Assembly (NCBI GenBank): GCA_902779125.1
Contig: CACZAC010000012.1
Location: forward strand, 1-64,000
DNA: 64,000 nucleotides
Reading direction: 5' to 3'
Origin: an uncultured Bacteroidales bacterium
Lineage (GTDB): Bacteria > Bacteroidota > Bacteroidia > Bacteroidales > Muribaculaceae
The position numbers and the translations under genes are program-made. Positions within the stretch are counted from its first letter, which is position 1. Every line of letters begins with the position of its first letter. The notes beneath the pieces were generated by a model. The model ran no database searches, had not been told where the DNA came from, and saw only the letters and a list, made by a program, of their open reading frames with translations. Shown here in pieces: positions 1-64,000 of the stretch.

Positions 1-295
1 GATCCTCTTCGACCAGGGTTACATCCTGAACTACAAGTTCGTCGAGGAAGAGAACTCTCCCCGTGGCACCATCAAGATCGCGCTCAAGTATGACAACGTT
101 GACCACGTTAGCGCCATCAAGTGCCTCACACGCGTTTCAAGGCCCGGCCTGCGCCAGTACACTGGCTACAAGGACATGCCCCGCGTGCTCAATGGTTTAG
201 GTATTGCCATCATCTCCACCTCCAAGGGCGTTATGACCAACAAGGAGGCCAAGAACCAGAAGATCGGTGGCGAAGTATTGTGTTACGTTTATTAA
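1..295 (+). CDS. rpsH: 30S ribosomal protein S8, C-terminal part (cut by window start)
   Basis: The open frame from base 2 to the TAA at 293-295 encodes the C-terminal 97 residues of S8. It begins at ILFDQGYI and ends with the family signature [17 protein letters not shown] followed by GEVLCYVY. S8 binds helix 21 of 16S rRNA in the central domain of the 30S subunit and in many bacteria is the spc-operon autoregulator. The N-terminus lies outside the window. The gene sits directly before rplF with a 15-nt spacer, the standard spc operon order. A different frame over the same bases has an ATG at 121 but no ribosomal homology and is a shadow. Confidence 0.95.
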
Positions 296-310
296 TGGAG
301 GATCAGCGCT

Positions 311-865
311 ATGTCAAGAATCGGTAAATTGCACATCGCCATCCCCGCTGGCGTAACTGTTGAACAGAAGGACAACATCCTCACCGTCAAGGGCCCCAAG
401 GGCGAGCTCAAGCAGACCCTCAACCCCAACATCACGGTCGAGATTGAAAACAATGAAATCAAGGTGACCCGCCCCAACGACGAGCGTGAGTCACGCGCTC
501 AGCACGGTCTCTACCGCGCCCTGATCAACAACATGGTTGTCGGCGTGAGCGAAGGTTTCAAGAAGGAATTGGAAATTGTCGGCGTCGGTTACCGTGCTAC
601 CAGCAACGGCCAGGTGCTCGAGCTCGCACTCGGTTACTCACACGCCATCTACTTGAAGATGCCGCCCGAGGTGAAGGTTGAAGCCAAGACCGAGCGCAAC
701 AAGAACCCGCTCATCACCCTCGAATCCTGCGACAAGCAGCTCCTTGGCCAGATCTGTGCCAAGATCCGCTCCTTCCGCAAGCCCGAACCTTACAAGGGTA
801 AAGGTGTTAAGTTTGTTGGCGAAATTATTCGTCGTAAGTCTGGTAAAACGGCAGCTGCCAAATAA
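311..865 (+). CDS. rplF: 50S ribosomal protein L6
   Basis: 184 residues, a normal length for L6. The start MSRIGKLHIAIPAGV and the C-terminal EPYKGKGVKFVGEIIRRKSGK are diagnostic. L6 binds 23S rRNA near the sarcin-ricin loop and the factor-binding region of the 50S subunit. The protein has the usual two repeated alpha/beta domains, roughly residues 1-80 and 81-175. A purine-rich GGAGG lies about 9 nt before the ATG, one of the few Shine-Dalgarno-like sites in this window. It is the second gene of the spc operon segment, between rpsH and rplR. Confidence 0.98.
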   Translation: MSRIGKLHIAIPAGVTVEQKDNILTVKGPKGELKQTLNPNITVEIENNEIKVTRPNDERESRAQHGLYRALINNMVVGVSEGFKKELEIVGVGYRATSNGQVLELALGYSHAIYLKMPPEVKVEAKTERNKNPLITLESCDKQLLGQICAKIRSFRKPEPYKGKGVKFVGEIIRRKSGKTAAAK

Positions 866-885
866 TTAAGTAGAAAGGAAACATC

Positions 886-1227
886 ATGATATCCAAATCT
901 GACAGAAGAAATAAGATCAAGGCGCGCATCCGCGGCCGCATCAGCGGTACCCCCGAGCGCCCCAGGCTGTGTGTGTTCCGCAGCAACAAGCAAATTTATG
1001 CCCAGGTCATCGATGACATCGCTGGTAACACCCTCGTTTCGGCTTCCTCCAAGGGAATCACCGAGGGCAACAAGAGCGAAATCGCCGCTAAGGTGGGCGA
1101 GGCCGTTGCTAAGAAGGCCATCGAGGCCGGTATCAGCACCGTTGTGTTTGACCGCAATGGCTTCCTGTTCCATGGTAGAGTTAAATCGTTGGCCGACGGC
1201 GCACGCAAAGGCGGACTTAAATTTTAA
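886..1227 (+). CDS. rplR: 50S ribosomal protein L18
   Basis: 113 residues with the L18 hallmarks: an arginine/lysine-rich N-terminus ([22 protein letters not shown]), [16 protein letters not shown] in the middle, and [20 protein letters not shown] near the end. L18 binds 5S rRNA with L5 and mediates its attachment to the 50S central protuberance. The spacing of 20 nt from rplF and 11 nt to rpsE supports cotranscription. A short AAAGGAAA stretch precedes the start codon and may help ribosome binding. Confidence 0.98.
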
Positions 1228-1238
1228 GAGACAACATC

Positions 1239-1757
1239 ATGCTGAAGAAAAATAATAGAGTAAAGATCGCTGCCGACGCCGAACTCAAGGAGCGTCTGGT
1301 TGCCATCAACCGCACCACCAAGGTTACCAAGGGTGGTCGCACTTTCACCTTCGCCGCCATCGTTGTCGTTGGCGACGGCAATGGCGTTATCGGCTACGGC
1401 TTGGGTAAGGCCAATGAAGTCACCACCGCTATCTCCAAGGGTACCGAGGTGGCTAAGAAGAACCTGATCAAGGTCCCCATCCACAAGGGCACCATTCCTC
1501 ATGAGGTAGTCGCCAAGTTTGGTGGCAGCCGCATCATCATGAAGCCCGCCAGCGCCGGTACCGGTGTGAAGGCTGGTGGTGCTATGCGTGCCGTCTTTGA
1601 GACGGTCGGCGTTACCGATGTTATTTGTAAGTCCAAGGGATCGAGCAACCCCCACAACCTCGTGAAGGCCACGCTCCGCGCCCTCGACGAGATGCGCAGC
1701 CCGGCTACCGTGGCTCACTATCGCGGCGTTTCGGTGGACAAGGTGTTTAACGGTTAA
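1239..1757 (+). CDS. rpsE: 30S ribosomal protein S5
   Basis: 172 residues. It contains the double-stranded RNA-binding S5 N-terminal domain (about residues 15-80, with [30 protein letters not shown]) and the C-terminal domain with [22 protein letters not shown]5 acts in 30S assembly and decoding fidelity together with S4, also encoded in this cluster. It is translated from an ATG 11 nt after rplR and is followed within 15 nt by rpmD. Nothing unusual is seen. Confidence 0.98.
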
Positions 1758-1772
1758 TATTTGTTTACTACA

Positions 1773-1955
1773 ATGGCTAAGATTCAGATTAAACAAGTGA
1801 AAAGCCGCATCAATCGTCCGGCTCGCCAAAAGAGGACCCTTGACGCTCTGGGACTCAAGAAACTCAACCACACCGTCACCCTCGAGGCTACCCCTCAGGT
1901 ACTGGGTATGGTCAACGCTGTTCGTCATCTGGTGGAAGTCACCAATGTTGATTAA
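1773..1955 (+). CDS. rpmD: 50S ribosomal protein L30
   Basis: 60 residues beginning MAKIQIKQVKSRINRPARQK, the expected size and content of bacterial L30. An in-frame TTG at 1761 would add four residues (MFTT), but the ATG at 1773 matches the family start and is chosen here. The conserved stretch TLDALGLKKLNHTVTLEATP is clear. L30 is a small 50S surface protein contacting 23S rRNA domain II. Its place between rpsE and rplO is the standard spc order. Confidence 0.96.
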   Translation: MAKIQIKQVKSRINRPARQKRTLDALGLKKLNHTVTLEATPQVLGMVNAVRHLVEVTNVD

Positions 1956-1986
1956 TTCTTAAATTCTAAAAACAAGAAACAACATT

Positions 1987-2433
1987 ATGGAATTACATGA
2001 TTTAAAACCTGCTGTAGGTTCAAATAAGAAGAAAACTCGCATCGGTCGCGGACCAGGTTCCGGTAAGGGTGGTACATCTACCCGTGGCCACAAGGGCGCC
2101 AAGTCACGCTCGGGTTACAAGCAGAAGGTCGGCTTCGAAGGCGGCCAGATGCCTCTCCAGCGTCGCGTCCCCAAGGGCGGTTTCAAGAATATCAACCGCG
2201 TCGAGTACAAGGCCATCAACGTCGCTGTGCTTGAGACGCTCGCCGAGAAGAACAATCTCGACAAAATCACCGTTGCCGACCTGCTCCAGGCTGGTATGGT
2301 GCGTAAGAACCAACTTATTAAAATTTTGGGCCAGGGCCAGCTCAGCCGCAAGATCGAGGTTGAAGCTCACGCCTTCTCCAAAAAGGCCGAGGAGATTATC
2401 ACCGCTGCCGGTGGCTCAATCGTAAAACTCTAA
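1987..2433 (+). CDS. rplO: 50S ribosomal protein L15
   Basis: 148 residues. The glycine/basic N-terminus ([24 protein letters not shown]) and [17 protein letters not shown] are diagnostic for L15, and the C-terminal globular domain ends with [17 protein letters not shown]. The long basic N-terminal extension threads into the 50S interior during late assembly. The gene ends 7 nt before the secY ATG, consistent with the rplO-secY coupling conserved across bacteria. Confidence 0.98.
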
Positions 2434-2440
2434 CCCGACG

Positions 2441-3778
2441 ATGAAACTCATTGAAACATTAAAAAACATCTGGAAGATTGAGGACCTGCGCAAGCGCTTG
2501 ATCACCACGTTCCTGTTCATCGTGCTTTACCGCTTTGGATGTCACGTGGTGCTCCCGGGTATCAACCCTACTGACCTCGAAGCAATGCGCAAGTTCACCA
2601 GCGGTGGTCTGATGCAGCTGCTCGATATGTTCTCGGGTGGTGCTTTCGGTCAAGCCTCTATCTTCGCATTGGGTATCATGCCCTACATCACTGCCTCGAT
2701 CGTTATCCAATTGCTCGGCATGGTAATGCCCAGCTTCCAGAAGATGCAGAAAGAGGGTGAGAGCGGACGCATGAAGCTCAATCAGTACACCCGTTACCTC
2801 ACTGTTATTATCCTCTTGGTTCAGGCTCCCGCCTATCTGTTGAACCTCGAGTATCAGGTAAAAGCTGCCGGTGGACATGTAGAGATGGGCTTCCTCATGA
2901 AGATCTTCCTCACACTCGTCCTCACCGCAGGTGCCATGATGATTATGTGGCTTGGTGAGAAGATCACCGACAAGGGTATCGGCAACGGTATCTCCATGAT
3001 CATCTTGGTGGGTATCCTCGCTCGCTTCCCCGGTGCTATCGTTCAAGAGTTTACCGGCCGTCTGAGCACCGCTCAGGGTGGTCTGGTGATGTTCCTCGTC
3101 GAGATTGTCATCCTGTTCGCCGTTACCGCCGGTGCTGTCATGCTCACCCAGGGTACCCGCAAGGTTCCCGTGCAGTATGCCAAGCGCATTGTCGGCAACA
3201 AGCAGTACGGTGGCGCTCGCCAGTACATCCCTCTCAAGGTTAATGCTGCTAACGTGATGCCTATCATCTTTGCTCAGGCTCTTATGTTCATCCCCATCAC
3301 CCTGGCCGGCTTTGGTCAGAACCAGGATGCTTCCGGCATCTCGGGTTGGATCTCACGCAACCTCGGTGACATGAACGGTGTCTGGTACAATGTGATATAC
3401 TTCCTCATGATTGTCGCCTTCACCTACTTCTACACCGCCATCACCGTGCGTCCCACCCAGATGGCCGAAGAGATGAAGAAGAACAGCGGTTTCATCCCCG
3501 GCATCAAGCCTGGCAAGAAGACCGCCGAGTATCTTGACTCAATCATGTCGCGCATCACCCTGCCGGGTTCGCTCTTCCTGGGTATTGTTGCCATCCTGCC
3601 GGCTTTCGCCCGCTTCTTCGGCATCAACCAGCAGTTCGCCCAGTTCTTCGGTGGCACCTCGCTGCTCATTACCGTGGGTGTCGTTCTCGACACGCTCCAG
3701 CAGATTGAGACCCACCTGATGATGCACCACTATGATGGTCTGATGAAATCTGGTAAACTCAAGGGTCGCAACCGTTGA
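2441..3778 (+). CDS. secY: Protein translocase subunit SecY
   Basis: 445 residues with about ten hydrophobic membrane segments. It forms the channel of the Sec translocon in the inner membrane. Recognisable stretches include YRFGCHVVLPGIN near the first transmembrane segment, FALGIMPYITASIVIQLL, KWLGE-like WLGEKITDKGIGNGISMII, and the cytoplasmic loop with QGTRKVPVQYAKR. The C-terminus HHYDGLMKSGKLKGR is typical of Bacteroidales. All exported proteins in this window (lipoproteins, TonB receptor, dockerin proteins) would use this channel. It is cotranscribed with rplO and followed by map. Confidence 0.98.
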   Translation: MKLIETLKNIWKIEDLRKRLITTFLFIVLYRFGCHVVLPGINPTDLEAMRKFTSGGLMQLLDMFSGGAFGQASIFALGIMPYITASIVIQLLGMVMPSFQKMQKEGESGRMKLNQYTRYLTVIILLVQAPAYLLNLEYQVKAAGGHVEMGFLMKIFLTLVLTAGAMMIMWLGEKITDKGIGNGISMIILVGILARFPGAIVQEFTGRLSTAQGGLVMFLVEIVILFAVTAGAVMLTQGTRKVPVQYAKRIVGNKQYGGARQYIPLKVNAANVMPIIFAQALMFIPITLAGFGQNQDASGISGWISRNLGDMNGVWYNVIYFLMIVAFTYFYTAITVRPTQMAEEMKKNSGFIPGIKPGKKTAEYLDSIMSRITLPGSLFLGIVAILPAFARFFGINQQFAQFFGGTSLLITVGVVLDTLQQIETHLMMHHYDGLMKSGKLKGRNR

Positions 3779-3818
3779 TGACGTCGTTACTGGATACAGA
3801 AAAGATTTCAATCACACT

Positions 3819-4509
3819 ATGATATATCTCAAAACAGACGAGGAAATCGAGCTCCTGCGCAAGGCCAATCTGGTAGTCGCCGGTGCACTGGCCGAAGTGG
3901 CCAAGGCCATCGCTCCGGGTGTCACCACGCGCCGTCTCGACCAAATCGCTGAAGAGTATATCCGTTCTCAAGGCTGCACGCCCGGCTTCAAGGGGCTGTA
4001 TGGCTTTCCCGCCACGCTCTGCACCTCGGTCAACGAGGTTGTAGTGCACGGCATCCCGTCGAACTAATGTGGCCGAAGAGACCCTGCAACTGCTCCGCAC
4101 CACCAAGGAGTCGCTCTATGTCGGCATCGAGCACGCAGTGCCCGGCAACCGCATCGGCGATATCTCCAACGCCATCCAGCAGTACTGCGAGCGCCGCAAC
4201 TACAGCGTTGTGCGCGAGATGTGCGGACACGGAGTGGGACGCAAGTTGCACGAGGATCCCGAGGTGCCCAACTTTGGCCGTCGTGGCACGGGTCCCCTGC
4301 TGCGCAATGGCATGACAATCGCCATCGAGCCCATGATCAACATGGGAGGCAAGAACGTCATTACCGAGCGCGACGGATGGACAACCCGCACGCGAGACCG
4401 CAAGCCCAGCGCTCACTTTGAGCACTCCATCGCCATCCATCATGGCAAGCCCGACATCCTCTCCTCCTTCGATCCTATCCAGGAGGTGCTCGGTGAAAGG
4501 TTCATCTGA
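3819..4509 (+). pseudogene. map: Methionine aminopeptidase, broken by an internal deletion with frameshift
   Basis: The first frame (3819-4067, 82 residues) matches the N-terminus of type I methionine aminopeptidase through LCTSVNEVVVHGIPSN and then meets a stop. The second frame (to 4509) resumes with AEETLQLLRTTKESLY and runs through GHGVGRKLHEDP, AIEPMINMG and RKPSAHFEHSI to the normal C-terminus. Compared with family length (about 265), some 32-36 residues are missing at the junction near 4066. The missing part would carry both aspartate metal ligands (the VDCG and GDSAYTF motifs). As written the enzyme could not remove initiator methionine. Because map is normally essential, an assembly or consensus error is at least as likely as a real lesion. 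Confidence 0.85.
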
Positions 4510-4559
4510 TTGACAACTTTTTTAAATATCCAAGTAACAACGTTAATTTAAGATTTCAT

Positions 4560-4778
4560 ATGGCAAAACAGACAGCAATAGAATTAGACGGTACAATCGT
4601 TGAGGCGCTCTCCAACGCCATGTTCCGCGTCGAGCTCGAGAACGGGCATCAGATCACGGCACACATCAGTGGCAAGATGCGCATGCACTACATCAAAATC
4701 CTGCCCGGTGACAAGGTGAGAGTCGAGATGTCCCCCTACGATCTGACCAAAGGAAGAATCTCATTTAGATACAAATAA
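4560..4778 (+). CDS. infA: Translation initiation factor IF-1
   Basis: 72 residues, the exact usual length. It is one OB-fold domain: [68 protein letters not shown]-1 occupies the A site of the 30S subunit and works with IF-2 and IF-3 in initiation complex formation. Its position after map and before rpmJ matches the usual map-infA-rpmJ-rpsM order. It is intact, which contrasts with the damaged genes on either side (map and rpsM/rpsK). Confidence 0.98.
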
Positions 4779-4796
4779 CAAAATCACGATATCATT

Positions 4797-4913
4797 ATGA
4801 AAACTAGAGCTTCTATCAAAAAGCGCAACGAGGACTGCAAGATCGTACGTCGCAAAGGGCGCCTTTATGTGATAAATAAAAAAAATCCCAAGTTCAAACA
4901 GCGTCAGGGATAA
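4797..4913 (+). CDS. rpmJ: 50S ribosomal protein L36
   Basis: A 38-codon frame (ATG at 4797, TAA at 4911-4913), too short for a standard ORF listing. It begins [20 protein letters not shown] and ends [13 protein letters not shown]. This is the L36 family. The zinc-ribbon is reduced: a cysteine is visible in [11 protein letters not shown], but the other usual cysteine/histidine ligands are replaced by asparagine or lysine, as in the zinc-free (C-) form common in Bacteroidota. It lies 18 nt after infA, as expected. Confidence 0.96.
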
Positions 4914-4923
4914 AAAAAAGTAT

Positions 4924-4931
4924 TAACTTTG
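4924..4931 (+). promoter_or_regulatory. Possible internal promoter (-7 element TAACTTTG) before rpsM
   Basis: TAACTTTG matches the Bacteroidota -7 consensus TAnnTTTG and lies 23 nt before the rpsM start. No clear TTTG is visible about 20 nt upstream, because that stretch is inside the rpmJ coding end. It could be an internal promoter separating the alpha-operon genes (rpsM to rplQ) from the spc genes. The supporting evidence is one motif only. Confidence 0.4.
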
Positions 4932-4953
4932 CAAAAATTTTTCAAATAGATAT

Positions 4954-5319
4954 ATGGCAGTAAGAATTGTCGGGGTTGATATTCCCCAAAACAAGCGCGG
5001 CGTCATCGCCTTGACCTACATCTTTGGTATCGGGCGCAGCTCAGCCGCTACAATCCTCAAGAAGGCTGGTGTCGACGAGAACACCCGCGTTAAGGATTGG
5101 ACCGATGCCGAGGCAGCAGCCGTTCGTGAAGTCATCGGTAACGAATACAAAGTGGAAGGTGACCTGCGCAGCGAGGTCCAGATGAACATCAAGCGATTGA
5201 TGGACATCGGTTGCTATCGCGGCATCCGTCACTTCGCGTTGACGGTATCGGTCAACTGCACGTGCATTCTTCCTTCAACAACATCATTGTGTGCCTCGCC
5301 AACGGTGAGGGACAGGTAA
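4954..5319 (+). CDS. rpsM: 30S ribosomal protein S13, 3' part missing; frame runs into rpsK
   Basis: The first about 93 residues are a good S13: [29 protein letters not shown], then [30 protein letters not shown]. The match stops at RH near base 5232. The expected RxGLPVRGQ...RTRKG...KKK tail, which contacts P-site tRNA and inter-subunit bridges, is absent. Instead the frame reads into the rpsK coding sequence out of phase and stops at 5319. The natural pattern would be about 126 residues, a short spacer, then rpsK. About 150-160 bp therefore appear to be missing. S13 is near-essential, so a sequencing or assembly deletion should be suspected first. Confidence 0.85.
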
Positions 5320-5585
5320 TCTCCTGGTCATCGGCTGGCAAGATGGGTTTCCGTGGCTCTAAGAAGAACACCCCCTACGCCGCTCAGATGGCTGCCGAAG
5401 ATTGCGCTAAGGTCGCTTATGACCTCGGCTTGCGCAAGGTGAAGGCTTACGTCAAGGGTCCGGGTAATGGCCGCGAATCGGCTATCCGCACCATCCATGG
5501 CGCCGGCATCGCTGTTACCGAGATCATCGACGTCACACCGCTGCCCCACAACGGTTGCCGTCCTCCCAAGAGAAGAAGGGTCTAA
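5211..5585 (+). CDS. rpsK: 30S ribosomal protein S11, 5' end missing
   Basis: From about base 5236 the frame encodes S11: [46 protein letters not shown], then [27 protein letters not shown] and the C-terminal [13 protein letters not shown]. The normal start (MAKK.. basic N-terminal extension, about 15 residues) is lost at the same junction that removes the rpsM tail. The in-frame ATG at 5211 lies inside rpsM sequence and adds unrelated residues (MLSRHPSLR). S11 forms the mRNA exit-channel platform with S7 and S18. It is reported as 5'-truncated rather than as a true overlapping gene. Confidence 0.85.
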
Positions 5586-5755
5586 GTGAGTTAGGCGCTT
5601 CCCTCATTAAACAACCTGTTTTAACAGTTTTTATCAACAACATTTTTCGCGAATCTCTATCAGTGAATGGATTGCATTTTTTAACGACCTCTCTGCAATC
5701 GCGGCTGCACTGAAGCGATTCCAATTCACAACTTTTATCATTTTAAAGTAAGACT
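5586..5755 (+). other. rpsK-rpsD spacer, no gene seen
   Basis: This spacer of 170 bp is wider than the others in the operon. It is AT-rich, has no open frame of note and no convincing strong hairpin. It could hold an operon leader (S4 commonly autoregulates alpha-operon mRNA in other bacteria) or an internal promoter, but no TAnnTTTG element was found close to rpsD. No function is claimed. Confidence 0.4.
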
Positions 5756-6364
5756 ATGGCTAGATACACCGGTCCTAAAACAAAAATTGCCCGCAAACTG
5801 GGTGAACCCATCTTCGGTGAAGACAAGTACTTTGCCAAGAAAAATTATCCCCCGGGCCAGCATGGTACCAACCGCCGCAGGAAACTCTCGGAGTACGGTA
5901 CACAGCTTCGCGAAAAACAAAAAGCTAAGTACACCTATGGCGTACTCGAGCGCCAGTTCCGTAACCTCTTCAACAAGGCTTCGCGCATGAAGGGTGTTAC
6001 CGGTGAGGTTCTTCTCCAGCTCCTCGAAGCTAGGCTCGACAACATGGTTTATCGTCTGGGTATTGCTCCCACTCGTGCTGCCGCACGTCAGCTCGTTCTC
6101 CATCGCCACATCACCGTTGACGGTAAGGTCGTTAATATCCCTTCCTACTCCGTGAGCGAGGGTCAGATCGTCGCTGTCCGTGAGAAGTCCAAGTCGCTCG
6201 AGGTCATCCAAGACGCGCTCGCTGGCTTCAACCACAGCAAGTACCCCTGGATCGAATGGGACGAGAACGTCAAGGGCGGTAAGCTCTTGCATATGCCCGT
6301 TCGTGAGGACATTCCTGAGAACATCAAGGAACAGTTGATCGTCGAGTTGTATTCTAAACAGTAA
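5756..6364 (+). CDS. rpsD: 30S ribosomal protein S4
   Basis: 202 residues. The N-terminal domain begins [37 protein letters not shown]. It has no zinc-binding cysteines, so it is the zinc-free form. The S4 RNA-binding domain (about residues 92-155) contains [40 protein letters not shown]4 is a primary 16S rRNA binder that nucleates 30S assembly and affects decoding accuracy with S5. It is intact, follows rpsK after a 170-nt spacer, and is 11 nt before rpoA. Confidence 0.98.
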
Positions 6365-6375
6365 AATTTTTATCC

Positions 6376-7368
6376 ATGGCTATTTTAGCATTCCAGAAAC
6401 CCGACAAAGTCTTAATGTTGGAAGCCGACAATTCGTTCGGCAAATTTGAGTTCCGACCCCTGGAGCCCGGCTACGGTGTTACCATCGGTAACGCACTGCG
6501 CCGCATCCTTCTCTCGGGACTTGAGGGCTTCGCAATCTGCAGCATCCGCATCGACGGAGTGCAGCACGAGTTCGCAACCATCACAGGAGTGAAGGAAGAT
6601 GTCACCAACATCATCCTCAACCTCAAGAAGGTGAGACTCAAACGCATTGTCGAAGATACCGACACCGAAAAGGCCGTTGTCAAGGTTTCAGGTCAAAGCG
6701 TCTTCAAGGCTGGCGATATCGGCAAGGTGCTCAGCGCATTCGAGGTTCTCAACCCCGAGCTCGAGATTTGCCATATCGACCCCTCCTGCGGATTCCAGCT
6801 TGAAATCTCCATCAACAAGGGTAGGGGTTACCTTCCCGCCGAGGAGAACAAGAACGCCAACGACCCCATCGACGTGATTGCGATCGACTCCATCTACACG
6901 CCCATCCTGAACGTGAAGACCACTGTCGAGAACTTCCGTGTCGAGCAGAAAACCGACTACGAGAAGCTCATCATCGAAATCAAGACCGATGGCTCGATTC
7001 ATCCCAAGGACGCCCTGAAGGGAGCTGCCGAAATCCTGATACAGCACTTCCAGCTCTTCACCGACCGTGAAATCGTTCTCGACAACACCGAGAGCAACGG
7101 TAACGAGGAGTTTGACGAGGAGGTTCTCAAGATGCGTCAGCTGCTCAAGACCAAACTTGTTGACATGGACCTCTCCGTTCGTGCCCTCAACTGCCTCAAG
7201 TCGGCTGAAGTCGAGACTCTTGGCGAACTCGTGGTCTTCAACAAGACCGACCTGCTCAAGTTCCGTAACTTCGGTAAGAAGTCTCTCAGCGAGCTCGAGG
7301 AGCTGTTGGCCAACCTCAATCTGCACTTTGGCATGGATATTACAAAATACAAACTAGAAAAAGAATAA
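6376..7368 (+). CDS. rpoA: DNA-directed RNA polymerase subunit alpha
   Basis: 330 residues, the normal length. The N-terminal domain (about 1-230) carries [29 protein letters not shown], used for dimerisation and assembly of beta and beta'. The C-terminal domain (about 250-325) has [31 protein letters not shown] and [16 protein letters not shown], which contacts upstream promoter DNA and activators. The domains are joined by an acidic linker ([13 protein letters not shown]). The gene lies between rpsD and rplQ, the universal alpha-operon arrangement. Confidence 0.98.
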
Positions 7369-7374
7369 GAAACA

Positions 7375-7860
7375 ATGAGACACAATAAGAAATTCAACCA
7401 CCTGAGCCGTAAGAGCGCCCACCGTGATGCCATGTTGGCCAACATGACCATCTCGCTCATCATGCACAAGCGCATCATCACGACCCTTGCTAAGGCTAAA
7501 GCCCTGCGCATGTACGCCGAGCCCCTGATCAACAGGACTAAGGACGACACTACCGCTTCGCGCCGCCTCGTCTTCAAGCACCTCCAGAACAAGGAGGCCG
7601 TGAAGGAACTCTTCTCGACCGTTGCCGCCAAGGTCGCTGACCGTCCCGGTGGCTACACCCGCATCCTCAAGCTGGGCAACCGTCTCGGCGATAACGCCAA
7701 GACCTGCTTCATCGAGCTCGTTGACTTCAATGAGGTTATGCTCGAGGCTAAGAACCAGGAGAAGAGCGCTGCCAAGAAGAGCACCCGCCGCAGCCGCAAG
7801 AAAGCCGCTGCTCCCGCAGCCGCTGCTCCCGCCGAAGAGGCTCCCAAGACCGAAGAATAA
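7375..7860 (+). CDS. rplQ: 50S ribosomal protein L17
   Basis: 161 residues. Residues 1-118 are standard L17 ([24 protein letters not shown], then [22 protein letters not shown] and [28 protein letters not shown]). The last about 40 residues are a low-complexity lysine/alanine/glutamate tail ([28 protein letters not shown]), a Bacteroidales-type extension. L17 lies near the polypeptide exit tunnel of the 50S subunit. It is the last gene of the operon, and a strong hairpin follows 25 nt after the stop. Confidence 0.98.
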
Positions 7861-7885
7861 TTACGACATATTATCTTCACTATAT

Positions 7886-7923
7886 CAAGAAACCCTGCAC
7901 AACGCAATGTGCAGGGTTTCTTG
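7886..7923 (+). terminator. Terminator of the ribosomal operon
   Basis: A perfect 16-bp stem (7886-7901 pairs with 7908-7923) around the 6-nt loop ACGCAA. The stem contains AAACCCTGCAC and its complement. It lies just after rplQ. A nearly identical hairpin, differing by one loop base, occurs at 8523-8560. Confidence 0.85.
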
Positions 7924-7998
7924 TTGATTCATATTAACGTGAGCTTGACGAAAAGATATTCTAAATCTCAGCGAGTTAGCTATCTTAGGACTTGAGGG

Positions 7999-8131
7999 TG
8001 TGTCATAATTGCAACACGGTAATGTAACCGTGCTATCGCACGGGAAATTAAACAAATTTTAAATTAAAATTAATTTGCATAATTTCCCGCCCGAAGGGCG
8101 GTAATAATTTCAGCAATTGAATTATGACACA
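7999..8131. repeat. 133-bp element with inverted ends and an internal three-stem structure
   Basis: The ends are near-perfect inverted repeats: TGTGTCATAATT(G)CAA at 7999-8013 and its reverse complement at 8117-8131. Inside, 8027-8102 folds into stems GTGC/GCAC, GGGAAATTA/TAATTTCCC and GCCC/GGGC, closed by ACCG/CGGT. The inner 76-bp part recurs at 52992-53073 with different loops. The overall layout resembles a miniature inverted-repeat element, but no transposase is present and no target duplication is obvious. Confidence 0.6.
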
Positions 8132-8202
8132 ACTACATGTTTGATGCAATGATTATCAGGACTTTATTTTCATCGAACTCGCGCCCATTGGTGTCCGGTA
8201 CA

Positions 8203-8270
8203 AGCTCCGTTAGGAGCTGCTAGGTCATAGGCAGGGGTGAAACGAGGCGTAGCCGAGTGCAATCCCTGCA
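8203..8270 (+). repeat. 68-bp dispersed intergenic repeat, copy A
   Basis: The segment starts AGCTCCGTTAGGAGC, passes through CATAGGCAGGGGTG, ACGAGGC and GCCGAGTGCAA, and ends CCCTGCA. Two other copies of exactly 68 bp lie at 43801-43868 (inverted) and 58880-58947. After copy A come further small hairpins (GGCCCCGC/GCGGGGCC-like near 8291, AGCCC/GGGCT near 8410). The whole stretch 8190-8440 is non-coding. Confidence 0.7.
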
Positions 8271-8522
8271 ATAGTGGGCATTTGACCTGGCCCCGCTAGG
8301 GGCGGCAGTAAATCCGTGCTACAAACTGTCGCCCCTGGTGGGGCTATATTATCGGGAGTATCATTTACAGGAGTTCCGCTTCGCTACACTCCTGCCTATA
8401 AACTGCCAGCCCTACGGGCTTAAATGTGTTAGCACACATCACTACCATTAATGCGTTGATATTTAGTCGTTTAATGAGTTCTGTTGATTATTTGACAGAC
8501 GTCAATAGCTTTCCACACTAAT
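8271..8522. other. Remainder of the gene-free block 7861-8603
   Basis: No credible open frame is present. The sequence carries GC-rich short palindromic pieces (the CGCCCCTGGTGGGGC and AGCCCTACGGGCT types) embedded in AT-rich DNA. These look like decayed relatives of the dispersed repeats seen at 43740-43915 and 58860-59240. No tRNA or ncRNA was recognised. Confidence 0.5.
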
Positions 8523-8560
8523 CAAGAAACCCTGCACAATGCAATGTGCAGGGTTTCTTG
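8523..8560 (-). terminator. Terminator after the lipoprotein gene (twin of 7886-7923)
   Basis: A 16-bp perfect stem (8523-8538 with 8545-8560) and loop ATGCAA. It lies 44 nt beyond the stop of the minus-strand lipoprotein gene at 8604. The sequence is nearly the same as the hairpin after rplQ, including several flanking bases on both sides. The two copies therefore bracket the repeat block between the two operons. Confidence 0.8.
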
Positions 8561-8603
8561 TTGATTTTTCATGCCGCATGTGGCAGCATGCACGCTTAAT
8601 GGC

Positions 8604-8996
8604 TCATTTGCCCTTGTGTGGAACCGCGTCGGCGGGGATGCTTCCCAAAATAACCGTGTCGCCCACTTGAGGCTTCTTCGGCTGGCTCGCCTCGATGCGT
8701 TCCATCACCACCTTGAGCAGATCCTCATTGGTGTTCAGCGTGTCACCCTCAGGCGAGACGACAAACATGGCCTCATACGGCTCCTCCTTCTGCCCCAGGT
8801 TCTCCATGATTGCAGCCGACATGCGGTCCAGATACAGGTTCAAGGCGTCAGTATCATTCTTGGCCTCGATTTTCTCGACCTGCTCCGTGCCATCCTTCAT
8901 TTTCTTTACAAATCTGTAGCTCTTCGGCTTCTCATTGCATGACCACAGGCACGACAATGCGATAGCGGCAATCAGGATAGGAATGATTTTCTTCAT
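8604..8996 (-). CDS. Small lipoprotein of unknown function
   Basis: 130 residues. The N-terminus MKKIIPILIAAIALSCLWSCNEK is a lipoprotein signal peptide with the lipidated cysteine most likely at position 20 (LWSC|N). The mature part is hydrophilic, with KMKDGTEQVEKIEAKNDTDALNLYLDRMSAAI and FVVSPEGDTLNTNEDLLKVVMERI. No known domain was recognised. It begins 27 nt after glk on the same strand, so the two are probably cotranscribed, but nothing in the sequence ties its function to glucose phosphorylation. A strong hairpin terminator follows the stop. Confidence 0.8.
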   Translation of the reverse strand: MKKIIPILIAAIALSCLWSCNEKPKSYRFVKKMKDGTEQVEKIEAKNDTDALNLYLDRMSAAIMENLGQKEEPYEAMFVVSPEGDTLNTNEDLLKVVMERIEASQPKKPQVGDTVILGSIPADAVPHKGK

Positions 8997-9023
8997 TACG
9001 ATAGGATACTGATAATCAGTCGC

Positions 9024-9986
9024 TTATTCCTTGATTTCCCAACCCAGAGCGCTAGCGCCGAGCACGGCAGCGTCACTCTCCTTGAGCTCGCTGATCAGAA
9101 TTTTCACCTTACCCTTGTAGATGCCCAGCACGTTGCGGTCATAGGCCTCCTTCACGGGATTCATGATCAGGTCACCACTCTTGGTCAAGCCGCCAAACAG
9201 CACAAACGCCTCGGGACTCGAGAAGTTGGTGAAGTCGGCCAGTGCCTCGCCCAGGATGTTACCCGTGTACTCAAAGATATCCTTGGCCAGCTTGTCACCG
9301 GCAACAGCGCAGTCATACACATCCTTGCTCGTGATGGCCTCGATGTCATACTCGCGCAGTTTCGACGGCTCGTCGCGCAGTTCCAGGAATTCACGTGCCG
9401 TGCGTGCAACACCCGTTGCCGAGCAGTAAGCCTCCAGACAGCCAGTACGACCGCAGCCGCACACGCGGCCGTTGGTGCGCTTCACAATCACGTGGCCCAG
9501 CTCACCGGCAAAGCCATCGTGGCCGTACACCATCTGACCGTTCACCACGATACCGCTGCCCACACCAGTGCCCAGGGTAATCATGATGAAATCCTTCATG
9601 CCGCGAGCCACGCCATAGGTCATCTCGCCGATGGCTGCAGCGTTAGCGTCATTAGTGATCAGGCAGGGAATGCCAAATTTCTGGGTTACCATCTCAGCCA
9701 GGGGGATGGGCATCGGCCAGGGCAGGTTAGGAGCCTGGTCAATCATTCCAGTGTAGTAGTTGCCGTTGGGGGCACCGATGCCGATGCCGTTAATCTTGCC
9801 CTCAGCGTCATTGTCCTTGATCAGACGAGACAACTCGGTGTGCAACTCGTCGATATAGTCATTAAAGTCGCTGTGTTTGCCAGTTTTGATTGAGCTGCTG
9901 GCAATCACATTGCCGCGAGCGTCCACGATACCAAAGACGGTGTTAGTACCGCCCATGTCGATTCCGATTACATAAGGTTTTGCCAT
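9024..9986 (-). CDS. glk: ROK-family glucokinase
   Basis: 320 residues. The N-terminal phosphate-binding motif is GIDMGGTNTVFGIVD (about residues 8-22). The ROK signature region includes TLGTGVGSGIVVNGQMVYG, GFAGELGHVIV and the zinc-binding CGCGRTGCLEAYCSATG. ROK glucokinases phosphorylate glucose with ATP in the cytoplasm, feeding glycolysis; relatives act on other hexoses, so the exact sugar is inferred. The gene leads a two-gene unit with the downstream lipoprotein. A TAATTTTG promoter element lies about 53 nt upstream. Confidence 0.93.
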   Translation of the reverse strand: MAKPYVIGIDMGGTNTVFGIVDARGNVIASSSIKTGKHSDFNDYIDELHTELSRLIKDNDAEGKINGIGIGAPNGNYYTGMIDQAPNLPWPMPIPLAEMVTQKFGIPCLITNDANAAAIGEMTYGVARGMKDFIMITLGTGVGSGIVVNGQMVYGHDGFAGELGHVIVKRTNGRVCGCGRTGCLEAYCSATGVARTAREFLELRDEPSKLREYDIEAITSKDVYDCAVAGDKLAKDIFEYTGNILGEALADFTNFSSPEAFVLFGGLTKSGDLIMNPVKEAYDRNVLGIYKGKVKILISELKESDAAVLGASALGWEIKE

Positions 9987-10038
9987 GATTATGGTTCTTT
10001 TTTATTGGTTGATAATAAATCTACTATTTGTCAAACGG

Positions 10039-10046
10039 CAAAATTA
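10039..10046 (-). promoter_or_regulatory. -7 promoter element for glk
   Basis: On the minus strand this reads TAATTTTG, a full match to TAnnTTTG, 53 nt before the glk ATG. No exact TTTG was found at the -33 distance, so the call rests on the -7 element and on position. Confidence 0.5.
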
Positions 10047-10110
10047 ATAAATTCTTATCATTTTTTGTTCTAAAACGTCATTTTTTTTATTGACATATAT
10101 TGTCTGGGTC

Positions 10111-10209
10111 ATGGATTTCAATTCAGACTTTGTGGAAAAGTACACCAACTCCCGCTACGAGGGGTATGCCATCCGTGCCGTGTACGTGCTCTGGTATTTG
10201 TTCCCTTAG
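10111..10209 (+). pseudogene. Short orphan frame, possible relic of a gene 3' end
   Basis: A 32-codon frame reads MDFNSDFVEKYTNSRYEGYAIRAVYVLWYLFP. The stretch SRYEGYAIRAVY resembles the C-terminal end of several Bacteroidales surface-protein families (YxGYxIRPV-type endings). There is no upstream coding continuation and no good start context. It is most likely a decayed gene end in the glk/TonB-receptor spacer; chance is also possible. Confidence 0.25.
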
Positions 10210-10262
10210 CATAACGCGATTTTTTGATGTCAAATCAACGATTTGACAGTATTGATGACTCA

Positions 10263-10296
10263 AAGTGGGGCGCTCGGCAATCCGAGCGCCCCACTT
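10263..10296. terminator. Strong GC-rich hairpin between the TonB-receptor and glk operons
   Basis: A perfect 15-bp stem (10263-10277 with 10282-10296) with loop CAAT; the core is GGGGCGCTCGG and its complement. It lies downstream of the minus-strand TonB receptor gene (stop at 10356). A weaker 8-bp hairpin GACCGCAC/GTGCGGTC at 10321-10346 lies even closer to that stop. Both probably serve minus-strand termination. Confidence 0.7.
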
Positions 10297-10355
10297 GATG
10301 TGTCATGATGTATCTGGCTGGACCGCACGTCAGGAAATGTGCGGTCAATTGGATT

Positions 10356-12737
10356 CTAGAAGCTGGCGCTCAGGCGCACGTTAAGTTGGCGGCGTGTCAG
10401 GTAGTTGGGGACGGCGTACTGGGTGTTGTTGACGTCGGTGACCCAGTAATAACTGCTCACGTTGGAGATGTCCATCAGGTTGAAGCAGTCCAGACCGAGC
10501 CAGATTTCCTTGAAGTGGCTGAACAGGCCGCTGGCGGGGCGGTGCTCTTTACCGATGAGCACGTAACTCAGGCCCACGTCCACACGCTTGTAGGCGGGCT
10601 GGCGCACGTAGGAGTCGGCACGCGTCAGGTGGGGCGCCGTGGTGGGCAGACCGTCGCTGATGATGCCCTTGAGGCTGAACTTCAGACGCGGGATGCTGGG
10701 GAAGTAGTCGGTGAAAAACAGGGCAATGCTGTAACGCTGGTCGGTGGGGCGGGGCACCTTGACGCCGCCCAGGTTCTCCTGGGTCTTCATCAGCGAGAAA
10801 CTGAGCCAGGAGTCGGTGCCCTCGACGAATTGTCCGAACAGTTTCATATCCACACCGGCAATGTAGCCCTTGGAGGAGTTCACGCCGCTATAGACGAGCT
10901 TGAGGTTGTCAATCTCGTAGGGGATGAGGTTGCTCAGGTTCTTGTAATAAGCCTCGGCAGTGAGTTTGAAGGGGCGGTCCAGCGCGCGGAAGGTGTAGTC
11001 GCCGCCCAGGATGACCTGGATGCTGCGCTGCGACTTGATGTCTTTGTTGAGCAGGATGTTACGGTTGCCCAGCGTGTCCATGACCTGTTGCCGGTATTCC
11101 TTATAGAACGGTGCCTGGTAATAGACGCCGCCTGCCAGACGCAGCGACAGGTTGCCGTTGCGCTCGGGCACGAAGCCCAGGCTCACGCGTGGCGAGATGA
11201 GCGTTTCGCGGTTGAAATTCCAATGCGAGAAACGCACACCGGCATTCAACGACCAGTATCCGATGCTGCTGTTGATGCGCCAGGTGTCCATGAGCCATCC
11301 GGCAATGCGTGTGGTGTTCAGGTCGTTGCTTGACGTCTCGGTGAAGATGACGTTGACCTGGTTGGGGATGTGGGGCAGGGAATAGCCCGCGCTGTCACGC
11401 CACTGCCACTGGCGGGAACGGTCGTAGATGTCCTCCTTGCGCAGCGACACGCCATAGGAGATACTGTTGTTGTTCAAGCCGATGTTGCCCTTCAGCGAGA
11501 AGTCCATTACGTTCATTTTCAGGCGAGTGCGCTCATGCTCGTGGTATTTGCCCACACCCAGCTCCTGTCCTGCCTGGTCGAGCCAGTACTCGCCGTGGAT
11601 GTCGTAGGCCACCAGCTCGTCGGTGCGGTAACCCGAGCCTTGCAGTGTCAGGCTCGTGCCCTTGTCGTTGAACAGGTAGGTCACTGCCGCAGCACCGAAG
11701 TAGGTCTGGAACTTGTCTTTCTCGTAACCGTCGAAATAGACGGTGAATTGACGCACTTCCTTGCTCGTACCGAAGCTGGTCTCGCGGTTCACGGGTGTGA
11801 AGCGGTAGTCGTTGATGCTCACGTTGCCCAGCAGGGCGATGCGCAGTTTCTCTATGGGCTTGAAGACGAGACTCGTCTGGTAGTCGAAGTACTGCGGGTC
11901 ATACTCGCCCTTGCTCTCCAGCGAACCCATCAGCGACGAGTTGCGCTTGTAGCGCACGCCGTGCATCTGGCTGTAGTGGCGAGTGCTGTGTCCCAACATC
12001 AGGCTGCCGCCCTGCAGACTGGCCGCAAAAGCGCCCTCAAAGGCCTCGGGCTCGCGGTAGGTGATGTCGAGTACCGACGACATGCGGTCGCCGTAGGCAG
12101 CGCTGAAGCCACCCGTCGAGAAATCAACCTTGCGCACCATGTCGGGGTTGATGATACTCATACCCTCCTGCTGGCCGCTGCTGATGAGCTGTGGACGATA
12201 GACCTCGATGCCGTTGATATAGACGCTGTTCTCGTCGTAGGAGCCGCCACGCACCATGTACTGCGAACTCAACTCGTTCTTGGAGCTGACACCCGCCATC
12301 GTGGTCAATACCGCCTCGACGCTGCCGCCCGAAGCGTCAGGCGTGCGCCGCAGCATGTCCACATCGATGCCCTGCATGGTGTTGGTCTGCTTCTTGTACT
12401 CGGTAATTTCCACCTCGCCGAGCTCGTGCGTCTTCTCATATAATTTAGGGTTGATGGTCACCGTGCCCTCGGGTTTGACGAGCTGACGCGTCACGGTCGA
12501 ATAGCCCAGACAAGAGAACTCTACCATCAGCGTGTCGGCCTTGGGGACAGTCAACTCGTAGAGGCCCTTGGTGTCGGTGTTGGTGCCCACGGCAGTGCCC
12601 AGCAGGCGCACCGTGGCAAATTCTATGGGCTGTCCGGTGGCATCAACGACCTTGCCGGTGATTTTGACCTGTGAAAATGCTATTGTGGCGCACATCAGGC
12701 ACGCCAGCAGCAACAATATGCGATGTTGAAATTTCAT
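10356..12737 (-). CDS. TonB-dependent outer membrane receptor with carboxypeptidase-like N-domain
   Basis: About 793 residues from the ATG at 12737; a longer frame to 12794 adds 19 unlikely residues before the signal peptide MKFQHRILLLLACLMCATIAFSQ. Residues about 25-110 form a CarboxypepD_reg-like domain (ITGKVVDATGQPIEFATVRLLGT). The plug domain follows, with MVRGGSYDENSVYINGIEVYRPQ and GGFSAAYGDRMSSVLDI, then a beta-barrel ending in an aromatic residue (RRQLNVRLSASF). Such receptors import bound ligands using TonB energy. There is no SusD partner next to it, so it is not a classic SusCD pair and its ligand is unknown. It lies 99 nt after DUF4292 and may be the last gene of the dut operon. 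Confidence 0.92.
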   Translation of the reverse strand: MKFQHRILLLLACLMCATIAFSQVKITGKVVDATGQPIEFATVRLLGTAVGTNTDTKGLYELTVPKADTLMVEFSCLGYSTVTRQLVKPEGTVTINPKLYEKTHELGEVEITEYKKQTNTMQGIDVDMLRRTPDASGGSVEAVLTTMAGVSSKNELSSQYMVRGGSYDENSVYINGIEVYRPQLISSGQQEGMSIINPDMVRKVDFSTGGFSAAYGDRMSSVLDITYREPEAFEGAFAASLQGGSLMLGHSTRHYSQMHGVRYKRNSSLMGSLESKGEYDPQYFDYQTSLVFKPIEKLRIALLGNVSINDYRFTPVNRETSFGTSKEVRQFTVYFDGYEKDKFQTYFGAAAVTYLFNDKGTSLTLQGSGYRTDELVAYDIHGEYWLDQAGQELGVGKYHEHERTRLKMNVMDFSLKGNIGLNNNSISYGVSLRKEDIYDRSRQWQWRDSAGYSLPHIPNQVNVIFTETSSNDLNTTRIAGWLMDTWRINSSIGYWSLNAGVRFSHWNFNRETLISPRVSLGFVPERNGNLSLRLAGGVYYQAPFYKEYRQQVMDTLGNRNILLNKDIKSQRSIQVILGGDYTFRALDRPFKLTAEAYYKNLSNLIPYEIDNLKLVYSGVNSSKGYIAGVDMKLFGQFVEGTDSWLSFSLMKTQENLGGVKVPRPTDQRYSIALFFTDYFPSIPRLKFSLKGIISDGLPTTAPHLTRADSYVRQPAYKRVDVGLSYVLIGKEHRPASGLFSHFKEIWLGLDCFNLMDISNVSSYYWVTDVNNTQYAVPNYLTRRQLNVRLSASF

Positions 12738-12836
12738 TGACAGTTTTTGTTTAGATACTAAAATAACGCAGAAAACCGCCCGAAATTGTAACACCGCCCA
12801 TTTATGTGAATGTGAGTCCTCAGATGTGGTGCGGTA

Positions 12837-13667
12837 TCAGTTCGAGAACATCGAGAACAGGTCGCGGGCGCTCATGCGCTTGTAGTTCCTGGGAACACTC
12901 AGGTCGATGTTCACCTTGCCGTTCCATTCGATGTCCTTGAAGTTGAGCGAGAAGGCAATATTTTTGTTCTCGACGGTGGCGTTGGCGTTGATGTTGTGAG
13001 CGATGTTGCCGGCAGTGGTGCCGTGTACGTCGCTGTAGTTGACCTGATAGGCTGCTGCGGCTTTTCCGGTGGGCATGATGCTGAGCGAGGCGATACGGCC
13101 TGCCTTGTCAAAGTTGAAGACATAGCCGTAGCCCTTGTAGCTCTCGTTGGCGTTCAATACCAGGGGATAGACCTCACTCACAGTCATCTGGTCCTTCAAT
13201 GACTCCTTAAGCGTACCCTTGCCGAGGATGAACGGGCGCCCCAGGAAGATATCCTGAACGTCGCTCACGGTCACGGGAATGCCCGAGGTGAGTAGCGACA
13301 CCTTCTCGGCGATGTAGCGCTTGTGGACCTTATCCACGGCAAACAGGCTGTCGGCAGTGATAATCAGTTTGCCCACCTCGATGCCCAGCATGGGCCTGAG
13401 TGAGATGTAAATGGACTTGTCACGTATCATGCGCACCTGAATCGAGGACGAGAAACTGCTGCCGGCACCCAGCTTGATGTTGCCGCCGGCCTGCATTGTC
13501 TGCCAGTCTCCCAGGGTGGCGATGACGGCGTCAAGCGTGCTCATGTAGTTGTTGGTAGTCGTTGTCGTGGTAGTTGTATCGGTAACGCTGGCAGCTTTCT
13601 TGATGCTGCCGCATGCTGCCATCGATGCTGCAAGTACAATCAGTATCGCAATATTTATCTTCTTCAT
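12837..13667 (-). CDS. DUF4292 lipoprotein
   Basis: 276 residues with lipoprotein signal MKKINIAILIVLAASMAACGS (cysteine at 19) followed by a threonine-rich linker (TDTTTTTTTTNNY). The body matches the Bacteroidota DUF4292 family in layout: NIKLGAGSSFSSSIQVRMIRDKSIYISLRPMLGIEVGKLIITADSLFAVDKVHKRY. The fold is probably LolA/LolB-like, but that is a family-level inference. The gene order dut, TPR protein, DUF4292 is common in Bacteroidales, which supports a role in envelope biogenesis. It lies 60 nt after the TPR gene. Confidence 0.88.
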   Translation of the reverse strand: MKKINIAILIVLAASMAACGSIKKAASVTDTTTTTTTTNNYMSTLDAVIATLGDWQTMQAGGNIKLGAGSSFSSSIQVRMIRDKSIYISLRPMLGIEVGKLIITADSLFAVDKVHKRYIAEKVSLLTSGIPVTVSDVQDIFLGRPFILGKGTLKESLKDQMTVSEVYPLVLNANESYKGYGYVFNFDKAGRIASLSIMPTGKAAAAYQVNYSDVHGTTAGNIAHNINANATVENKNIAFSLNFKDIEWNGKVNIDLSVPRNYKRMSARDLFSMFSN

Positions 13668-13727
13668 AATATATAATGAATTACCTCTAATCTCTTTAAC
13701 CTTTAAACTGAAATTGTGCCAACAACT

Positions 13728-15458
13728 TCATTCATAGTAGGTTTTGTCTTTCACTTTGCGTTGCAATAATTCGTTGTCGGGGTCCTTCTCGAGCGCCTTG
13801 GTCCATTGCTCCACAGCCTGCTCTTTCTCGCCGATGAACCACAGGATGTCGCCGTAGTGTTCAAAAAGATGCTCGTCCTCGTCTTTCTCAACAGCGCTCT
13901 TGATGTAGAGCAGCGCCATGTTGTAGTCTTTCTTGGCAAAGAATACCCAGGCGTAGGTGTCGATGTAGTTGGCGTTCTCGGGCTCGTCCTTGACGGCGAG
14001 GGCTGCCATGCGCTCGGCACGGTCCAGGTCCTGGGCGCGCTGGGCGAGATAATAGGCATAGTTGTTCAGTGCGTTGGAATTGAGCGGATTCAGTTCCAGT
14101 GCGCGCTCATAGCACTCAACGGCTTTGGCAGAGTCGCCAAGTTCGCTGTAGGTATCGCCCATGCCGGTGAAGATATCCGAGCGTTGTTCCACGTCGGTCG
14201 AATCGGTCAACTCCAGTATTTTCATGTAGGTGGAGATGGCCTTGGAGTATGATTTCATCTGGTGGTAACATCCGGCGACATAGCGGTACAGTTCCAGGTT
14301 GTCGGGATTGTATTCCAAGGCTTTTTCCGACGCCTTGATGGCATCGGCGTAGTTGTCATCTATCATGTTGAGGATGACCATGTTGCGCCATCCGTCGGCA
14401 TCGGTCGGATTCACGTCCAGACTGTAGCCCAACTGCTCAATGGCGCCCTTGTAGTCCTTGCGGGCATACAGGTACTCGCTGTAGAGCTGGTGGATTTTGG
14501 CCTCGTGGGGATGTTGCTGGATGAGGACGGTGAATAGCTTGTTGATGCGCTGGGTGGTGTCCTCTTGAGAGAGCCTCTCGCGGATGTAGCTCAGCAGCAC
14601 GCCAAGCTTGGTGTCCACGTCGAGTTGCTCGGCAGTGAGCGCATTGTAGATTTGCTGCTCATAGCCCGCACTGTCGCCCGCCTGGTTGCAGTACTCGGCG
14701 CGCGTGAGGTAAATCAGGCCATTGTCGGGGGCATATTCCTGGGCTCGGTCCAGATAATACAGAGCGCTGTCGGTCATGCCGTAGTGCTGGAACAGGCCGC
14801 TCATGGCGAGGTTGTAGGAATCGTTCTGCGGTGCAGTCGCCAGCATGCTGCGCATTTCCCTCAAGGCGCCGACGCTGTCGTTCATCGCCATGTAGTTTTC
14901 GATTTTGTTCGACGTAATCTGGATGGACTTGCCGAACAGGGTAGCGATGCTGTCGAGCGTAATGTTGCTCTGGACGAAGTCGCCCGAGCGGGAATAGGCC
15001 TCGGCAAGGCGCACTTGCAGTTCCAGGCGGTTGGGGTTGTGCTCGTTGAGCACCTTGATGGCGCGAAGCGCCTCCTCGGGGTGTCCCAGTTGCATGTTGG
15101 CGTCGCTGTAGAACGTCGTTTCATACAGGTCTTCGGGTTGCGCTTCAAAGTGTCCTTTCATCAGTTCCAATGCCTGTTCGCAGCGCTCCTTGGTGGTGTT
15201 GTTCATCTTAAGCAGGCACATGCCCATGTAGTAGGAAATGGCGGTGTTGCCCGGGTCCAATTTATGGGCATAGCTCAGCAGGTCATAGAAGGCGTCAAAG
15301 TTGTCGGCCAACTTCTGCTTTTGCGCTTCCATGAAGATGTATTCCGCCTTGCGCTGGTCAGCCAGACTGACAGCCTTACCGACTGTCGTCGCGTCCTTTC
15401 CAGCCACAGCCGTCAATGCCACCAACGCTAAGGTAATTATTGCTATATATCGTCTCAT
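13728..15458 (-). CDS. Exported tetratricopeptide-repeat protein
   Basis: About 576 residues from the ATG at 15458; the open frame also has an upstream TTG at 15461. The N-terminus MRRYIAIITLALVALTAVAG is a signal peptide. Multiple TPR units cover the protein; clear ones include NPTDADGWRNMVILNMIDDNYADAIKASEKALEYNPDN, LYRYVAGCYHQMKSYSKAISTYMKILE and DIFTGMGDTYSELGDSAKAVECYERALELNP. TPR arrays mediate protein contacts, here in the periplasm or outer membrane. The gene lies between dut and DUF4292, and the dut spacer consists of a TTAATAGT-type minisatellite. Confidence 0.9.
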   Translation of the reverse strand: MRRYIAIITLALVALTAVAGKDATTVGKAVSLADQRKAEYIFMEAQKQKLADNFDAFYDLLSYAHKLDPGNTAISYYMGMCLLKMNNTTKERCEQALELMKGHFEAQPEDLYETTFYSDANMQLGHPEEALRAIKVLNEHNPNRLELQVRLAEAYSRSGDFVQSNITLDSIATLFGKSIQITSNKIENYMAMNDSVGALREMRSMLATAPQNDSYNLAMSGLFQHYGMTDSALYYLDRAQEYAPDNGLIYLTRAEYCNQAGDSAGYEQQIYNALTAEQLDVDTKLGVLLSYIRERLSQEDTTQRINKLFTVLIQQHPHEAKIHQLYSEYLYARKDYKGAIEQLGYSLDVNPTDADGWRNMVILNMIDDNYADAIKASEKALEYNPDNLELYRYVAGCYHQMKSYSKAISTYMKILELTDSTDVEQRSDIFTGMGDTYSELGDSAKAVECYERALELNPLNSNALNNYAYYLAQRAQDLDRAERMAALAVKDEPENANYIDTYAWVFFAKKDYNMALLYIKSAVEKDEDEHLFEHYGDILWFIGEKEQAVEQWTKALEKDPDNELLQRKVKDKTYYE

Positions 15459-15492
15459 CAACTGTTAACTATTAACTATTAACTGTCAACTA
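15459..15492. repeat. Minisatellite filling the dut-TPR spacer
   Basis: On the minus strand the spacer is a run of degenerate TTAATAG/TTAACAG/TTGACAG units that starts at the dut stop codon TAG and ends at the TPR start codon. Similar arrays begin at the stop codons of valS (62119) and of the HsdR-N gene (48779). Confidence 0.6.
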
Positions 15493-15933
15493 TTTCGTTC
15501 CCGTGTGCCCAAAGCCGCCTGCTCCGCGCTCCGTCTCGTCGAGGTCATCAACCACGGTCCACTCCACCGTGCTGTGGCGGGCGACCACCATCTGGCAGAT
15601 GCGCTCGCCGTTCTCGATGGTCTGGGGCTCGTCACTCAGGTTCACCAGGATGACGCCCACCTCGCCACGGTAATCAGCATCGATGGTGCCAGGCGTGTTC
15701 AGCACCGTCAAGCCGCGTTTCAGCGCCAAGCCGCTTCGCGGCCTGATTTGGCACTCATAGCCCTCTGGCAGGGCGATATAGATGCCCGTGTGTACCAATG
15801 CCCGCTGCAGCGGTTGCAGCGTCAAGGGCTCTTCGAGCCATGCCCGCAGGTCCATCCCCGCGCTTAACGCTGTCCCGTACTGAGGCACATCATGCGGCCC
15901 ACGGTTCACAATCTTCACATTTATCTTCTCCAT
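15490..15933 (-). CDS. dut: dUTP diphosphatase (dUTPase)
   Basis: 147 residues, the normal size of trimeric dUTPase. The five conserved motifs are visible: AGMDLRAWL (1), [14 protein letters not shown] (2), [21 protein letters not shown] (3), RICQMVVAR (4) and the C-terminal P-loop-like [12 protein letters not shown] (5). It hydrolyses dUTP to dUMP and pyrophosphate, keeping uracil out of DNA and feeding thymidylate synthesis. It is first in the dut-TPR-DUF4292 unit. A TATTTTTG promoter element lies 25 nt upstream. Confidence 0.97.
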
Positions 15934-15957
15934 AAATCAAGAATTGGTTACAAACTG

Positions 15958-15965
15958 CAAAAATA
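15958..15965 (-). promoter_or_regulatory. -7 promoter element for the dut operon
   Basis: Minus-strand TATTTTTG fits TAnnTTTG and lies 25 nt before the dut ATG. A -33 element is not clear. Confidence 0.5.
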
Positions 15966-16129
15966 CATCAAAAACGGTTACAACCATCATTTGAAACCTT
16001 TTTTAATGTCAATGTTAAGAATGACTATGGATGTGACCTGAATTGTGTTGATGAAATTTGGGCAACTGTCCAAAATTTTTACACTTTTTTGTGATTTTTA
16101 CTGAAATCGGCGATTTTTCAAGGAAATCG

Positions 16130-16161
16130 CTTGGAAAGAATGTTTTGTGGCGATAAATTTG
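16130..16161 (+). promoter_or_regulatory. Promoter of the first S41-like peptidase
   Basis: TAAATTTG at 16154-16161 fits the -7 consensus, and CTTG at 16130-16133 lies 20 nt upstream at the -33 position. The start codon is 29 nt downstream. The -33 part overlaps a small hairpin (GCGATTT/AAATCGC, 16110-16130). Confidence 0.5.
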
Positions 16162-16189
16162 TGGCAGAGAAACCAAAAATTGAAAAATC

Positions 16190-17317
16190 ATGAAAAAAGT
16201 AGTGCATTTATTTTTGTGCATGTTTGTGGCTCTGGTATCTTTGGCTCAAGTTCCAGAGTTGACTGTTGAGCAGCATCTCGAGGATTATGACTATGCTGTA
16301 AAGTACATTGAGGATAACTATGCGGGATTCCCTGATAAGGTTGTTGACAGCACCCGCACCGACTATAAGGCGATGAAAAACCGACTCCGCGCCCAGGTCG
16401 CCAACGGTGAGCGCCCGGGATGGAATGCTGTGGCAGAGTATTCGGCATGGTTCAATGATAGGCATTTGAAGATTCAGCAGTCTTATCCCAACGAAAAGGG
16501 AGAGTGGGTCAATTGGACTGAGCATTATATGAATAGAAAAGGAATCCATTATGAAGCTATGATGGAATATGAACCTGCAGCAATCGCCTGCAAGGTAACC
16601 GACAAGACCTTCTTGATCCGTTTCCCGTCTTGTAGTGGTGATGTTTCTGACACAAAATGGATAAAGAACTCGATTAAGCAATTCAAGAAATCCCGTTGCG
16701 AGAACCTCGTGATTGACATTCGCGGTAATGGAGGCGGTGATCCGCGTTGGACACCTTATTGGGCGTTGCTCTATGATCACGAGGGCGTTGTCCCAGGCAT
16801 TGAATATCGGAATACCCCTCAGAATCTGTCTTATATTATCGACGAGGAAAAAACCTATAAGTTGAAGGGGGAGAGAGCAAAGAAACTAATGAAAATGTCT
16901 TCTCAAAATCCTGACAGTGAGTTCTTAAGTTTATTTGGCAATCATCTGATCAAAAAATACAAGAAGATAGATAAATCAGTCAAGAAAGCCGCCCTCATCA
17001 TTGATAATTCAAACAGCAGCAATACCGAAGCAATGGTATCAGAAATCAAGGCAACCAGTTATCGCACCACAATTTATGGCCGCGACAATACGAGCGGCTG
17101 CCTTGATTTCTCGAATCTCGCTTTTATACATTTTAAGCATTACGATTGTTACTTTGGAGTCCCCATGTCACGCCGAATCGGTCTTCCAGAGACAAGCATT
17201 GACGCCACAGGCATCGCCCCCGACGTGCGCATCCCGTTGCCGCTGCCAGCCCGCTTGACCGACAACATCGACGAGTGGGTCATCTGGGTTGCCGAGCAAC
17301 TGGAAAATAATAACTAA
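16190..17317 (+). CDS. Exported S41-like (tail-specific) peptidase, copy 1
   Basis: 375 residues with signal peptide MKKVVHLFLCMFVALVSLAQ. The C-terminal half has the S41 core: NLVIDIRGNGGGDPRW (about residues 177-192) and a nucleophile region IIDNSNSSNTEAMVSEIKATS with a serine three residues before the glutamate, as in the family. The N-terminal half begins with the shared LTVEQHLEDYDYAVKYIEDNYAGFP module. No PDZ domain is seen. The probable role is cleavage of peptides or proteins in the periplasm; substrate unknown. A paralogue follows 28 nt later. The two genes are almost identical at DNA level at both ends but diverged in the middle, which suggests gene conversion. Confidence 0.8.
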   Translation: MKKVVHLFLCMFVALVSLAQVPELTVEQHLEDYDYAVKYIEDNYAGFPDKVVDSTRTDYKAMKNRLRAQVANGERPGWNAVAEYSAWFNDRHLKIQQSYPNEKGEWVNWTEHYMNRKGIHYEAMMEYEPAAIACKVTDKTFLIRFPSCSGDVSDTKWIKNSIKQFKKSRCENLVIDIRGNGGGDPRWTPYWALLYDHEGVVPGIEYRNTPQNLSYIIDEEKTYKLKGERAKKLMKMSSQNPDSEFLSLFGNHLIKKYKKIDKSVKKAALIIDNSNSSNTEAMVSEIKATSYRTTIYGRDNTSGCLDFSNLAFIHFKHYDCYFGVPMSRRIGLPETSIDATGIAPDVRIPLPLPARLTDNIDEWVIWVAEQLENNN

Positions 17318-17345
17318 TCATTGGAACCTTAGAATAATAGATGAC

Positions 17346-18569
17346 ATGAGAAAAACATTAATTTCGTTAATAAGTTTGGTATTCGCCTTGACATTAGGAG
17401 CTCAAAAAATTGAATTGACTGTTGAGCAGCATCTCGAGGATTATGACTATGCTGTAAAGTACATTGAGGATAACTACGCAGGATTTCCCAATAAAGTCGT
17501 TGATAGCACACGTGCTGACTATGAGTCAATGAAAACCCGTCTGCACGCTCAAGTTTCCAAAGGCGAACGCACGGGTTGGGACGCAGTCGCTGAATACACA
17601 GCATGGTTCAATGATTACCATACTAGTTTGTGCTTGATTGATGTGGATTCCTGCGGAAGGACTAGAGGAGCCTCTGATAAGTATAGACTTCAAACTCCTA
17701 TCCATTATGATGAATTGATGGGGGAATATCGCCCTCAGCCTGTCGCATGTAAAGTGACCGACAAAACTTTCTTAGTTCGATTCCCTTCGTGTTATGTAGA
17801 TATTGGCATGGAGTGGATTGAAGGCTCAATCAGTAAATTAATGGACTCTGGATGTGAAAATTTAATTCTGGATATCCGTGGCAACACCGGAGGCAGTGAT
17901 CTCTATTGGTATCCATATTGGAGGCTTTTGGCCGACCACGATGGCGAGATTTGTGATGTGGAATATAGAAATTCGTCGGCCTATCGTGACTCCTTGTTAC
18001 AAGAGCTGAGCTCCCAGGGTGTGCCTGGTGAAATTATTCAAGGTGTACAGTCGGTTTTCCCTATGTTGGAAAATATTCAATATGTTCCAGGCTTTATTGT
18101 GCGTCAATTCTTGGTGAAGTTAACCGGTAGTCAAGATTTTTCCTTTGCTCAGTTACAAAGCGTTCTCAACTCACTCGCTCATCCGGAATTGATTTCCGGC
18201 AAGGATAACATTCACCTTGAGCAGGTGAGCGACGCGGTACGCCGAGCAGCTTTAATCATTGATAACAGAGTGGCAAGTTCAGGAGAAGCACTGGTAGAGT
18301 GTTTAAAGGCGACAAGTAACCGCACTACTGTTTATGGCCGTGATAATACCGAGGGTTGTTTAGACTTTGCTAATTGTAACCAAGTGCCGATGCCCAATAG
18401 TGGCATTGATATCTCAGTGCCAATGTCACGTCGGGTGGGACTTCCCGAAACAGGCATTGACGCTACGGGTATCGCCCCCGACGTGCGCATCCCGTTGCCG
18501 CTGCCAGCCCGCTTGACCGACAACATCGACGAGTGGGTCATCTGGGTTGCCGAGCAACTGGAAAAGTAA
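17346..18569 (+). CDS. Exported S41-like peptidase, copy 2
   Basis: 407 residues from the ATG at 17346; an in-frame ATG at 17289 lies inside the previous gene and is rejected because the signal peptide MRKTLISLISLVFALTLGAQ starts here. S41 features are NLILDIRGNTGGSDLYW and RVASSGEALVECLKATS, with the nucleophile serine likely within ASSGE. Compared with copy 1 it has a longer helical insert between these motifs (LQELSSQGVPGEIIQGV and following). The C-terminus, from GIAPDVRIPLPLPARL onward, is the same as in copy 1. It is cotranscribed with copy 1 and probably has a related but different substrate. Confidence 0.8.
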   Translation: MRKTLISLISLVFALTLGAQKIELTVEQHLEDYDYAVKYIEDNYAGFPNKVVDSTRADYESMKTRLHAQVSKGERTGWDAVAEYTAWFNDYHTSLCLIDVDSCGRTRGASDKYRLQTPIHYDELMGEYRPQPVACKVTDKTFLVRFPSCYVDIGMEWIEGSISKLMDSGCENLILDIRGNTGGSDLYWYPYWRLLADHDGEICDVEYRNSSAYRDSLLQELSSQGVPGEIIQGVQSVFPMLENIQYVPGFIVRQFLVKLTGSQDFSFAQLQSVLNSLAHPELISGKDNIHLEQVSDAVRRAALIIDNRVASSGEALVECLKATSNRTTVYGRDNTEGCLDFANCNQVPMPNSGIDISVPMSRRVGLPETGIDATGIAPDVRIPLPLPARLTDNIDEWVIWVAEQLEK

Positions 18570-18602
18570 ATCACTCAATTTCCTGTGAAATAGCGTTTTA
18601 TC

Positions 18603-18632
18603 ATGATTATCATAAAATGATTATCATAAAAT
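18603..18632. repeat. Tandem 14-bp repeat, two copies
   Basis: ATGATTATCATAAA occurs twice in direct tandem, followed by AT. Each unit contains the near-palindrome ATGATTATCAT. It lies between copy 2 of the S41 genes and the dgt promoter. It could be an operator-like site or simple slippage. Confidence 0.5.
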
Positions 18633-18698
18633 AATAATTGGTAGAAATCAAAAAAATGTAATCTTGTAAAGGTGGTTTAAAGCCAGTTCGTGATAAAT

Positions 18699-18730
18699 TT
18701 TGCACTTTTGCGAAGAAAAGCGTAATTTTG
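18699..18730 (+). promoter_or_regulatory. Promoter of dgt, both elements present
   Basis: TTTG at 18699-18702, a 20-nt spacer, then TAATTTTG at 18723-18730: a textbook Bacteroidota sigma-ABfr promoter. The expected start of transcription is only about 12 nt before the dgt ATG at 18748, so the leader is very short. Confidence 0.75.
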
Positions 18731-18747
18731 TAAAAAATTTTATCACA

Positions 18748-20088
18748 ATGGCTATGCAACGCATGAATTGGGACCGATTGATTTCGGACAAACGATTGGG
18801 ACTGGAACATTACCATGACGACAAGGGAGGGGGAGTCAGGAGCGATTTTGAGCGCGACTATGACCGCCTGGTGTTCTCGTCGCCCTTCCGCCGCCTGCAG
18901 AACAAGACGCAGGTGTTTCCGCTGCCCGACAGCATTTTTGTACACAACCGATTGACACACAGCCTGGAAGTGTCGAGTGTGGGCAAGTCGATGGCGCGCG
19001 AGGTGGTTATCCGTCTCATGCCGCGCTACAAGGCTGAGCCGTGGGCCGAGAAACTACGTGATATCGGCGAAATCGTCGCTGCCGCCTGTCTGGCGCACGA
19101 CTTGGGCAACCCGCCGTTCGGCCATTCGGGCGAAAAGACCATCGGGGCATACTTCAGCGAGGGCCGTGGTCTGGAATTCAAGGACAAGTTCACCGTCGAG
19201 CAGTGGAACGACCTCATCCACTTTGAGGGCAACGCCAACTCGCTGCGTACCCTCGTTCACCAGTTCAAGGGACGTCGTCCTGGCGGTTTCGCGATGACCT
19301 ATTCGACGCTGGCCTCCATTGTCAAATACCCATACTCGTCGATGCATGCCGGCGAGAAGGGCAAATTCGGCTTTTTCACCACCGAGAAGGAAATCTTTGA
19401 GCGCATTGCCGACGAACTGGGCCTCATCCGGCTTGAAGAGGACCGTTACTGCCGTCATCCCCTCGTCTATATCGTCGAGGCTGCCGATGACATCTGCTAC
19501 CAGATTATGGACATCGAGGACGGTCACAAACTCAAAATCATCGGCACCGACGAGACCATCGACCTGCTGCTGGGCTTTTTCACCGAGGAACGCCAGGCCC
19601 ACCTGCGTGAACACATGGCGCGCGTCGCCGACCCTAACGAGAAGATTGCCTACCTGCGCTCCTGCATCGTGGGCTTGCTGGTGGAGCAGTGCGCCGCCGC
19701 CTTTGCCGCCCACGAGGACGAAATCATGGAGGGACGCTTCGGGAGCAGCCTCATCGACTGCATCGACCCGCTGCCCGCCGCTGCCTACCAGGCTTGTAGC
19801 ACGCTGGCGCGGGCACGCCTGTATCGAGCCAGCTACGTCCTTGACGTGGACCTGGCAGGTAACCGCATCATCAATCTGTTGCTCGATAAGCTCATCGAGG
19901 CGGTCATGCACCCCGAACGCAACTACTCCCAGTTGCTGATGAACAAGTTTCCGCAGCAGTACGACGTCTTCGCGCCCACGCTCTTTGAACAGGTCCAGGC
20001 CGTGCTCGACCACATCAGCGCCATGACCGACGTCTATGCCCTCAACCTCTACCGCCAGCTCAGCGGCATCTCCATCCCCACAGTATAA
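18748..20088 (+). CDS. dgt: Deoxyguanosinetriphosphate triphosphohydrolase (dGTPase-like)
   Basis: 446 residues from the ATG at 18748. The longer frame to 18700 would start upstream of the promoter -7 element and is rejected. The HD-domain metal ligands are visible: H71 in NRLTHSLEV, then H117-D118 in ACLAHDLGNPPFGHSGE, with the distal Asp in YIVEAADDICYQIMD. The N-terminal SSPFRRLQNKTQVFPL is typical of dGTPases. These enzymes hydrolyse dGTP (or other dNTPs) to nucleoside and triphosphate, controlling nucleotide pools and limiting phage replication in some species. It stands alone with its own promoter. Confidence 0.94.
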   Translation: MAMQRMNWDRLISDKRLGLEHYHDDKGGGVRSDFERDYDRLVFSSPFRRLQNKTQVFPLPDSIFVHNRLTHSLEVSSVGKSMAREVVIRLMPRYKAEPWAEKLRDIGEIVAAACLAHDLGNPPFGHSGEKTIGAYFSEGRGLEFKDKFTVEQWNDLIHFEGNANSLRTLVHQFKGRRPGGFAMTYSTLASIVKYPYSSMHAGEKGKFGFFTTEKEIFERIADELGLIRLEEDRYCRHPLVYIVEAADDICYQIMDIEDGHKLKIIGTDETIDLLLGFFTEERQAHLREHMARVADPNEKIAYLRSCIVGLLVEQCAAAFAAHEDEIMEGRFGSSLIDCIDPLPAAAYQACSTLARARLYRASYVLDVDLAGNRIINLLLDKLIEAVMHPERNYSQLLMNKFPQQYDVFAPTLFEQVQAVLDHISAMTDVYALNLYRQLSGISIPTV

Positions 20089-20129
20089 TCAATAGGCAAT
20101 GATATAGTTGTTGGCACAAACTCTGCGGG

Positions 20130-20212
20130 GCTAATGCGAATTACACGAATCAGACCAATTAACGCGAATTTTTAAGATTTTTCGTGAAATTCGTTTATTT
20201 AGCGAAATTAGC
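20130..20212. repeat. Hyphenated inverted repeat between convergent dgt and GH92 genes
   Basis: GCTAAT (20130-20135) pairs with ATTAGC (20207-20212), and ACGAAT pairs with ATTCGT (20189-20194), with AATTCGCG-like words between. The word mixture (GCGAATT, ACGAAT, TTAGCGAAATTAGC) is of a kind often seen in Bacteroidales intergenic repeats. It may help bidirectional termination. Confidence 0.45.
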
Positions 20213-20285
20213 ATTAAAAAACTTTCAGGGTCAACACCTATATCGTTCCCAATAAATAAGGGCTACGATGGCCTAGGGGCGTTTC

Positions 20286-22517
20286 TCACTCATGACAAAT
20301 TCCAGCGTTCCACCCGCCATGATGTCTTGATGCTTGAGTTTGAAACCATGTAGCCGCTTGCCGTTGAGGCGGATTTCCTTGACGTATATACCCTTGTCGC
20401 CCTTGCGGATGATGGTAAATGCGGATGATGGTAAATTCCTTGTCGCCAGCCAAGTGCAGCGTGGCACGCTGGAACAATGGCGTACCGGTGACATATTCGG
20501 CAGCGCCCGCATTGAAAGGATAGAAGCCTAATGCCGAGAAAATGTACCACGCCGACATCTGTCCGCAGTCATCGTTGCCGGCATAGCCTGCTGGAGTGGC
20601 ATTATAGAATTCGGTGCGCACTTGGTTGACCAGTTCTTGAGTGCGCCAGGGGCGACCGGCGAAGTTATAGAAATAGACGGTGTGGTGGCTGGGCTCGTTG
20701 CCGTGGGCATACTGGCCGATAAATGCCGAGGCATTGCCGTTAGTCTCACGGTTGGCGGTAGTGAGGCTGAAATTCTCATCCAATTTTTTCAGAAATGCTT
20801 TCTTGCCACCCATGAGCTCGATGAATAACTCGGGTTCCTGAGGCACAAACCACAGGTATTGCCAGGCGTTCCCCTCAATGAAGCTGTTGTCCTCATAGCT
20901 GAGCGGGTCAAATGGCTCTGCCCATTGCCCCTTGTCGTCACGTGCTCTGAAGAACCCCGTTTTTTCATCATACAGGTTTATAAAGTGAGTCGCCCTCTGG
21001 ATAAAGCGATAATAGTCGTCGGTGTACCCTAGACGCTTGGCAACGGCAGCGACGCACCAGTCGTCAAATGCCTGCTCCAGTGTGATGGAAACCGAAGACC
21101 TTTGCTTGTTGCAGGGCATGTAGCCCAGTTCGTCCCACAGGTCAAACGGCGAGTTGGTGTGCGGCCTTGTGCTACTCTCTACCATCGCTCGATAGGCTTT
21201 CTCAACATCGATGCCGGGCAGGTCGGCGAGAATGGCATCGGCGATGACAGGGATGGCATGGTTGCCTATCATGCAGTAGTTCTCTTGTCCCCACAGGTCC
21301 CAGATGGGCAGGTAGCCATAGGTGTCGTGATGGCGCACCATGTCGTTAACAAACTGTGCAGCAAGGTCGGGTTTGAGCAAGAGGTAAAGCGGATGCGCGG
21401 CGCGGAAGGTGTCCCACAGCGAGAATGTGGAGTGGTAACTCTGGCCCTTGGGCATCTGGCGCACCTCGTAGTTAGTGTCCATGTATCGGCCATCGACATC
21501 GCTCATGGTGTTGGGCTGCAACAACACGTGGTAGAGTCCGGTGTAGAAGATCTGCTTTTGCTCATCTGTGCCGTCAATATCGATGCATGACAACTGACGC
21601 TGCCACTCGTCGTGGGCTTGACGGACATATTGGTCAAAATCCCAGCCTAGGGCTTCGGCGGCGAGGTTTCTACGTGCTCCGTCGATATCGACCGCCGAGA
21701 GGGCGACCTTGACCGTCAATTGACTATCTCCTGCAGCATCAAACGACAGGGCGCAACGCAGCGTGCGTCCGTTGATTACCGTAGCATCACCCACTGTGCG
21801 CGTGCCGTCCATGAGCAGGTGCCCGGTGATGGGACGGGAAAATTCGGCGCGGAAATAGACTTTGCGCAGCTTGGCCCAGCCGGTGATGACGCGGTAGCCT
21901 TCTACCGTGTGGTCATCGACAAGGCGGAGTTGGGCTTGGATGATGTCATAACTGCGGCGCCCGCTATAATAGGCCTGGCCGCGAAAGGTGGAGTGGTCGA
22001 GGTCAAGGATGACCTGTTGCGGCTTCCCTTGGGGGAAAGTATAGCGGTGGATGCCAGCACGGGTGGTAGCGCTGAGCTCGGCTTTCACTCCGCTTTCCTG
22101 AAGTACAACCATGTAGTATCCAGGAGATGCCGCTTCTTGCTCGTGTGAAAACGTCTGCCCAAAGTTGCCTGTCGCCAGATACTCTGGAGTCACATTCCAG
22201 GCTACTGGCATGAGCGAGACGTCAAACAGGTCGGTACAGCCTGTGCCGCTCAAGTGGGTGTGGGATATGGCGTAGATGCTGTCACGGTTGTAGTCATAGC
22301 CCGAGCAGGGATCCCAGGTCACCATCTGTTCGGTGTCGGGACTCACCTGCACCATTCCCTGTGGCATCGTGGCTCCGGGGAACGTGCTGCCGCTCAAGGC
22401 GCCGGTGGCATCGGTCTGCGTGCCGATAAACGGATTGACATATTGGGTGTAATCGGTTGTGGTGGCTTGGAGCAGCAATGTGCTCCACAGGGCTAAGAGT
22501 AAGATAGGCTGTTTCAT
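20286..22517 (-). CDS. GH92 alpha-1,2-mannosidase, 3' end frameshifted
   Basis: About 743 residues from the ATG at 22517; an upstream ATG at 22547 precedes the signal peptide MKQPILLLALWSTLLLQA and is not used here. GH92 hallmarks are DYTQYVNPFIGTQTDATGALSGSTFPGA, YAISHTHLSGTGCTDLFDVSLMP, WDTFRAAHPLYLLLKPDLAAQFVNDM, GYLPIWDLWGQENYCMIGNHAIPVIADAI and GNDDCGQMSAWYIFSALGFYPFNAG. Calcium-dependent GH92 enzymes trim alpha-mannose from N-glycans. A 16-bp tandem duplication at 20405-20436 shifts the frame after FTIIR. The frame that continues to a stop at 20273 carries the proper ending (KGDKGIYVKEIRLNGKRLHGF...LEFVMSEKRP). Without the duplication the gene would be 20273-22517 and intact. Confidence 0.9.
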   Translation of the reverse strand: MKQPILLLALWSTLLLQATTTDYTQYVNPFIGTQTDATGALSGSTFPGATMPQGMVQVSPDTEQMVTWDPCSGYDYNRDSIYAISHTHLSGTGCTDLFDVSLMPVAWNVTPEYLATGNFGQTFSHEQEAASPGYYMVVLQESGVKAELSATTRAGIHRYTFPQGKPQQVILDLDHSTFRGQAYYSGRRSYDIIQAQLRLVDDHTVEGYRVITGWAKLRKVYFRAEFSRPITGHLLMDGTRTVGDATVINGRTLRCALSFDAAGDSQLTVKVALSAVDIDGARRNLAAEALGWDFDQYVRQAHDEWQRQLSCIDIDGTDEQKQIFYTGLYHVLLQPNTMSDVDGRYMDTNYEVRQMPKGQSYHSTFSLWDTFRAAHPLYLLLKPDLAAQFVNDMVRHHDTYGYLPIWDLWGQENYCMIGNHAIPVIADAILADLPGIDVEKAYRAMVESSTRPHTNSPFDLWDELGYMPCNKQRSSVSITLEQAFDDWCVAAVAKRLGYTDDYYRFIQRATHFINLYDEKTGFFRARDDKGQWAEPFDPLSYEDNSFIEGNAWQYLWFVPQEPELFIELMGGKKAFLKKLDENFSLTTANRETNGNASAFIGQYAHGNEPSHHTVYFYNFAGRPWRTQELVNQVRTEFYNATPAGYAGNDDCGQMSAWYIFSALGFYPFNAGAAEYVTGTPLFQRATLHLAGDKEFTIIRIYHHPQGRQGYIRQGNPPQRQAATWFQTQASRHHGGWNAGICHE
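20405..20436. repeat. 16-bp tandem duplication causing the GH92 frameshift
   Basis: GCGGATGATGGTAAAT is present twice, head to tail (20405-20420 and 20421-20436). Removing one copy restores the reading frame between FTIIR and KGDKG. The unit length is not a multiple of three. Confidence 0.9.
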
Positions 22518-22587
22518 ATATCGATAGGGTTGCAGTTGGATTCTCACATTTTGGTTACAAAATTAAAAAAAAACCGCAGCTTTTTAG

Positions 22588-22595
22588 TAATTTTG
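22588..22595 (+). promoter_or_regulatory. -7 promoter element for hflX
   Basis: TAATTTTG fits TAnnTTTG and lies 91 nt before the hflX ATG at 22687. No TTTG was found at the usual distance upstream. The 90-nt leader has no recognised structure. Confidence 0.45.
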
Positions 22596-22686
22596 CACCA
22601 AAATTTGTGCAAGCCGAACACCATAAAGTTCGCTTTAAAGGTTGAGGCGCCGCCAAATTTATCCAAATAATGAAAAATGTGACTTT

Positions 22687-23931
22687 ATGGGACTGATTGA
22701 CGACAGTAAACGCATCAACGAAATAGATACTCAAGAGGAACGCGCCATCCTCGTGGGACTGATTACCCCCCAGCAGGGCGAAGCCAAGGCCAAAGAATAC
22801 CTCGACGAACTAGAATTCCTCGCCGAGACGGCAGGCGCCGTCACCGTGCGCACTTTTCTGCAGCGGTGCGACGGCCCCAACAGCACGTCCTACGTCGGCA
22901 AGGGCAAACTCGAAGAAATTGTCGATTTTGTCGAGAACAACGACATCAGCCTTGTCATCTTTGACGACGACCTCACACCCAAGCAGATTGCCTTCATCGA
23001 GAAGGCCGTCAAGGTCAAGACGCTCGACCGCACGAGCCTTATCCTCGACATCTTTGCTAAGCGCGCACAGACCGCCAGCGCCAAGATGCAGGTCGAACTG
23101 GCGCAGTACCAGTACCTGCTGCCGCGATTGACGGGTATGTGGACCCACCTCGAGCGTCAGCGAGGCGGTATCGGTATGCGTGGTCCCGGTGAAACGCAGA
23201 TAGAGACCGACCGCCGTATTGTCAAGACCAAAATCTCCTTGCTCAAGGAGAAACTCGCACAGCTCGATAAGCAGAAGGTCACCCAGCGCAAGAACCGAGG
23301 CAAACTCACCCGCATCGCCCTCGTGGGCTACACCAACGTGGGCAAATCCACGCTGATGAACGTCCTGAGCAAGAGCGAGGTGTTTGCCGAGAATAAACTC
23401 TTTGCCACGCTCGACACCACTGTCCGCAAGGTGGTCATTTCCAATCTGCCTTTCCTGCTGACAGATACCGTCGGCTTTATCCGCAAGCTGCCCACCCATC
23501 TGGTCGAGTCGTTCAAGAGCACCCTCGACGAGGTGCGCGACAGCGACATCCTCGTCCATGTGGTCGATATCTCGCATCCCCAGTTCGAGGAGCAAATCGA
23601 GGTCGTGAACCGCACCCTGCAGGAGGTGTGCGATGCCGGTGACAAGGAGATGATTATGGTCTTCAACAAGATTGACCAGTTCACCCATGTTCCCAAGGAT
23701 GAGGATGACCTCACTCCCCGTCTGCGCGAGAACATCCCCCTCGAGGAACTCCAGGAGACCTGGATGGCACGCATGGGCGACAACTGTGTCTTCATCAGCG
23801 CCAAAAAGCAGCAGAACATCGATGCCCTTAAGAAACTGCTCTACAACAAGGCCAAGGCTGTCCACACCGCCCGCTTCCCTTACAACGACTTCCTCTTCCA
23901 AACCTACGACGACCTCACCGACGACGAGTAA
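22687..23931 (+). CDS. hflX: GTPase HflX
   Basis: 414 residues from the ATG at 22687. The N-terminal nucleotide-binding HflX domain has EFLAETAGAVTVRTFLQRCDGPNSTSYVGKGKLEEI, and the glycine-rich linker is RQRGGIGMRGPGETQIETDRR. The G domain shows GYTNVGKST (214-222), DTVGFIRKLP and NKID. HflX binds the 50S subunit and splits stalled ribosomes, mainly under heat stress. The C-terminal tail YNDFLFQTYDDLTDDE matters here, because its coding DNA is duplicated at 25018-25068 beyond the next gene. The gene is intact and divergent from GH92. Confidence 0.95.
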   Translation: MGLIDDSKRINEIDTQEERAILVGLITPQQGEAKAKEYLDELEFLAETAGAVTVRTFLQRCDGPNSTSYVGKGKLEEIVDFVENNDISLVIFDDDLTPKQIAFIEKAVKVKTLDRTSLILDIFAKRAQTASAKMQVELAQYQYLLPRLTGMWTHLERQRGGIGMRGPGETQIETDRRIVKTKISLLKEKLAQLDKQKVTQRKNRGKLTRIALVGYTNVGKSTLMNVLSKSEVFAENKLFATLDTTVRKVVISNLPFLLTDTVGFIRKLPTHLVESFKSTLDEVRDSDILVHVVDISHPQFEEQIEVVNRTLQEVCDAGDKEMIMVFNKIDQFTHVPKDEDDLTPRLRENIPLEELQETWMARMGDNCVFISAKKQQNIDALKKLLYNKAKAVHTARFPYNDFLFQTYDDLTDDE

Positions 23932-23975
23932 CTTTTTTTCTTGAAATGAAATAAACCAATTATTGTGAAAACAAA

Positions 23976-24998
23976 ATGATGTCCTCTAAATATCATTTAT
24001 CCAATAGAGTTTGTAGTATTGACTTCGTAAAAGGGATTGCTGCTATTCTCATAGTATGTCTTCATTGTTTTAGACTGGATGCAATTGATGGTCTGATTCA
24101 TATTATTGCCAAACTGAGTGTTCCAGTTTTTTTTATAATTACTGGATATTATCTACCTGATATGATGAGTTCAGGACGCTTATCAATACATATAAGAAAA
24201 ATATTAAAAATTACTGTTCTTAGTATCCTGTTATATGCCTTTTTATATGTTATTGATCCAAGTAAAGGCGGAATACTAAATGCACTTATTACTGTTTTTA
24301 AGTCCTGTTCCTCAGCAATAACTAGTCTTCTGCTTGGAAGAGTGCCTATTGATGTAAATGCTGGACACTTATGGTATTTAGTATCAATCTTGTACATTCT
24401 TGTTTTTTTCTCTTTTTTTGCAAAAAAGGAAAGTATAAAAAAGCTATATTTCTGTATACCAATATTGTTTTTTATTGGATACTTAATAAGTTCAGTAGTG
24501 GATGGGCTTGATGGAAATTCAAGGAAGTTTTATCAGAATTACTTATTTATTGGTTTGCCTTATGTCTTATTGGGTAGTTTCATTCATGAGAATAATGACA
24601 AAATTATTATAAGTAATAGAAAGTTAGGCATATTGTTTATTATTCTTTTTTTTGTTTATTTAGCCGAATTGGGCCTCTATTATATAGTGGGTGTTGAGAT
24701 ACATAGAGAACACTATTTGTCAATTATTCCGCTCGTATGTATAGTCTTAATTTGGGCTATTAATAACCCGAATTTTGGCTATAATAATTGGATTTCAAGA
24801 ATCGGTAAAGATTATTCTCTATACATTTATATTTTTCATTATTATATCGTTTCAAAATTATGGGGACTAATGCCTCATAATTCTGTGTTGTCATCAAAAA
24901 TAATGATGTTGTTATCTATAGTGTTAAGTGTCGCTTCTGCGTTTTTATTCTTGAGATTAAAATCCATTATAAAAACATTGAAAAAAAAGACCGTTTAG
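23976..24998 (+). CDS. Membrane acyltransferase (acyltransferase 3 family), copy A
   Basis: 340 residues, almost all hydrophobic with about ten membrane segments. The family N-terminus is RVCSIDFVKGIAAILIVCLHCFRL, with the conserved histidine within CLHC, then SVPVFFIITGYYLP. Acyltransferase 3 proteins move acyl groups, usually acetyl, onto lipopolysaccharide O-antigen, capsule or other glycans. The base composition is strikingly AT-rich against the GC-richer genes on both sides, suggesting horizontal origin. It starts 44 nt after hflX and is followed by a relic of the hflX 3' end. Start choice between ATG 23976 and 23979 is open. Confidence 0.88.
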   Translation: MMSSKYHLSNRVCSIDFVKGIAAILIVCLHCFRLDAIDGLIHIIAKLSVPVFFIITGYYLPDMMSSGRLSIHIRKILKITVLSILLYAFLYVIDPSKGGILNALITVFKSCSSAITSLLLGRVPIDVNAGHLWYLVSILYILVFFSFFAKKESIKKLYFCIPILFFIGYLISSVVDGLDGNSRKFYQNYLFIGLPYVLLGSFIHENNDKIIISNRKLGILFIILFFVYLAELGLYYIVGVEIHREHYLSIIPLVCIVLIWAINNPNFGYNNWISRIGKDYSLYIYIFHYYIVSKLWGLMPHNSVLSSKIMMLLSIVLSVASAFLFLRLKSIIKTLKKKTV

Positions 24999-25017
24999 AT
25001 TATCTCTCACTTGTGGT

Positions 25018-25068
25018 TACAACGCCTTTCTCTTCCAGACCTATGACGACCTTACCGACGACGAATAA
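25018..25068 (+). repeat. Relic duplicate of the hflX 3' end
   Basis: These 51 bp match hflX 23881-23931 at 45 of 51 positions and would read YNAFLFQTYDDLTDDE-stop. Five of the six differences are synonymous in the hflX frame, so the copy diverged while under coding selection in another hflX allele. It has no start or upstream coding part here. Confidence 0.85.
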
Positions 25069-25125
25069 TCTTCTAAAAGGTGCATTGTTTTCTAAATCAG
25101 TAGTGATGCACGCTTTTATTATGTT

Positions 25126-26184
25126 ATGAACCAATCTGCATTAAACCATAGAATATTATCATTTGATGTCCTACGAATTATAGCAGCGTTTGCTGTAGTG
25201 ATGCTGCATGTTTCGGCTGGGAGATTTGAAAATTGTTTTCCCTCATATGAATGGGAAATAACTAATATATATGCATCAATCGTACGATGGGGTGTGCCGA
25301 TATTTGTAATGATTTCAGGTGCCTTGTTCTTGAATCATGATAAGAAGATTAGCATCAAAAAACTCTATACCAAGAACCTTTTTCGTATTATTTACATCTT
25401 TATATTCTGGTCATTATGCTATGCTTTGTGTGATTCGATAATTAATAACAGTTTTAATTTATTAGATATCATAAGGTTAACATTAAAGGGACCAATCCAT
25501 CTCTGGTTTCTAAAGATGCTAATTGGTTTATACATAGCAGTTCCAATCTTAAGAGCGGTTACTCAGGAAAAACGTTTAGAAGAGTACTTTATCCTTATTG
25601 CAATTCTAACAGCATTCATTATTCCTATGCTCATTACTGCCATCGGCTTGTTTGATGAAAAAGTTGGAGAAAGTGTTCAAAAGTATTATGACGTATTCAG
25701 AATAAGAATTGCTTCAGATTATGTGGGTTTTTTTGTTCTTGGCCATTATCTTTATAACTATCAATTGAGTAATGTCCTAAAGAGATTTATTTTTCTAATG
25801 GCTTTATTGAGTGCGATTCTTGTAATCCTTCTCACTCATTGGCATTCACATTATATTGGGGAACCAAGTGAAGTGTTCTATCATACCAGTCATAATTTAT
25901 TTATATTGTTTGAATCCATGGCGATTTTTTTGATAATTAACCAGATGAATGTTCCTTTGAATTATTCTTCTATAATAGTCAGGTTGTCAAATCTTACGCT
26001 AGGTGTCTACCTCATTCACATGTTGCTTTATCGCATGGCATATTACATATTTGGGATTAATACATTATCATCATTTAATCCGTATTTTTTTATTCCTTGT
26101 TATAGTTTGATTATTTTTGCGGCAAGTTGTCTGGTTGTCTTTTTATTAAAAAAGATACCGATTATTAAAAAGTTTATAATGTAA
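25126..26184 (+). CDS. Membrane acyltransferase (acyltransferase 3 family), copy B
   Basis: 352 residues with about ten membrane segments. The N-terminus has RILSFDVLRIIAAFAVVMLHVSAG, the family's catalytic-histidine region (MLHVS), then WGVPIFVMISGALFLNHDKK. Later motifs include GPIHLWFLKMLIGLYIAVPILR and LTLGVYLIHMLLYRM. It is typical of O-acetyltransferases modifying surface polysaccharide. It is only distantly related to copy A, and likewise AT-rich, so both may have arrived in one or two transfers. Its stop codon overlaps the ATG of a small frame ending at 26327. Confidence 0.88.
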   Translation: MNQSALNHRILSFDVLRIIAAFAVVMLHVSAGRFENCFPSYEWEITNIYASIVRWGVPIFVMISGALFLNHDKKISIKKLYTKNLFRIIYIFIFWSLCYALCDSIINNSFNLLDIIRLTLKGPIHLWFLKMLIGLYIAVPILRAVTQEKRLEEYFILIAILTAFIIPMLITAIGLFDEKVGESVQKYYDVFRIRIASDYVGFFVLGHYLYNYQLSNVLKRFIFLMALLSAILVILLTHWHSHYIGEPSEVFYHTSHNLFILFESMAIFLIINQMNVPLNYSSIIVRLSNLTLGVYLIHMLLYRMAYYIFGINTLSSFNPYFFIPCYSLIIFAASCLVVFLLKKIPIIKKFIM

Positions 26185-26327
26185 TGGATATCTGCTGGAA
26201 TGATTTGGCTATTGTTTTTGATTTGGATGTACTAGAGTCAAACAAAGTCAGAAACAACCTAGCTAAAGATATCGAAGAACAGTTTTTTATCAGAGCCAAT
26301 CAGCAACAGACCTGCGACGACGAATAA
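26184..26327 (+). CDS. Small frame overlapping the acyltransferase stop, unknown
   Basis: 47 codons from ATG 26184 (which shares an A with the preceding TAA) to TAA 26325-26327. The peptide contains NDLAIVFDLDVLESNKVRNN and KDIEEQFFIRANQQ and ends QTCDDE. The first part could be a fragment of a larger protein. The last codons (CAGACCT..CGACGACGAATAA) resemble the end of hflX with a short internal loss. No function is claimed; it may be a relic rather than a gene. Confidence 0.3.
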   Translation: MDICWNDLAIVFDLDVLESNKVRNNLAKDIEEQFFIRANQQQTCDDE

Positions 26328-26339
26328 ATCTCAATAATT

Positions 26340-26879
26340 ATGGCGAACCCGACGAATAAACAAGAATTATTGGCTGCCATCAGTGATGGCTATGCCAAAT
26401 TGTGTGAACAGATAGCAAAGATGAGCGACGAAGAAAAGGTCAAGCCGTTTGACTTCGCTGCTGATCCCAAGAAGTGCGGCGTCCGCTGGGAGTATGACCG
26501 CTGCCTGCGTGACTTGCTGATTCACCTCCACGAGTGGCAGGTGCTCATGCGGGAGTTTGTGCAGAACATCCGCGAGGGCCATCCCAGGGATTACCTGCCC
26601 GATGAATACCGCCGCAACTACCACGAGATGGACAAGATGCTGGTCGAAAAGCATCAGAACACTCCTCTAGACGAGTCTCAACGCCTGTTGCAGCAGACAC
26701 AACAGGAGATGTTGACGCTCGCCGACAGTTTCTCGGAGGAGGAATTGTTTACCAAAGGGTACTACAAGAATACCTACACCACCACAATGGCGGCCTATTT
26801 TGTGAGTGTTACCACAAGCCCTTACGGTCAGGCGGTGAAGCTGCTCAAGACGCACCAGAAGAATTGCCGCAAAAAGTAA
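26340..26879 (+). CDS. ClbS/DfsB-family four-helix-bundle protein
   Basis: 179 residues, fully helical in character, matching the ClbS/DfsB (former DUF1706, DinB-like) family: NKQELLAAISDGYAKLCEQIAKM at the start, RDLLIHLHEWQVLMREFVQ in the middle, and a tail around AYFVSVTTSPYGQAVKLLKTHQK. ClbS itself protects colibactin producers by hydrolysing the colibactin cyclopropane; most homologues in non-producers have no tested function. No colibactin-type cluster is present here. Base composition returns to the GC-richer background, so this gene marks the right side of the AT-rich insert. Confidence 0.85.
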   Translation: MANPTNKQELLAAISDGYAKLCEQIAKMSDEEKVKPFDFAADPKKCGVRWEYDRCLRDLLIHLHEWQVLMREFVQNIREGHPRDYLPDEYRRNYHEMDKMLVEKHQNTPLDESQRLLQQTQQEMLTLADSFSEEELFTKGYYKNTYTTTMAAYFVSVTTSPYGQAVKLLKTHQKNCRKK

Positions 26880-26971
26880 ATTGTCTTGTTTCTACTCAAA
26901 CTGGCATGATTGGGTGGCATGAAACTTGCAGCGTGTTCTTTAATACGAATGGTTAAAAATCAAGAATTACG

Positions 26972-27451
26972 ATGAAACGATTATTGCACATTGCCTTGAT
27001 TGGCGTTTTGATGTTGGCTTTTACAGGTTGTAAGGAAAATTACTCGGTAGGAGAGAAGGTGGGTAACCTGATTGAGTTCACCAAGAAAGGCGTCTTCTGG
27101 GACTCGTGGGAAGGGCGTATGAACCTCACCCAGACGGGCATGAACACCAGCGGAGAACCCTTCCAGTTCTCGTTCGACAACGACCGCAATGATCAGGACT
27201 CGCTTGTGCAGCTGCTCTATCAGGCCCAGGTCGAGGGATGGAAGGTCAAACTCAAGTACCATGCCGTGTGGGGCTTCAAGAATGTATTCTCTAATAGGGG
27301 CGAGACCGACTATTTCGTCGATGACGTCGAGGTGCTCGACAAGGATTTTGCCAATCCGCTACGCCAGATGGGTGACCGTCAGGGCTGCGTGGTCGATACC
27401 GTGTGGGTCGTTGTCGATAAAGCCGAGATGCTCAAGCACATGAAGCAGTGA
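26972..27451 (+). CDS. Lipoprotein of unknown function
   Basis: 159 residues. The lipoprotein signal is MKRLLHIALIGVLMLAFTGCKE (cysteine at 20). The mature protein has GEKVGNLIEFTKKGVFWDSWEGRMNLTQTGMNTSGEPFQFSFDNDRND, then GWKVKLKYHAVWGF and a C-terminal VVDTVWVVVDK. This arrangement is recurrent in Bacteroidales hypothetical proteins, but no enzymatic motif is apparent. It lies 26 nt before the metallo-hydrolase gene on the same strand and may be cotranscribed. Confidence 0.8.
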   Translation: MKRLLHIALIGVLMLAFTGCKENYSVGEKVGNLIEFTKKGVFWDSWEGRMNLTQTGMNTSGEPFQFSFDNDRNDQDSLVQLLYQAQVEGWKVKLKYHAVWGFKNVFSNRGETDYFVDDVEVLDKDFANPLRQMGDRQGCVVDTVWVVVDKAEMLKHMKQ

Positions 27452-27476
27452 TAATAGAATCTAATCAGTTTGTGTG

Positions 27477-28124
27477 ATGATACGGATTAGACGATTTCAG
27501 TTTTCGGCCAATTGTTATGTGGTGAGCGATGACACCGGTGAATGTGTCATCATCGACCCCTGTGCCCAATACCGTCGCCAACGCGAAAACTTCAAGCATT
27601 ACATCAGTAAGGAGCGTTTGAAGCCCGTCAGGTGCCTGTTGACCCACGGCCACTATGACCACCTGCTCTCCTGTGACCAGGTCAGGGATGAATATGGCTT
27701 GTTCCCTGAGATACATCATGGCGATAAGCCCTGGATGGCACGGATGCAAACGAGGATTGAGGAGATTTTCGGTCTGGGCGTATTCAATCATGATATAGTA
27801 CACCCGCAGCGCTTCCTGGATGATGGCGAAATCATCAAGTTCGGACATCATCAGCTCAAGGTCATCCACACCCCCGGGCATTCACCAGGCAGTGCCGTTT
27901 TTTATTGTGAAGAAGAAAAGGCTGCCTTTACCGGCGACACACTCTTCAAGGAGGACATCGGCCGCAGCGACCTGTTGTTCGGATGGGAACCCGACTTGAT
28001 GCAGAGCCTGAAGATGCTCACCAATCTACTGCCCGACGACTGTGTGATATGGCCCGGTCACGACATGGAGTCCACGATGGGCTATGAGAAGCAGAACAAC
28101 CGATTCCTTTGGTTTGACAGGTGA
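27477..28124 (+). CDS. Metallo-beta-lactamase-fold hydrolase (glyoxalase II-like)
   Basis: 215 residues from the ATG at 27477 (a GTG just upstream at 27474 is in frame). The metal-binding motifs are THGHYDHLLSCDQ (HxHxDH), the second histidine in IHTPGHSPGSAVFY, the bridging aspartate in FTGDTLFKEDIGRSDL and the last histidine in WPGHDMES. The sequence is closest to the hydroxyacylglutathione hydrolase-like group of small MBL proteins, which cleave thioesters or act as general hydrolases; the substrate cannot be read from sequence. It is downstream of a lipoprotein gene and convergent with a small TPR gene. Confidence 0.9.
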   Translation: MIRIRRFQFSANCYVVSDDTGECVIIDPCAQYRRQRENFKHYISKERLKPVRCLLTHGHYDHLLSCDQVRDEYGLFPEIHHGDKPWMARMQTRIEEIFGLGVFNHDIVHPQRFLDDGEIIKFGHHQLKVIHTPGHSPGSAVFYCEEEKAAFTGDTLFKEDIGRSDLLFGWEPDLMQSLKMLTNLLPDDCVIWPGHDMESTMGYEKQNNRFLWFDR

Positions 28125-28171
28125 ACAGTCCAGAAAAAACTAAAGAAGTACTCAACTCTCCTAATTCCTAA

Positions 28172-28456
28172 TTAAGGGTTGTAGTAGTCCTTGTTATAGA
28201 AGTCTAAAAGTTCCTGCAGGTGGCGGTAGGCTTCGGCGGCGGGACCGTCGGGGTCGATTTCCATGGCTTCGAGGTAGCTGTTGAGCGCCATGCGGATGTT
28301 GCCGTTCTGGCGGTAGGCGTTGCCGCGCAGGTAGTAGGCATTGGCGAGCGTTTCCCTTGAAACACCCTTGCTTTCAACGATTTCGTTAGCGGCGTTCAGC
28401 GCCTGCTCGCCCTCGCTGCGCGAGAGCATATCCTTGATTTCTTGTATGGTTTTCAT
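28172..28456 (-). CDS. Small TPR protein
   Basis: 94 residues from the ATG at 28456; the frame extends to 28510 but that would pass through the promoter. One or two TPR motifs are visible: LANAYYLRGNAYRQNGNIRMALNSYLEAMEIDPDGPAAEAYRHLQELL. There is no signal peptide, so it is cytoplasmic. Such single-TPR proteins are widespread in Bacteroidales with unknown partner. It is divergent from the TerB-like gene, with which it shares a compact promoter region. Confidence 0.82.
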   Translation of the reverse strand: MKTIQEIKDMLSRSEGEQALNAANEIVESKGVSRETLANAYYLRGNAYRQNGNIRMALNSYLEAMEIDPDGPAAEAYRHLQELLDFYNKDYYNP

Positions 28457-28479
28457 CTTATTAAATGATTTTATAGTTG

Positions 28480-28487
28480 CAAAATTA
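28480..28487 (-). promoter_or_regulatory. -7 promoter element for the small TPR gene
   Basis: Minus-strand TAATTTTG, 23 nt before the ATG at 28456. It lies 23 bp from the plus-strand element at 28511, so the two divergent promoters overlap in their -33 regions. Confidence 0.55.
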
Positions 28488-28510
28488 CACCAACTTCTTG
28501 AAAAATGCAT

Positions 28511-28518
28511 TACCTTTG
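28511..28518 (+). promoter_or_regulatory. -7 promoter element for the TerB-like gene
   Basis: TACCTTTG fits TAnnTTTG, 15 nt before the ATG at 28534, which implies a very short leader. Confidence 0.55.
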
Positions 28519-28533
28519 CGATAAATAAATGAT

Positions 28534-28938
28534 ATGACTATGAATACAATGAACGAAAACGCTAAGGACCAGCAGCGTCTGGGCCAGCTCAAGAACCTCG
28601 TGATGCTCGCTTCGGCCGATGAGCGCCTTACCGACTCGGAACTCGCTGTGCTGCTCGCTGTAGCATCGCGCGAGAATATCACGCCCGAAGAGTTCAACAA
28701 CGTCATCGAGAACCCTGACAGCGTGACAATTGAATTGCCCCAGGACGAGGATACCAAACTTGCCTACTTGCGCGACATGGTGGCGATGATGATGGTGGAC
28801 GGCGAACTCGATGAGCAGGAGCTTGCCATCTGCAAGATTTATGCGATGGCATTGGGTTATCGCGGCTCTATTGTTGACGGCATGATTGCCGGTGTCATCG
28901 ATAGCCTCGATGCCAATGATTCATCGTGCGATGAATAG
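28534..28938 (+). CDS. TerB-like cytoplasmic protein
   Basis: 134 residues, helical. It has QLKNLVMLASADERLTDSELAVLLAVASRENITPEEF and, in the second half, LRDMVAMMMVDGELDEQELAICKIYAMALGY. The paired acidic xxDGxLxxxE motifs are characteristic of the TerB/DUF533-like fold that binds metal in tellurite-resistance proteins. No other ter genes are nearby, so a metal or stress role is only a family-level guess. Alternative starts at 28540 and 28549 exist. The next gene begins 8 nt before its stop, indicating translational coupling. Confidence 0.75.
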   Translation: MTMNTMNENAKDQQRLGQLKNLVMLASADERLTDSELAVLLAVASRENITPEEFNNVIENPDSVTIELPQDEDTKLAYLRDMVAMMMVDGELDEQELAICKIYAMALGYRGSIVDGMIAGVIDSLDANDSSCDE

Positions 28939-29362
28939 ATTTGGTCTGTTAACCCTGTTGACGGCATTGATGTTACCTGTTTTGAGCTTTGCCCAGAATC
29001 AGGTGGATAGCCTTAGCTGTGACGCCTGTGTGCAGCAGCTGAGCTCTCAGTGCCCCAATGGAGTGAAAGAGGGCTGGACGGTCAACTCGGTCGTCGCTGC
29101 CGGCGACACGGTCACTGTCGAGATCGAGATGCCGTCATCGTTGGGCCCGTTTATGACGGCACTTGCAGCCAACAAGTTGAACGCCAAGAAATTATGGGTA
29201 TATTATGTGGCGGACTACGGTAAGGAATGGAAGAACCTGATTAACCGTATTCAGGAGGAACGGCGTTCCCTTTTGCTGGCGCTCAAACCTAAAGGCAGCG
29301 AAAAAACTTATCATCTGTTTGTGTCACCCGACGAACTTGGCACAATTCTTGCAAATGACTGA
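28931..29362 (+). CDS. Exported protein of unknown function
   Basis: 143 residues from the ATG at 28931, chosen because it begins a signal peptide (MNRFGLLTLLTALMLPVLSFAQ); upstream in-frame ATGs lie in the preceding gene. The mature part has a pair of cysteines close to the start (LSCDACVQQLSSQCP) and a region VTVEIEMPSSLGPFMTALAANKLNAKKLWVYYVADYG. No domain was recognised. The 8-nt overlap with the TerB-like gene suggests the two are made together. Confidence 0.75.
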   Translation: MNRFGLLTLLTALMLPVLSFAQNQVDSLSCDACVQQLSSQCPNGVKEGWTVNSVVAAGDTVTVEIEMPSSLGPFMTALAANKLNAKKLWVYYVADYGKEWKNLINRIQEERRSLLLALKPKGSEKTYHLFVSPDELGTILAND

Positions 29363-29416
29363 TTCTGCCGAGGTTAACCTCGTGTATTGTGTAACCAAGC
29401 TAATTTGATAGAAAGA

Positions 29417-30070
29417 ATGAACAAGAAGACAACCTTTGTGGGTATGGTGGCAGCTTTGATGATGTTGACCAGTTGCCAATCGATGAATCAGTTCTACGGC
29501 ACGGCAACGGGAGCGTCACTCGGTGGCTTGTTTGGCTCAGCCATTGGTGGCATCGCCGACGGTCGGCGAGGCAGTGACCTGGGCACCGTGGTGGGCATGG
29601 CTGTCGGCGGCATCGTCGGCGCTGCGGCAACAGCCCCCAAGACCGATAACGGCAACTACCGCTCATCGGATTACTACTACGACTACGACAGGGACGATTA
29701 TCGTCAGAACAACGCCTACAGCCCCTTTGCCAACATCGAAATCGAGGAGCTGCGCTTTATCGATGAGAACGACAACCGTGCCCTGGATGCCAACGAGCAC
29801 GCCAAGTTGGTGTTCATCATACGCAACACGGGCCGTGACTATGTCTATGACATCGCCCCGGTGATTACCGTGAGCGGTACCAAGGCGATTTACCTGTCAC
29901 CGACGGCCATTGTCAAGGAATTGGGGCCTGGTAAAGCTGTGCGCTATGAGTGCGAGCTCGTCGCTACCAAGAAACTGAAGAACGGCACTGCCGACTTCTC
30001 CATTGGATTCTCGGACGGCGACAAACTCTATACTATGCGCTCCTTCCAGTTGCGCACCAATCGCCGCTGA
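29417..30070 (+). CDS. Glycine-zipper lipoprotein
   Basis: 217 residues from the ATG at 29417. The lipoprotein signal MNKKTTFVGMVAALMMLTSCQS places the lipidated cysteine at 20. A glycine-zipper segment follows (GTATGASLGGLFGSAIGGIADG and GTVVGMAVGGIVGAAAT), able to insert into membrane, then a tyrosine/aspartate-rich linker (SSDYYYDYDRDDYRQ). The C-terminal domain of about 110 residues (IEELRFIDENDNRALDANEHAKLVFIIRNTGRDYVYDIAPVI) looks like a beta-sandwich similar to those in CARDB-type proteins. It is probably outer-membrane associated; its function is not known. Confidence 0.8.
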   Translation: MNKKTTFVGMVAALMMLTSCQSMNQFYGTATGASLGGLFGSAIGGIADGRRGSDLGTVVGMAVGGIVGAAATAPKTDNGNYRSSDYYYDYDRDDYRQNNAYSPFANIEIEELRFIDENDNRALDANEHAKLVFIIRNTGRDYVYDIAPVITVSGTKAIYLSPTAIVKELGPGKAVRYECELVATKKLKNGTADFSIGFSDGDKLYTMRSFQLRTNRR

Positions 30071-30089
30071 CCGTCTGGACATAAAATAT

Positions 30090-30130
30090 CACGAGGGGGA
30101 TACCTGACATGAACAGGTATCCCCCTCGTG
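30090..30130. terminator. Bidirectional terminator between the glycine-zipper gene and merR
   Basis: A perfect 17-bp stem (30090-30106 with 30114-30130), core GAGGGGGATACC, with a 7-nt loop. It sits between convergent stops at 30070 (+) and 30146 (-), with T-rich DNA on the right and A-rich DNA on the left. Confidence 0.85.
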
Positions 30131-30145
30131 GTGATTTCTTGTGGC

Positions 30146-30502
30146 TTATCTAGCGGCAGGAATGTCGGGGAACAGTTCGTCCAGCGCATTCTGGAACGCC
30201 AGCAGCTGTGCCTTGATTCCCTTGAGTTGCTCGATAGCGTCAAAACGCTTGTCCACACCGTCGCGGTTGTGGCGTATCTGGGCCTGGGCGGCATCGAGTT
30301 TCAGGCCTTTTTCCTTAACCAGATAATAGATCTTGCTGATGATTTCGATGTCGTTGGGCGTATAGTAGCGGATGTTCTTCTTGTTGCGGCGTGGCTTGAT
30401 GATGGTGAATTGCGTTTCCCAGTAGCGCAACGTCGATTCAGGGATTCCTAGAATCTCTGAAACATCACCGATTTTATAGAATTTTTTGTCCAGTTGACGC
30501 AT
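30146..30502 (-). CDS. MerR-family transcriptional regulator
   Basis: 118 residues. The N-terminal winged-helix DNA-binding domain is KFYKIGDVSEILGIPESTLRYWETQF, followed by NKKNIRYYTPNDIEIISKIYYLVKEKGLKLDAAQAQI. The remainder is a coiled coil for dimerisation (RFDAIEQLKGIKAQLLAFQNALDELF). There is no cysteine-rich effector domain, so it is not a metal sensor. Short MerR proteins of this type are common in Bacteroidota. It is divergent from alaS, and its promoter lies between the two genes; control of alaS or self-control is possible but unproven. Confidence 0.9.
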   Translation of the reverse strand: MRQLDKKFYKIGDVSEILGIPESTLRYWETQFTIIKPRRNKKNIRYYTPNDIEIISKIYYLVKEKGLKLDAAQAQIRHNRDGVDKRFDAIEQLKGIKAQLLAFQNALDELFPDIPAAR

Positions 30503-30505
30503 AGT

Positions 30506-30537
30506 CTTGCACAGATTGACGGAAATATTTAACTTTG
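30506..30537 (+). promoter_or_regulatory. Promoter of alaS
   Basis: CTTG at 30506-30509, a 20-nt spacer, then TAACTTTG at 30530-30537. Transcription would begin near 30543, giving an 80-nt leader to the alaS ATG at 30627. It overlaps the region upstream of merR. Confidence 0.6.
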
Positions 30538-30556
30538 CAGGTTAATTACAGCACTG

Positions 30557-30564
30557 CAAAGGTA
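30557..30564 (-). promoter_or_regulatory. -7 promoter element for merR
   Basis: Minus-strand TACCTTTG fits the consensus, 55 nt before the merR ATG at 30502; a TTG lies about 20 nt upstream of it. This promoter is inside the alaS leader, so the two transcription units overlap head to head. Confidence 0.5.
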
Positions 30565-30626
30565 AACAAAAAGTTTAGGCTTTGCAACAAAAATCGAACA
30601 TTTATAACATATTAAGACAAAATATT

Positions 30627-33245
30627 ATGCTGACTGCAAAAGAAATCCGAGAGACCTTCAAGCGTTACTTTGAGGAGCATGGCCACCACATTGTGCCCTC
30701 GGCTCCTATGGTAATCAAGGATGATCCAACCCTCATGTTTACCAACGCCGGTATGAACCAGTTCAAGGACATTATTCTGGGCAACAAGGACGCCCAGTGG
30801 CGTCGCGTTGCCGATTCCCAGAAATGCCTCCGCGTGAGCGGCAAGCACAACGACCTGGAGGAGGTGGGCCACGATACCTACCACCACACCATGTTTGAGA
30901 TGCTCGGCAACTGGTCCTTTGGCGACTATTTCAAGCACGAGGCCATTGACTGGGCATGGGACCTGTTGGTCAATGTCTATGGACTGGAGCCCAAGAATCT
31001 GTATGCCACCGTATTTGAGGGTGACGACAGCATCGGCGTGAGCCGTGACGATGAGGCTGCCAAGTTCTGGGAGGCACACCTGCCCAAGGACCACATCCTC
31101 AACGGCAATGCCCACGACAACTTCTGGGAAATGGGCGACACCGGCCCCTGTGGACCGTGCAGCGAAATCCACATCGACCTGCGCAGCGAGGATGAGAAAG
31201 CCGCTGTGCCCGGTGCATCGCTGGTCAACAAGGACAATCCTCTCGTGATTGAAATCTGGAACCTCGTGTTCATGCAGTACAACCGCAAGGTGGACGGCTC
31301 GCTGGAGCCGCTGCCCAATAAGGTGATTGACACCGGTATGGGTCTGGAACGCCTGTGCATGGCGCTGCAGGGCAAGAAATCCAACTATGATACCGACGTC
31401 TTCCAGCCTCTGATTGGCAAACTGGGTGAGATGTGCGGCAAGAAATACGGTGACAGCAAGGACGTTGACGTTGCTATGCGCGTCATCGCCGACCATGTGC
31501 GCACCATCGTCTTCTCGATTGCCGACGGCCAGCTGCCCAGCAATGCCAAGGCGGGCTACGTCATCCGTCGCATCCTGCGCCGTGCCGTGCGCTACGGCTA
31601 CACCTTCCTGGGCTTCCGCGAGGCGTTCATGTATCGTCTCATCGACACCCTCATCGACAGCATGGGCGAGGCTTATCCTGAAATCAAGGCACAGGCCGAC
31701 CTCATCAAGCACGTCACCAAGGAGGAGGAAGACGCATTCCTGCGCACCCTCGAGACCGGTATGAAACTCATTGAGAAGGTCATCGCCGACACCAAGGCTG
31801 CCGGCAAGACCGTTGTCGATGGCAAAGAGGCGTTCACGCTGTATGACACCTTCGGCTTCCCCCTCGACTTGACCGAACTGATCCTGCGCGAGAACGGCAT
31901 GACCGTCAACGAGGAGGAATTCAATGTCGAGATGCAGAAGCAGAAACAGCGCGCCCGCAATGCCGCTGCCGTCGAGGCTACCGACTGGGTGGAACTCAGG
32001 GACGGCGTCACCGAGTTTGTCGGTTATGACCTCACCGAGTGTGACGTGAACATCCTGCGCTACCGCAAGGTGACTCAGAAGAACAAGTCCTTCTACCAGA
32101 TTGTGCTTGACCGCTCTCCGTTCTATGCCGAGATGGGTGGTCAGGTGGGTGACCGCGGTGTCCTCAAGTTGGATGACGAGGTCATCGAGGTAAACGACAC
32201 CAAGCGTGAGAACAATCTGCCCGTACACATCACTGCCAAGTTGCCGAGCGACGTCAATGCCACGTTGCATGCCGCCATCGATATGGAAGCCCGCAGCGCT
32301 ATCGAGTGCAACCACACGGCAACCCACCTGTTGCATGCTGCCCTGCGTCAAGTGCTGGGCAACCATGTCGAGCAGAAAGGCTCCTATGTGGACCCGCACT
32401 CGCTGCGTTTTGACTTCTCGCACTTCCGTAAGGTCACTCCCGAGGAAATCCGCCAGGTCGAGCACCTTGCCAACAAGATGATTCGCAATGCCATTCCGCG
32501 TGAGGAACACCGTGAGATGCCTATCGAAGAGGCCAGGCAGATGGGCGCTATGGCGCTCTTTGGCGAGAAATACGGTGACCGTGTGCGCGTCATCAAGTAT
32601 GGCGACTCGGTAGAGCTGTGTGGTGGTACCCATGTGGCTAACTCAGGCAATATCGGCATGGTGCGCATCGTCAGCGAGAGCAGCATTGCCGCCGGCATCC
32701 GCCGCATCGAGGCCGTTACCGGTGTCGTTGTTGAGGATATGATTGACCACTTCCAGGATTCGATGATTCAAGTCAAGGAACTGCTGAACAATGCTCCCGA
32801 TGCCATCGCAGCCCTCAAGAAATCGCTCAACGAGAATGCCGAGCTCAAGAAACAGGTCGATGACTTCATGAAACAGCGCATTACCGTCCTTGCCAAGCAG
32901 GCCGAGTCCGAGGCAAAACAGGAAAACGGCATCAACGTCATCACCTTTACGGGTCAACGTCTGCCCGACATCGTCAAGGGTGTCGCTCTCGCCGTCAAGG
33001 CCGATTGCCCCGAGGCAACCGCCTTCCTGGCTGCTACCGAGCATGAGGGTAAGCCTATGCTCACCGTCATGCTGAGCGAGGACCTCGTCAAGAGCGGCAA
33101 GAATGCCGGCAACATCGTGCGCGCTGCTGCCAAGGCCATCCAGGGCGGTGGCGGTGGCCAGCCCCACTTCGCTCAGGCCGGTGGCCGCAATGTGGAGGGA
33201 CTTGTCGATGCCATGCAGGCCATGCATGATGCCCTTCTTCAGTAA
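30627..33245 (+). CDS. alaS: Alanyl-tRNA synthetase
   Basis: 872 residues from the ATG at 30627; the frame opens at a TTG at 30582 but the family start is [20 protein letters not shown]. The class II catalytic core has [34 protein letters not shown] and [15 protein letters not shown]. The editing domain zinc ligands are visible in [12 protein letters not shown] and [13 protein letters not shown]. The C-terminal domain ends [15 protein letters not shown]. It charges tRNA-Ala and clears mischarged Ser/Gly. It has its own promoter and a terminator directly after the stop. Confidence 0.98.
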
Positions 33246-33252
33246 GCTTTAT

Positions 33253-33292
33253 CGCTGTCGCACCTCTTGAATGGACAAAGGGTGCGACAGCG
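33253..33292 (+). terminator. Terminator after alaS
   Basis: A 12-bp stem CGCTGTCGCACC (33253-33264) with its complement at 33281-33292, 16-nt loop, then GCTTTTTAT. It begins 7 nt after the alaS stop and ends 22 nt before the next start. Confidence 0.8.
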
Positions 33293-33314
33293 GCTTTTTA
33301 TATTGTTATTCAAG

Positions 33315-34295
33315 ATGGATTATTTATTGCTTGTCGTTGGTCTGGGCCTGTTGCTGCTCGCCGCCAATTATCTTGTTGACTCTTCGGTGGCGATTGCCCA
33401 ACGGGCAAAGATTTCTAACTTTATCATCGGTCTCACGATTGTCGGCATCGGCACCAGCGCTCCGGAACTGTTTGTGTCGGTGTCCTCGGCGCTGAACAAA
33501 GTGCCCAACAATGGCGACATCGCAATGGGTAACGTGTTAGGCTCCAACATCGCCAACATTTTCCTCATTTTGGGTGTGACAGCGACGATTTTGCCCTTTT
33601 CTATCGAGCGGTTGCAGCGGGTGCGTGACATCCCGTTCCTTATCGTTATGTCGGTGCTCGTGATGGCTATCGCCAACGATTCCATTGTCCCTGGACTCAA
33701 CAGCACATTAAATCAGCTGGACGGCATCATCTTGCTCATCGTCTTCATCGGATATATGGGCTGGGTGGTTATACAGAAGGGCAAGGACCCCAAGAAGGCC
33801 CTTGTAGAAGCTGACGAGGAAGCCAAGTCGTCACTCACAGGCAAGAGCCCCTGGCTCCTTTGGCCCATCGCGTTGGCTTCACTTGCCTTGCTTATCTTTG
33901 GAGGCAACCTGTTTCTCGATAGTGCCAGGAACCTGGCTGTTGCTTGGGGCTTGAGCGACGCCGTTATAGCCATCACCATAGTTGCCGTTGGCACCTCATT
34001 GCCCGAATTGGTGACCGCAGTCATTGCTGCGTCCAAGAAGAATCCTCAGCTTGCTCTAGGCAACGTCATCGGCAGCAATCTGTTCAACTTGATGTTTATA
34101 CTTGGTGTGGCTTCAACTGTTCGCCCGCTCTCGTTCCAGTCGATTAATGTTGTGGACTATCTGGTGATGTTGGTGGCTGCGCTGATGCTCTATTTGGTCA
34201 TCTACACGTTCAAGAAGAACAAGTTTGACCGCATCGAGGGTATTATTTTCCTCGCTATCTATATTGCTTATATCGTCTATCTGCTGATGCGTTAA
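33315..34295 (+). CDS. Ca2+/Na+ antiporter-type membrane exchanger
   Basis: 326 residues from the ATG at 33315. The two alpha repeats that define the CaCA family are present: IVGIGTSAPELFVSVSSALN followed by GNVLGSNIANIFLILG, and IVAVGTSLPELVTAVIAA followed by GNVIGSNLFNLMFILG. About ten membrane segments are split by a polar loop (DPKKALVEADEEAKSS). These proteins exchange cytoplasmic Ca2+ for Na+ or H+ across the inner membrane; the counter-ion here is not readable. It follows the alaS terminator closely and may have its own promoter or read-through. Confidence 0.94.
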   Translation: MDYLLLVVGLGLLLLAANYLVDSSVAIAQRAKISNFIIGLTIVGIGTSAPELFVSVSSALNKVPNNGDIAMGNVLGSNIANIFLILGVTATILPFSIERLQRVRDIPFLIVMSVLVMAIANDSIVPGLNSTLNQLDGIILLIVFIGYMGWVVIQKGKDPKKALVEADEEAKSSLTGKSPWLLWPIALASLALLIFGGNLFLDSARNLAVAWGLSDAVIAITIVAVGTSLPELVTAVIAASKKNPQLALGNVIGSNLFNLMFILGVASTVRPLSFQSINVVDYLVMLVAALMLYLVIYTFKKNKFDRIEGIIFLAIYIAYIVYLLMR

Positions 34296-34341
34296 ACCTA
34301 ATCAGTTTGCTGTAGTCCAATGTTCAAATAGAGATAACAAG

Positions 34342-35616
34342 ATGAAAAAAAGCTCGTTTATCACTCTGCTGTGTGCCTGCTTCATGGCTTTCACAGCGCT
34401 GGCCCAGAACACAGTGGATACCCGCGTCCACATCTTTGACAGCAACGTGCGGTCGCTCAAGGTGTGCCTTGCCAACAATATGTACATCCCGCCGATACTC
34501 ATGATGGGCGGCAATGACCACCTCGTGGTCAACTTCGATTATTTGGACTACAGCATCCATTATCTGCGCTACAGTGTTACCCACTGCAACGCCAATTGGC
34601 AGCCGTCGCAGTTGTTCGAGAGTGAATATGTGAGTGGCTTCAATTATGTCGATATTGATGACTATGCGCCCAGCGGGGCGACCTTTGTCCACTATTACAA
34701 CTACCAGTTTACGTTGCCCAATGAAGACATGCAATTCCTGGTCAGTGGCAACTATCTGCTCACGGTATATGAGCAGGACGACTCCGATGATATCCTGTTC
34801 CAGACACGTTTTTCGGTTTGCGAGGGCATGGTGAGCGTCTTTCCCCAAGTGACGTCGCGCACCGATATCGAGTACAACGACCGCTATCAGCAGGTGAGCT
34901 TCGATGTGAAATACAAGACGAATCAGATTCGTGACCCATACAACGAGTTCATCTGCGTTGTCAGCCAGAACTCTCGCGAGGACAACGCCGTTACGGTCAC
35001 CCATCCGATGATGGCCGGGGCCGACCATGTCACCTATGACCACAACCGTGACCTCATCTTCCCTGCCGGCAACGAGTTCCGCCGTTTCGAGACGGTCTTC
35101 GCCCACCATATGAATATGGGTGTCGAGTCCATAGGCTATTTCGATCCCATCTATCATGCCACGCTGTTCACCGATGAGCCCCGCAACAATCTTCAATACC
35201 TCTTTGACAAGACACAGTACGGACGCTTCACCATCCGCAACGCCGAGACCCGTGGCGAGAGCGCTGTCGAGGCCGATTACATGATGACCCACTTCAGTCT
35301 TGACATGGGCGGCAAACTCAACGGCGGTAACGTGTGGCTCTGTGGAGAGTTCACCGAGGGCTATCCCGCTTCACAGTCGCTGATGAAGTATGACGCTTCC
35401 ACTGGCTGTTATGCTACCAACATCCTCCTCAAGCAAGGCGCCTATAACTATATGTACCTTTGGGTGCCTGATGGCTCAACGGTAGGTCAGACGGGAAGAA
35501 TCGAGGGCGATCACTACGAGACCATCAACGAATACCTCGTCAAGGTCTATTATCATCCTATGGGTGAACGCTACGACCGTCTGGTAGGCTACGGAGTAGC
35601 CTATTCCGGCCTATAA
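34342..35616 (+). CDS. DUF5103 protein (type IX secretion plug-like)
   Basis: 424 residues with signal peptide MKKSSFITLLCACFMAFTALAQ. The body is beta-rich and fits DUF5103: VRSLKVCLANNMYIPPILMMGGNDHLVVNFDYLD, YSVTHCNANWQPSQLFESEYVSGFN, then TRTDIEYNDRYQQVSF-like and FDKTQYGRFTIRNAE, ending with the carbohydrate-module-like GGNVWLCGEFTEGYP. In other Bacteroidota this family plugs the large SprA pore of the type IX secretion system. No other T9SS component is in the window, so a housekeeping envelope role is also possible. It is followed by a TCTAGA array. Confidence 0.88.
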   Translation: MKKSSFITLLCACFMAFTALAQNTVDTRVHIFDSNVRSLKVCLANNMYIPPILMMGGNDHLVVNFDYLDYSIHYLRYSVTHCNANWQPSQLFESEYVSGFNYVDIDDYAPSGATFVHYYNYQFTLPNEDMQFLVSGNYLLTVYEQDDSDDILFQTRFSVCEGMVSVFPQVTSRTDIEYNDRYQQVSFDVKYKTNQIRDPYNEFICVVSQNSREDNAVTVTHPMMAGADHVTYDHNRDLIFPAGNEFRRFETVFAHHMNMGVESIGYFDPIYHATLFTDEPRNNLQYLFDKTQYGRFTIRNAETRGESAVEADYMMTHFSLDMGGKLNGGNVWLCGEFTEGYPASQSLMKYDASTGCYATNILLKQGAYNYMYLWVPDGSTVGQTGRIEGDHYETINEYLVKVYYHPMGERYDRLVGYGVAYSGL

Positions 35617-35628
35617 TCCCCCCAATAA

Positions 35629-35679
35629 TCTAGACCATCTAGAATTTCTAGATCATCTAGAGTTTCTAGAGCTTCTAGA
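35629..35679. repeat. Six TCTAGA sites at exact 9-bp spacing
   Basis: TCTAGA starts at 35629, 35638, 35647, 35656, 35665 and 35674, each separated by three variable bases (CCA, ATT, TCA, GTT, GCT). The array fills most of the spacer between the convergent DUF5103 and nspC genes. Confidence 0.9.
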
Positions 35680-35683
35680 ATAA

Positions 35684-36829
35684 TTAACTCATGCGGGTCT
35701 TGTAGTCGATGTAATCAAATTCTCGCAGGACTTCAACGGTGCCGTCCATGCGTTTCAGCAGGATGGACGGGTGCTGGATGCCGTTAAACATGTTGGTCTT
35801 GACGGTCGTGTAGTGGTTCATGTCCTCGAAGGTGATGCGGTCACCGCGCTTCAACGGCTGCTCAAAGCTCCAGTCGCCCACATAGTCGCCGCTCAGGCAC
35901 GAATTGCCGCCCATGCGGTAAGTCGGTTTTGTCGGGTCCACGTCGTCGAGCGCTTGGCTGATGACGGGCTTGTAGGGCATTTCCAGGCAGTCGGGCATGT
36001 GACAAGCGAATGACACGTCAACAATCGCGGTAGTGATGCCGCTGTTGGTCACTACGTCCACCACGCTGGCTTCCAGGTCGCCCGTTTGCCAGCACCAGGC
36101 GCTGCCAGGCTCCAGAATGAGCTGCAGGTTGGGGTAGGCGCCCTGGAAAGCACCCAGCACCTGCTCCAGATGCCTGATATTGTAGCCTTTGCGCGTCATC
36201 AGGTGCCCGCCACCCATATTGAGCCACTTGAGGCGTGGCAGGTACTCGCCGAACTGCTGTTTCAGTGCCAGCAGCACTTTCTCCAGGTCAAAACTCGTGC
36301 TCTCGCACAGGGCATGGAAGTGGAAGCCCTCAATCCCCTCGGGCAGTTCCTTGAGGTCGCTTGCCAGCACACCGAAGCGCGACCCGGGGCAGCAGGGATT
36401 GTAGATGTCGGTCTCGATGACCGAGCACATGGGGTTGACGCGCAGGCCGCAACTCACCTGTTCTCCGGGCCAGTCGGCATTGTGCTGGTTTACACGGTCG
36501 GCAAAGCGCAAGTACTGCTCAATGGAGTTAAAGGTGATGTGCGAACTGCCTGCGATGTAGGCATCGATGGTGTCCTCGGTATAGGCGGGACAATAGGTGT
36601 GGGTGCGGCACTTGAGCTCATCGTTGGCAAGCAGCATCTCGTTCACCGAGCTGGCAGTAGACTCGATACCGTACTCCCTGAAGATGTCAAACGTGCGCCA
36701 CAGCGCGTTGGCCTTGAACGCCATGATGATATCCACACCCGTGCGCTGGGCAACACCGGTAATCAGTTCGATGTTCTTGCGCAACTTTTCCTCATACACG
36801 ATATAATAGGGCGTCTTGTACTCTTCCAT
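35684..36829 (-). CDS. nspC: Carboxynorspermidine/carboxyspermidine decarboxylase
   Basis: 381 residues. It belongs to the fold-type III PLP decarboxylases: the lysine that binds PLP is K39 in IIMAFKANALW, the glycine-rich phosphate loop is LNMGGGHLMTRKGYN, and the substrate cysteine region is RMGGNSCLSGDY with FEDMNHYTTVKTNMFNG near the end. NspC makes norspermidine or spermidine in the alternative polyamine route used by many Bacteroidota. Its usual partner carboxyspermidine dehydrogenase is not in this window. It lies 15 nt downstream of the UvrD/PcrA gene on the same strand. Confidence 0.95.
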   Translation of the reverse strand: MEEYKTPYYIVYEEKLRKNIELITGVAQRTGVDIIMAFKANALWRTFDIFREYGIESTASSVNEMLLANDELKCRTHTYCPAYTEDTIDAYIAGSSHITFNSIEQYLRFADRVNQHNADWPGEQVSCGLRVNPMCSVIETDIYNPCCPGSRFGVLASDLKELPEGIEGFHFHALCESTSFDLEKVLLALKQQFGEYLPRLKWLNMGGGHLMTRKGYNIRHLEQVLGAFQGAYPNLQLILEPGSAWCWQTGDLEASVVDVVTNSGITTAIVDVSFACHMPDCLEMPYKPVISQALDDVDPTKPTYRMGGNSCLSGDYVGDWSFEQPLKRGDRITFEDMNHYTTVKTNMFNGIQHPSILLKRMDGTVEVLREFDYIDYKTRMS

Positions 36830-36844
36830 GTGATATTGTGGTTT

Positions 36845-39253
36845 TTAAAGAATTTCAAATTTTGCGAATTTCAGCAGCAGTTTTCTCGTTTGGCCGTCGT
36901 GAAATGCAACGTCGATTTTGGCATCACCGCTGGTGTCGATGTTGGTGACTGTACCGCGCCCGAACCTCTGGTGCAGGATTTCGCTCCCCACGCTCATTTC
37001 ATCGACCGTGTGGATGGTGAAATTGCCGCTGGCGGCGGGAGCGGGTGGGGTAGGAACCGATGGCCTAGACTGTGGTGACACGGTCGTCCGTCGCGTGGGC
37101 GTTGTCCGTGTGGACCGGGGCTCTGCCTCGGTGCGTCGCGGCGTGGCGCTTCTCTTGGGTGCCAGGCTGTTCCACTCATCGCGCATGGCATCCAGGTCGT
37201 CCTCATCATCCCAGCGCGAGCGCTTGCGGGCAGGCATGGCAGTCGAGTTGGTGCTTCCCATCAGCAGGTATTCTGGCGCAATGTCTTTCAGGAAGCGACT
37301 CATGACGCATGACTTGGTCTGGCCGTTGTGGTAGCGTGACGTGGCATAGGTGATGATACAGTTTACCTCGGCACGCGTTATGGCGACATAGAGCAAACGG
37401 CGCTCCTCTTCAATCTGGTAGAGGGAGCCGGCACTCATCGCGCTCGGGAACAGGTCTTCCTCTACACCCACGATGATGACGTTCTTGAATTCCAGGCCCT
37501 TAGCGGCATGGACGGTCATCAGGGTGACTTTTTCGCCATCGGGGTCGTTCATGTCCTGGTCGGTGAGCAGCGAGGTCTCGGCAAGAAAATCACCGATTAG
37601 GCAATGCTCGTCACCGGTCTCCTCCTTGATTTGCTGGAAATCATTAACGGCATTCAGTAGCTCATCGAGGTTCTCGATGCGGCTGATGTTCTCGGGGGTA
37701 TTGTCGCCCATGAGCACGCTCTTGATGTGAGAGCGCTTGATGGTCTCCCTGGCGACGGTCAAGGCATCATCACCCTGCTGGTTGAGCTCTACCAACCCTT
37801 TAATCAAGTCGGTAAAACCGTCCAGTTTCGCGAGGGTGCCGCGATTAACGTTCAATCCATATTGCTCGGCATTGTTGATGACTTGCCACAGACTCACACC
37901 GCTCTGTGTGGCGCAATGGGTGATTTTGCCCACCGTGGTGTCACCGATGCCACGGGCGGGGTAGTTGATGACGCGGCGCAGCGCTTCGTCATCGTCGGGG
38001 TTGATGACGAGCCTGAAGTAGCAGATGGCGTCTTTCACCTCCTTGCGCTGGTAGAACGACAGACCGCCATAGATGCGGTAGGGGATAGCGTTGCGCATGT
38101 TGCCGTGCTTGTCGCGCCGCCCGCCGTTGCTCAAGGCTTCCTCCAGCACGCGCGACTGGGCGTTGGTTCGGTACAGCACCGCATAATCCTCGTAGCTGTC
38201 GCCCTGGCGTGCCTTCAACGCGGCAATCTGGTTGGCGACTACATAGGCTTCCTCGTAGTCGCTGTAGCACTGGATGACCGGGATGCGGTCGCCGATGGCG
38301 TTCTTGCTGAACAAGTGCTTGGCAATCTGGCCTTTGTTCTTCTCGATGAGGCTGTTGGCGGCATCGGTGATGGTCTGCGTCGAACGGTAGTTGCGCTCCA
38401 GCTTGAAGGTCTTGATGTCGGGATAGAAGCGCTGCAGCCGCAGGATGTTGTCGATATTCGCCCCGCGGAAACTGTAGATGCTCTGGGCATCGTCGCCCAC
38501 GACGCACAGGCGGTTGTATTTCTTGCTCAACTGGTAGACAATCAGGTGCTGCGAGAAGTTGGTGTCCTGATACTCGTCAACCAGGATGTAGCGGAAGAAA
38601 TCCTGGTACTGTTCGAGCACGTCCTGGTGGTCGCGCAGCAGGATGTTGGTGTACAGCAGCAGGTCATCAAAGTCCATCGCTCCGGCAATGTGGCAACGGC
38701 TCCAATAGGCCCTGTAGATAGCGGCTGTCTCGGGGCGCTGGGCGTCACGGTCGGCATCGATGAGGGCCTGGTTGCGGGCATAGTCATCAGGTCCTATCAA
38801 GGCATTCTTGGCGTTGCTGATTTGGGTCTGGATGGTGGCTGGCTTATAGAGCTTGTCGTCGAGCCCCATCTCCTTGACGATGAGCTTGATGAGGGAGCGC
38901 GAGTCGCTCTGGTCGTAGATGGTGAAATCGGGCTTGAAGCCGATGCGCTCGGCATTGCGGCGCAGCAGGCGCGAGAAAATCGAGTGGAACGTGCCCATCC
39001 ACAGCTGGGCGGCGACATCGGGTCCCGCCAGCGGCTCGATGCGCTCACGCATCTCTCGGGCAGCCTTGTTGGTGAACGTCAGCGCCATGATGCGCCACGG
39101 CTCGTACCCCTGTTGCAGCAGGTGCACGATTTTATAGGTGAGCACACGGGTTTTGCCCGACCCTGCACCAGCAATCACCAGTTGAGGCCCGTCACAGTAC
39201 TCGACAGCCGCCCGTTGCTGTTCATTCAGTTTCTCGAGATAGTTTTCATTCAT
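36845..39253 (-). CDS. UvrD/PcrA-type superfamily 1 DNA helicase
   Basis: 802 residues. Walker A is GAGSGKT at residues 29-35, motif II is VDEYQDTNFSQ, motif III GDDAQSIYSFRGA, motif IV ERNYRST, and motif VI VAITRAEVN. The C-terminal extension is rich in threonine, arginine and proline, then ends in a small tudor-like domain (VGSEILHQRFGRGTVTNIDTSGDAKIDVAFHDGQ), as in PcrA. It unwinds DNA in nucleotide-excision and mismatch repair and removes RecA or stalled polymerase. The gene symbol is left open because uvrD and pcrA cannot be separated here. Its promoter lies unusually close to the ATG. Confidence 0.95.
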   Translation of the reverse strand: MNENYLEKLNEQQRAAVEYCDGPQLVIAGAGSGKTRVLTYKIVHLLQQGYEPWRIMALTFTNKAAREMRERIEPLAGPDVAAQLWMGTFHSIFSRLLRRNAERIGFKPDFTIYDQSDSRSLIKLIVKEMGLDDKLYKPATIQTQISNAKNALIGPDDYARNQALIDADRDAQRPETAAIYRAYWSRCHIAGAMDFDDLLLYTNILLRDHQDVLEQYQDFFRYILVDEYQDTNFSQHLIVYQLSKKYNRLCVVGDDAQSIYSFRGANIDNILRLQRFYPDIKTFKLERNYRSTQTITDAANSLIEKNKGQIAKHLFSKNAIGDRIPVIQCYSDYEEAYVVANQIAALKARQGDSYEDYAVLYRTNAQSRVLEEALSNGGRRDKHGNMRNAIPYRIYGGLSFYQRKEVKDAICYFRLVINPDDDEALRRVINYPARGIGDTTVGKITHCATQSGVSLWQVINNAEQYGLNVNRGTLAKLDGFTDLIKGLVELNQQGDDALTVARETIKRSHIKSVLMGDNTPENISRIENLDELLNAVNDFQQIKEETGDEHCLIGDFLAETSLLTDQDMNDPDGEKVTLMTVHAAKGLEFKNVIIVGVEEDLFPSAMSAGSLYQIEEERRLLYVAITRAEVNCIITYATSRYHNGQTKSCVMSRFLKDIAPEYLLMGSTNSTAMPARKRSRWDDEDDLDAMRDEWNSLAPKRSATPRRTEAEPRSTRTTPTRRTTVSPQSRPSVPTPPAPAASGNFTIHTVDEMSVGSEILHQRFGRGTVTNIDTSGDAKIDVAFHDGQTRKLLLKFAKFEIL

Positions 39254-39258
39254 GGTTG

Positions 39259-39266
39259 CAAATATA
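39259..39266 (-). promoter_or_regulatory. -7 promoter element for the UvrD/PcrA-nspC unit
   Basis: Minus-strand TATATTTG fits TAnnTTTG but ends only 5 nt before the annotated ATG at 39253. If it is used, the mRNA would be leaderless or nearly so. Confidence 0.45.
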
Positions 39267-39332
39267 GTAAAAAATCAGGTGGGCTCAAATGCCTGAACCC
39301 ACCTTTGGCGATAAATTATCGTTAAAAACAAT

Positions 39333-42300
39333 TTATAGGGCTAAGCGCAGTCCTAGGTAGTGTTCCTTGAAGGACGGGGCGCCGTAGTTGCGGGCAAACA
39401 CACGGCAGTACTTGGCGGAGTTGCACCAGCTGCCGCCACGGCTCACGCGATAGAAACCCGTTGCAGGTCCCGTGGGGTCGGTCTGCTCCTCGCTGCTGTA
39501 GTTGCCGTACCAGTCCTGGCACCACTCCCACACGTTGCCGCTCATGTCATAAAGGTCCAAAGCGTTGCGCGACTTGGTACACACATTATGTGTACCGTAA
39601 TTATAATCCTCGGGACCAAGTGCAAAGCTATTATCGTAGAACCATGCCACATTATATAAGTTGTTGCTGCCGGCATAGATGTAGTCGCTGTGGGCATCAC
39701 CACCACGGGCGGCATACTCCCACTCGGCCTCGGTGGGCAAGCGGAACTTCCTGCCCGTCAGCTCATTTAACTTGGCGATAAACTCCTGGCAGTCATTCCA
39801 TGACACTTGCTCCACGGGATTATTGGGTTTGCCCTTGAACCTGCTCGGGTTATTGCCCATAACAGCCTCCCACAGCTGCTGAGTCACCTCGGTCTGACCA
39901 ATACGGTAACTTGAGAGCGTCACTTGGTGGGCGGGTTTCAGATTTTCATCAGTATTGTTGTTATTGGGGTCACCCATCATGAATGTTCCGCCGTTGACCT
40001 TCTTCAATTTGAACGTCACGCCATTGACCACGAAGAGCTCGTCTCCGAGCACAACGACCACGACGAGTTCGGTGCTGGCTCCAGTGGCGTTATCGGTGAC
40101 GCGGATGATACTCATGCCCTCTGCAGCTCCTTCTACGTTAAATGTATTGCCGTCAATGCCGACAATCACGTTGTTTTCGCCTTCAACCACGTTGTAACTG
40201 TAAGCGCCATGGCCGTTAAGGATATTGATGGCCATGCTTTCGCCGTCTCCCAACTCGATGACGGTCTGGCTTAATCGGAATCTGGGGCTGTCATCAGCAT
40301 CATAAGCGAGGCGAATACCCACGTTGTCTTGCCAGAAATCAGGCTGCTTGCTGTCACGGCTCGACACGCGGCACTCGTTGGCATCGCTATTCCAGGCACC
40401 GCCACGCAACACGCGGTTGGAGCCCGTAGCAGGACCAGTCGGGTCATTCTGAGCCGTGCTGCTGTAGTTGCCGTACCAATCCTGGCACCACTCCCACAAG
40501 TTACCGCTCATGTCATAAAGGCCCAATTCGTTTGCGCGACGACTACCAATAGTTGCCGTGCCATAATACATGGGATTGCACCACGCCACATCATTAATCG
40601 AGTCGCTACCGGCATACTTATAGCCGCGGCCCAGTTGGCCGCCACGGGCTGCGTACTCCCACTCGGCCTCGGTGGGCAGGCGGAAGTGCTTGCCTGTTCT
40701 CATGTTCAACCTGGCGATAAACTTCTGGCAATCGTACCATGATACCTGTTCCACGGGCCTGTCGATGTACTCATAAATACCATCGTAGGGGATGTATTCT
40801 GACTTGCCTTCTCCTCTCATGGGGGCTTCACAAGGCACTTCATAGTGGAAGTGGCTGGGGTTGCTACCCATCACATTCCACCACGTTGCCTGCAACACTT
40901 CGGTCAGGCCGATGTAGAAGTCAGACACTGTAACCTCATGGGCTGGCTGCTCGTCCTCATTGTAATCATCTCCCTGCTCGTCGGTGGCACCCATGGTGAA
41001 CGTGCCGCCCTTGATGGGAACCATTCTGAAGCGCGGTCCACCAAATACATCATCAATAATTTCACTTTCAACATAAACATGTGCTGAAAGGACAGTTGTG
41101 AGGCCAGTAACATTATCGGTAACAAAAATGTCGTATATACCAGCAGCCTTGCCTGTCACGGTCAAGCGGTCACCGTCAACACTCACATCAGCACTCGCAT
41201 CAACATTGTTGCCAGTCACCGTGTAATCACCACTGCCGTTGAGGATATTCACTGTCTTGCTCTCACCGATGAATACTTGTAAATGCGTCTCCGAGAGGCG
41301 GAATTTAGTACTGTTCTCCTCGTCGAGCACGAGGCGAAGACCATAGTTCCACCAGCCGTTCATGCCCGATCGGTTAGTCACGCGGCATTGAGTTGCGTCT
41401 CCGTTACACTTGCCGCCACGGGTACCTCCATGATATCCAGTATGTTCACCAATTGGGTCGGTTTGGGCGTCACTGCTGTATTCGCCAAACACATCTTGAC
41501 AATACTCTAACACATTGCCACTCATGTCATACAGTCCCAATTCGTTAGGCAGTTTGAGGGCGACAGGTTGGGGACCCAGATTGTTAGCGGGCGAAGGTAC
41601 GGGTACTCTATTGCCCCCTTGCAACGACACTCGGCGCTCAGGCTGCATTGGAGAATTGGACTCATCGCTATGGGGAGCGTAGTAAGGGGCGTCTGATTCA
41701 TCGTGAATCTTACAGGTACCTTGATACCACGCCACATCGTCGATTGAATTGCTGCCAGCGTATTTGTAACCTTTACTGTGTATGCCACCACGGGCAGCAA
41801 ACTCCCATTCGGCCTCGGTGGGCAGGCGGAACTGCTTGCCGGTCAATGCATTTAGTTTGACAATAAATTCTTGGCAATCAGACCATTCGACCTTATCCAC
41901 AGGCTGGGTCCAGTTGTCATCGTAACCGTATATATTGGCGCTATTATTGCGACCCATCACAGCGACCCATAGTTCTTGGGTTACTTCGGTTTGACCGATG
42001 CTATAGCCCGACAGTGTCACCTCGTGGGCCGGTTTCTCATCGTCATTGGCATCGAGGTCGTCATCGGCTGCACCCATCATGAAGGTACCGCCCTCGACAC
42101 CAATCATCGTGAACGACACACCGTTGACGGTGAAAGTCTGCATCGTTGAAGCCACGATGGCCCTAAGAACGCTCACAGCACCGGTGGCGTTGTCTGTAAT
42201 ATGTATTTGGGTCAAGCCCACTTGATTTCCCGTAACAGTAAGGCGGTCACCATCAATGCTTACACTGACGCTGTCGCCACAAGTGACTGTATAAGCCCCA

Positions 42301-43382
42301 TTGCCATTCAGGAGATTGACAGTTGCCTCACCGCCAACCGATACCGTCACGGTATTTTCCGACAGACGGAATGAATGGTCTTCGCCCAGGACGAGACGCA
42401 AGCCTAAGGTACGTTGCTTGTTGTTATCATCACATAGTTCCCTAAACGACACACGACACACCGTCGAGTCGTAACTAAACCAATAGTAGCCGCCACGCGC
42501 CACCCTATCATTATATTTAGACGATGATGGGCCTGTAGGGTTGTATTGCGGATAGGGTCTGTATTTTCCGAAAAAGTCCTGGCATCTTTCCCACACGTTA
42601 CCGCTCATGTCATACAGTCCCAACTCGTTGGGCTTTTTGGTGGCAACAGGACGGGTAACCATATCATCTAAGTCGCATAATTCATGCCATGCCACTTCAT
42701 CCACGTCGTCGCTGCCAGCGTACATGTAGCCCCGGCTCAGGTTTCCGCCACGGGCGGCAAATTCCCATTCGGCCTCGGTAGGCAGGCGGAAGGTTTGGCC
42801 CGTGAGCTGGTTCAACTTGGCAATAAATGCATGGCAGTCGTCCCAGTTGACATTTTCCACGGGACGGCTCAGGTCTTCGTAATATCCGTTGGCTGAGCTG
42901 ATGATGCTCGGGTTATTGCCCATCACCGCTTGCCACAATTCCTGTGTTACCTCGGTCTGGCCGATTTCATAGCTCGGCAGCGTCACCTCGTGGGTGGGCA
43001 GTTCATCCCTGCAATATGAATCTGGACCGAGTTCGGCGGTCAAACCCATCGTGAAGGTACCGCCATCGACCACTACCATATTGAACGACACGCCATTCAC
43101 CGTATAGGTTTTAACCTCGGCAGGATTCAAATCAGCGCCATCCAGCAGATGGTCTATCAATTTGGTGAGGTCGTTGATAGTGACTTCGCCATCACGGTCA
43201 ATATCTGCATTGGCGTTACTCATGGGGTTGTCACCTTGCAGCAGATAATCTACCAATGATGTCACGTCGTTGATGTCCACACAGTCGTCACAGTTCACAT
43301 CGCCTGGCTGCCCGGGGACGCCTGCCGACACCGACAGGACTGCCACAAACAGCAAAACAAAGGTTTGCAATGCTTTTTTCAT
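39333..43382 (-). CDS. Secreted dockerin-like protein with four SUMF1/FGE-type domains
   Basis: 1349 residues. Signal peptide 1-20; dockerin-type calcium-loop pair about 27-83 (GDVNCDDCVDINDVTSLVDYLL, then ADIDRDGEVTINDLTKLIDHLL). Then four formylglycine-generating-enzyme-like domains at about 93-333, 416-688, 778-1027 and 1116-1349, separated by three Ig-like beta modules (about 337-411, 694-772, 1035-1113; for example VSIDGDRLTVTGNQVG). Each FGE-like unit has GGTFxMG, TEVTQELW, FRLPTEAEWEFAARGG, NELGLYDMSGN and a terminal GLRL. The paired active cysteines of true FGE (GGSYxC...YC) are not seen in the first domain; the fourth has a C1320/C1326 pair with different spacing. Binding or an unknown enzymatic role is therefore more likely than sulfatase activation. 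Confidence 0.88.
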   Translation of the reverse strand: MKKALQTFVLLFVAVLSVSAGVPGQPGDVNCDDCVDINDVTSLVDYLLQGDNPMSNANADIDRDGEVTINDLTKLIDHLLDGADLNPAEVKTYTVNGVSFNMVVVDGGTFTMGLTAELGPDSYCRDELPTHEVTLPSYEIGQTEVTQELWQAVMGNNPSIISSANGYYEDLSRPVENVNWDDCHAFIAKLNQLTGQTFRLPTEAEWEFAARGGNLSRGYMYAGSDDVDEVAWHELCDLDDMVTRPVATKKPNELGLYDMSGNVWERCQDFFGKYRPYPQYNPTGPSSSKYNDRVARGGYYWFSYDSTVCRVSFRELCDDNNKQRTLGLRLVLGEDHSFRLSENTVTVSVGGEATVNLLNGNGAYTVTCGDSVSVSIDGDRLTVTGNQVGLTQIHITDNATGAVSVLRAIVASTMQTFTVNGVSFTMIGVEGGTFMMGAADDDLDANDDEKPAHEVTLSGYSIGQTEVTQELWVAVMGRNNSANIYGYDDNWTQPVDKVEWSDCQEFIVKLNALTGKQFRLPTEAEWEFAARGGIHSKGYKYAGSNSIDDVAWYQGTCKIHDESDAPYYAPHSDESNSPMQPERRVSLQGGNRVPVPSPANNLGPQPVALKLPNELGLYDMSGNVLEYCQDVFGEYSSDAQTDPIGEHTGYHGGTRGGKCNGDATQCRVTNRSGMNGWWNYGLRLVLDEENSTKFRLSETHLQVFIGESKTVNILNGSGDYTVTGNNVDASADVSVDGDRLTVTGKAAGIYDIFVTDNVTGLTTVLSAHVYVESEIIDDVFGGPRFRMVPIKGGTFTMGATDEQGDDYNEDEQPAHEVTVSDFYIGLTEVLQATWWNVMGSNPSHFHYEVPCEAPMRGEGKSEYIPYDGIYEYIDRPVEQVSWYDCQKFIARLNMRTGKHFRLPTEAEWEYAARGGQLGRGYKYAGSDSINDVAWCNPMYYGTATIGSRRANELGLYDMSGNLWEWCQDWYGNYSSTAQNDPTGPATGSNRVLRGGAWNSDANECRVSSRDSKQPDFWQDNVGIRLAYDADDSPRFRLSQTVIELGDGESMAINILNGHGAYSYNVVEGENNVIVGIDGNTFNVEGAAEGMSIIRVTDNATGASTELVVVVVLGDELFVVNGVTFKLKKVNGGTFMMGDPNNNNTDENLKPAHQVTLSSYRIGQTEVTQQLWEAVMGNNPSRFKGKPNNPVEQVSWNDCQEFIAKLNELTGRKFRLPTEAEWEYAARGGDAHSDYIYAGSNNLYNVAWFYDNSFALGPEDYNYGTHNVCTKSRNALDLYDMSGNVWEWCQDWYGNYSSEEQTDPTGPATGFYRVSRGGSWCNSAKYCRVFARNYGAPSFKEHYLGLRLAL

Positions 43383-43458
43383 GTCTTGTTTTTGTTTGTT
43401 GATAAGTTAAAAGGCTATCAGTTAATGAGTTAATAAGTTGATAATATCATTCATCCTG

Positions 43459-43466
43459 CAAAAGTA
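43459..43466 (-). promoter_or_regulatory. -7 promoter element for the four-domain SUMF1 gene
   Basis: Minus-strand TACTTTTG fits the consensus, giving a leader of about 70 nt to the ATG at 43382. The leader contains repeated GTTAATAAGTT-like words. Confidence 0.5.
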
Positions 43467-43564
43467 AATAAAAATACCGAATTTCCACCCCTGTATCATA
43501 AAAAAGTCACGTCCACCCCCTTCATCAAGGGCAACGTCATGCAAGCAAAATAAAACCAGAAAAA

Positions 43565-43683
43565 CACCCGAAGGGTGACCGTTGAGTAACCCGTGGTACC
43601 TGGCAACGAAACGAGCGTAGCGAGTGAAGTGCCAGGCACCACGGGCTATCGCCACCATCCCTGTCGTCGCCGAAGGCCACCCC
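43565..43683 (-). repeat. Hairpin-forming dispersed repeat, copy 1
   Basis: About 119 bp homologous, on the opposite strand, to 59112-59227: shared words include GGCGACGA, GGCGATAGCCCGTGGTGCCTG, CTTCACTCGCT, ACCACGGGTTACTCAA and CACCCTTCGGGTG. Within it, 43590-43645 folds into a long hairpin: CCCGTGGT-A-CCTGGCA pairs with TGCCAGG-C-ACCACGGG. It is non-coding. Confidence 0.75.
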
Positions 43684-43800
43684 GACAACGTGGTAAGACA
43701 CCTCATAGGCTCGCCCTTTGGGCGAGAACAACCTGAAAGCCAGCCTACTGATTTAGCTATTTCTGCCGCCCCAATGGGGCTAGATTGAGCACCTAACTAA
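43684..43800. other. Remaining non-coding part of the 43383-43923 spacer
   Basis: No gene is seen. The segment has small palindromes such as GGCTCGCCC/GGGCGAG and GCCCCAATGGGGC. These resemble the pieces found at 8280-8420 and 58955-58990, so the spacer is largely made of decayed repeat family members. Confidence 0.5.
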
Positions 43801-43868
43801 TGCAGGGGTTGCACTCGGCTTTGCCTCGTTGCACCCCTGCCTATGTTCTGGCCGCTCCTGACGGAGCT
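43801..43868 (-). repeat. 68-bp dispersed intergenic repeat, copy B (inverted)
   Basis: The reverse complement starts AGCTCCGTCAGGAGCGGCC, contains CATAGGCAGGGGTGCAACG and AAGCCGAGTGCAACC, and ends CCCTGCA, aligning over its full 68 bp with copies A (8203-8270) and C (58880-58947). A second partial CCGCTCCTGACGGAGCT follows at 43889-43905, just before the stop of the YARHG gene. Confidence 0.75.
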
Positions 43869-43923
43869 TATTGTTGTACCCCTGCGTCCGCTCCTGACGG
43901 AGCTTTTACGGAGACTAGTGATT

Positions 43924-44862
43924 CTACACCTCTTTATTGAAGGTGGCTTCCCGGTACTTGATGAGTTCGATGTTCAAGCGCTCGAGCAGAGAGAGTTGGA
44001 CGTCGTCGTTGCTCTCGGCAGGTCTGTACCATGGCTGTTTTTCGAAGTATGCCTTCAGGTCCTTGGACTGGAACACATAGCCGCGACGTGCAAGGATGAA
44101 ATTGCGCATCAGGCGCAGTGTCGGTTTGTCGTAGTAGTTCAGTTCGCTGCCGTGGAGCAACGTGTTGCAGACGAAGTCATAGCAGCCGTAGTTTGAACTG
44201 GAACTGGTGAGGGTAAAACTGTCAACAAGCAATCGGTGCGGAAATTCGTACTCATCATACCCCACCGGATACAAGCGCAAGCCACACTTGATGAACTCCA
44301 CTTCCATAGGGCCGTTCAACGGAGTGCCTTCACCGTCGATGCTGAGGATGCCTGTCGTATGGCCGTTAAAGGTTACGGGCTCGATGGGCACATAGGTGCC
44401 ACCCACGAGGGCCTTGTTCCAGTCGATGGACACGCGGGTGCCGTCGTCCATGGTGTAGTCGCCCCTGAGGAGCGTCATCCAGGTTTCCACGTTGAGTTTC
44501 TGGTTGTCCTCTTCTCTGGTGCAGGACATCAATTTGTACAGGGTGTCTTCTGCGTCATAGAAACAGAGGATATTCAAGTCCTCTTGCTGGATGAGGCGAA
44601 CGGTGTGCCCTTCTTCTTCGATCATCATGGCGTCGTTGGGACCCTGGGCGATGGTGTAGGTGCCGGGTTCGCCTTTCACGGGCACGAGCATGAATTCGAG
44701 TTCCTCGCCCTCGACTGTCGAGTCAAGAATCACTTTGCCCCCATCACTCAGGGTGGCGGTATAGACGAGTGCGCCGTTGTACCACATGCTGCCTTGCTCT
44801 AGGTATTGTGCTCCTGCAACGAGGGCGGTGAGCATCATTAAGATGATTGTTGTTCTTCTCAT
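43924..44862 (-). CDS. Exported YARHG-domain protein
   Basis: 312 residues from the ATG at 44862; a longer frame to 44982 overlaps the upstream gene and is rejected because MRRTTIILMMLTALVAGAQ is the signal peptide. The C-terminal about 75 residues are a YARHG domain (RLMRNFILARRGYVFQSKDLKAYFEKQPWYRP, then LSLLERLNIELIKYRE), an extracellular module thought to bind peptidoglycan or act with surface enzymes. The N-terminal 230 residues (GALVYTATLSDGGKVILDSTVEGEELEFMLVPV and following) are not recognised. It is the last gene of a five-gene operon. Confidence 0.85.
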   Translation of the reverse strand: MRRTTIILMMLTALVAGAQYLEQGSMWYNGALVYTATLSDGGKVILDSTVEGEELEFMLVPVKGEPGTYTIAQGPNDAMMIEEEGHTVRLIQQEDLNILCFYDAEDTLYKLMSCTREEDNQKLNVETWMTLLRGDYTMDDGTRVSIDWNKALVGGTYVPIEPVTFNGHTTGILSIDGEGTPLNGPMEVEFIKCGLRLYPVGYDEYEFPHRLLVDSFTLTSSSSNYGCYDFVCNTLLHGSELNYYDKPTLRLMRNFILARRGYVFQSKDLKAYFEKQPWYRPAESNDDVQLSLLERLNIELIKYREATFNKEV

Positions 44863-44893
44863 TAGATATCGATTTTGTTGTGTTAATTTCTTG

Positions 44894-46096
44894 TTAATCA
44901 GCAATTCGGTATTCCTTGCCGGTGTATCGCCCGTCGATGGTATAGACGCGCTCCATCGAGTATCGTTCGCCTTCAGGGGCATACTGGTAATTACTCATGT
45001 GGATTTCCTGTTTCTCGGGATCGATGGCAACCAGCCCCTCGTTGGTAGGCAACTGGATGGCTTCTTTGGTACTCATGTCGATGACGTAAGACCAGACGTT
45101 GCGGCCGTCGGGACAGCCCTCGACAAAGATTTTGTCGGCATCCCATGGAATGAAGAGGGTGTTTAAACAGTCGCCGGCGGCAATTTGGTCAATCGCAACC
45201 TTGATGCCGTTGCCGTCTTGCATCTGGGCCCATCGTGGTTCGGCGGTGTTCTCTGTGACAAGGATGCAGGTTACAAAGCCCGTGTTCTTGTCACGCAGCC
45301 ACACCGAGTACTGGCCGTTCTCAGAGCCCACACCGTCGACGTTGACATACAGTTCCCTGTCATCGTCCTCATCTTTTAACTCGGCATCATCGGGCAGCCT
45401 TTCCTCCTCTTCCATCTCGTCCATGTCTTCGTAGGGATTTGCGGTGGAGTTGTGATACACATGAGCCATGCCGGTAAAGGTATATTGGTGGTACCAGTTC
45501 TCACCGGCAGGTGAGGTCTCTTCTACGGTGATGGTCTGGTCGTATTCAAATCCCAGATAATAGTGTAATGTGGAATTTTCCCATTTGCGCGGCAGGTTTT
45601 GGAAGGGGGGGGCTTGAGGCGTCATCATCCGTTTGGCGTGGTCGTAGTAGTAGAAGCAGCAGAAAGGCTGCACCTTGTTATCTGCCTCAGCGAAACTGAT
45701 GACGAACCACAGGTTCCCGTTGTCGCACAGATAGTTGCGTGCTTCGACGTCTTGGGTCGCTCCATCCATGTGATGAAAATAGGCCCAGTTAAAGTCCTCA
45801 CAGTCCACAAACACAATGCCGTGGCACCCCGGGGGCATCGTCGCTTCGTCATGCTGATAATAGCTGTTGTCGCCTGCAGCATCGATAATCGCCTGCACGC
45901 TCGCGGTGGGCCAGACGGTGTGAAATGCCCTCATCAGCGTCATCACATCGACCGTTCCGTTGCTACTCTTCACGGGGATAGGCTTGCTCATCCAGTTGTC
46001 ATTGACGACCTTGAGCGGCTGGATGCCGGCTTGCATGCCTCTGGCGCCAAGTGCCAGCGCACAGCAGTATAATAGTAATGTGATTGCTTTTTTCAT
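44894..46096 (-). CDS. Exported protein of unknown function with acidic stretch
   Basis: 400 residues from the ATG at 46096 (the frame extends to 46153 but overlaps the upstream gene). The signal peptide is MKKAITLLLYCCALALGARG. A strongly acidic segment lies near the middle (YEDMDEMEEEERLPDDAELKDEDDDREL), before a beta-rich C-terminal half (YVNVDGVGSENGQYSVWLRDKNTGFVTCILVTENT; YSMERVYTIDGRYTG). Several cysteines (CHGIVFVDCEDF, QPFCCFYYY) could form disulfides. No family was recognised. It sits 31 nt before the YARHG gene and 10 nt after the 479-residue gene. Confidence 0.75.
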   Translation of the reverse strand: MKKAITLLLYCCALALGARGMQAGIQPLKVVNDNWMSKPIPVKSSNGTVDVMTLMRAFHTVWPTASVQAIIDAAGDNSYYQHDEATMPPGCHGIVFVDCEDFNWAYFHHMDGATQDVEARNYLCDNGNLWFVISFAEADNKVQPFCCFYYYDHAKRMMTPQAPPFQNLPRKWENSTLHYYLGFEYDQTITVEETSPAGENWYHQYTFTGMAHVYHNSTANPYEDMDEMEEEERLPDDAELKDEDDDRELYVNVDGVGSENGQYSVWLRDKNTGFVTCILVTENTAEPRWAQMQDGNGIKVAIDQIAAGDCLNTLFIPWDADKIFVEGCPDGRNVWSYVIDMSTKEAIQLPTNEGLVAIDPEKQEIHMSNYQYAPEGERYSMERVYTIDGRYTGKEYRIAD

Positions 46097-46106
46097 CGCT
46101 TGATTG

Positions 46107-47546
46107 TCATTTTTCGTCGATTTCAGTCCAGTAGATGTAAGGCTCAATGGCATTAGGAACCGCCTTCATGTAAGCCTTTCCTTGCTCAGCGCTGATTTCT
46201 TTGCCGTTGAGCGTGGCGCCGTCAATTTCACCGTAAACCTCCAGTGCATTGAAACTCTCGACACACTTGCCGCCCTTGAACTTGAAGATTTCGGTATAAT
46301 AGGACGGACCTCCGGCAGGTCCCGAAATCACCAGGTAATGGTTGCCGTCCCGACTCTCGGGGAACGAGGGCTTTAAATTGGGTCTCACGGTACCCACGAG
46401 TTTGAGTTTGCCGTTCTCGCGGCTGAAGAATGCACCGTTCTCCTCCTCATCGTCGCTGATCCAGATTTGCTCGCCTTCATAGTCGATATAGACGTGGCTC
46501 CACTTGGACAGTTTCACGAACTCGTGTTCTCCGGGGTCGTCGTCGAGGTATATTTTCTTCATACTCTCGATGTCTTTCTTCCACACGGGGAGGGGTTCGT
46601 CGATGAGAGAGTGGTAAACGGTATATTGCTGGCGGTCGAGTTTGCCGTTACCCAGGAGCATGATGCCGGTGGTGGCACTCTCGGGAGCCCAATGGATGTA
46701 GCAGAATTCCGTTCCTAGTGGACCTTCAAATACCGCTTCGATGCTGCTGGGTTGGTATTCGCCGCCGTCATCGGCATTCCATGTGGGGCCGTATTCGGGG
46801 TCATACCAGCCTTCGACGGGATAGGAATAGATTTTATCGCCGTCGGTGATGATTTCCAGCGCCAATGCCGATTTCTCGTTCGGGTCGTATTTCTTCCTTG
46901 TGCTGTTCTTGTATTCGCCCTCAAATTGCAGCACGCCATAGGTGTAGCGGTCACCGATGATGCAGCATTCCACCGAGCGCGAGACCTTCATGCCGTATTT
47001 TTCCTCCATCTTCTTGATGACGGCAAATCTCATGGGCAGTTCCCTGTCGGTCGATGTCGGTTTGATTTTCAGCGCTTTGTGGGTGGCAAGATAGCTGTCG
47101 GTGACGACAACAACGCCGTCGTCATCCTGATTGGAGCCGCCTTGGAAGGTGAATCGGGCACCAGGGGAGGGGATTTCGGGCCTGCTGTGCAACTCGCCCG
47201 GGAACATCTGCTCGCCGTCGGGGTTGAGCAGAATCTCGTCCACATATTTCACGTCCCGCGTCTTGATGCCGTCAACAATCAGTTTGGTGTACTTGGATGC
47301 ATTGTGGCGGAATCGCTCCTGAAGTTCCCATTCCTGATGCGCATCGTCATAGTACTCGGCATAATCTTCGTCCTTCTGGGGCTCTTCAAGATTAGTCCAA
47401 TAAACCATCTGCATCATGTCGTTGCTGTTCCCGAGCAGGAACATGGGTGGGAGAGTGGTACCGCCCTTCTTGTCGGGAGCACTGCCTGCCGTTAGGGTAA
47501 GAATACTGCAGGCAAAAATCAATGTAAGTAATAATTTTTTATTCAT
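46107..47546 (-). CDS. Large exported protein of unknown function
   Basis: 479 residues from the ATG at 47546, with signal peptide MNKKLLLTLIFACSILTLTAGS. The first about 100 mature residues are helical and acidic (EPQKDEDYAEYYDDAHQEWELQERFRHNASKY). The rest alternates beta-like segments, including RFTFQGGSNQDDDGVVVVTDSYLATH, SVECCIIGDRYTYGVLQFEG and HYLVISGPAGGPSYYTEIFKFKGGKCVES. No domain was recognised. Its start overlaps the end of the 195-residue gene by 8 nt, so translation is probably coupled. Confidence 0.75.
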   Translation of the reverse strand: MNKKLLLTLIFACSILTLTAGSAPDKKGGTTLPPMFLLGNSNDMMQMVYWTNLEEPQKDEDYAEYYDDAHQEWELQERFRHNASKYTKLIVDGIKTRDVKYVDEILLNPDGEQMFPGELHSRPEIPSPGARFTFQGGSNQDDDGVVVVTDSYLATHKALKIKPTSTDRELPMRFAVIKKMEEKYGMKVSRSVECCIIGDRYTYGVLQFEGEYKNSTRKKYDPNEKSALALEIITDGDKIYSYPVEGWYDPEYGPTWNADDGGEYQPSSIEAVFEGPLGTEFCYIHWAPESATTGIMLLGNGKLDRQQYTVYHSLIDEPLPVWKKDIESMKKIYLDDDPGEHEFVKLSKWSHVYIDYEGEQIWISDDEEENGAFFSRENGKLKLVGTVRPNLKPSFPESRDGNHYLVISGPAGGPSYYTEIFKFKGGKCVESFNALEVYGEIDGATLNGKEISAEQGKAYMKAVPNAIEPYIYWTEIDEK

Positions 47547-48126
47547 CGCCAAATGTACTTGTGGTTTCGTCAATGATTTCTAGGTATCCGTCTACCCACG
47601 CATAGGTCCATGTGGTGATTTCCACCGCATCGGTGCGGGCAGTACTGGTGATAGTCTTGGTGTCGGGATGAATGACGGGGTTACTGATTCGGTCAAAGTC
47701 CAGAACCAGGGAGAAGCGCTTTTCCTCGTCATTCCATACAAAGGCGACATAGTACTCTGAAACGCGCCCCACGCAGTTGCGGCCGATGAAAACCATCAGG
47801 TCGGGGATGCCGTCAAAGTTGATGTCCGTCTTATCGTCCACCCAGCTGGCGGCCTCGTCGGCGCTGGGCGCTTTATCAAGCCTCTCAACCAGGTCGCCTT
47901 CAAATTCCATCTCGGGTTCCTCGTCCTGAGACGTGTAACCCTTGACAGATATCTGCCCGATGTAGCCCTCGCTGTCGGTGCCGAACGACACGTCAAAGCG
48001 GTAGTTCTCGCGCTCGGTGCAGGTCACACCGGTCTCTTTGCCCAGCAAGCAGTCATCCGGTTGGATGTCGTGGGCAAGCAGTTGCAGGCAACTGCACAAC
48101 GTCAATATGGCTAATAGTTTTCTCAT
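47539..48126 (-). CDS. Exported protein with an FG-GAP-like aspartate motif
   Basis: 195 residues with signal peptide MRKLLAILTLCSCLQLLA. The segment DKTDINFDGIPDLMVFIGRNC fits the calcium-loop pattern D-x-N-x-D-G-x-x-D of FG-GAP/XAC2610-type repeats, followed by YYVAFVWNDEEKRFSLVLDF. Such proteins often report or bind envelope ligands, but the specific role is unknown. It starts 1 nt after the stop of the first gene in the operon and overlaps the next start by 8 nt. Confidence 0.78.
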   Translation of the reverse strand: MRKLLAILTLCSCLQLLAHDIQPDDCLLGKETGVTCTERENYRFDVSFGTDSEGYIGQISVKGYTSQDEEPEMEFEGDLVERLDKAPSADEAASWVDDKTDINFDGIPDLMVFIGRNCVGRVSEYYVAFVWNDEEKRFSLVLDFDRISNPVIHPDTKTITSTARTDAVEITTWTYAWVDGYLEIIDETTSTFGDE

Positions 48127-48127
48127 A

Positions 48128-48667
48128 TCACTTGAATTTGATGGATTGGATAATCGGGGTCACGATGCTGTCATAGAACTTGGCATCTCCTTCATAGTAG
48201 GAAATGGTGCCGCCTGCGGCTTTGCCGTTCCCGCCGATGACAAGGAAGTGCCAGTAGACCACATGGCCATTATCGATTTCGCTGGTCGTACGCATAATCA
48301 TGGTGTTGCCTTCAACTGTGGTCTCAACAACTGTTTCCTCCATGGCCTTGACTGACCATGTCATGTTCTCGGCATACTCGTTCAGGTCGTCGAGTTCTAC
48401 ATCCGTCTCAAACACGTTGATTGTGGCACTGGAAAGGTATTCATCGCCATCGTCACGCACGTTTACTGCATTGGAATTAAAACTCTTGTTCGTGTCGGTG
48501 CTCCAACCATCAGACTTCTCAAATTCAGCAGGAAGGCTGACTGTAAACCCTACCAAATCATAGGTCTTGTAACCTTCGGGGGCCGCTGCATTTGCATGGA
48601 TGGTGCTAGTACACAGCGCCAACGCAACACTTGCTGCAATGGTGAAATGGATAAATAAGTTTTTCAT
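48128..48667 (-). CDS. Exported protein of unknown function, first gene of the operon
   Basis: 179 residues from the ATG at 48667; the frame to 48697 adds residues before the signal peptide MKNLFIHFTIAASVALALCTSTIHANAAA. The mature part reads YKTYDLVGFTVSLPAEFEKSDGWSTDTN, then SSATINVFETDVELDDLNEYAENM and HVVYWHFLVIGGNGKAAGGTISYYEGDAKFYDSIVTPIIQSI. This layout (FTVSLPAEF... TPIIQSIKF) resembles small PsbP/DUF1795-like envelope proteins, a tentative comparison. A promoter lies 28 nt upstream. Confidence 0.75.
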   Translation of the reverse strand: MKNLFIHFTIAASVALALCTSTIHANAAAPEGYKTYDLVGFTVSLPAEFEKSDGWSTDTNKSFNSNAVNVRDDGDEYLSSATINVFETDVELDDLNEYAENMTWSVKAMEETVVETTVEGNTMIMRTTSEIDNGHVVYWHFLVIGGNGKAAGGTISYYEGDAKFYDSIVTPIIQSIKFK

Positions 48668-48694
48668 AAGCCTAATAAATTGTTTAACTATTCG

Positions 48695-48726
48695 CAAAAT
48701 TATAGAAAAACTGCGAATTAATCAAC
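48695..48726 (-). promoter_or_regulatory. Promoter of the five-gene secreted-protein operon
   Basis: Minus-strand TAATTTTG (48702-48695) with GTTG (48726-48723) 20 nt upstream, close to the TTTG-N20-TAnnTTTG pattern. The start codon is 28 nt downstream of the -7 element. Confidence 0.6.
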
Positions 48727-48756
48727 ACTTTTTTTAAAAATATACCCCAAACCCTC

Positions 48757-48794
48757 ACTAGGGACTATAAACTAGGGACTAGAAACTAGAAACT
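48757..48794. repeat. ACTAGRRA minisatellite reaching into the end of the HsdR-N gene
   Basis: Degenerate units of ACTAGGG/ACTAGAA/ACTATAA type. On the minus strand the array supplies the last codons (Ser-Ser-Phe) and the TAG stop of the gene ending at 48779. Confidence 0.6.
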
Positions 48795-49246
48795 GTTAAC
48801 TCCTGATAGAGTGGTATTTCTTCCAGGAAGCGGTAACTGTTCTTCTCGTAGTCGATTTGGCAGCAGTAATGACTCAGGCCGTTGCTCACAATCAGGTAGC
48901 GGGCCTTGAGCACCATGTTGTAGCGAACAATCTGGTCAAACACCTTCTGAGTCACGTTGATGCTGGGCGCCTTGTACTCCACGATGACTAGCGGTTGTCC
49001 CGTGCGGTCAGCGACCACCGTGTCGCAGCGGCGGGCGATGCCGTTCTGTGTCAGCGACACCTCATTGCCCATTAGCGCGGCGGGAAACTGCCTGTCGGTA
49101 ATCAGCCACTCCACGAAGTGCTGGCGCACCCATTCCTCGGGCGTCAGCGCCACCCATCGGTCGCGCAGCCGGTCCCAAATCGCCCACGAGCCGTCCTCCC
49201 GCTTCGTCACCTTATAATCGTATTCCGGTAAATTCAACTCCACCAT
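48779..49246 (-). CDS. Type I restriction enzyme R-subunit N-terminal domain protein
   Basis: 155 residues from the ATG at 49246; an upstream ATG at 49276 is in frame. The region CDTVVADRTGQPLVIVEYKAPSINVTQKVFDQIVRYN contains the PD-(D/E)xK-like core D..EYK of the HSDR_N_2 family, after PEEWVRQHFVEWLI. There is no helicase part, so this is the stand-alone nuclease-fold protein that is common in Bacteroidales genomes and lacks hsdM/hsdS neighbours here. A nuclease or defence role is plausible but unproven. The last residues come from a minisatellite. Confidence 0.85.
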   Translation of the reverse strand: MVELNLPEYDYKVTKREDGSWAIWDRLRDRWVALTPEEWVRQHFVEWLITDRQFPAALMGNEVSLTQNGIARRCDTVVADRTGQPLVIVEYKAPSINVTQKVFDQIVRYNMVLKARYLIVSNGLSHYCCQIDYEKNSYRFLEEIPLYQELTVSSF

Positions 49247-49373
49247 CGTCACTTCATTTACAAACGACCTAAACAACTATTGAACAACATCAATTATTCA
49301 AAAAACTAATCTTGTTGTTTGATATTTCCTTTTTTTATTTACAAAAGTACTACTTTTATCAAATAATATGTTA

Positions 49374-49381
49374 TATATTTG
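49374..49381 (+). promoter_or_regulatory. -7 promoter element for the first single-domain SUMF1 gene
   Basis: TATATTTG fits TAnnTTTG, 36 nt before the ATG at 49418, in very AT-rich DNA. The -33 position has CTTTTA rather than TTTG. Confidence 0.5.
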
Positions 49382-49417
49382 CGCAGATAATCAATAATCC
49401 TATAAAAATATCCTCTT

Positions 49418-50254
49418 ATGGCAAAGAAAAAAGAGTCTAGTAGTAGCAAGGGTTGTCTGTCAACTCTTTTGGTTTTAGCAATTATTGCGGGTTTGGTTTA
49501 TTATTTCTGGCCGACTTCCCCTCCTGAGGATGGCGATCCTAAAACCGAGACAATCACTGTAAAAGGTGTATCCTTTAAAATGGTATACGTCAAGGGTGGT
49601 ACATTCAATATGGGCCACACTCAAGAACAGGGTTTTGAAAATATAATAAATGAGAAACCTGTTCATCAAGTGACGTTATCAGATTTTTATATAGGTCAAA
49701 CTGAGGTTACTCAAGCTTTATGGATTGCGGTGATGAGTAACAACATGGGTAATGGTACTCCAAAACATAGCTCTACTGAGAACTTAAATCGCCCAGTGGG
49801 ATCTGTGTCATGGGAAGACTGCCAAAGATTTGTCGCTAAATTGAATCAATTAACAGGCAAGAACTTCCGCTTGCCAACTGAAGCTGAATGGGAATATGCT
49901 GCTCGTGGCGGTAAAAAGAGTAAAGGCTACAAATATGCTGGTAGCAATAATATAAATGAAGTCGCTTGGTGCGGTCTGCCAGATGATATTGGACCCAAAA
50001 ATGTTGCTACTAAGTCTCCTAATGAGTTAGGCGTCTATGATATGAGTGGAAATGTTTTTGAATGGGTACAGGATAAATACGGCAGTTACAGTGGTATAGC
50101 TCAGATAGATCCAACGGGTTGTGATTCTGGTTCTTTTGGCGTTTACCGTGGTGGCGCTTGGAACTACGATGCCGATTTCTGTCGTGTTTCATACCGAGGA
50201 TTCTGCCTTCTGTTGAACATGAATAAAAACCTTGGATTGCGTCTCGCCCTGTAA
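49418..50254 (+). CDS. Membrane-anchored SUMF1/FGE-type protein 1
   Basis: 278 residues. A short charged N-terminus (MAKKKESSSSKG) precedes one membrane segment, LSTLLVLAIIAGLVYYFW (about 14-31), so the domain faces the periplasm. The FGE-like domain spans about 45-278: GGTFNMGHTQEQG, GQTEVTQALW, FRLPTEAEWEYAARGG, NELGVYDMSGNVFEW, and the ending YRGGAWNYDADFCRVSYRG...GLRLAL. Only one cysteine lies in the region matching the FGE copper site, so sulfatase activation is not expected. Codon use is AT-richer than in neighbouring genes. The nearest relatives in the window are the gene at 50400 and the domains of the 39333 gene. Confidence 0.88.
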   Translation: MAKKKESSSSKGCLSTLLVLAIIAGLVYYFWPTSPPEDGDPKTETITVKGVSFKMVYVKGGTFNMGHTQEQGFENIINEKPVHQVTLSDFYIGQTEVTQALWIAVMSNNMGNGTPKHSSTENLNRPVGSVSWEDCQRFVAKLNQLTGKNFRLPTEAEWEYAARGGKKSKGYKYAGSNNINEVAWCGLPDDIGPKNVATKSPNELGVYDMSGNVFEWVQDKYGSYSGIAQIDPTGCDSGSFGVYRGGAWNYDADFCRVSYRGFCLLLNMNKNLGLRLAL

Positions 50255-50399
50255 TAGATTCATTTTCTAGATAAATGGGTTGTTTTCTTATTGTGTAAAG
50301 CAATCGAATTTTGATCATCGCTTTAATGTGGATGATAATTACATAATATGTATTCTTATTTTCTCGCAAATATATTAATGTTATAAAGTATAGTCTATT

Positions 50400-51242
50400 A
50401 TGAAGAAATTTCTATCATGTTTATTGGTCTTAGCAATTATAGCAGGACTAGTTTATTTCTTTCTGGATGACGATAGTCCTGAGACAGAGTCTTTTACAGT
50501 GAATGGTGTGTCTTTCACTATGGTTGCGGTCGAGGGTGGCACATTCATAATGGGTGATAATTCTGAACAGGATGGTGAAGCCTATGATTTAACAACGAAG
50601 ACTCATATAAAAAATGAGAAACCAGCTCATAAAGTGACTGTATCGTCTTTCTCTATCGGTCAGACTGAGGTGACTCAGGCTTTGTGGCTTGCAGTGATGG
50701 GTAGCAACCCGAGCTGCTTTACTCCAAGGCATGGCCATAATTTAAATGTGAATCGTCCAGTGGAGAATGTCTCGTGGAATGAATGTCAAACTTTTATAGC
50801 TAAGTTAAACAAAATTACAGGAAAAAAGTTCCGTCTGCCCACTGAAGCGGAATGGGAATTTGCTGCCCGTGGCGGTAACCTCAGTCAGGGCTACAAGTAT
50901 GCAGGCAGCAACAACCCTAATGATGTCGCTTGGTTCGAGGGAACCACAAATAAAAAGTATAGCAGTGACGCTGAATATGGTACCCATACTGTCGCTACCA
51001 AAGCGCCCAACGAATTGGGATTATACGATATGTCGGGTAATATATGTGAGTGTGTCCAAGATCGGTATGGAAGTTATAGCAGCGAAGCTCAAACTGACCC
51101 GTCAGGTCCAGATAGAGGCCCATCTATTGTTGCTCGTGGTGGTGGCTACGGCTACAGAGCAAGGTTCTGCCAAGTGTCCTTTCGTCACGAATATTCTCCA
51201 ACAAGTGCATGTGACGTTCAAGGTTTTCGCCTCGCCCTTTAA
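50400..51242 (+). CDS. Membrane-anchored SUMF1/FGE-type protein 2
   Basis: 280 residues. The N-terminal anchor MKKFLSCLLVLAIIAGLVYFFL is nearly the same as the membrane segment of protein 1, showing recent duplication. The FGE-like domain has GGTFIMGDNSEQDG, GQTEVTQALWLAVMGSNPSCF, FRLPTEAEWEFAARGG, NELGLYDMSGNICECVQD and the ending ARGGGYGYRARFCQVSFRHEY...GFRLAL. A cysteine and the CRV-type motif are altered (FCQVSF). The gene lies 145 nt after protein 1 on the same strand; a terminator follows at 51295. Confidence 0.88.
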   Translation: MKKFLSCLLVLAIIAGLVYFFLDDDSPETESFTVNGVSFTMVAVEGGTFIMGDNSEQDGEAYDLTTKTHIKNEKPAHKVTVSSFSIGQTEVTQALWLAVMGSNPSCFTPRHGHNLNVNRPVENVSWNECQTFIAKLNKITGKKFRLPTEAEWEFAARGGNLSQGYKYAGSNNPNDVAWFEGTTNKKYSSDAEYGTHTVATKAPNELGLYDMSGNICECVQDRYGSYSSEAQTDPSGPDRGPSIVARGGGYGYRARFCQVSFRHEYSPTSACDVQGFRLAL

Positions 51243-51294
51243 AGCGATTTGATAATAATTGTAGTATCATTATTTATTAATCGTTTATACAGGT

Positions 51295-51327
51295 AAGAAG
51301 GGCAAAAAACTGCATATTGCCCTTCTT
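51295..51327 (+). terminator. Terminator after the SUMF1 pair
   Basis: An 11-bp stem AAGAAGGGCAA (51295-51305) with TTGCCCTTCTT (51317-51327), then GCTTTTTG. Confidence 0.8.
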
Positions 51328-51419
51328 GCTTTTTGACTGCTCAATGGGTTTGTATAGATAAATCAATCGTGATAGACCTACAAATGCTCAATAGGCCATC
51401 AGCGAATCACTATTTTCAT

Positions 51420-51427
51420 TATCTTTG
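51420..51427 (+). promoter_or_regulatory. -7 promoter element for the M64 peptidase
   Basis: TATCTTTG fits TAnnTTTG, 25 nt before the ATG at 51453. No clear -33 element. Confidence 0.5.
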
Positions 51428-51452
51428 CGGATAAATAAATACCGACAATACA

Positions 51453-52868
51453 ATGAAACGGATTCTTTTCACCTTATCTATTGCCATTTTGGCTATGACT
51501 GCCATGGCGCAGCAGTTTGACGACGTTTTTGAGAGCCGCACCCTTCGTCTGGACTATATCTTTGCGGGAAACCATGATGCCCAGCAGATTTATCTGGAGC
51601 AGATGTATGTCACCCCGCAGTGGGCGGGCCGCAAGAGCCGCCTCGCCGACGTCCCCCTGAAGGGCAACGGCCAGATTCAGGTCAAGGACCATGCCACGGG
51701 CCAGGTGCTGTTTGTACACACTTTCTCGACGCTCTTCCAAGAGTGGCTGGCTACCGAGGAAGCTACCAAGGTGAGCAAAGCCTTCGCCACGAGTTACAAT
51801 GTGCCCATGCCCAAGCAGCCCGTTGACGTGACGGTGTCACTCACCGACTTCCACGGCAAGGTGGTGACCAGCCTGACGCATACCGTGGATCCCACCGACA
51901 TCCTCATCCGCCAGATTGGCGACAACGGCATCCCTTATCATTACATCTGGAAAGGTAAGACTGTAGAGACGCAAAATGTTGCGTCTCCCGACCAGCCCGG
52001 CAAGCGTGACTACACGCCTACCGAGGGACCCCTTGACGGCGAGCCCGACATCACCGAGTGCATCGACCTGGCAATTGTCGCCGAGGGCTACACCCGCGCG
52101 CAGATGGGCAAGTTCTACACCGACTGCCAGCGTGTCGTGGATGCCCTGTTTGCTCATGAGCCGTTCACCTCGATGAAGGACCGTTTCAATGTCGTTGCCG
52201 TGGCTGCCGAGTCGCTCACCAGCGGTCCCAGCGTGCCGCACCTGGGACGCTGGAGCGCCACACCCGTGGGCACCCACTACGACACCTTCTACAGCGACCG
52301 CTACCTGATGACGCAGGACATCCACCGCCTGTATGACGTGCTGTCGGGCGTCCCCTTCGAGCACATCATCGTGCTGGTCAACAGCGACACCTACGGCGGT
52401 GGCGGCATCTACAACCAGATTACCGTCACCACGAGCGACCATCCCACGTTCCATCAGGTGCTCGTGCATGAGTTCGGCCACGCCTACGCTGGCCTGGGCG
52501 ATGAATATTTCTATGATGACGCCTACGAGAGCATGTATCCTGCCGATACCGAGCCATGGGAGCCCAACCTGACCACGCTGGTCGATTTCCAAAGCAAGTG
52601 GGCCGACATGGTGCCCAAGGGCGTTGCCGTCCCCACGCCTCCCGACCCCAAGGTGCCTAACTATCGCAAAATCACCAACGAGAAGGAGCAGCGCCTGCTC
52701 GATGCCGCCACGCAGCGCGTCGGCGTGTTCGAGGGTGGTGGCTACCAGTCCAAGGGCGTCTATCGTCCCGCTCAGGAATGCCGCATGAAGATTAACGAGG
52801 TGCAGAACTTCTGCCCCGTGTGCTCACGCGCCATCCAGCGCATCACCGACTTCTACACCAGCCACTAA
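51453..52868 (+). CDS. Exported M64-family metallopeptidase
   Basis: 471 residues with signal peptide MKRILFTLSIAILAMTAMAQ. An N-terminal beta domain (about 22-165; FDDVFESRTLRLDYIFAGNHDAQQIYLEQM) matches the M64 N-terminal domain. The peptidase part starts near ECIDLAIVAEGYTRAQMGKFYTDC and holds the zinc site HEFGH (339-343) within VLVHEFGHAYAGLGDEYFYDD, plus a late cysteine-rich end (AQECRMKINEVQNFCPVC). Named after IgA-cleaving enzymes of Clostridium, M64 peptidases in gut Bacteroidota probably degrade host or dietary proteins; the substrate is unknown. A perfect palindrome is embedded in the coding sequence at 51966-51987. Confidence 0.92.
   Translation: MKRILFTLSIAILAMTAMAQQFDDVFESRTLRLDYIFAGNHDAQQIYLEQMYVTPQWAGRKSRLADVPLKGNGQIQVKDHATGQVLFVHTFSTLFQEWLATEEATKVSKAFATSYNVPMPKQPVDVTVSLTDFHGKVVTSLTHTVDPTDILIRQIGDNGIPYHYIWKGKTVETQNVASPDQPGKRDYTPTEGPLDGEPDITECIDLAIVAEGYTRAQMGKFYTDCQRVVDALFAHEPFTSMKDRFNVVAVAAESLTSGPSVPHLGRWSATPVGTHYDTFYSDRYLMTQDIHRLYDVLSGVPFEHIIVLVNSDTYGGGGIYNQITVTTSDHPTFHQVLVHEFGHAYAGLGDEYFYDDAYESMYPADTEPWEPNLTTLVDFQSKWADMVPKGVAVPTPPDPKVPNYRKITNEKEQRLLDAATQRVGVFEGGGYQSKGVYRPAQECRMKINEVQNFCPVCSRAIQRITDFYTSH
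51966..51987. repeat. Perfect palindrome inside the M64 coding sequence
   Basis: GAGACGCAA (51966-51974), loop AATG, TTGCGTCTC (51979-51987). It is in frame and encodes residues within TVETQNVASPD, in the linker between the N-terminal and peptidase domains. The GTAGAGACGCAAAA-type word is a familiar intergenic repeat in many bacterial genomes. Confidence 0.7.
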
Positions 52869-52898
52869 CCTCTACGGTTCAAGCCTGAAAAAAAAGAA

Positions 52899-52914
52899 TC
52901 GGGCTTGCGCCCGA
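52899..52914 (+). terminator. Weak hairpin after the M64 gene
   Basis: A 6-bp stem TCGGGC/GCCCGA with loop TTGC, 30 nt after the M64 stop. A short A-rich run precedes it but no strong T run follows, so this is a weak call. Confidence 0.4.
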
Positions 52915-52991
52915 GAAAATATTTAGTTTGATTCTAGACAGATACAGGGAATAGTATAGCAGTCGACGCTACAATGTGCCTCTATATTATT

Positions 52992-53073
52992 AAACCGTGC
53001 ATAAGCACGGGAAATTAATCAAATTATAATTTTAAAATTAATTTTTTTTAATTTCCCGCCCGACGGGCGGTTT
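52992..53073. repeat. 82-bp three-stem structured repeat (relative of 8027-8102)
   Basis: Outer stem AAACCG/CGGTTT, then CGTGC-ATAA-GCACG, GGAAATTAA/TTAATTTCC around an AT-rich loop, and CGCCC-GAC-GGGCG. The same order of stems with different loops is found at 8027-8102. It lies between the convergent M64 and CCA genes. Confidence 0.7.
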
Positions 53074-53104
53074 ATATGTTTTTGCGTCCGATACCCTTGT
53101 TTTG

Positions 53105-55027
53105 TCAAATGGATTTTTGTTCCAGGGCAAGCAGGAATTGCTTTTTGTCGGTGCCCGAGGCATAACCGCCCAGGGTGCAGTTGGCGTTGATGACGCGGTG
53201 GCAGGGCACGACGATGGCAACAGGGTTGTTGTGGTTGGCCTGTGCAACCGAGCGCGATGCCTTGGCGTTGCCCAAGCGGGCAGCCTGTTCGCCGTAGGAA
53301 ATCGTCTTGCCGTACGGAATCTGTCGCAGCACGTCCCACGCCTTCATCTGGAATTCGGTGCCTTTCATGACGAGGGGCAGCGAGAACTCACGGCGTGTTC
53401 CTGCAAAGTATTCCTCCAGCTGGCGGATGCATTGAGAGAGTAGGGGAGTGACCGTCTCGACGGGCTCCAGTTTCAGCTTAGCCGCGATTTTATCGAGTTC
53501 GTCGGCGCTCCAGCCAATCAGGGCGATACCCTCGTCGCTGGCGGCAATGGTGAGCGTGCCCACGGGTGACTCCATGGCCGTGTGGCACAGGTGGCCCTTG
53601 TGGACGGGCTCTATACTCAGTTCGGCGGCTTTGCCGAGCATGAGACGATAGGCAGCGGCATACTCGTTGCCGATGATGCCGTCGAGGATAGCGTCCTTGA
53701 TGGCATCCTTGATATAGCCCACGGGGCGTGACGGGGCGAGCCCGAAGGTCTGCATGATTTCCTCGCCATCGACGGGCGGCTGGAAGTTGCGCACACAGTC
53801 CTTTTCCTCGATATCCACCAGTTTGCGTTTCACCAGGTCGAAATTCTCACGGAAGCGCTGCACCTTGTTCTGGTTCTTGCTCGTGATGTCGGCCTTGCAC
53901 AATGTCATCAGGTCGTCGATGTCGTCGCCTGCGTCAAAGAGCAGCCGCCTCACGGCGCTGTCGGTCACCTCGTCCTCGACCAGGGCGATGGGACGCATGT
54001 GCAGACCCACGAGTTTTTTTACATATTTCATGTGCTCGTTGAGCGGCAGGCGCATCTTGGCAAAAATCTTGGGCACCATCTTCTCGCCGACGAAGTTGTG
54101 GTTGTGGAATGTCCACCCCAGCTGCGGGTCCCAGCGCTTGGTGCGTGCCTTACCCACGTCGTGCAGCAGGGCAGCCCACCGCAGCCACACGTCATGGCTG
54201 GCGTCGGCGACATTGTCGAGCACCTGCAACGTGTGCATGAAGTTGTCCTTGTGCCCGCGGCCGTTGACGGTTTCCACGCCCTTGAGGGCTGCCAACTCGG
54301 GGAAGATGAGCGGCAGCAGCCCGCACTGGTCCAGCAGCATCCAGCCGCGTGAGGGCTGGTTGCTTGCCATGATTTTCATCAGTTCCTCGGCGATGCGTTC
54401 GCGGGTGATGATGTTGATGCGCTTGGCGTTGCGGCGGATGGCCGAGAAGGTCTCGGGATAGATGTCAAAACCCAGTTGAGTGGCAAACCTCACGGCACGC
54501 ATCATCCTCAACGGGTCGTCGCTGAAGGTGATGTCGGGGTCGAGCGGGGTGCGAATGATGCGACGCTCCAGGTCACCGATGCCGTCAAACGGGTCTATCA
54601 ACTCGCCATAGCGCTCCTTGTTCAGGCAGATTGCCATTGCGTTGATGGTGAAGTCGCGGCGCTTCTGGTCGTCATCGAGAGTGCCGTCTTCCACGATGGG
54701 ATTGCGGCTCTCGCGGTGATAGGACTCCCGGCGGGCGCCCACGAACTCCAGTTCCCACTGGCGAGTCTTGACCTGGGCGGTGCCGTAGGTGCGGAATACT
54801 GCCAGGTGGGCACGCTTGCCGATGCGGCGGGCGACGGCTTTAGCGACCTCGATGCCGCTGCCCAAGGTCACAAAGTCCATGTCGTTGCTGGGGCGTTCCA
54901 GGAAGATATCCCTCACATATCCGCCCACGACGTAGCACTCGCGGTGCAGCTCGTCGGCGACGTCGCCCACCAGCTTCATCACGGGCCTATTTACATGTTC
55001 TGCTATTTTTTGACGGTCAATTTCCAT
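53105..55027 (-). CDS. CCA-adding enzyme fused to an MGMT-type DNA methyltransferase
   Basis: 640 residues. Residues 1-about 470 are a class II tRNA nucleotidyltransferase: YVVGGYVRDIFL (GG at 35-36), DMD metal motif (49-51), RRDFTINAMAI, FSDDPLRMMRAVRFA, and an HD domain with H289-D290 (LLHDVGK). From M485 (ESPVGTLTIAASDEGIALIGW) to the end is a full methylated-DNA-protein-cysteine methyltransferase of about 156 residues: FQMKAWDVLRQIPYGKTISYGEQA and the active site PCHRV with C609. There is no stop between the two. The first part adds or repairs the tRNA 3' CCA; the second removes alkyl groups from O6-guanine. The M485 codon might also give a separate MGMT. Confidence 0.88.
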   Translation of the reverse strand: MEIDRQKIAEHVNRPVMKLVGDVADELHRECYVVGGYVRDIFLERPSNDMDFVTLGSGIEVAKAVARRIGKRAHLAVFRTYGTAQVKTRQWELEFVGARRESYHRESRNPIVEDGTLDDDQKRRDFTINAMAICLNKERYGELIDPFDGIGDLERRIIRTPLDPDITFSDDPLRMMRAVRFATQLGFDIYPETFSAIRRNAKRINIITRERIAEELMKIMASNQPSRGWMLLDQCGLLPLIFPELAALKGVETVNGRGHKDNFMHTLQVLDNVADASHDVWLRWAALLHDVGKARTKRWDPQLGWTFHNHNFVGEKMVPKIFAKMRLPLNEHMKYVKKLVGLHMRPIALVEDEVTDSAVRRLLFDAGDDIDDLMTLCKADITSKNQNKVQRFRENFDLVKRKLVDIEEKDCVRNFQPPVDGEEIMQTFGLAPSRPVGYIKDAIKDAILDGIIGNEYAAAYRLMLGKAAELSIEPVHKGHLCHTAMESPVGTLTIAASDEGIALIGWSADELDKIAAKLKLEPVETVTPLLSQCIRQLEEYFAGTRREFSLPLVMKGTEFQMKAWDVLRQIPYGKTISYGEQAARLGNAKASRSVAQANHNNPVAIVVPCHRVINANCTLGGYASGTDKKQFLLALEQKSI

Positions 55028-55047
55028 GTTTTTTGGCTCTGGGACTG

Positions 55048-55055
55048 CAAAAATA
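55048..55055 (-). promoter_or_regulatory. -7 promoter element for the CCA/MGMT gene
   Basis: Minus-strand TATTTTTG fits TAnnTTTG, 20 nt before the ATG at 55027. It is divergent from the rho promoter, 20 bp away. Confidence 0.5.
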
Positions 55056-55074
55056 CTGCTTTTTTCGCGCTTTT

Positions 55075-55106
55075 TTTGCTCATGTTGTCAAAAATCCTTA
55101 CTTTTG
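55075..55106 (+). promoter_or_regulatory. Promoter of rho, both elements present
   Basis: TTTG at 55075-55078, 20-nt spacer, TACTTTTG at 55099-55106. Transcription would start near 55112, some 287 nt before the rho ATG. Confidence 0.7.
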
Positions 55107-55111
55107 CATCG

Positions 55112-55398
55112 CAAAACAGCTCCAACGGGCGTTTTGGCATCATAACTTTTTTCAATTCCACTTCTCTGCATATTTCCAGATACATTTTTGTCATTATTGT
55201 GTGATGTTTGTTTTGACACGATAATTGCATCCCAAGAACAATAACCGGGATAGCAGGAGTAGAGAATTGATGTAACAACCGTTGAAAACAAATCATTTAA
55301 CAACAGGAAAATGCGTGCCCGAGAGTGCATGCGATGGTGTAATGTAATCGTGGCTGTCAATGGCCTGATACACCTTTCCGGTTTTACTTTATTATATT
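55112..55398 (+). promoter_or_regulatory. Long 5' leader of rho
   Basis: About 287 nt with no convincing open frame. It is pyrimidine-rich in its first half (TTTTTTCAATTCCACTTCTCTGC), a composition compatible with Rho binding and autoregulated termination, which is known for rho genes in some bacteria. Its function here is inferred only. Confidence 0.4.
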
Positions 55399-57516
55399 AT
55401 GTACAATATCGATCAACTTCAAGGAATGAGTGACGAGCAGCTGCGTGAGCTGGCTAAGTCTATGGGCATCAAGCGCGTCGATTCGATGGAACATGAGGGC
55501 CTTGTCTATGAGGTGCTCGACCATCAGGCCGAAGCCGAAGCTGCCATTGCACCCGAGCCTACCAAGAGACGCCGTGAACGCATTAAGCAGCAGCCCGCCG
55601 CCAAGGCTAATGGTAACGAGGTAACCAAGGATGATGCTGTAGCTACCAAGAAAAAGACTCAAGATAATAAAAAAGAAGACAAAATAAAGAAAGAGGAAAC
55701 TCCGAAGGCTGAAGAGGCGCCCAAGGCAACTAAAACGTCAAAAGCGGCTAAAACGCCCAAGGCTGAAGAAGAACAGCCCCAGCCCGCTGAGGTAGAACAG
55801 CCCAAGCGCAAGCGCGGCAGACCTACAGCAGCCGAAAAAGCCGCCCGTGAGGCCGAAAAAGAACAAGCCGAGCAGAGCGACGACAACGCTGCCATGACCC
55901 AGGTTGAGGTGACTCCCGAAGAACCCGCCGAGCCCAAGCAGACGCGCCGCAAAGGACGCAAAACCAAACAGGCCGCCGAACAACTCGCATTGCCGTTTGA
56001 TAATGCGGTTGAGCAGCCTGTCGAGGAAGAACAGCCCGTCATCGAGGAGCAACCGGTGGAAATGCCCATCGAGGAGGAATATATCGAGGTGCAGGAAGAA
56101 CAGCCCGTACAACCGGAACCTACGCCGCGTGAACGTGAACAGATGTCTCTGAACTCGTTCTTCAACACGGGTAGCGGTTTCACCTTCAAGCCCCGCACCC
56201 AGCAGGAACGTGAGGAGGCGATGCGTCGCGCCGAGGAGGAACGCAAGCGCCAGGCCGAAGAAGCCGCAGTTGCGCCCATCGTGATTCAGGAACCCAAGGT
56301 GGTCAAGGAGAATAAGAACAAGAAACGCAAGATGAAGCAGCAACAGCAGCAACAGATTGCCGAGGATAATCCCTATATCGACCAGCCTTATAATTTTGAC
56401 GGTATTCTCGAGGCTCAGGGTGTGCTCGACATTGCCCCTGAGGGCTATGGTTTCCTGCGTTCCAGTGATTACAATTACCTCACATCGCCCGATGACATCT
56501 ATGTTCAGCAGTCCCAGATCAAGGCTTACGGCCTCAAGACCGGCGACGTCATCGAGGGAACCATCCGTCCGCCCATGGAGGGTGAGAAATACTTCCCCTT
56601 GAGCGAGATTCGCCTCATCAACGGCCGCACTCCTGCCTATGTGCGCGACCGCGTGCCTTTTGAGCATCTGGTGCCCTTGTTCCCCGACGAGAAGTTTGAC
56701 CTCGTGAGCAAGCGCCATCCCACCATCTCACAGCGCGTGGTGGATATGTTCTCGCCCATCGGCAAGGGCCAGCGCGGACTCATCGTCGCCCAGCCCAAGA
56801 CCGGTAAGACGATGCTCTTGAAGGAAATCGCCAATGCCATCTCGGAGAACCATCCCGAGACCTACATGATTATCCTGCTCATCGACGAGCGCCCTGAGGA
56901 GGTGACCGATATGGCCCGCAGCGTCAACGCCGAGGTCATTGCATCGACCTTCGACGAACCCGCCGACCGCCATGTGAAGATTGCCGACCTGGTGCTGAGC
57001 AAAGCCAAACGTCTTGTGGAATGCGGTCATGACGTGGTCATCCTGCTCGACTCGATTACCCGTCTGGCACGCGCTTACAACACCATTGCCCCGGCGTCAG
57101 GAAAAATCCTTACCGGTGGTGTTGATGCCAACGCCCTGCAGCGACCCAAGCGCTTCTTCGGTGCAGCCCGCAACATCGAGGGTGGCGGCAGCCTTACCAT
57201 CATCGCTACCGCGCTCACCGAGACCGGCTCCAAGATGGACGAGGTTATCTTTGAGGAATTCAAGGGTACAGGTAACATGGAGCTCCAGCTCGACCGCAAG
57301 CTCTCCAACAAGCGCATCTTCCCCGCTGTGGACGTGATGGCTTCGAGCACCCGTCGCGACGACCTGCTGTTGCCGCAGGACACGCTGAATAAGATGTGGA
57401 TTATTCGCCGGTTCTTGAGCGACCGCACCTCGGTGGAATCGATGGAATTTGTCAAGGAGCGTATGGAGCGCACCCGCGACAACGAGGAATTCCTGCTCAC
57501 CATGCAACAAGGCTAA
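55399..57516 (+). CDS. rho: Transcription termination factor Rho, with long charged insertion
   Basis: 705 residues, against about 420 in E. coli. Residues 1-45 are the helical Rho-N domain ([30 protein letters not shown]). About 50-310 is a low-complexity insertion rich in K, E, A, P and Q, as in other Bacteroidota. The cold-shock-like RNA-binding domain is about 325-400 ([29 protein letters not shown]). The ATPase core has the P-loop AQPKTGKT (464-471), [13 protein letters not shown] and [15 protein letters not shown]. Rho is a hexameric RNA translocase that ends transcription. The next gene, ruvX, starts 13 nt later. Confidence 0.97.
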
Positions 57517-57529
57517 ACCGCTGTCGGCG

Positions 57530-57967
57530 ATGGGACGTATCATGGCAATCGACTATGGGCGCAAGCGCACGGGGGTTGCTGTCACCGATCCGCTCAAGAT
57601 TGTAGCGGGCAATCTGGCGACAGTGCCCACCCACACGCTCATGTCCTTCATCAAGGACTATATCGCCCGTGAGCCGGTGGAGCGCATCGTGGTGGGTCAA
57701 CCCACCCAGCTCAATGGTGAGCCCAGCGAGAGCATGAGGTATATCACCCCCTTTGTCAAGCAGTTGGGCAAGGAACTGCCCGACATGCCGGTGGTGATGT
57801 ATGACGAGCGTTTCACCAGTACCATCGCCCATCAGGCGATGATTGACGGGGGCATGAAGAAGAGCGACCGGCGTGACAAGTCGCGCGTCGATGCCATCGC
57901 AGCCACAATTATTCTCAACGACTATTTACAAAGCATATACAATCAAACTGGTAATCTATTAATCTGA
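57530..57967 (+). CDS. ruvX: Putative pre-16S rRNA nuclease / Holliday junction resolvase-like (YqgF)
   Basis: 145 residues from the ATG at 57530; the frame extends upstream into rho but MGRIMAIDYGRKRTGVAVTDPL is the family start. RNase H-like fold motifs are AIDYGRKRTG (catalytic Asp), RIVVGQPTQLNGEPSESM, VVMYDERFTSTIA and DKSRVDAIAATIILNDYL. YqgF processes the 5' end of 16S rRNA; a junction-resolving role was the older proposal. It lies 13 nt after rho and 1 nt before def, so rho-ruvX-def is a likely operon. Confidence 0.95.
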   Translation: MGRIMAIDYGRKRTGVAVTDPLKIVAGNLATVPTHTLMSFIKDYIAREPVERIVVGQPTQLNGEPSESMRYITPFVKQLGKELPDMPVVMYDERFTSTIAHQAMIDGGMKKSDRRDKSRVDAIAATIILNDYLQSIYNQTGNLLI

Positions 57968-57968
57968 T

Positions 57969-58541
57969 ATGATACTCCCAATCTATGTTTATGGTCATCC
58001 CGTGCTGCGTTCAGCCAACGCTGACGTGACGCCCGACTATCCTGGTCTGCAGGAACTCATCGAGAACATGAAGGAAACCATGTACCACACCCAGGGAATC
58101 GGTATCGCTGCCCCTCAAGTGGGCGTGAACGCGCGCATCGTCTATATTGACGTTGACCCGCTGGCCGAGGATTTCCCCGAGCTCAAGGATTGTCGCATGG
58201 TGCTCATCAACCCTGACATCACTGTCGACGAGAGTGCCCCTGAGGTCACCCGCGAGGAAGGCTGCCTGAGTGTGCCAGGCATTCACGAGAACGTGCAGCG
58301 CCACGAGAAAATCCACGTACACTGGCTCGACGAGAACTTCCAGGAGCATGACGAGGACATCGAGGGCTACCTCTCGCGTGTCATCCAGCACGAGTGCGAC
58401 CACCTGGACAAGACGCTGTTCATCGACCGCATCTCACCCATCCGCAAGCAACTCATTCGTGGTAAACTGAATAATATGGTCAAGGGGAAAGTTTCTTGCA
58501 ACTACCGTTGCAAATTCGCACCTCACAACCGTAAAAGATAA
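57969..58541 (+). CDS. def: Peptide deformylase
   Basis: 190 residues. The three active-site motifs are GIGIAAPQVG, EEGCLSVPG and QHECDHLDKTLF, which hold the catalytic glutamate and the metal ligands (one Cys, two His). The enzyme removes the formyl group from nascent proteins at the ribosome exit and is normally followed by methionine aminopeptidase, whose gene is damaged in this window at 3819. The start is 1 nt after the ruvX stop, indicating tight coupling. Confidence 0.97.
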   Translation: MILPIYVYGHPVLRSANADVTPDYPGLQELIENMKETMYHTQGIGIAAPQVGVNARIVYIDVDPLAEDFPELKDCRMVLINPDITVDESAPEVTREEGCLSVPGIHENVQRHEKIHVHWLDENFQEHDEDIEGYLSRVIQHECDHLDKTLFIDRISPIRKQLIRGKLNNMVKGKVSCNYRCKFAPHNRKR

Positions 58542-58680
58542 AAAAGTGGAAGATGTCTCACGACAGCCTCCACAAACCTTAAATCTAATACCATGAAAAA
58601 CACACGTACAAATGTACTATTCTTTTTTTGAATTGTACAAATATTTTAAGTAATTTTTACCTTTTTATATATTTTTTTAG
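58542..58680. other. def 3' spacer, no gene of note
   Basis: It contains a 12-codon frame (MKNTRTNVLFFF, 58593-58631) with a short GTACA/TGTAC hairpin followed by a T run (58606-58628). This may terminate the rho-ruvX-def operon or be the head of a decayed gene whose tail is at 58681-58860. The rest is AT-rich. Confidence 0.4.
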
Positions 58681-58860
58681 AAAATATTCATAAAAACCAA
58701 TAGTGTTTTTGTGATTACTGATGATGACCGCCGCTTCAACTTTGGTGGTCAATTTATCTATAAGGAGATTGTGAAGTCCCATCTCGAGCGCGCCATTCCC
58801 TGCATCCAAATCAAGCACCCCGTTGCAATCGATTCTTTTAACAAATGGGCCGAAAAGTAG
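58681..58860 (+). pseudogene. Start-less open frame, probable gene remnant
   Basis: A 59-codon stop-to-stop frame without a convincing start. It reads FVITDDDRRFNFGGQFIYKE, then VKSHLERAIPCIQIKHPVAIDSFNKWAEK. The composition is clearly protein-like, unlike the AT-rich DNA just before it. A GTG at 58711 is the only potential start and has no upstream signal. The parent family was not recognised. It borders the repeat block that follows. Confidence 0.4.
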
Positions 58861-58879
58861 GACAAAATCCACTACTAAG

Positions 58880-58947
58880 AGCTCTGTTAGGAGCGGCAAG
58901 AGCATAGGCCGGGGTGCAACGAGGCAAAGCCGAGTGCAACCCTGGTG
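58880..58947 (+). repeat. 68-bp dispersed intergenic repeat, copy C
   Basis: It begins AGCTCTGTTAGGAGCGGC and contains CATAGGCCGGGGTGCAACG and AAAGCCGAGTGCAACCC. It aligns over its full length with copies at 8203 and 43801. It is followed at once by the hairpin repeats below. Confidence 0.75.
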
Positions 58948-58997
58948 ATAGTAAGCGGTTCGCCCAGCTCTCGCCCAGAGGGCGAGCCGATGAGTAA

Positions 58998-59050
58998 CCC
59001 GTGGTAATGCTGACTATTAAGCGAAGCGCGAGAGTCAGCATCACCACGGG
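58998..59050 (+). repeat. CCCGTGGT hairpin repeat, variant with a different inner stem
   Basis: CCCGTGGT-A-ATGCTGACT pairs with AGTCAGCAT-C-ACCACGGG over 17 bp with one A-C mismatch. The outer 8 bp and the mismatch position match the hairpin at 43590-43645, but the inner stem sequence is entirely different on both arms. Confidence 0.75.
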
Positions 59051-59111
59051 AACTGCAATACTAAAGGAAGTCGCTGGAGGCGACCCCAACAATGAAGGGC
59101 TAATCCTCATG

Positions 59112-59227
59112 GGGGTCGCCTCCGGCGACGATAGGGATGGCGATAGCCCGTGGTGCCTGCCGCTTCACTCGCTGTGCTCGTTCCGCGGTCAGGTACCACG
59201 GGTTACTCAAAGGCCACCCTTCGGGTG
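59112..59227 (+). repeat. Hairpin-forming dispersed repeat, copy 2
   Basis: About 116 bp homologous to 43565-43683 (inverted). The central hairpin (59147-59202) is CCCGTGGT-G-CCTGCCGC with GCGGTCAGG-T-ACCACGGG. It ends in a small CACCCTTCGGGTG hairpin. Non-coding. Confidence 0.75.
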
Positions 59228-59334
59228 TATTTCAGCCCTCATTCCCTGCTGTTTGCATGACGCAGTAGGTGAGAAGGATGATGGCTGCTTTTTCCGGGAT
59301 GCAAGCAACTAAAAACTAAAAACTGCTGGGTGGC

Positions 59335-59365
59335 TTTGCCATTTGGCGGTTTTTTCTTACCTTTG
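59335..59365 (+). promoter_or_regulatory. Promoter of valS, both elements present
   Basis: TTTG at 59335-59338, 19-nt spacer, TACCTTTG at 59358-59365. The valS ATG is 41 nt downstream of the -7 element. Confidence 0.7.
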
Positions 59366-59406
59366 CCGTTTAAATGGAACTAAAAACATTATTATAACCA
59401 AAAACA

Positions 59407-62121
59407 ATGAGCGAGAAAGAAAATACACTGGCTACAAAATACGACCCTAAAGAGGTCGAGGACAAGTGGTATAAGTATTGGGAGTCGCACGACCTGTTCA
59501 AGAGCGTGCCCGACGAGCGTGAGCCTTATTGCATCGTGATTCCGCCCCCCAATGTGACGGGCGTGCTGCACATGGGTCACATGTTGAACAACACCATCCA
59601 GGACATCCTCATCCGCCGCGCGCGCATGGAGGGCAAGAACGCCCTGTGGGTACCCGGTACCGACCACGCATCCATCGCTACCGAGGCCAAGGTGGTGAAG
59701 CGCCTTGCCGAGCAGGGCATCCGCAAGCGTGACCTCACGCGCGACGAGTTCCTCAAGCATGCTTGGGACTGGACGCATGAGCACGGCGGCATCATCCTGC
59801 AGCAGCTGCGCAAGCTAGGCGCCTCCTGCGACTGGAGCCGCACAGCCTTCACGATGGACGAGACACGCAGCAAGAGCGTGCTGAAGGTCTTTGTGGACCT
59901 CTATGACAAAGGCTACATCTACCGTGGCCTGCGCATGGTGAACTGGGACCCCAAGGCCCAGACTGCTTTGAGCAACGAGGAGGTGATTTACCACGAGGAG
60001 AAGGGGTACCTCTACTACCTCAAGTATTATGTGGACGGCCTGCAGACCCTCGAGAACGAGGAGCAGTTGCGTGCCGAGGGCAACATCATCCACAAGGATG
60101 AGAAGGGCTACTATGCCGTTGTTGCCACCACACGTCCCGAGACCATCATGGGCGACACCGCCATGTGTATCAACCCCAAGGACCCCAAGAACCAGTGGCT
60201 CAAGGGCCGCAAGGTCATCGTGCCTCTCGTGGGTCGCGTCATCAACGTCATCGAGGACCGCTATGTCGAAATCGAGTTCGGTACCGGTTGCTTGAAGGTT
60301 ACCCCCGCCCATGACCCCAACGACTACGTTCTGGGCAAGACGCATAACCTGGAAACCATCGACATCTTCAATGCCGATGCCACCATCAGCGAGCAGTCGC
60401 CGCTGTATGTCGGCATGGACCGCATGGAGTGCCGCAAGGTGATTGTCGAGGACCTGAAGAATGCCGGTCTGCTCGAGAAGGTCGAGGACTACGAGAACAA
60501 GGTGGGTTACAGCGAGCGCAACAGCGACACCGCCGTAGAGCCGCGCCTGTGCATGCAGTGGTTCTTGAAGATGAGGCACTTTGCCGACATCGCCTTGCCT
60601 TGCGTGATGAACGATGAACTCAAGTTCTATCCGCCCAAGTATAAGAATACCTACAAGGCATGGCTCGAGGACATCCAGGACTGGTGCATCTCACGCCAGC
60701 TGTGGTGGGGTCACCGCATCCCTGCCTACTTCCTGCCCACCGACGACGAGGAGAAGGAGGTCTATGTAGTGGCATTGAACGAGGAAGAGGCGCTGGAGAA
60801 GGCCCGCAAGATTCCCGGCTACGAGAATATCCAAGCCAGCGAACTGCGCCACGATGAGGACGCCCTCGACACCTGGTTCAGCTCGTGGCTATGGCCCATC
60901 TCGCTGTTCGACGGTATCAACAACCCCGGCAACGAGGAAATTAAGTACTACTATCCCACCAATGACCTGGTGACCGCCCCCGATATCATCTTCTTCTGGG
61001 TGGCACGCATGATTATGTCGGGTTACGAATACATGGGCGATATGCCTTTCCGCAACGTCTATTTCACGGGCGTCGTTCGCGACAACTTGGGTCGCAAGAT
61101 GTCCAAGTCGCTGGGTAACTCGCCCGACCCCTTGAAACTCATCGAGAACTTCGGTGCCGATGGCGTGCGCATGGGTCTGATGCTGGCGGCTCCCGCCGGC
61201 AACGACATCCTGTACGACGACGCATTGTGCGAGCAGGGCCGTAACTTCAACAACAAGATTTGGAATGCTTTCCGCCTTGTCAAGGGTTGGGAGGTTGCCG
61301 ATGTCGAGCAGCCCGAGGCTAGCCGTCAGGCTATCCTGTGGTTCCGCAACCAGCTCAACGATGCCTTGGCAACCGTCAAGGACCACTTCACTAAGTTCCG
61401 CCTGAGTGACGCCATGATGGTGCTCTACCGCCTGTTCTGGGAAGAATTCTCGGCATGGTATCTCGAGGCCGTGAAGCCCGCCTATGGTCAGCCCATGGAC
61501 CGTGCCACGATGCAGGCAACGCTCGAATTCTTCGACACGTTGCTGCGTCTGCTGCACCCGTTCATGCCGTTCATTACCGAGGAACTGTGGCAGCACCTCG
61601 ACGAGCGCCAGGATGGCGAGAGCATCATGTATGCCCGCATCCCCGAGGCCGAGCAGGCCGATGCCGCTCTGCTCAAGGCGATGGCCGATGTCAAGGAAAT
61701 AGTCGCTGGCGTGCGCAACGTGCGCAAGCAGAAGAATCTCCCCAACAAGGAGCAACTCACCCTACAGGCTATCGGTGGCTTGAATAACCCCTTTGAGGCA
61801 ATCATCATCAAGCTCGCCGGACTCGAGAAAGTCGAGGCTGTGACCGAGAAGGATCCCACGGCAGCTGCCTTTATGGTTGGTACCGCCGAGTTTGCCGTGC
61901 CTGTTGCCGGCAGCATCGATGTGGAGGCCGAAATCGCCAAACTTGAGGCCGATTTGGAATACACCCGCGGTTTCCTTGCCAGTGTCGAGAAGAAGTTGAG
62001 CAACGAGCGTTTCGTTGCCAATGCTCCCGAGGCCGTTGTCGCCGGTGAACGCAAGAAGAAAGCCGACGCCGAGAGCAAAATCGCCACGATGGAGCAAGCC
62101 CTCCAGGCACTCAAGAAGTAG
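59407..62121 (+). CDS. valS: Valyl-tRNA synthetase
   Basis: 904 residues. The class I signature motifs are HMGH at 55-58 ([15 protein letters not shown]) and KMSKS at 564-568 ([14 protein letters not shown]). The CP1 editing domain has [19 protein letters not shown] and [11 protein letters not shown]. The C-terminal coiled coil ([39 protein letters not shown]) is the ValRS tRNA-contacting arm. It charges tRNA-Val and edits threonine. It has its own promoter, and the stop codon TAG is the first unit of a minisatellite that fills the spacer to rpiB. Confidence 0.98.
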
Positions 62122-62207
62122 TTAACAGTTAATAGTTAAAAGTTAATAGTTAATAGTTGACCATCCACCAACTAGAAACTAGGGACTAGAAACTAGAGAC
62201 CAGAAAC
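62119..62207. repeat. Minisatellite starting at the valS stop codon
   Basis: First half: units of TTAATAG, TTAACAG and TTAAAAG from 62119 to about 62160. Second half: ACTAGAA/ACTAGGG/ACTAGAG units from 62171 to 62207. Together they make up almost all of the valS-rpiB spacer. Confidence 0.65.
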
Positions 62208-62217
62208 AAAAAAGAAT

Positions 62218-62676
62218 ATGGAAAACTCAATTTTGAAACCTGGCATTCCCGTTGCCTTGTGCAGCGACCATGCGGGATATCCCGTCAAGGAAGCCGTCAA
62301 GCGTTGGCTTGAGGAGCAGGGTATCGCCTGCAAGGACTTCGGCACCTACAACGAGGACAGTTGTGACTATCCCGACTTTGCCCACCCCTGCGCTCTGGCA
62401 GTGGAGCAAGGCGAGTGCTATCCCGGCATCGCCGTGTGTGGTAGTGGCGAGGGCATCAACATCACGTTGAACAAGCATCAGGGCATCCGTTCGGCCCTGT
62501 GCTGGCGTCTTGCTGTCGCCCGTTTGGCCCGCCAGCATAACGATGCCAATGTGCTTGCCATGCCTGGCCGCTTTGTCACCGACGAGGAGGCTATCGCCAT
62601 GGTCGAGGCGTTCCTGACCACCGCCTACGAGGGAGGCCGTCACCAGCGCCGCGTTGACAAGATTCCCGTCAAGTAA
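62218..62676 (+). CDS. rpiB: Ribose-5-phosphate isomerase B
   Basis: 152 residues. Motifs are ALCSDHAGYPVKEAVKRWL at the start, DYPDFAHPCALAV, and the catalytic cysteine loop IAVCGSGEGINITLNKHQGIRSALCW, with HNDANVLAMPGRFV later. RpiB interconverts ribose-5-phosphate and ribulose-5-phosphate in the non-oxidative pentose phosphate pathway; some homologues act on other pentose or hexose phosphates (allose, galactose-6-phosphate). It probably shares the valS transcript, since only a repeat array separates them. A strong terminator follows. Confidence 0.94.
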   Translation: MENSILKPGIPVALCSDHAGYPVKEAVKRWLEEQGIACKDFGTYNEDSCDYPDFAHPCALAVEQGECYPGIAVCGSGEGINITLNKHQGIRSALCWRLAVARLARQHNDANVLAMPGRFVTDEEAIAMVEAFLTTAYEGGRHQRRVDKIPVK

Positions 62677-62719
62677 ATCACACCACGCAATCGTTCAACA
62701 TCCCGTGTTGGAATAAATT

Positions 62720-62764
62720 ATTGACAGCACGTTCTCGAGCAATCAGCGAGAACGTGCTGTCAAT
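62720..62764. terminator. Bidirectional terminator after rpiB
   Basis: An 18-bp perfect stem (62720-62737 with 62747-62764), core ACAGCACGTTCTCG, and a 9-nt loop. It lies between the rpiB stop (62676) and the stop of the minus-strand secreted protein gene (62797). Confidence 0.85.
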
Positions 62765-62796
62765 TTATTACGGGCTATCAGCTCGTGTGAGATGGT

Positions 62797-63543
62797 TTAT
62801 TGGCTGACGAGCATGTCAATGATGGCTGCAACATCACCGATGTTGACGGTTTCATTACCATCGACATCGGCAGCTTCAAGCAGGAGGTCAATGCCTTCTG
62901 TGCCAGCAAGATAGTCGATGAGCGTGGTGGCGTCAGCAATGCTCAAAGTACCGTTTCCATCCACGTCGCCAGGCATCGGCGGCTCTAGAGTGAAGATGGT
63001 AGAAGTGAAGAATGATTTGCCTTCATCACCGGTTTCCTTGATGGTTCCACCTCGGGTATCATTGCCTGATGATGGAATTGTCTCCATAATCATTTCACCG
63101 CCCTTAAATTCGGGCAACACATCGAACCAAAGGGTGAAGAAATGGTCATAATCACCTGCTTCCCATTTCACCACGCCGTAGGTTTCATATTCTCCGTCAC
63201 CATCAGGGTCCCAGAAGCCTGAAGTCATAATAACCGAGAGCACAGTGGGAATTGTACCCTTAGAAACACCAGGAGTGATAGAATCCAGTTTGCCCCTGCG
63301 GTTGTAATAATAGATTGTCATCTGTTCAGTCGACTCAGCGGCTCTTAACGTCAAACCTTCGGGAAGGGTGAAGTAAATCTGCCATGCGCTCACTCTTCCT
63401 GAGAAGTGGGCTTTAACAGGAAGAGGGACCATAGTGCCGATGTCCGCACGAGAAAACTCATAATCGTCAATCTCAAAGTAAGTGTCGGCCGAAATGGTCG
63501 AGAGGCTTAACAAAAACGCAAAAAGTAAAAATGTTTTTTTCAT
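62797..63543 (-). CDS. Secreted protein with cohesin-like and dockerin-like domains
   Basis: 248 residues with signal peptide MKKTFLLFAFLLSLSTISA. Residues about 20-180 are a beta-rich cohesin-like segment (VPLPVKAHFSGRVSAWQIYFTLPEGLTL, WEAGDYDHFFTLWFDVLPEFKGG). The C-terminal about 60 residues form a dockerin type I pair: GDVDGNGTLSIADATTLIDYL and ADVDGNETVNIGDVAAIIDMLV, with the D-x-D-x-N-x calcium loops. Bacteroidales use such C-terminal repeats widely on surface proteins, and they need not imply a cellulosome. The function is unknown. An almost identical gene lies directly upstream. Confidence 0.85.
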   Translation of the reverse strand: MKKTFLLFAFLLSLSTISADTYFEIDDYEFSRADIGTMVPLPVKAHFSGRVSAWQIYFTLPEGLTLRAAESTEQMTIYYYNRRGKLDSITPGVSKGTIPTVLSVIMTSGFWDPDGDGEYETYGVVKWEAGDYDHFFTLWFDVLPEFKGGEMIMETIPSSGNDTRGGTIKETGDEGKSFFTSTIFTLEPPMPGDVDGNGTLSIADATTLIDYLAGTEGIDLLLEAADVDGNETVNIGDVAAIIDMLVSQ

Positions 63544-63630
63544 GACTAAATAGAATAATTAATGAGTTAAACAAACGATGTTAATCTGTTCAGGGTGATA
63601 GCGTCGATGTTGACGCGAAGAACGAGAAAC

Positions 63631-63663
63631 CGTGCTGACAACTCGCAATAAGTTGTCAGCACG
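63631..63663 (-). terminator. Hairpin between the two cohesin/dockerin paralogues
   Basis: A 13-bp stem CGTGCTGACAACT (63631-63643) with its complement (63651-63663), 11 nt beyond the stop of the upstream paralogue. Part of its sequence (GTGCTGACA / TGTCAGCAC) resembles the rpiB-side terminator. Termination is likely, without a strong T run. Confidence 0.6.
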
Positions 63664-63674
63664 TGTGGTATGGT

Positions 63675-64000
63675 TTATTGGTTGAGCAGCATGTCAATGA
63701 TGGCTGCAACATCACCGATGTTGACGGTTTCATTACCATCGACATCAGCGGCTTCAAGCAGGATGTCAATGCCTTCTGTGCCAGCAAGATAGTCGATGAG
63801 CATGGTGGCATCAGCAATGCTCATGCCGCCATTTCCATCCACGTCGCCAGGCATTGGCGGCTCCAGAGTGAGGACGGTAGAGGTGTAGAATTTTTTGCCC
63901 TCATCACCGGTTTCCCTGATGGTCCCTCCTCGATCATCTTTGCCTGATGATGGATTTGTCTCCATAATTATTTCACCGCCCTTAAATTCAGGCAGCACAT
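63675..64000 (-). CDS. Cohesin/dockerin paralogue, cut by the window end
   Basis: The C-terminal 107 residues in frame to the edge: LPEFKGGEIIMETNPSSGKD, then EPPMPGDVDGNGGMSIADATMLIDYL and AADVDGNETVNIGDVAAIIDMLLNQ. The GTG at 63996-63998 is an internal valine (the paralogue has DVLPEF), not a start; the rest of the gene lies beyond 64000. DNA identity with 62797-63120 is high, including many third codon positions, so the duplication is recent. Confidence 0.85.
   Translation of the reverse strand, partial: VLPEFKGGEIIMETNPSSGKDDRGGTIRETGDEGKKFYTSTVLTLEPPMPGDVDGNGGMSIADATMLIDYLAGTEGIDILLEAADVDGNETVNIGDVAAIIDMLLNQ

Follow-up and report, generated by a model that had tools for sequence, protein, structure and literature searches.

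The hflX-DUF1706 interval in the window

The analysed window is a stretch of 64,000 nucleotides from an uncultured Bacteroidales bacterium of the family Muribaculaceae, in which two acyltransferase genes lie between hflX and a DUF1706 gene, together with two repeats of the hflX 3' end, R1 and R2. The features, all on the forward strand, are as follows.

22687..23931 (+): hflX (414 aa), left anchor; complete reading frame with full-length matches in relatives
23880..23931 (+): current hflX 3' end, first repeat copy; from own-genome search, alignment and identity drop against the related genome G082
23976..24998 (+): acyltransferase 1 (340 aa, Acyl_transf_3, Pfam E 3e-24), GC 0.29; probably the latest insert
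25017..25068 (+): R1, putative displaced old hflX 3' end, 46/52 bases; from own-genome search and alignment to hflX
25126..26184 (+): acyltransferase 2 (352 aa, Acyl_transf_3 by Pfam), GC 0.32, common to G082 (78% aa); probably an earlier insert
26286..26327 (+): R2, putative older, internally deleted hflX relic; from shuffle test and position, its last bases corresponding to the hflX end by eye
26340..26879 (+): DUF1706 gene (179 aa, Pfam PF08020, E 4.6e-36), right slot border; directly behind hflX in empty sites

Both predicted acyltransferases belong to the Acyl_transf_3 family (86.1 and 139 bits against a curated cut-off of 31). The two genes are AT-richer than their flanks, as an earlier sequence-only reading of this DNA had stated, with GC contents of 0.29 and 0.32 against 0.56 for hflX and 0.52 for the DUF1706 gene (0.52 also for the whole window).

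Realignment confirmed the 51-bp repeat of that reading: positions 23881-23931 and 25018-25068 were identical at 45 of 51 bases, or 46 of 52 when extended one base leftward, and the six altered codons comprised five synonymous changes and one D-to-A replacement. In its own genome the repeat is not a common motif found far from hflX, given that the whole genome contained only two strong copies of the 75-bp hflX end (E 2.9e-33 and 8.5e-13), the next match having an E of 0.12. The current hflX end was identical to that of G070 at 39 of 39 bases, a stretch strongly conserved in the near-group comparison, and none of the present near-group hflX ends could be identified as the source of R1 (best, 35 of 39 bases). 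Against G082, the window's hflX was 92-98% identical per 120-bp bin over its first 1080 bp, and 90% and 76% identical in the last two bins. Tandem duplication of the hflX end inside a single lineage, with no foreign DNA involved, would account for copies that differ at only 6 of 51 bases and mostly at silent sites. However, the gene between the copies is far off its surroundings in GC and was not found in the slots of relatives, and G082 carries a relic before the same acyltransferase with other cargo in front, so that we give this explanation only a negligible probability.

The third, shorter resemblance to hflX, reported to end at 26327, proved to be real and longer than described: R2 spans 26286-26327, and its first 34 bp correspond to the part of hflX about 145-110 bp upstream of the stop. 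In the plain relic search R2 was weak on its own (E 0.003), as was its G082 counterpart (E 0.024), and both were accepted on their position and on a shuffle test of the 110 bp before DUF1706. In the window, these 110 bp scored 35 against hflX ends, where shuffled sequences averaged 18.6 (p 0.002, as low as 500 shuffles allow), and scored 17 and 18 against the alaS and DUF1706 3' ends (p 0.82 and 0.68, judged by the same shuffles). R2-like relics were found in two related species, G082 and G080.

Content of the interval among relatives

We surveyed 39 near-group hflX loci, the window included, in genomes that were mostly split into many contigs. DUF1706 was the next conserved gene after hflX in 27 of them and is missing or located elsewhere in part of the genus. 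Four of the 27 DUF1706-bounded slots were empty (2, 12, 12 and 83 bp) and 23 were filled, 21 of them with dockerin-type secreted proteins, C10 peptidases, a 134-aa protein or acyltransferases and the other two without such an open reading frame. Variable content between conserved flanks, empty sites included, is the mark of a hotspot without mobility genes, and it is observed here. The sequence-only reading had proposed a search of related genomes for empty sites and for other genes behind hflX, both of which were thus found, and it would have been contradicted had all relatives carried the same two acyltransferases, which they do not. Its further suggestion of a slot dedicated to O-acyltransferases did not hold, as an acyltransferase was present in only four of the 23 filled slots (G000, G082, G054 and G029) and AT-richness was confined to some cargos.

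Of 210 genome pairs, 34 could be aligned over 150 bp or more of the 500 bp that follow hflX; upstream of hflX the number was 130, and behind alaS it was 156. Mapped on an alaS tree of 36 genomes, slot content, coded by hand in eight states, needed 20 changes, a count taken without a shuffled comparison. Neither the tree nor the pair tests include G030, whose short hflX contig carries the slot seen in G029 although its alaS has only 75% identity, or G088, in which no alaS was found. Representatives of each named slot family, scanned with Pfam, had no recombinase, integrase or transposase domain; two of the 23 filled slots have no open reading frame of these families, and the scan covered only a minority of the genes at the 12 loci lacking a bordering DUF1706.

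A recent transfer of one slot gene is seen in G094, G089 and G093, where this gene is 97.4-99.0% identical and alaS of the same three species 84.3-85.4%. The shared tract begins inside the last ~90 bp of hflX and reaches approximately to where DUF1706 starts; no relic precedes DUF1706 in these slots.

Relics of hflX and the G082 junction

Relics of the hflX tail were present at nine of the 39 near-group loci. In the 110 bp before DUF1706, an hflX-like relic was detected in five of the 23 filled slots (p 0.002 each), whereas control ends at p 0.01 gave 0/23 for alaS and 1/23 for DUF1706. Among the 21 listed rows of the relic search, 12 (E 0.0005-0.024) were not counted, some of them with a lower E than R2; one of these, G048, was accepted as a relic on retest. 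The retest scores of G013 (34) and G068 (30) narrowly exceeded the best of 500 simple shuffles (29 and 28). Where DUF1706 lies elsewhere, in G013 and G053, its hflX-like matches were weak (E 0.01-0.07) and none was accepted as a relic. In 51 distant genus loci (L155-L205), several of them short, a search out to 7 kb detected no repeat of the own hflX end at the chosen threshold.

Site-specific integration is classically pictured as leaving direct repeats at the end of a conserved gene, which is thereby restored, and the repeats at hflX resemble this: for an element with a tyrosine recombinase or the like, the hflX 3' end would serve as att, with the 51-bp repeats as attL and attR. The relics R1, G054 and G099 even share a start, ~45-57 bp before the hflX stop. 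However, the detectable left limits range from ~-33 (G048) through ~-86 (G082, at a fusion with DUF1706) and ~-145 (R2 and G080) to ~-260 (G052), which leaves no fixed crossover point, though decay could blur such limits. Relics in G052 sit with dockerin genes 3-5 kb from hflX, and the scanned slot families have no recombinase domain, although a recombinase could act from elsewhere. We therefore consider a site-specific element quite unlikely, and the defined, att-like gene end implied by the sequence-only reading was not supported. Still less probable is an integron-like system with the hflX tail as recombination site, in which tail-bordered cassettes in the same orientation would enter at a fixed point by a recombinase encoded elsewhere and shift older cassettes downstream.

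In G082, a search started ~150 bp before the hflX stop revealed a 2.0-kb block, 84-85% identical to G050 and G055, that runs from the hflX end through a dockerin gene, takes in the first ~100 bp of DUF1706 and ends where an hflX remnant starts. Beyond this remnant follow acyltransferase 2, the R2 relic and a whole DUF1706 gene. The spacer from R1 to acyltransferase 2 in the window can be aligned with the DNA behind the inner relic of G082, and the same acyltransferase follows both. The block thus has a homologous anchor on one side, being continuous with the hflX end behind a complete hflX. On the other side a microhomologous or non-homologous join is seen at this one junction, where AAGGCC is common to the G050 DUF1706 gene and hflX (AAGGC for G055). 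The microhomology of ~6 bp, at the sole junction read to the base, could be due to chance.

Ordinary homologous recombination in hflX and DUF1706 alone, with relics arising secondarily from small duplications and deletions, would explain the tract of G094, G089 and G093, which is bounded by both flanking genes, and the 18 of 23 filled slots in which a relic before DUF1706 was not detectable. It does not predict the order in G082, with a DUF1706 start, an old hflX remnant, older cargo and a whole DUF1706, nor R1 inside the slot of the window, and we regard it as unlikely.

Probable turnover of a cargo slot behind hflX

The spot directly behind hflX is a site of small gene-set swaps between species of an uncultured gut-bacterium genus. 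We consider it probable (roughly 80%) that the hflX-DUF1706 interval is a cargo slot turned over by recombination between related species, homologous on one side and completed by illegitimate joining on the other. Incoming DNA would bring the hflX end of a relative together with the gene that follows it, and would pair with the resident hflX as a homologous anchor, while its far end, having no matching partner, would be joined illegitimately, at a short microhomology in the junction read closely. The resulting order would be a complete hflX with a new end, the new gene, the remnant of the old hflX end, the older genes and DUF1706. Where both flanks are homologous, the slot would be replaced cleanly and no relic left. 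Insertion at the hflX 3' end, with a new end in front and the old one behind, as first proposed from the sequence alone, is supported by the relics, the empty sites and the order in G082.

In the window, the process would have happened at least twice. R2 would be the leftover of an older event, the hflX end now seen as R1 would once have been followed immediately by acyltransferase 2, and acyltransferase 1 would have entered later together with the current hflX end; we infer this order, as we do the donor, the route of DNA entry and the enzymes. At E 1e-20, acyltransferase 1 had four other matches in the genus (27-48% identical), three of them (G054, G092 and G085) on contigs different from those with the listed hflX matches and one in G062, for which a full hflX was absent from the listed matches; at E 1e-40, matches occurred in two of 397 family genomes, its own among them. 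No donor with the gene beside hflX was found in the genus or the 397 family genomes, and the present hflX end would presumably have been brought from a related strain with acyltransferase 1.

If cargo moved together with long stretches of hflX, as might simply be expected, these should be traceable; the result counted against this turnover by recombination. Genomes with the same cargo had no extra hflX identity upstream of the last ~15 bp (-0.99 points, p 0.88; 29 genomes, 1000 permutations), with no excess near the 3' end, and long co-transferred hflX tracts were therefore not seen.

The process itself is known elsewhere. Homology-facilitated illegitimate recombination (PMC3240628), which has been described for three competent species as well as for conjugation in E. 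coli, likewise combines homology at one incoming end with an illegitimate join at the other; unlike in that system, the process at hflX is inferred from a natural genome series of an uncultured genus and would recur at one locus. In Vibrio cholerae, type VI secretion effector-immunity modules undergo serial displacement, for which the authors propose the same mechanism and discuss Rhs orphan ends (PMC5361080). There too, a constant upstream anchor is followed by the new module, with old 3' parts downstream as a record, whereas at this locus the anchor gene encodes a housekeeping GTPase with no evident relation to the cargo, and the pieces pushed aside are broken ends of hflX. For hotspots without mobility genes, a link to recombination at the core genes on either side has been drawn (PMC5635113), and homology-assisted illegitimate recombination has been invoked for small variable segments (PMC2884548). 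The hflX slot resembles both in its variable content between conserved genes, the failure to find a mobility gene and the homologous recombination proposed at the flanks; those were within-species surveys, whereas here single between-species junctions are readable. A limited literature search met no report of hflX as such an anchor, or as a genomic island, integration site or insertion hotspot.

The slot offers an unusually legible case of gene acquisition without a visible mobile element, in which relics of the anchor gene time-stamp successive insertions. The case hints at a way for a housekeeping gene to lend its end, and possibly its transcription, to arriving genes for surface or secreted proteins. 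Copies of a core gene's end that recur inside the variable slot next to it are a simple signature and could serve to count such events in many genomes.

A limited search found no literature on competence in Muribaculaceae. The window's own genome has members of the ComEC and DprA families, but so do most control genomes, E. coli included, so that their presence does not discriminate. With respect to cargo, tree-corrected independent pairs for tail type and dockerin cargo, few in number, pointed towards an association at 3.5 to 0 (p 0.125), and by plain count dockerin cargo occurred at 11 of 13 loci with DDLE-type hflX tails against 3 of 23 with other tails.

Gene content behind hflX in the genus

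A search with the HflX protein covered 101 genomes of the genus (G handles; the genome of the window is G000) and returned matches in 99, and downstream DNA was taken for 91 hflX matches. The 39 loci with an HflX protein identity of ~94% or more, including the window and two loci with broken hflX matches, were treated as a near group. The next conserved gene after hflX was a DUF1706 gene in 27 of these loci; among the remaining 12, three end at a contig edge (loci L138, L140 and L150) and nine carry different genes downstream of hflX. The interval between the hflX 3′ end and the DUF1706 gene is hereafter called the slot. In G013, G053, G048 and G027, the DUF1706 gene and hflX are on separate contigs, and no clear worn copy of the hflX 3′ end (relic) was found upstream of the DUF1706 gene in G013 and G053. 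Two full hflX matches occur in G030, of which one lies on a 3-kb contig and has the slot of G029; alaS (our control gene) of this genome is only 75% identical, and the assembly is possibly mixed.

Alignability, defined as 150 bp or more alignable within the first 500 bp, was scored for 210 pairs from 21 genomes: 34 pairs were alignable behind hflX, compared with 130 upstream of hflX and 156 behind alaS. The comparison thus covers a single control gene and a single further flank.

Slot proteins were clustered and family representatives were scanned against Pfam. The sequence-only reading had suggested that surface-polysaccharide O-acyltransferases may be exchanged at this place; relatives included both empty sites, in 4 of the 27 DUF1706-bounded slots (2 bp in G073, 12 bp in G075 and in G052, 83 bp in G070), and other genes, with several families among the 23 filled slots. 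A dockerin-type secreted protein was found in 10 filled slots, together with an acyltransferase in G082 and with a C10 peptidase in G059 and G060; this count includes an esterase-like protein in G099 whose dockerin match is under the Pfam cut-off. Acyltransferases and C10 peptidases were each the sole family in three slots, and a 134-aa protein without a Pfam match occupied five. The other two (G057 and G020) had no ORF of a named family; the slot DNA of G020 was alignable with the 134-aa-protein group. The direction was that of hflX for 29 of the 31 ORFs listed in DUF1706-bounded slots, the two exceptions, from G059 and G060, being related to each other and outside any family.

Relics of the hflX 3′ end

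The slot of the window and its left border comprise the following features.

23881..23931, last 51 bp of hflX
23976..24998, acyltransferase 1
25017..25068, relic R1
25126..26184, acyltransferase 2, shared with G082
26286..26327, relic R2

The proposed 51-bp repeat (23881-23931 and 25018-25068) was confirmed with 45/51 matches and six codon changes, five of them silent, and it is not a common motif, as a whole-genome search found nothing else comparable anywhere in its own genome. Both acyltransferases belong to the Pfam family Acyl_transf_3 and are AT-rich as claimed (GC 0.29 and 0.32; window 0.52). The third resemblance is present but not short: it belongs to the longer R2, of which 34 bp align with hflX positions ~145-110 bp upstream of the stop and the final bases, judged by eye in the alignment, resemble the hflX gene end.

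Within 110 bp before DUF1706, resemblance to the hflX 3′ end was detected in 5 of the 23 filled slots (G000, G082, G080, G054 and G099), each with a relic score of p 0.002, the lowest attainable with the shuffles. In the same 110 bp, alaS ends reached p 0.01 in 0/23 slots and DUF1706 ends in 1/23, both assessed against the same shuffle scores as the hflX ends. Relics within slots were R1 and one in G082. In G048 and G013, the tail of hflX, stop codon included, lies a little upstream of a dockerin gene (by a narrow margin in G013), and G068 has a shorter match, also by a narrow margin; DUF1706 was absent from the stretch read in all three. With G052, described below, at least one relic was present in 9 of the 39 near-group loci. 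Several are probably common to different genomes through descent or transfer (R2 in G000, G082 and G080; R1 and the inner relic of G082; those of G048, G013 and G068), so the nine loci are not a count of events. The evidence speaks against a site-specific element at the hflX end, since relic boundaries vary and no recombinase was found in the slot families scanned.

Junctions and exchange

In G082, which has an HflX protein with 99% identity to that of the window, the order is hflX with a different end, a dockerin gene, the opening ~100 bp of a DUF1706 gene, an hflX remnant beginning at about -86, acyltransferase 2, R2 and a whole DUF1706. From the hflX end to the DUF1706 break, 2.0 kb had 84-85% DNA identity with G050 and G055. 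The broken copy shares the start TTTTGGC with these two genomes, the whole copies of G052 and G082 having ATG there, and AAGGCC at the break is common to hflX and the G050 DUF1706 gene (AAGGC for G055). As alaS is also ~85% identical between G082 and G050/G055, the block is no more alike than the species; the order of parts rather than similarity shows an insertion in G082, and the donor need not have been G050 or G055 themselves. When hflX of the window and of G082 was compared in 120-bp bins, identity was 92-98% as far as 1080 bp and fell to 90% and 76% beyond, consistent with an exchanged end in either genome or in both.

The locus is best explained by one-sided recombination, in which homology in hflX would anchor one side and the far side would be joined illegitimately; such events would recur over time beside ordinary two-sided exchange. 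The same final order would result from a circular intermediate, closed at the microhomology and integrated by a single crossover in hflX. ComEC and DprA families are present and are uninformative on the route of DNA entry. Alongside hflX-anchored joining, a clean two-sided exchange is seen in G094, G089 and G093, whose 134-aa genes share 97.4-99.0% DNA identity, against 84.3-85.4% for alaS and 91.3-93.2% for hflX. The near-identical tract begins inside the final ~90 bp of hflX and ends near the DUF1706 start; conservation of the hflX end throughout keeps its left limit from being placed more sharply.

Among 29 genomes (1000 permutations), like cargo came with no excess hflX likeness upstream of the last 15 bp beyond that predicted from alaS distance. 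An adjoining dockerin gene was found in 11 of 13 genomes with DDLE-type hflX tails and in 3 of 23 with other tails, but the tree-corrected test counted too few pairs.

The process favoured here has been proposed for T6SS modules of Vibrio cholerae (PMC5361080), homology-assisted illegitimate recombination is proposed for small variable segments (PMC2884548), and hotspots without mobility genes are described with recombination at flanking core genes (PMC5635113). No paper in the literature searched linked hflX to a genomic-island integration site or to an insertion hotspot.

Relics away from hflX and other repeats

In G052, two hflX-end relics are found 3 to 5 kb beyond hflX, each upstream of one of two dockerin genes. 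The first copy (relic, spacer and gene start) was 66-70% identical to the hflX-end/dockerin region of G050, G082 and G080 in alignments spanning 395-464 bp. In its locus L137 (3984-8120), both dockerin genes and their relics are flanked by two copies of a putative TPR-like gene of 94-106 aa, which may reflect the same process anchored from the opposite side.

Elsewhere in the window, two hairpin-like 46-nt copies (7884-7929 and 8521-8566; 98% identical) look like a terminator. A 150-bp repeat (91%) joins an ORF end (17158-17307) to the surroundings of the same ORF's start (18416-18565), and with a further repeat at 16256/17412 (81%) suggests tandem related genes. Short ACTAGGGACTAGAAACTAG-type arrays occur in two places (48757-48806 and 62164-62213).
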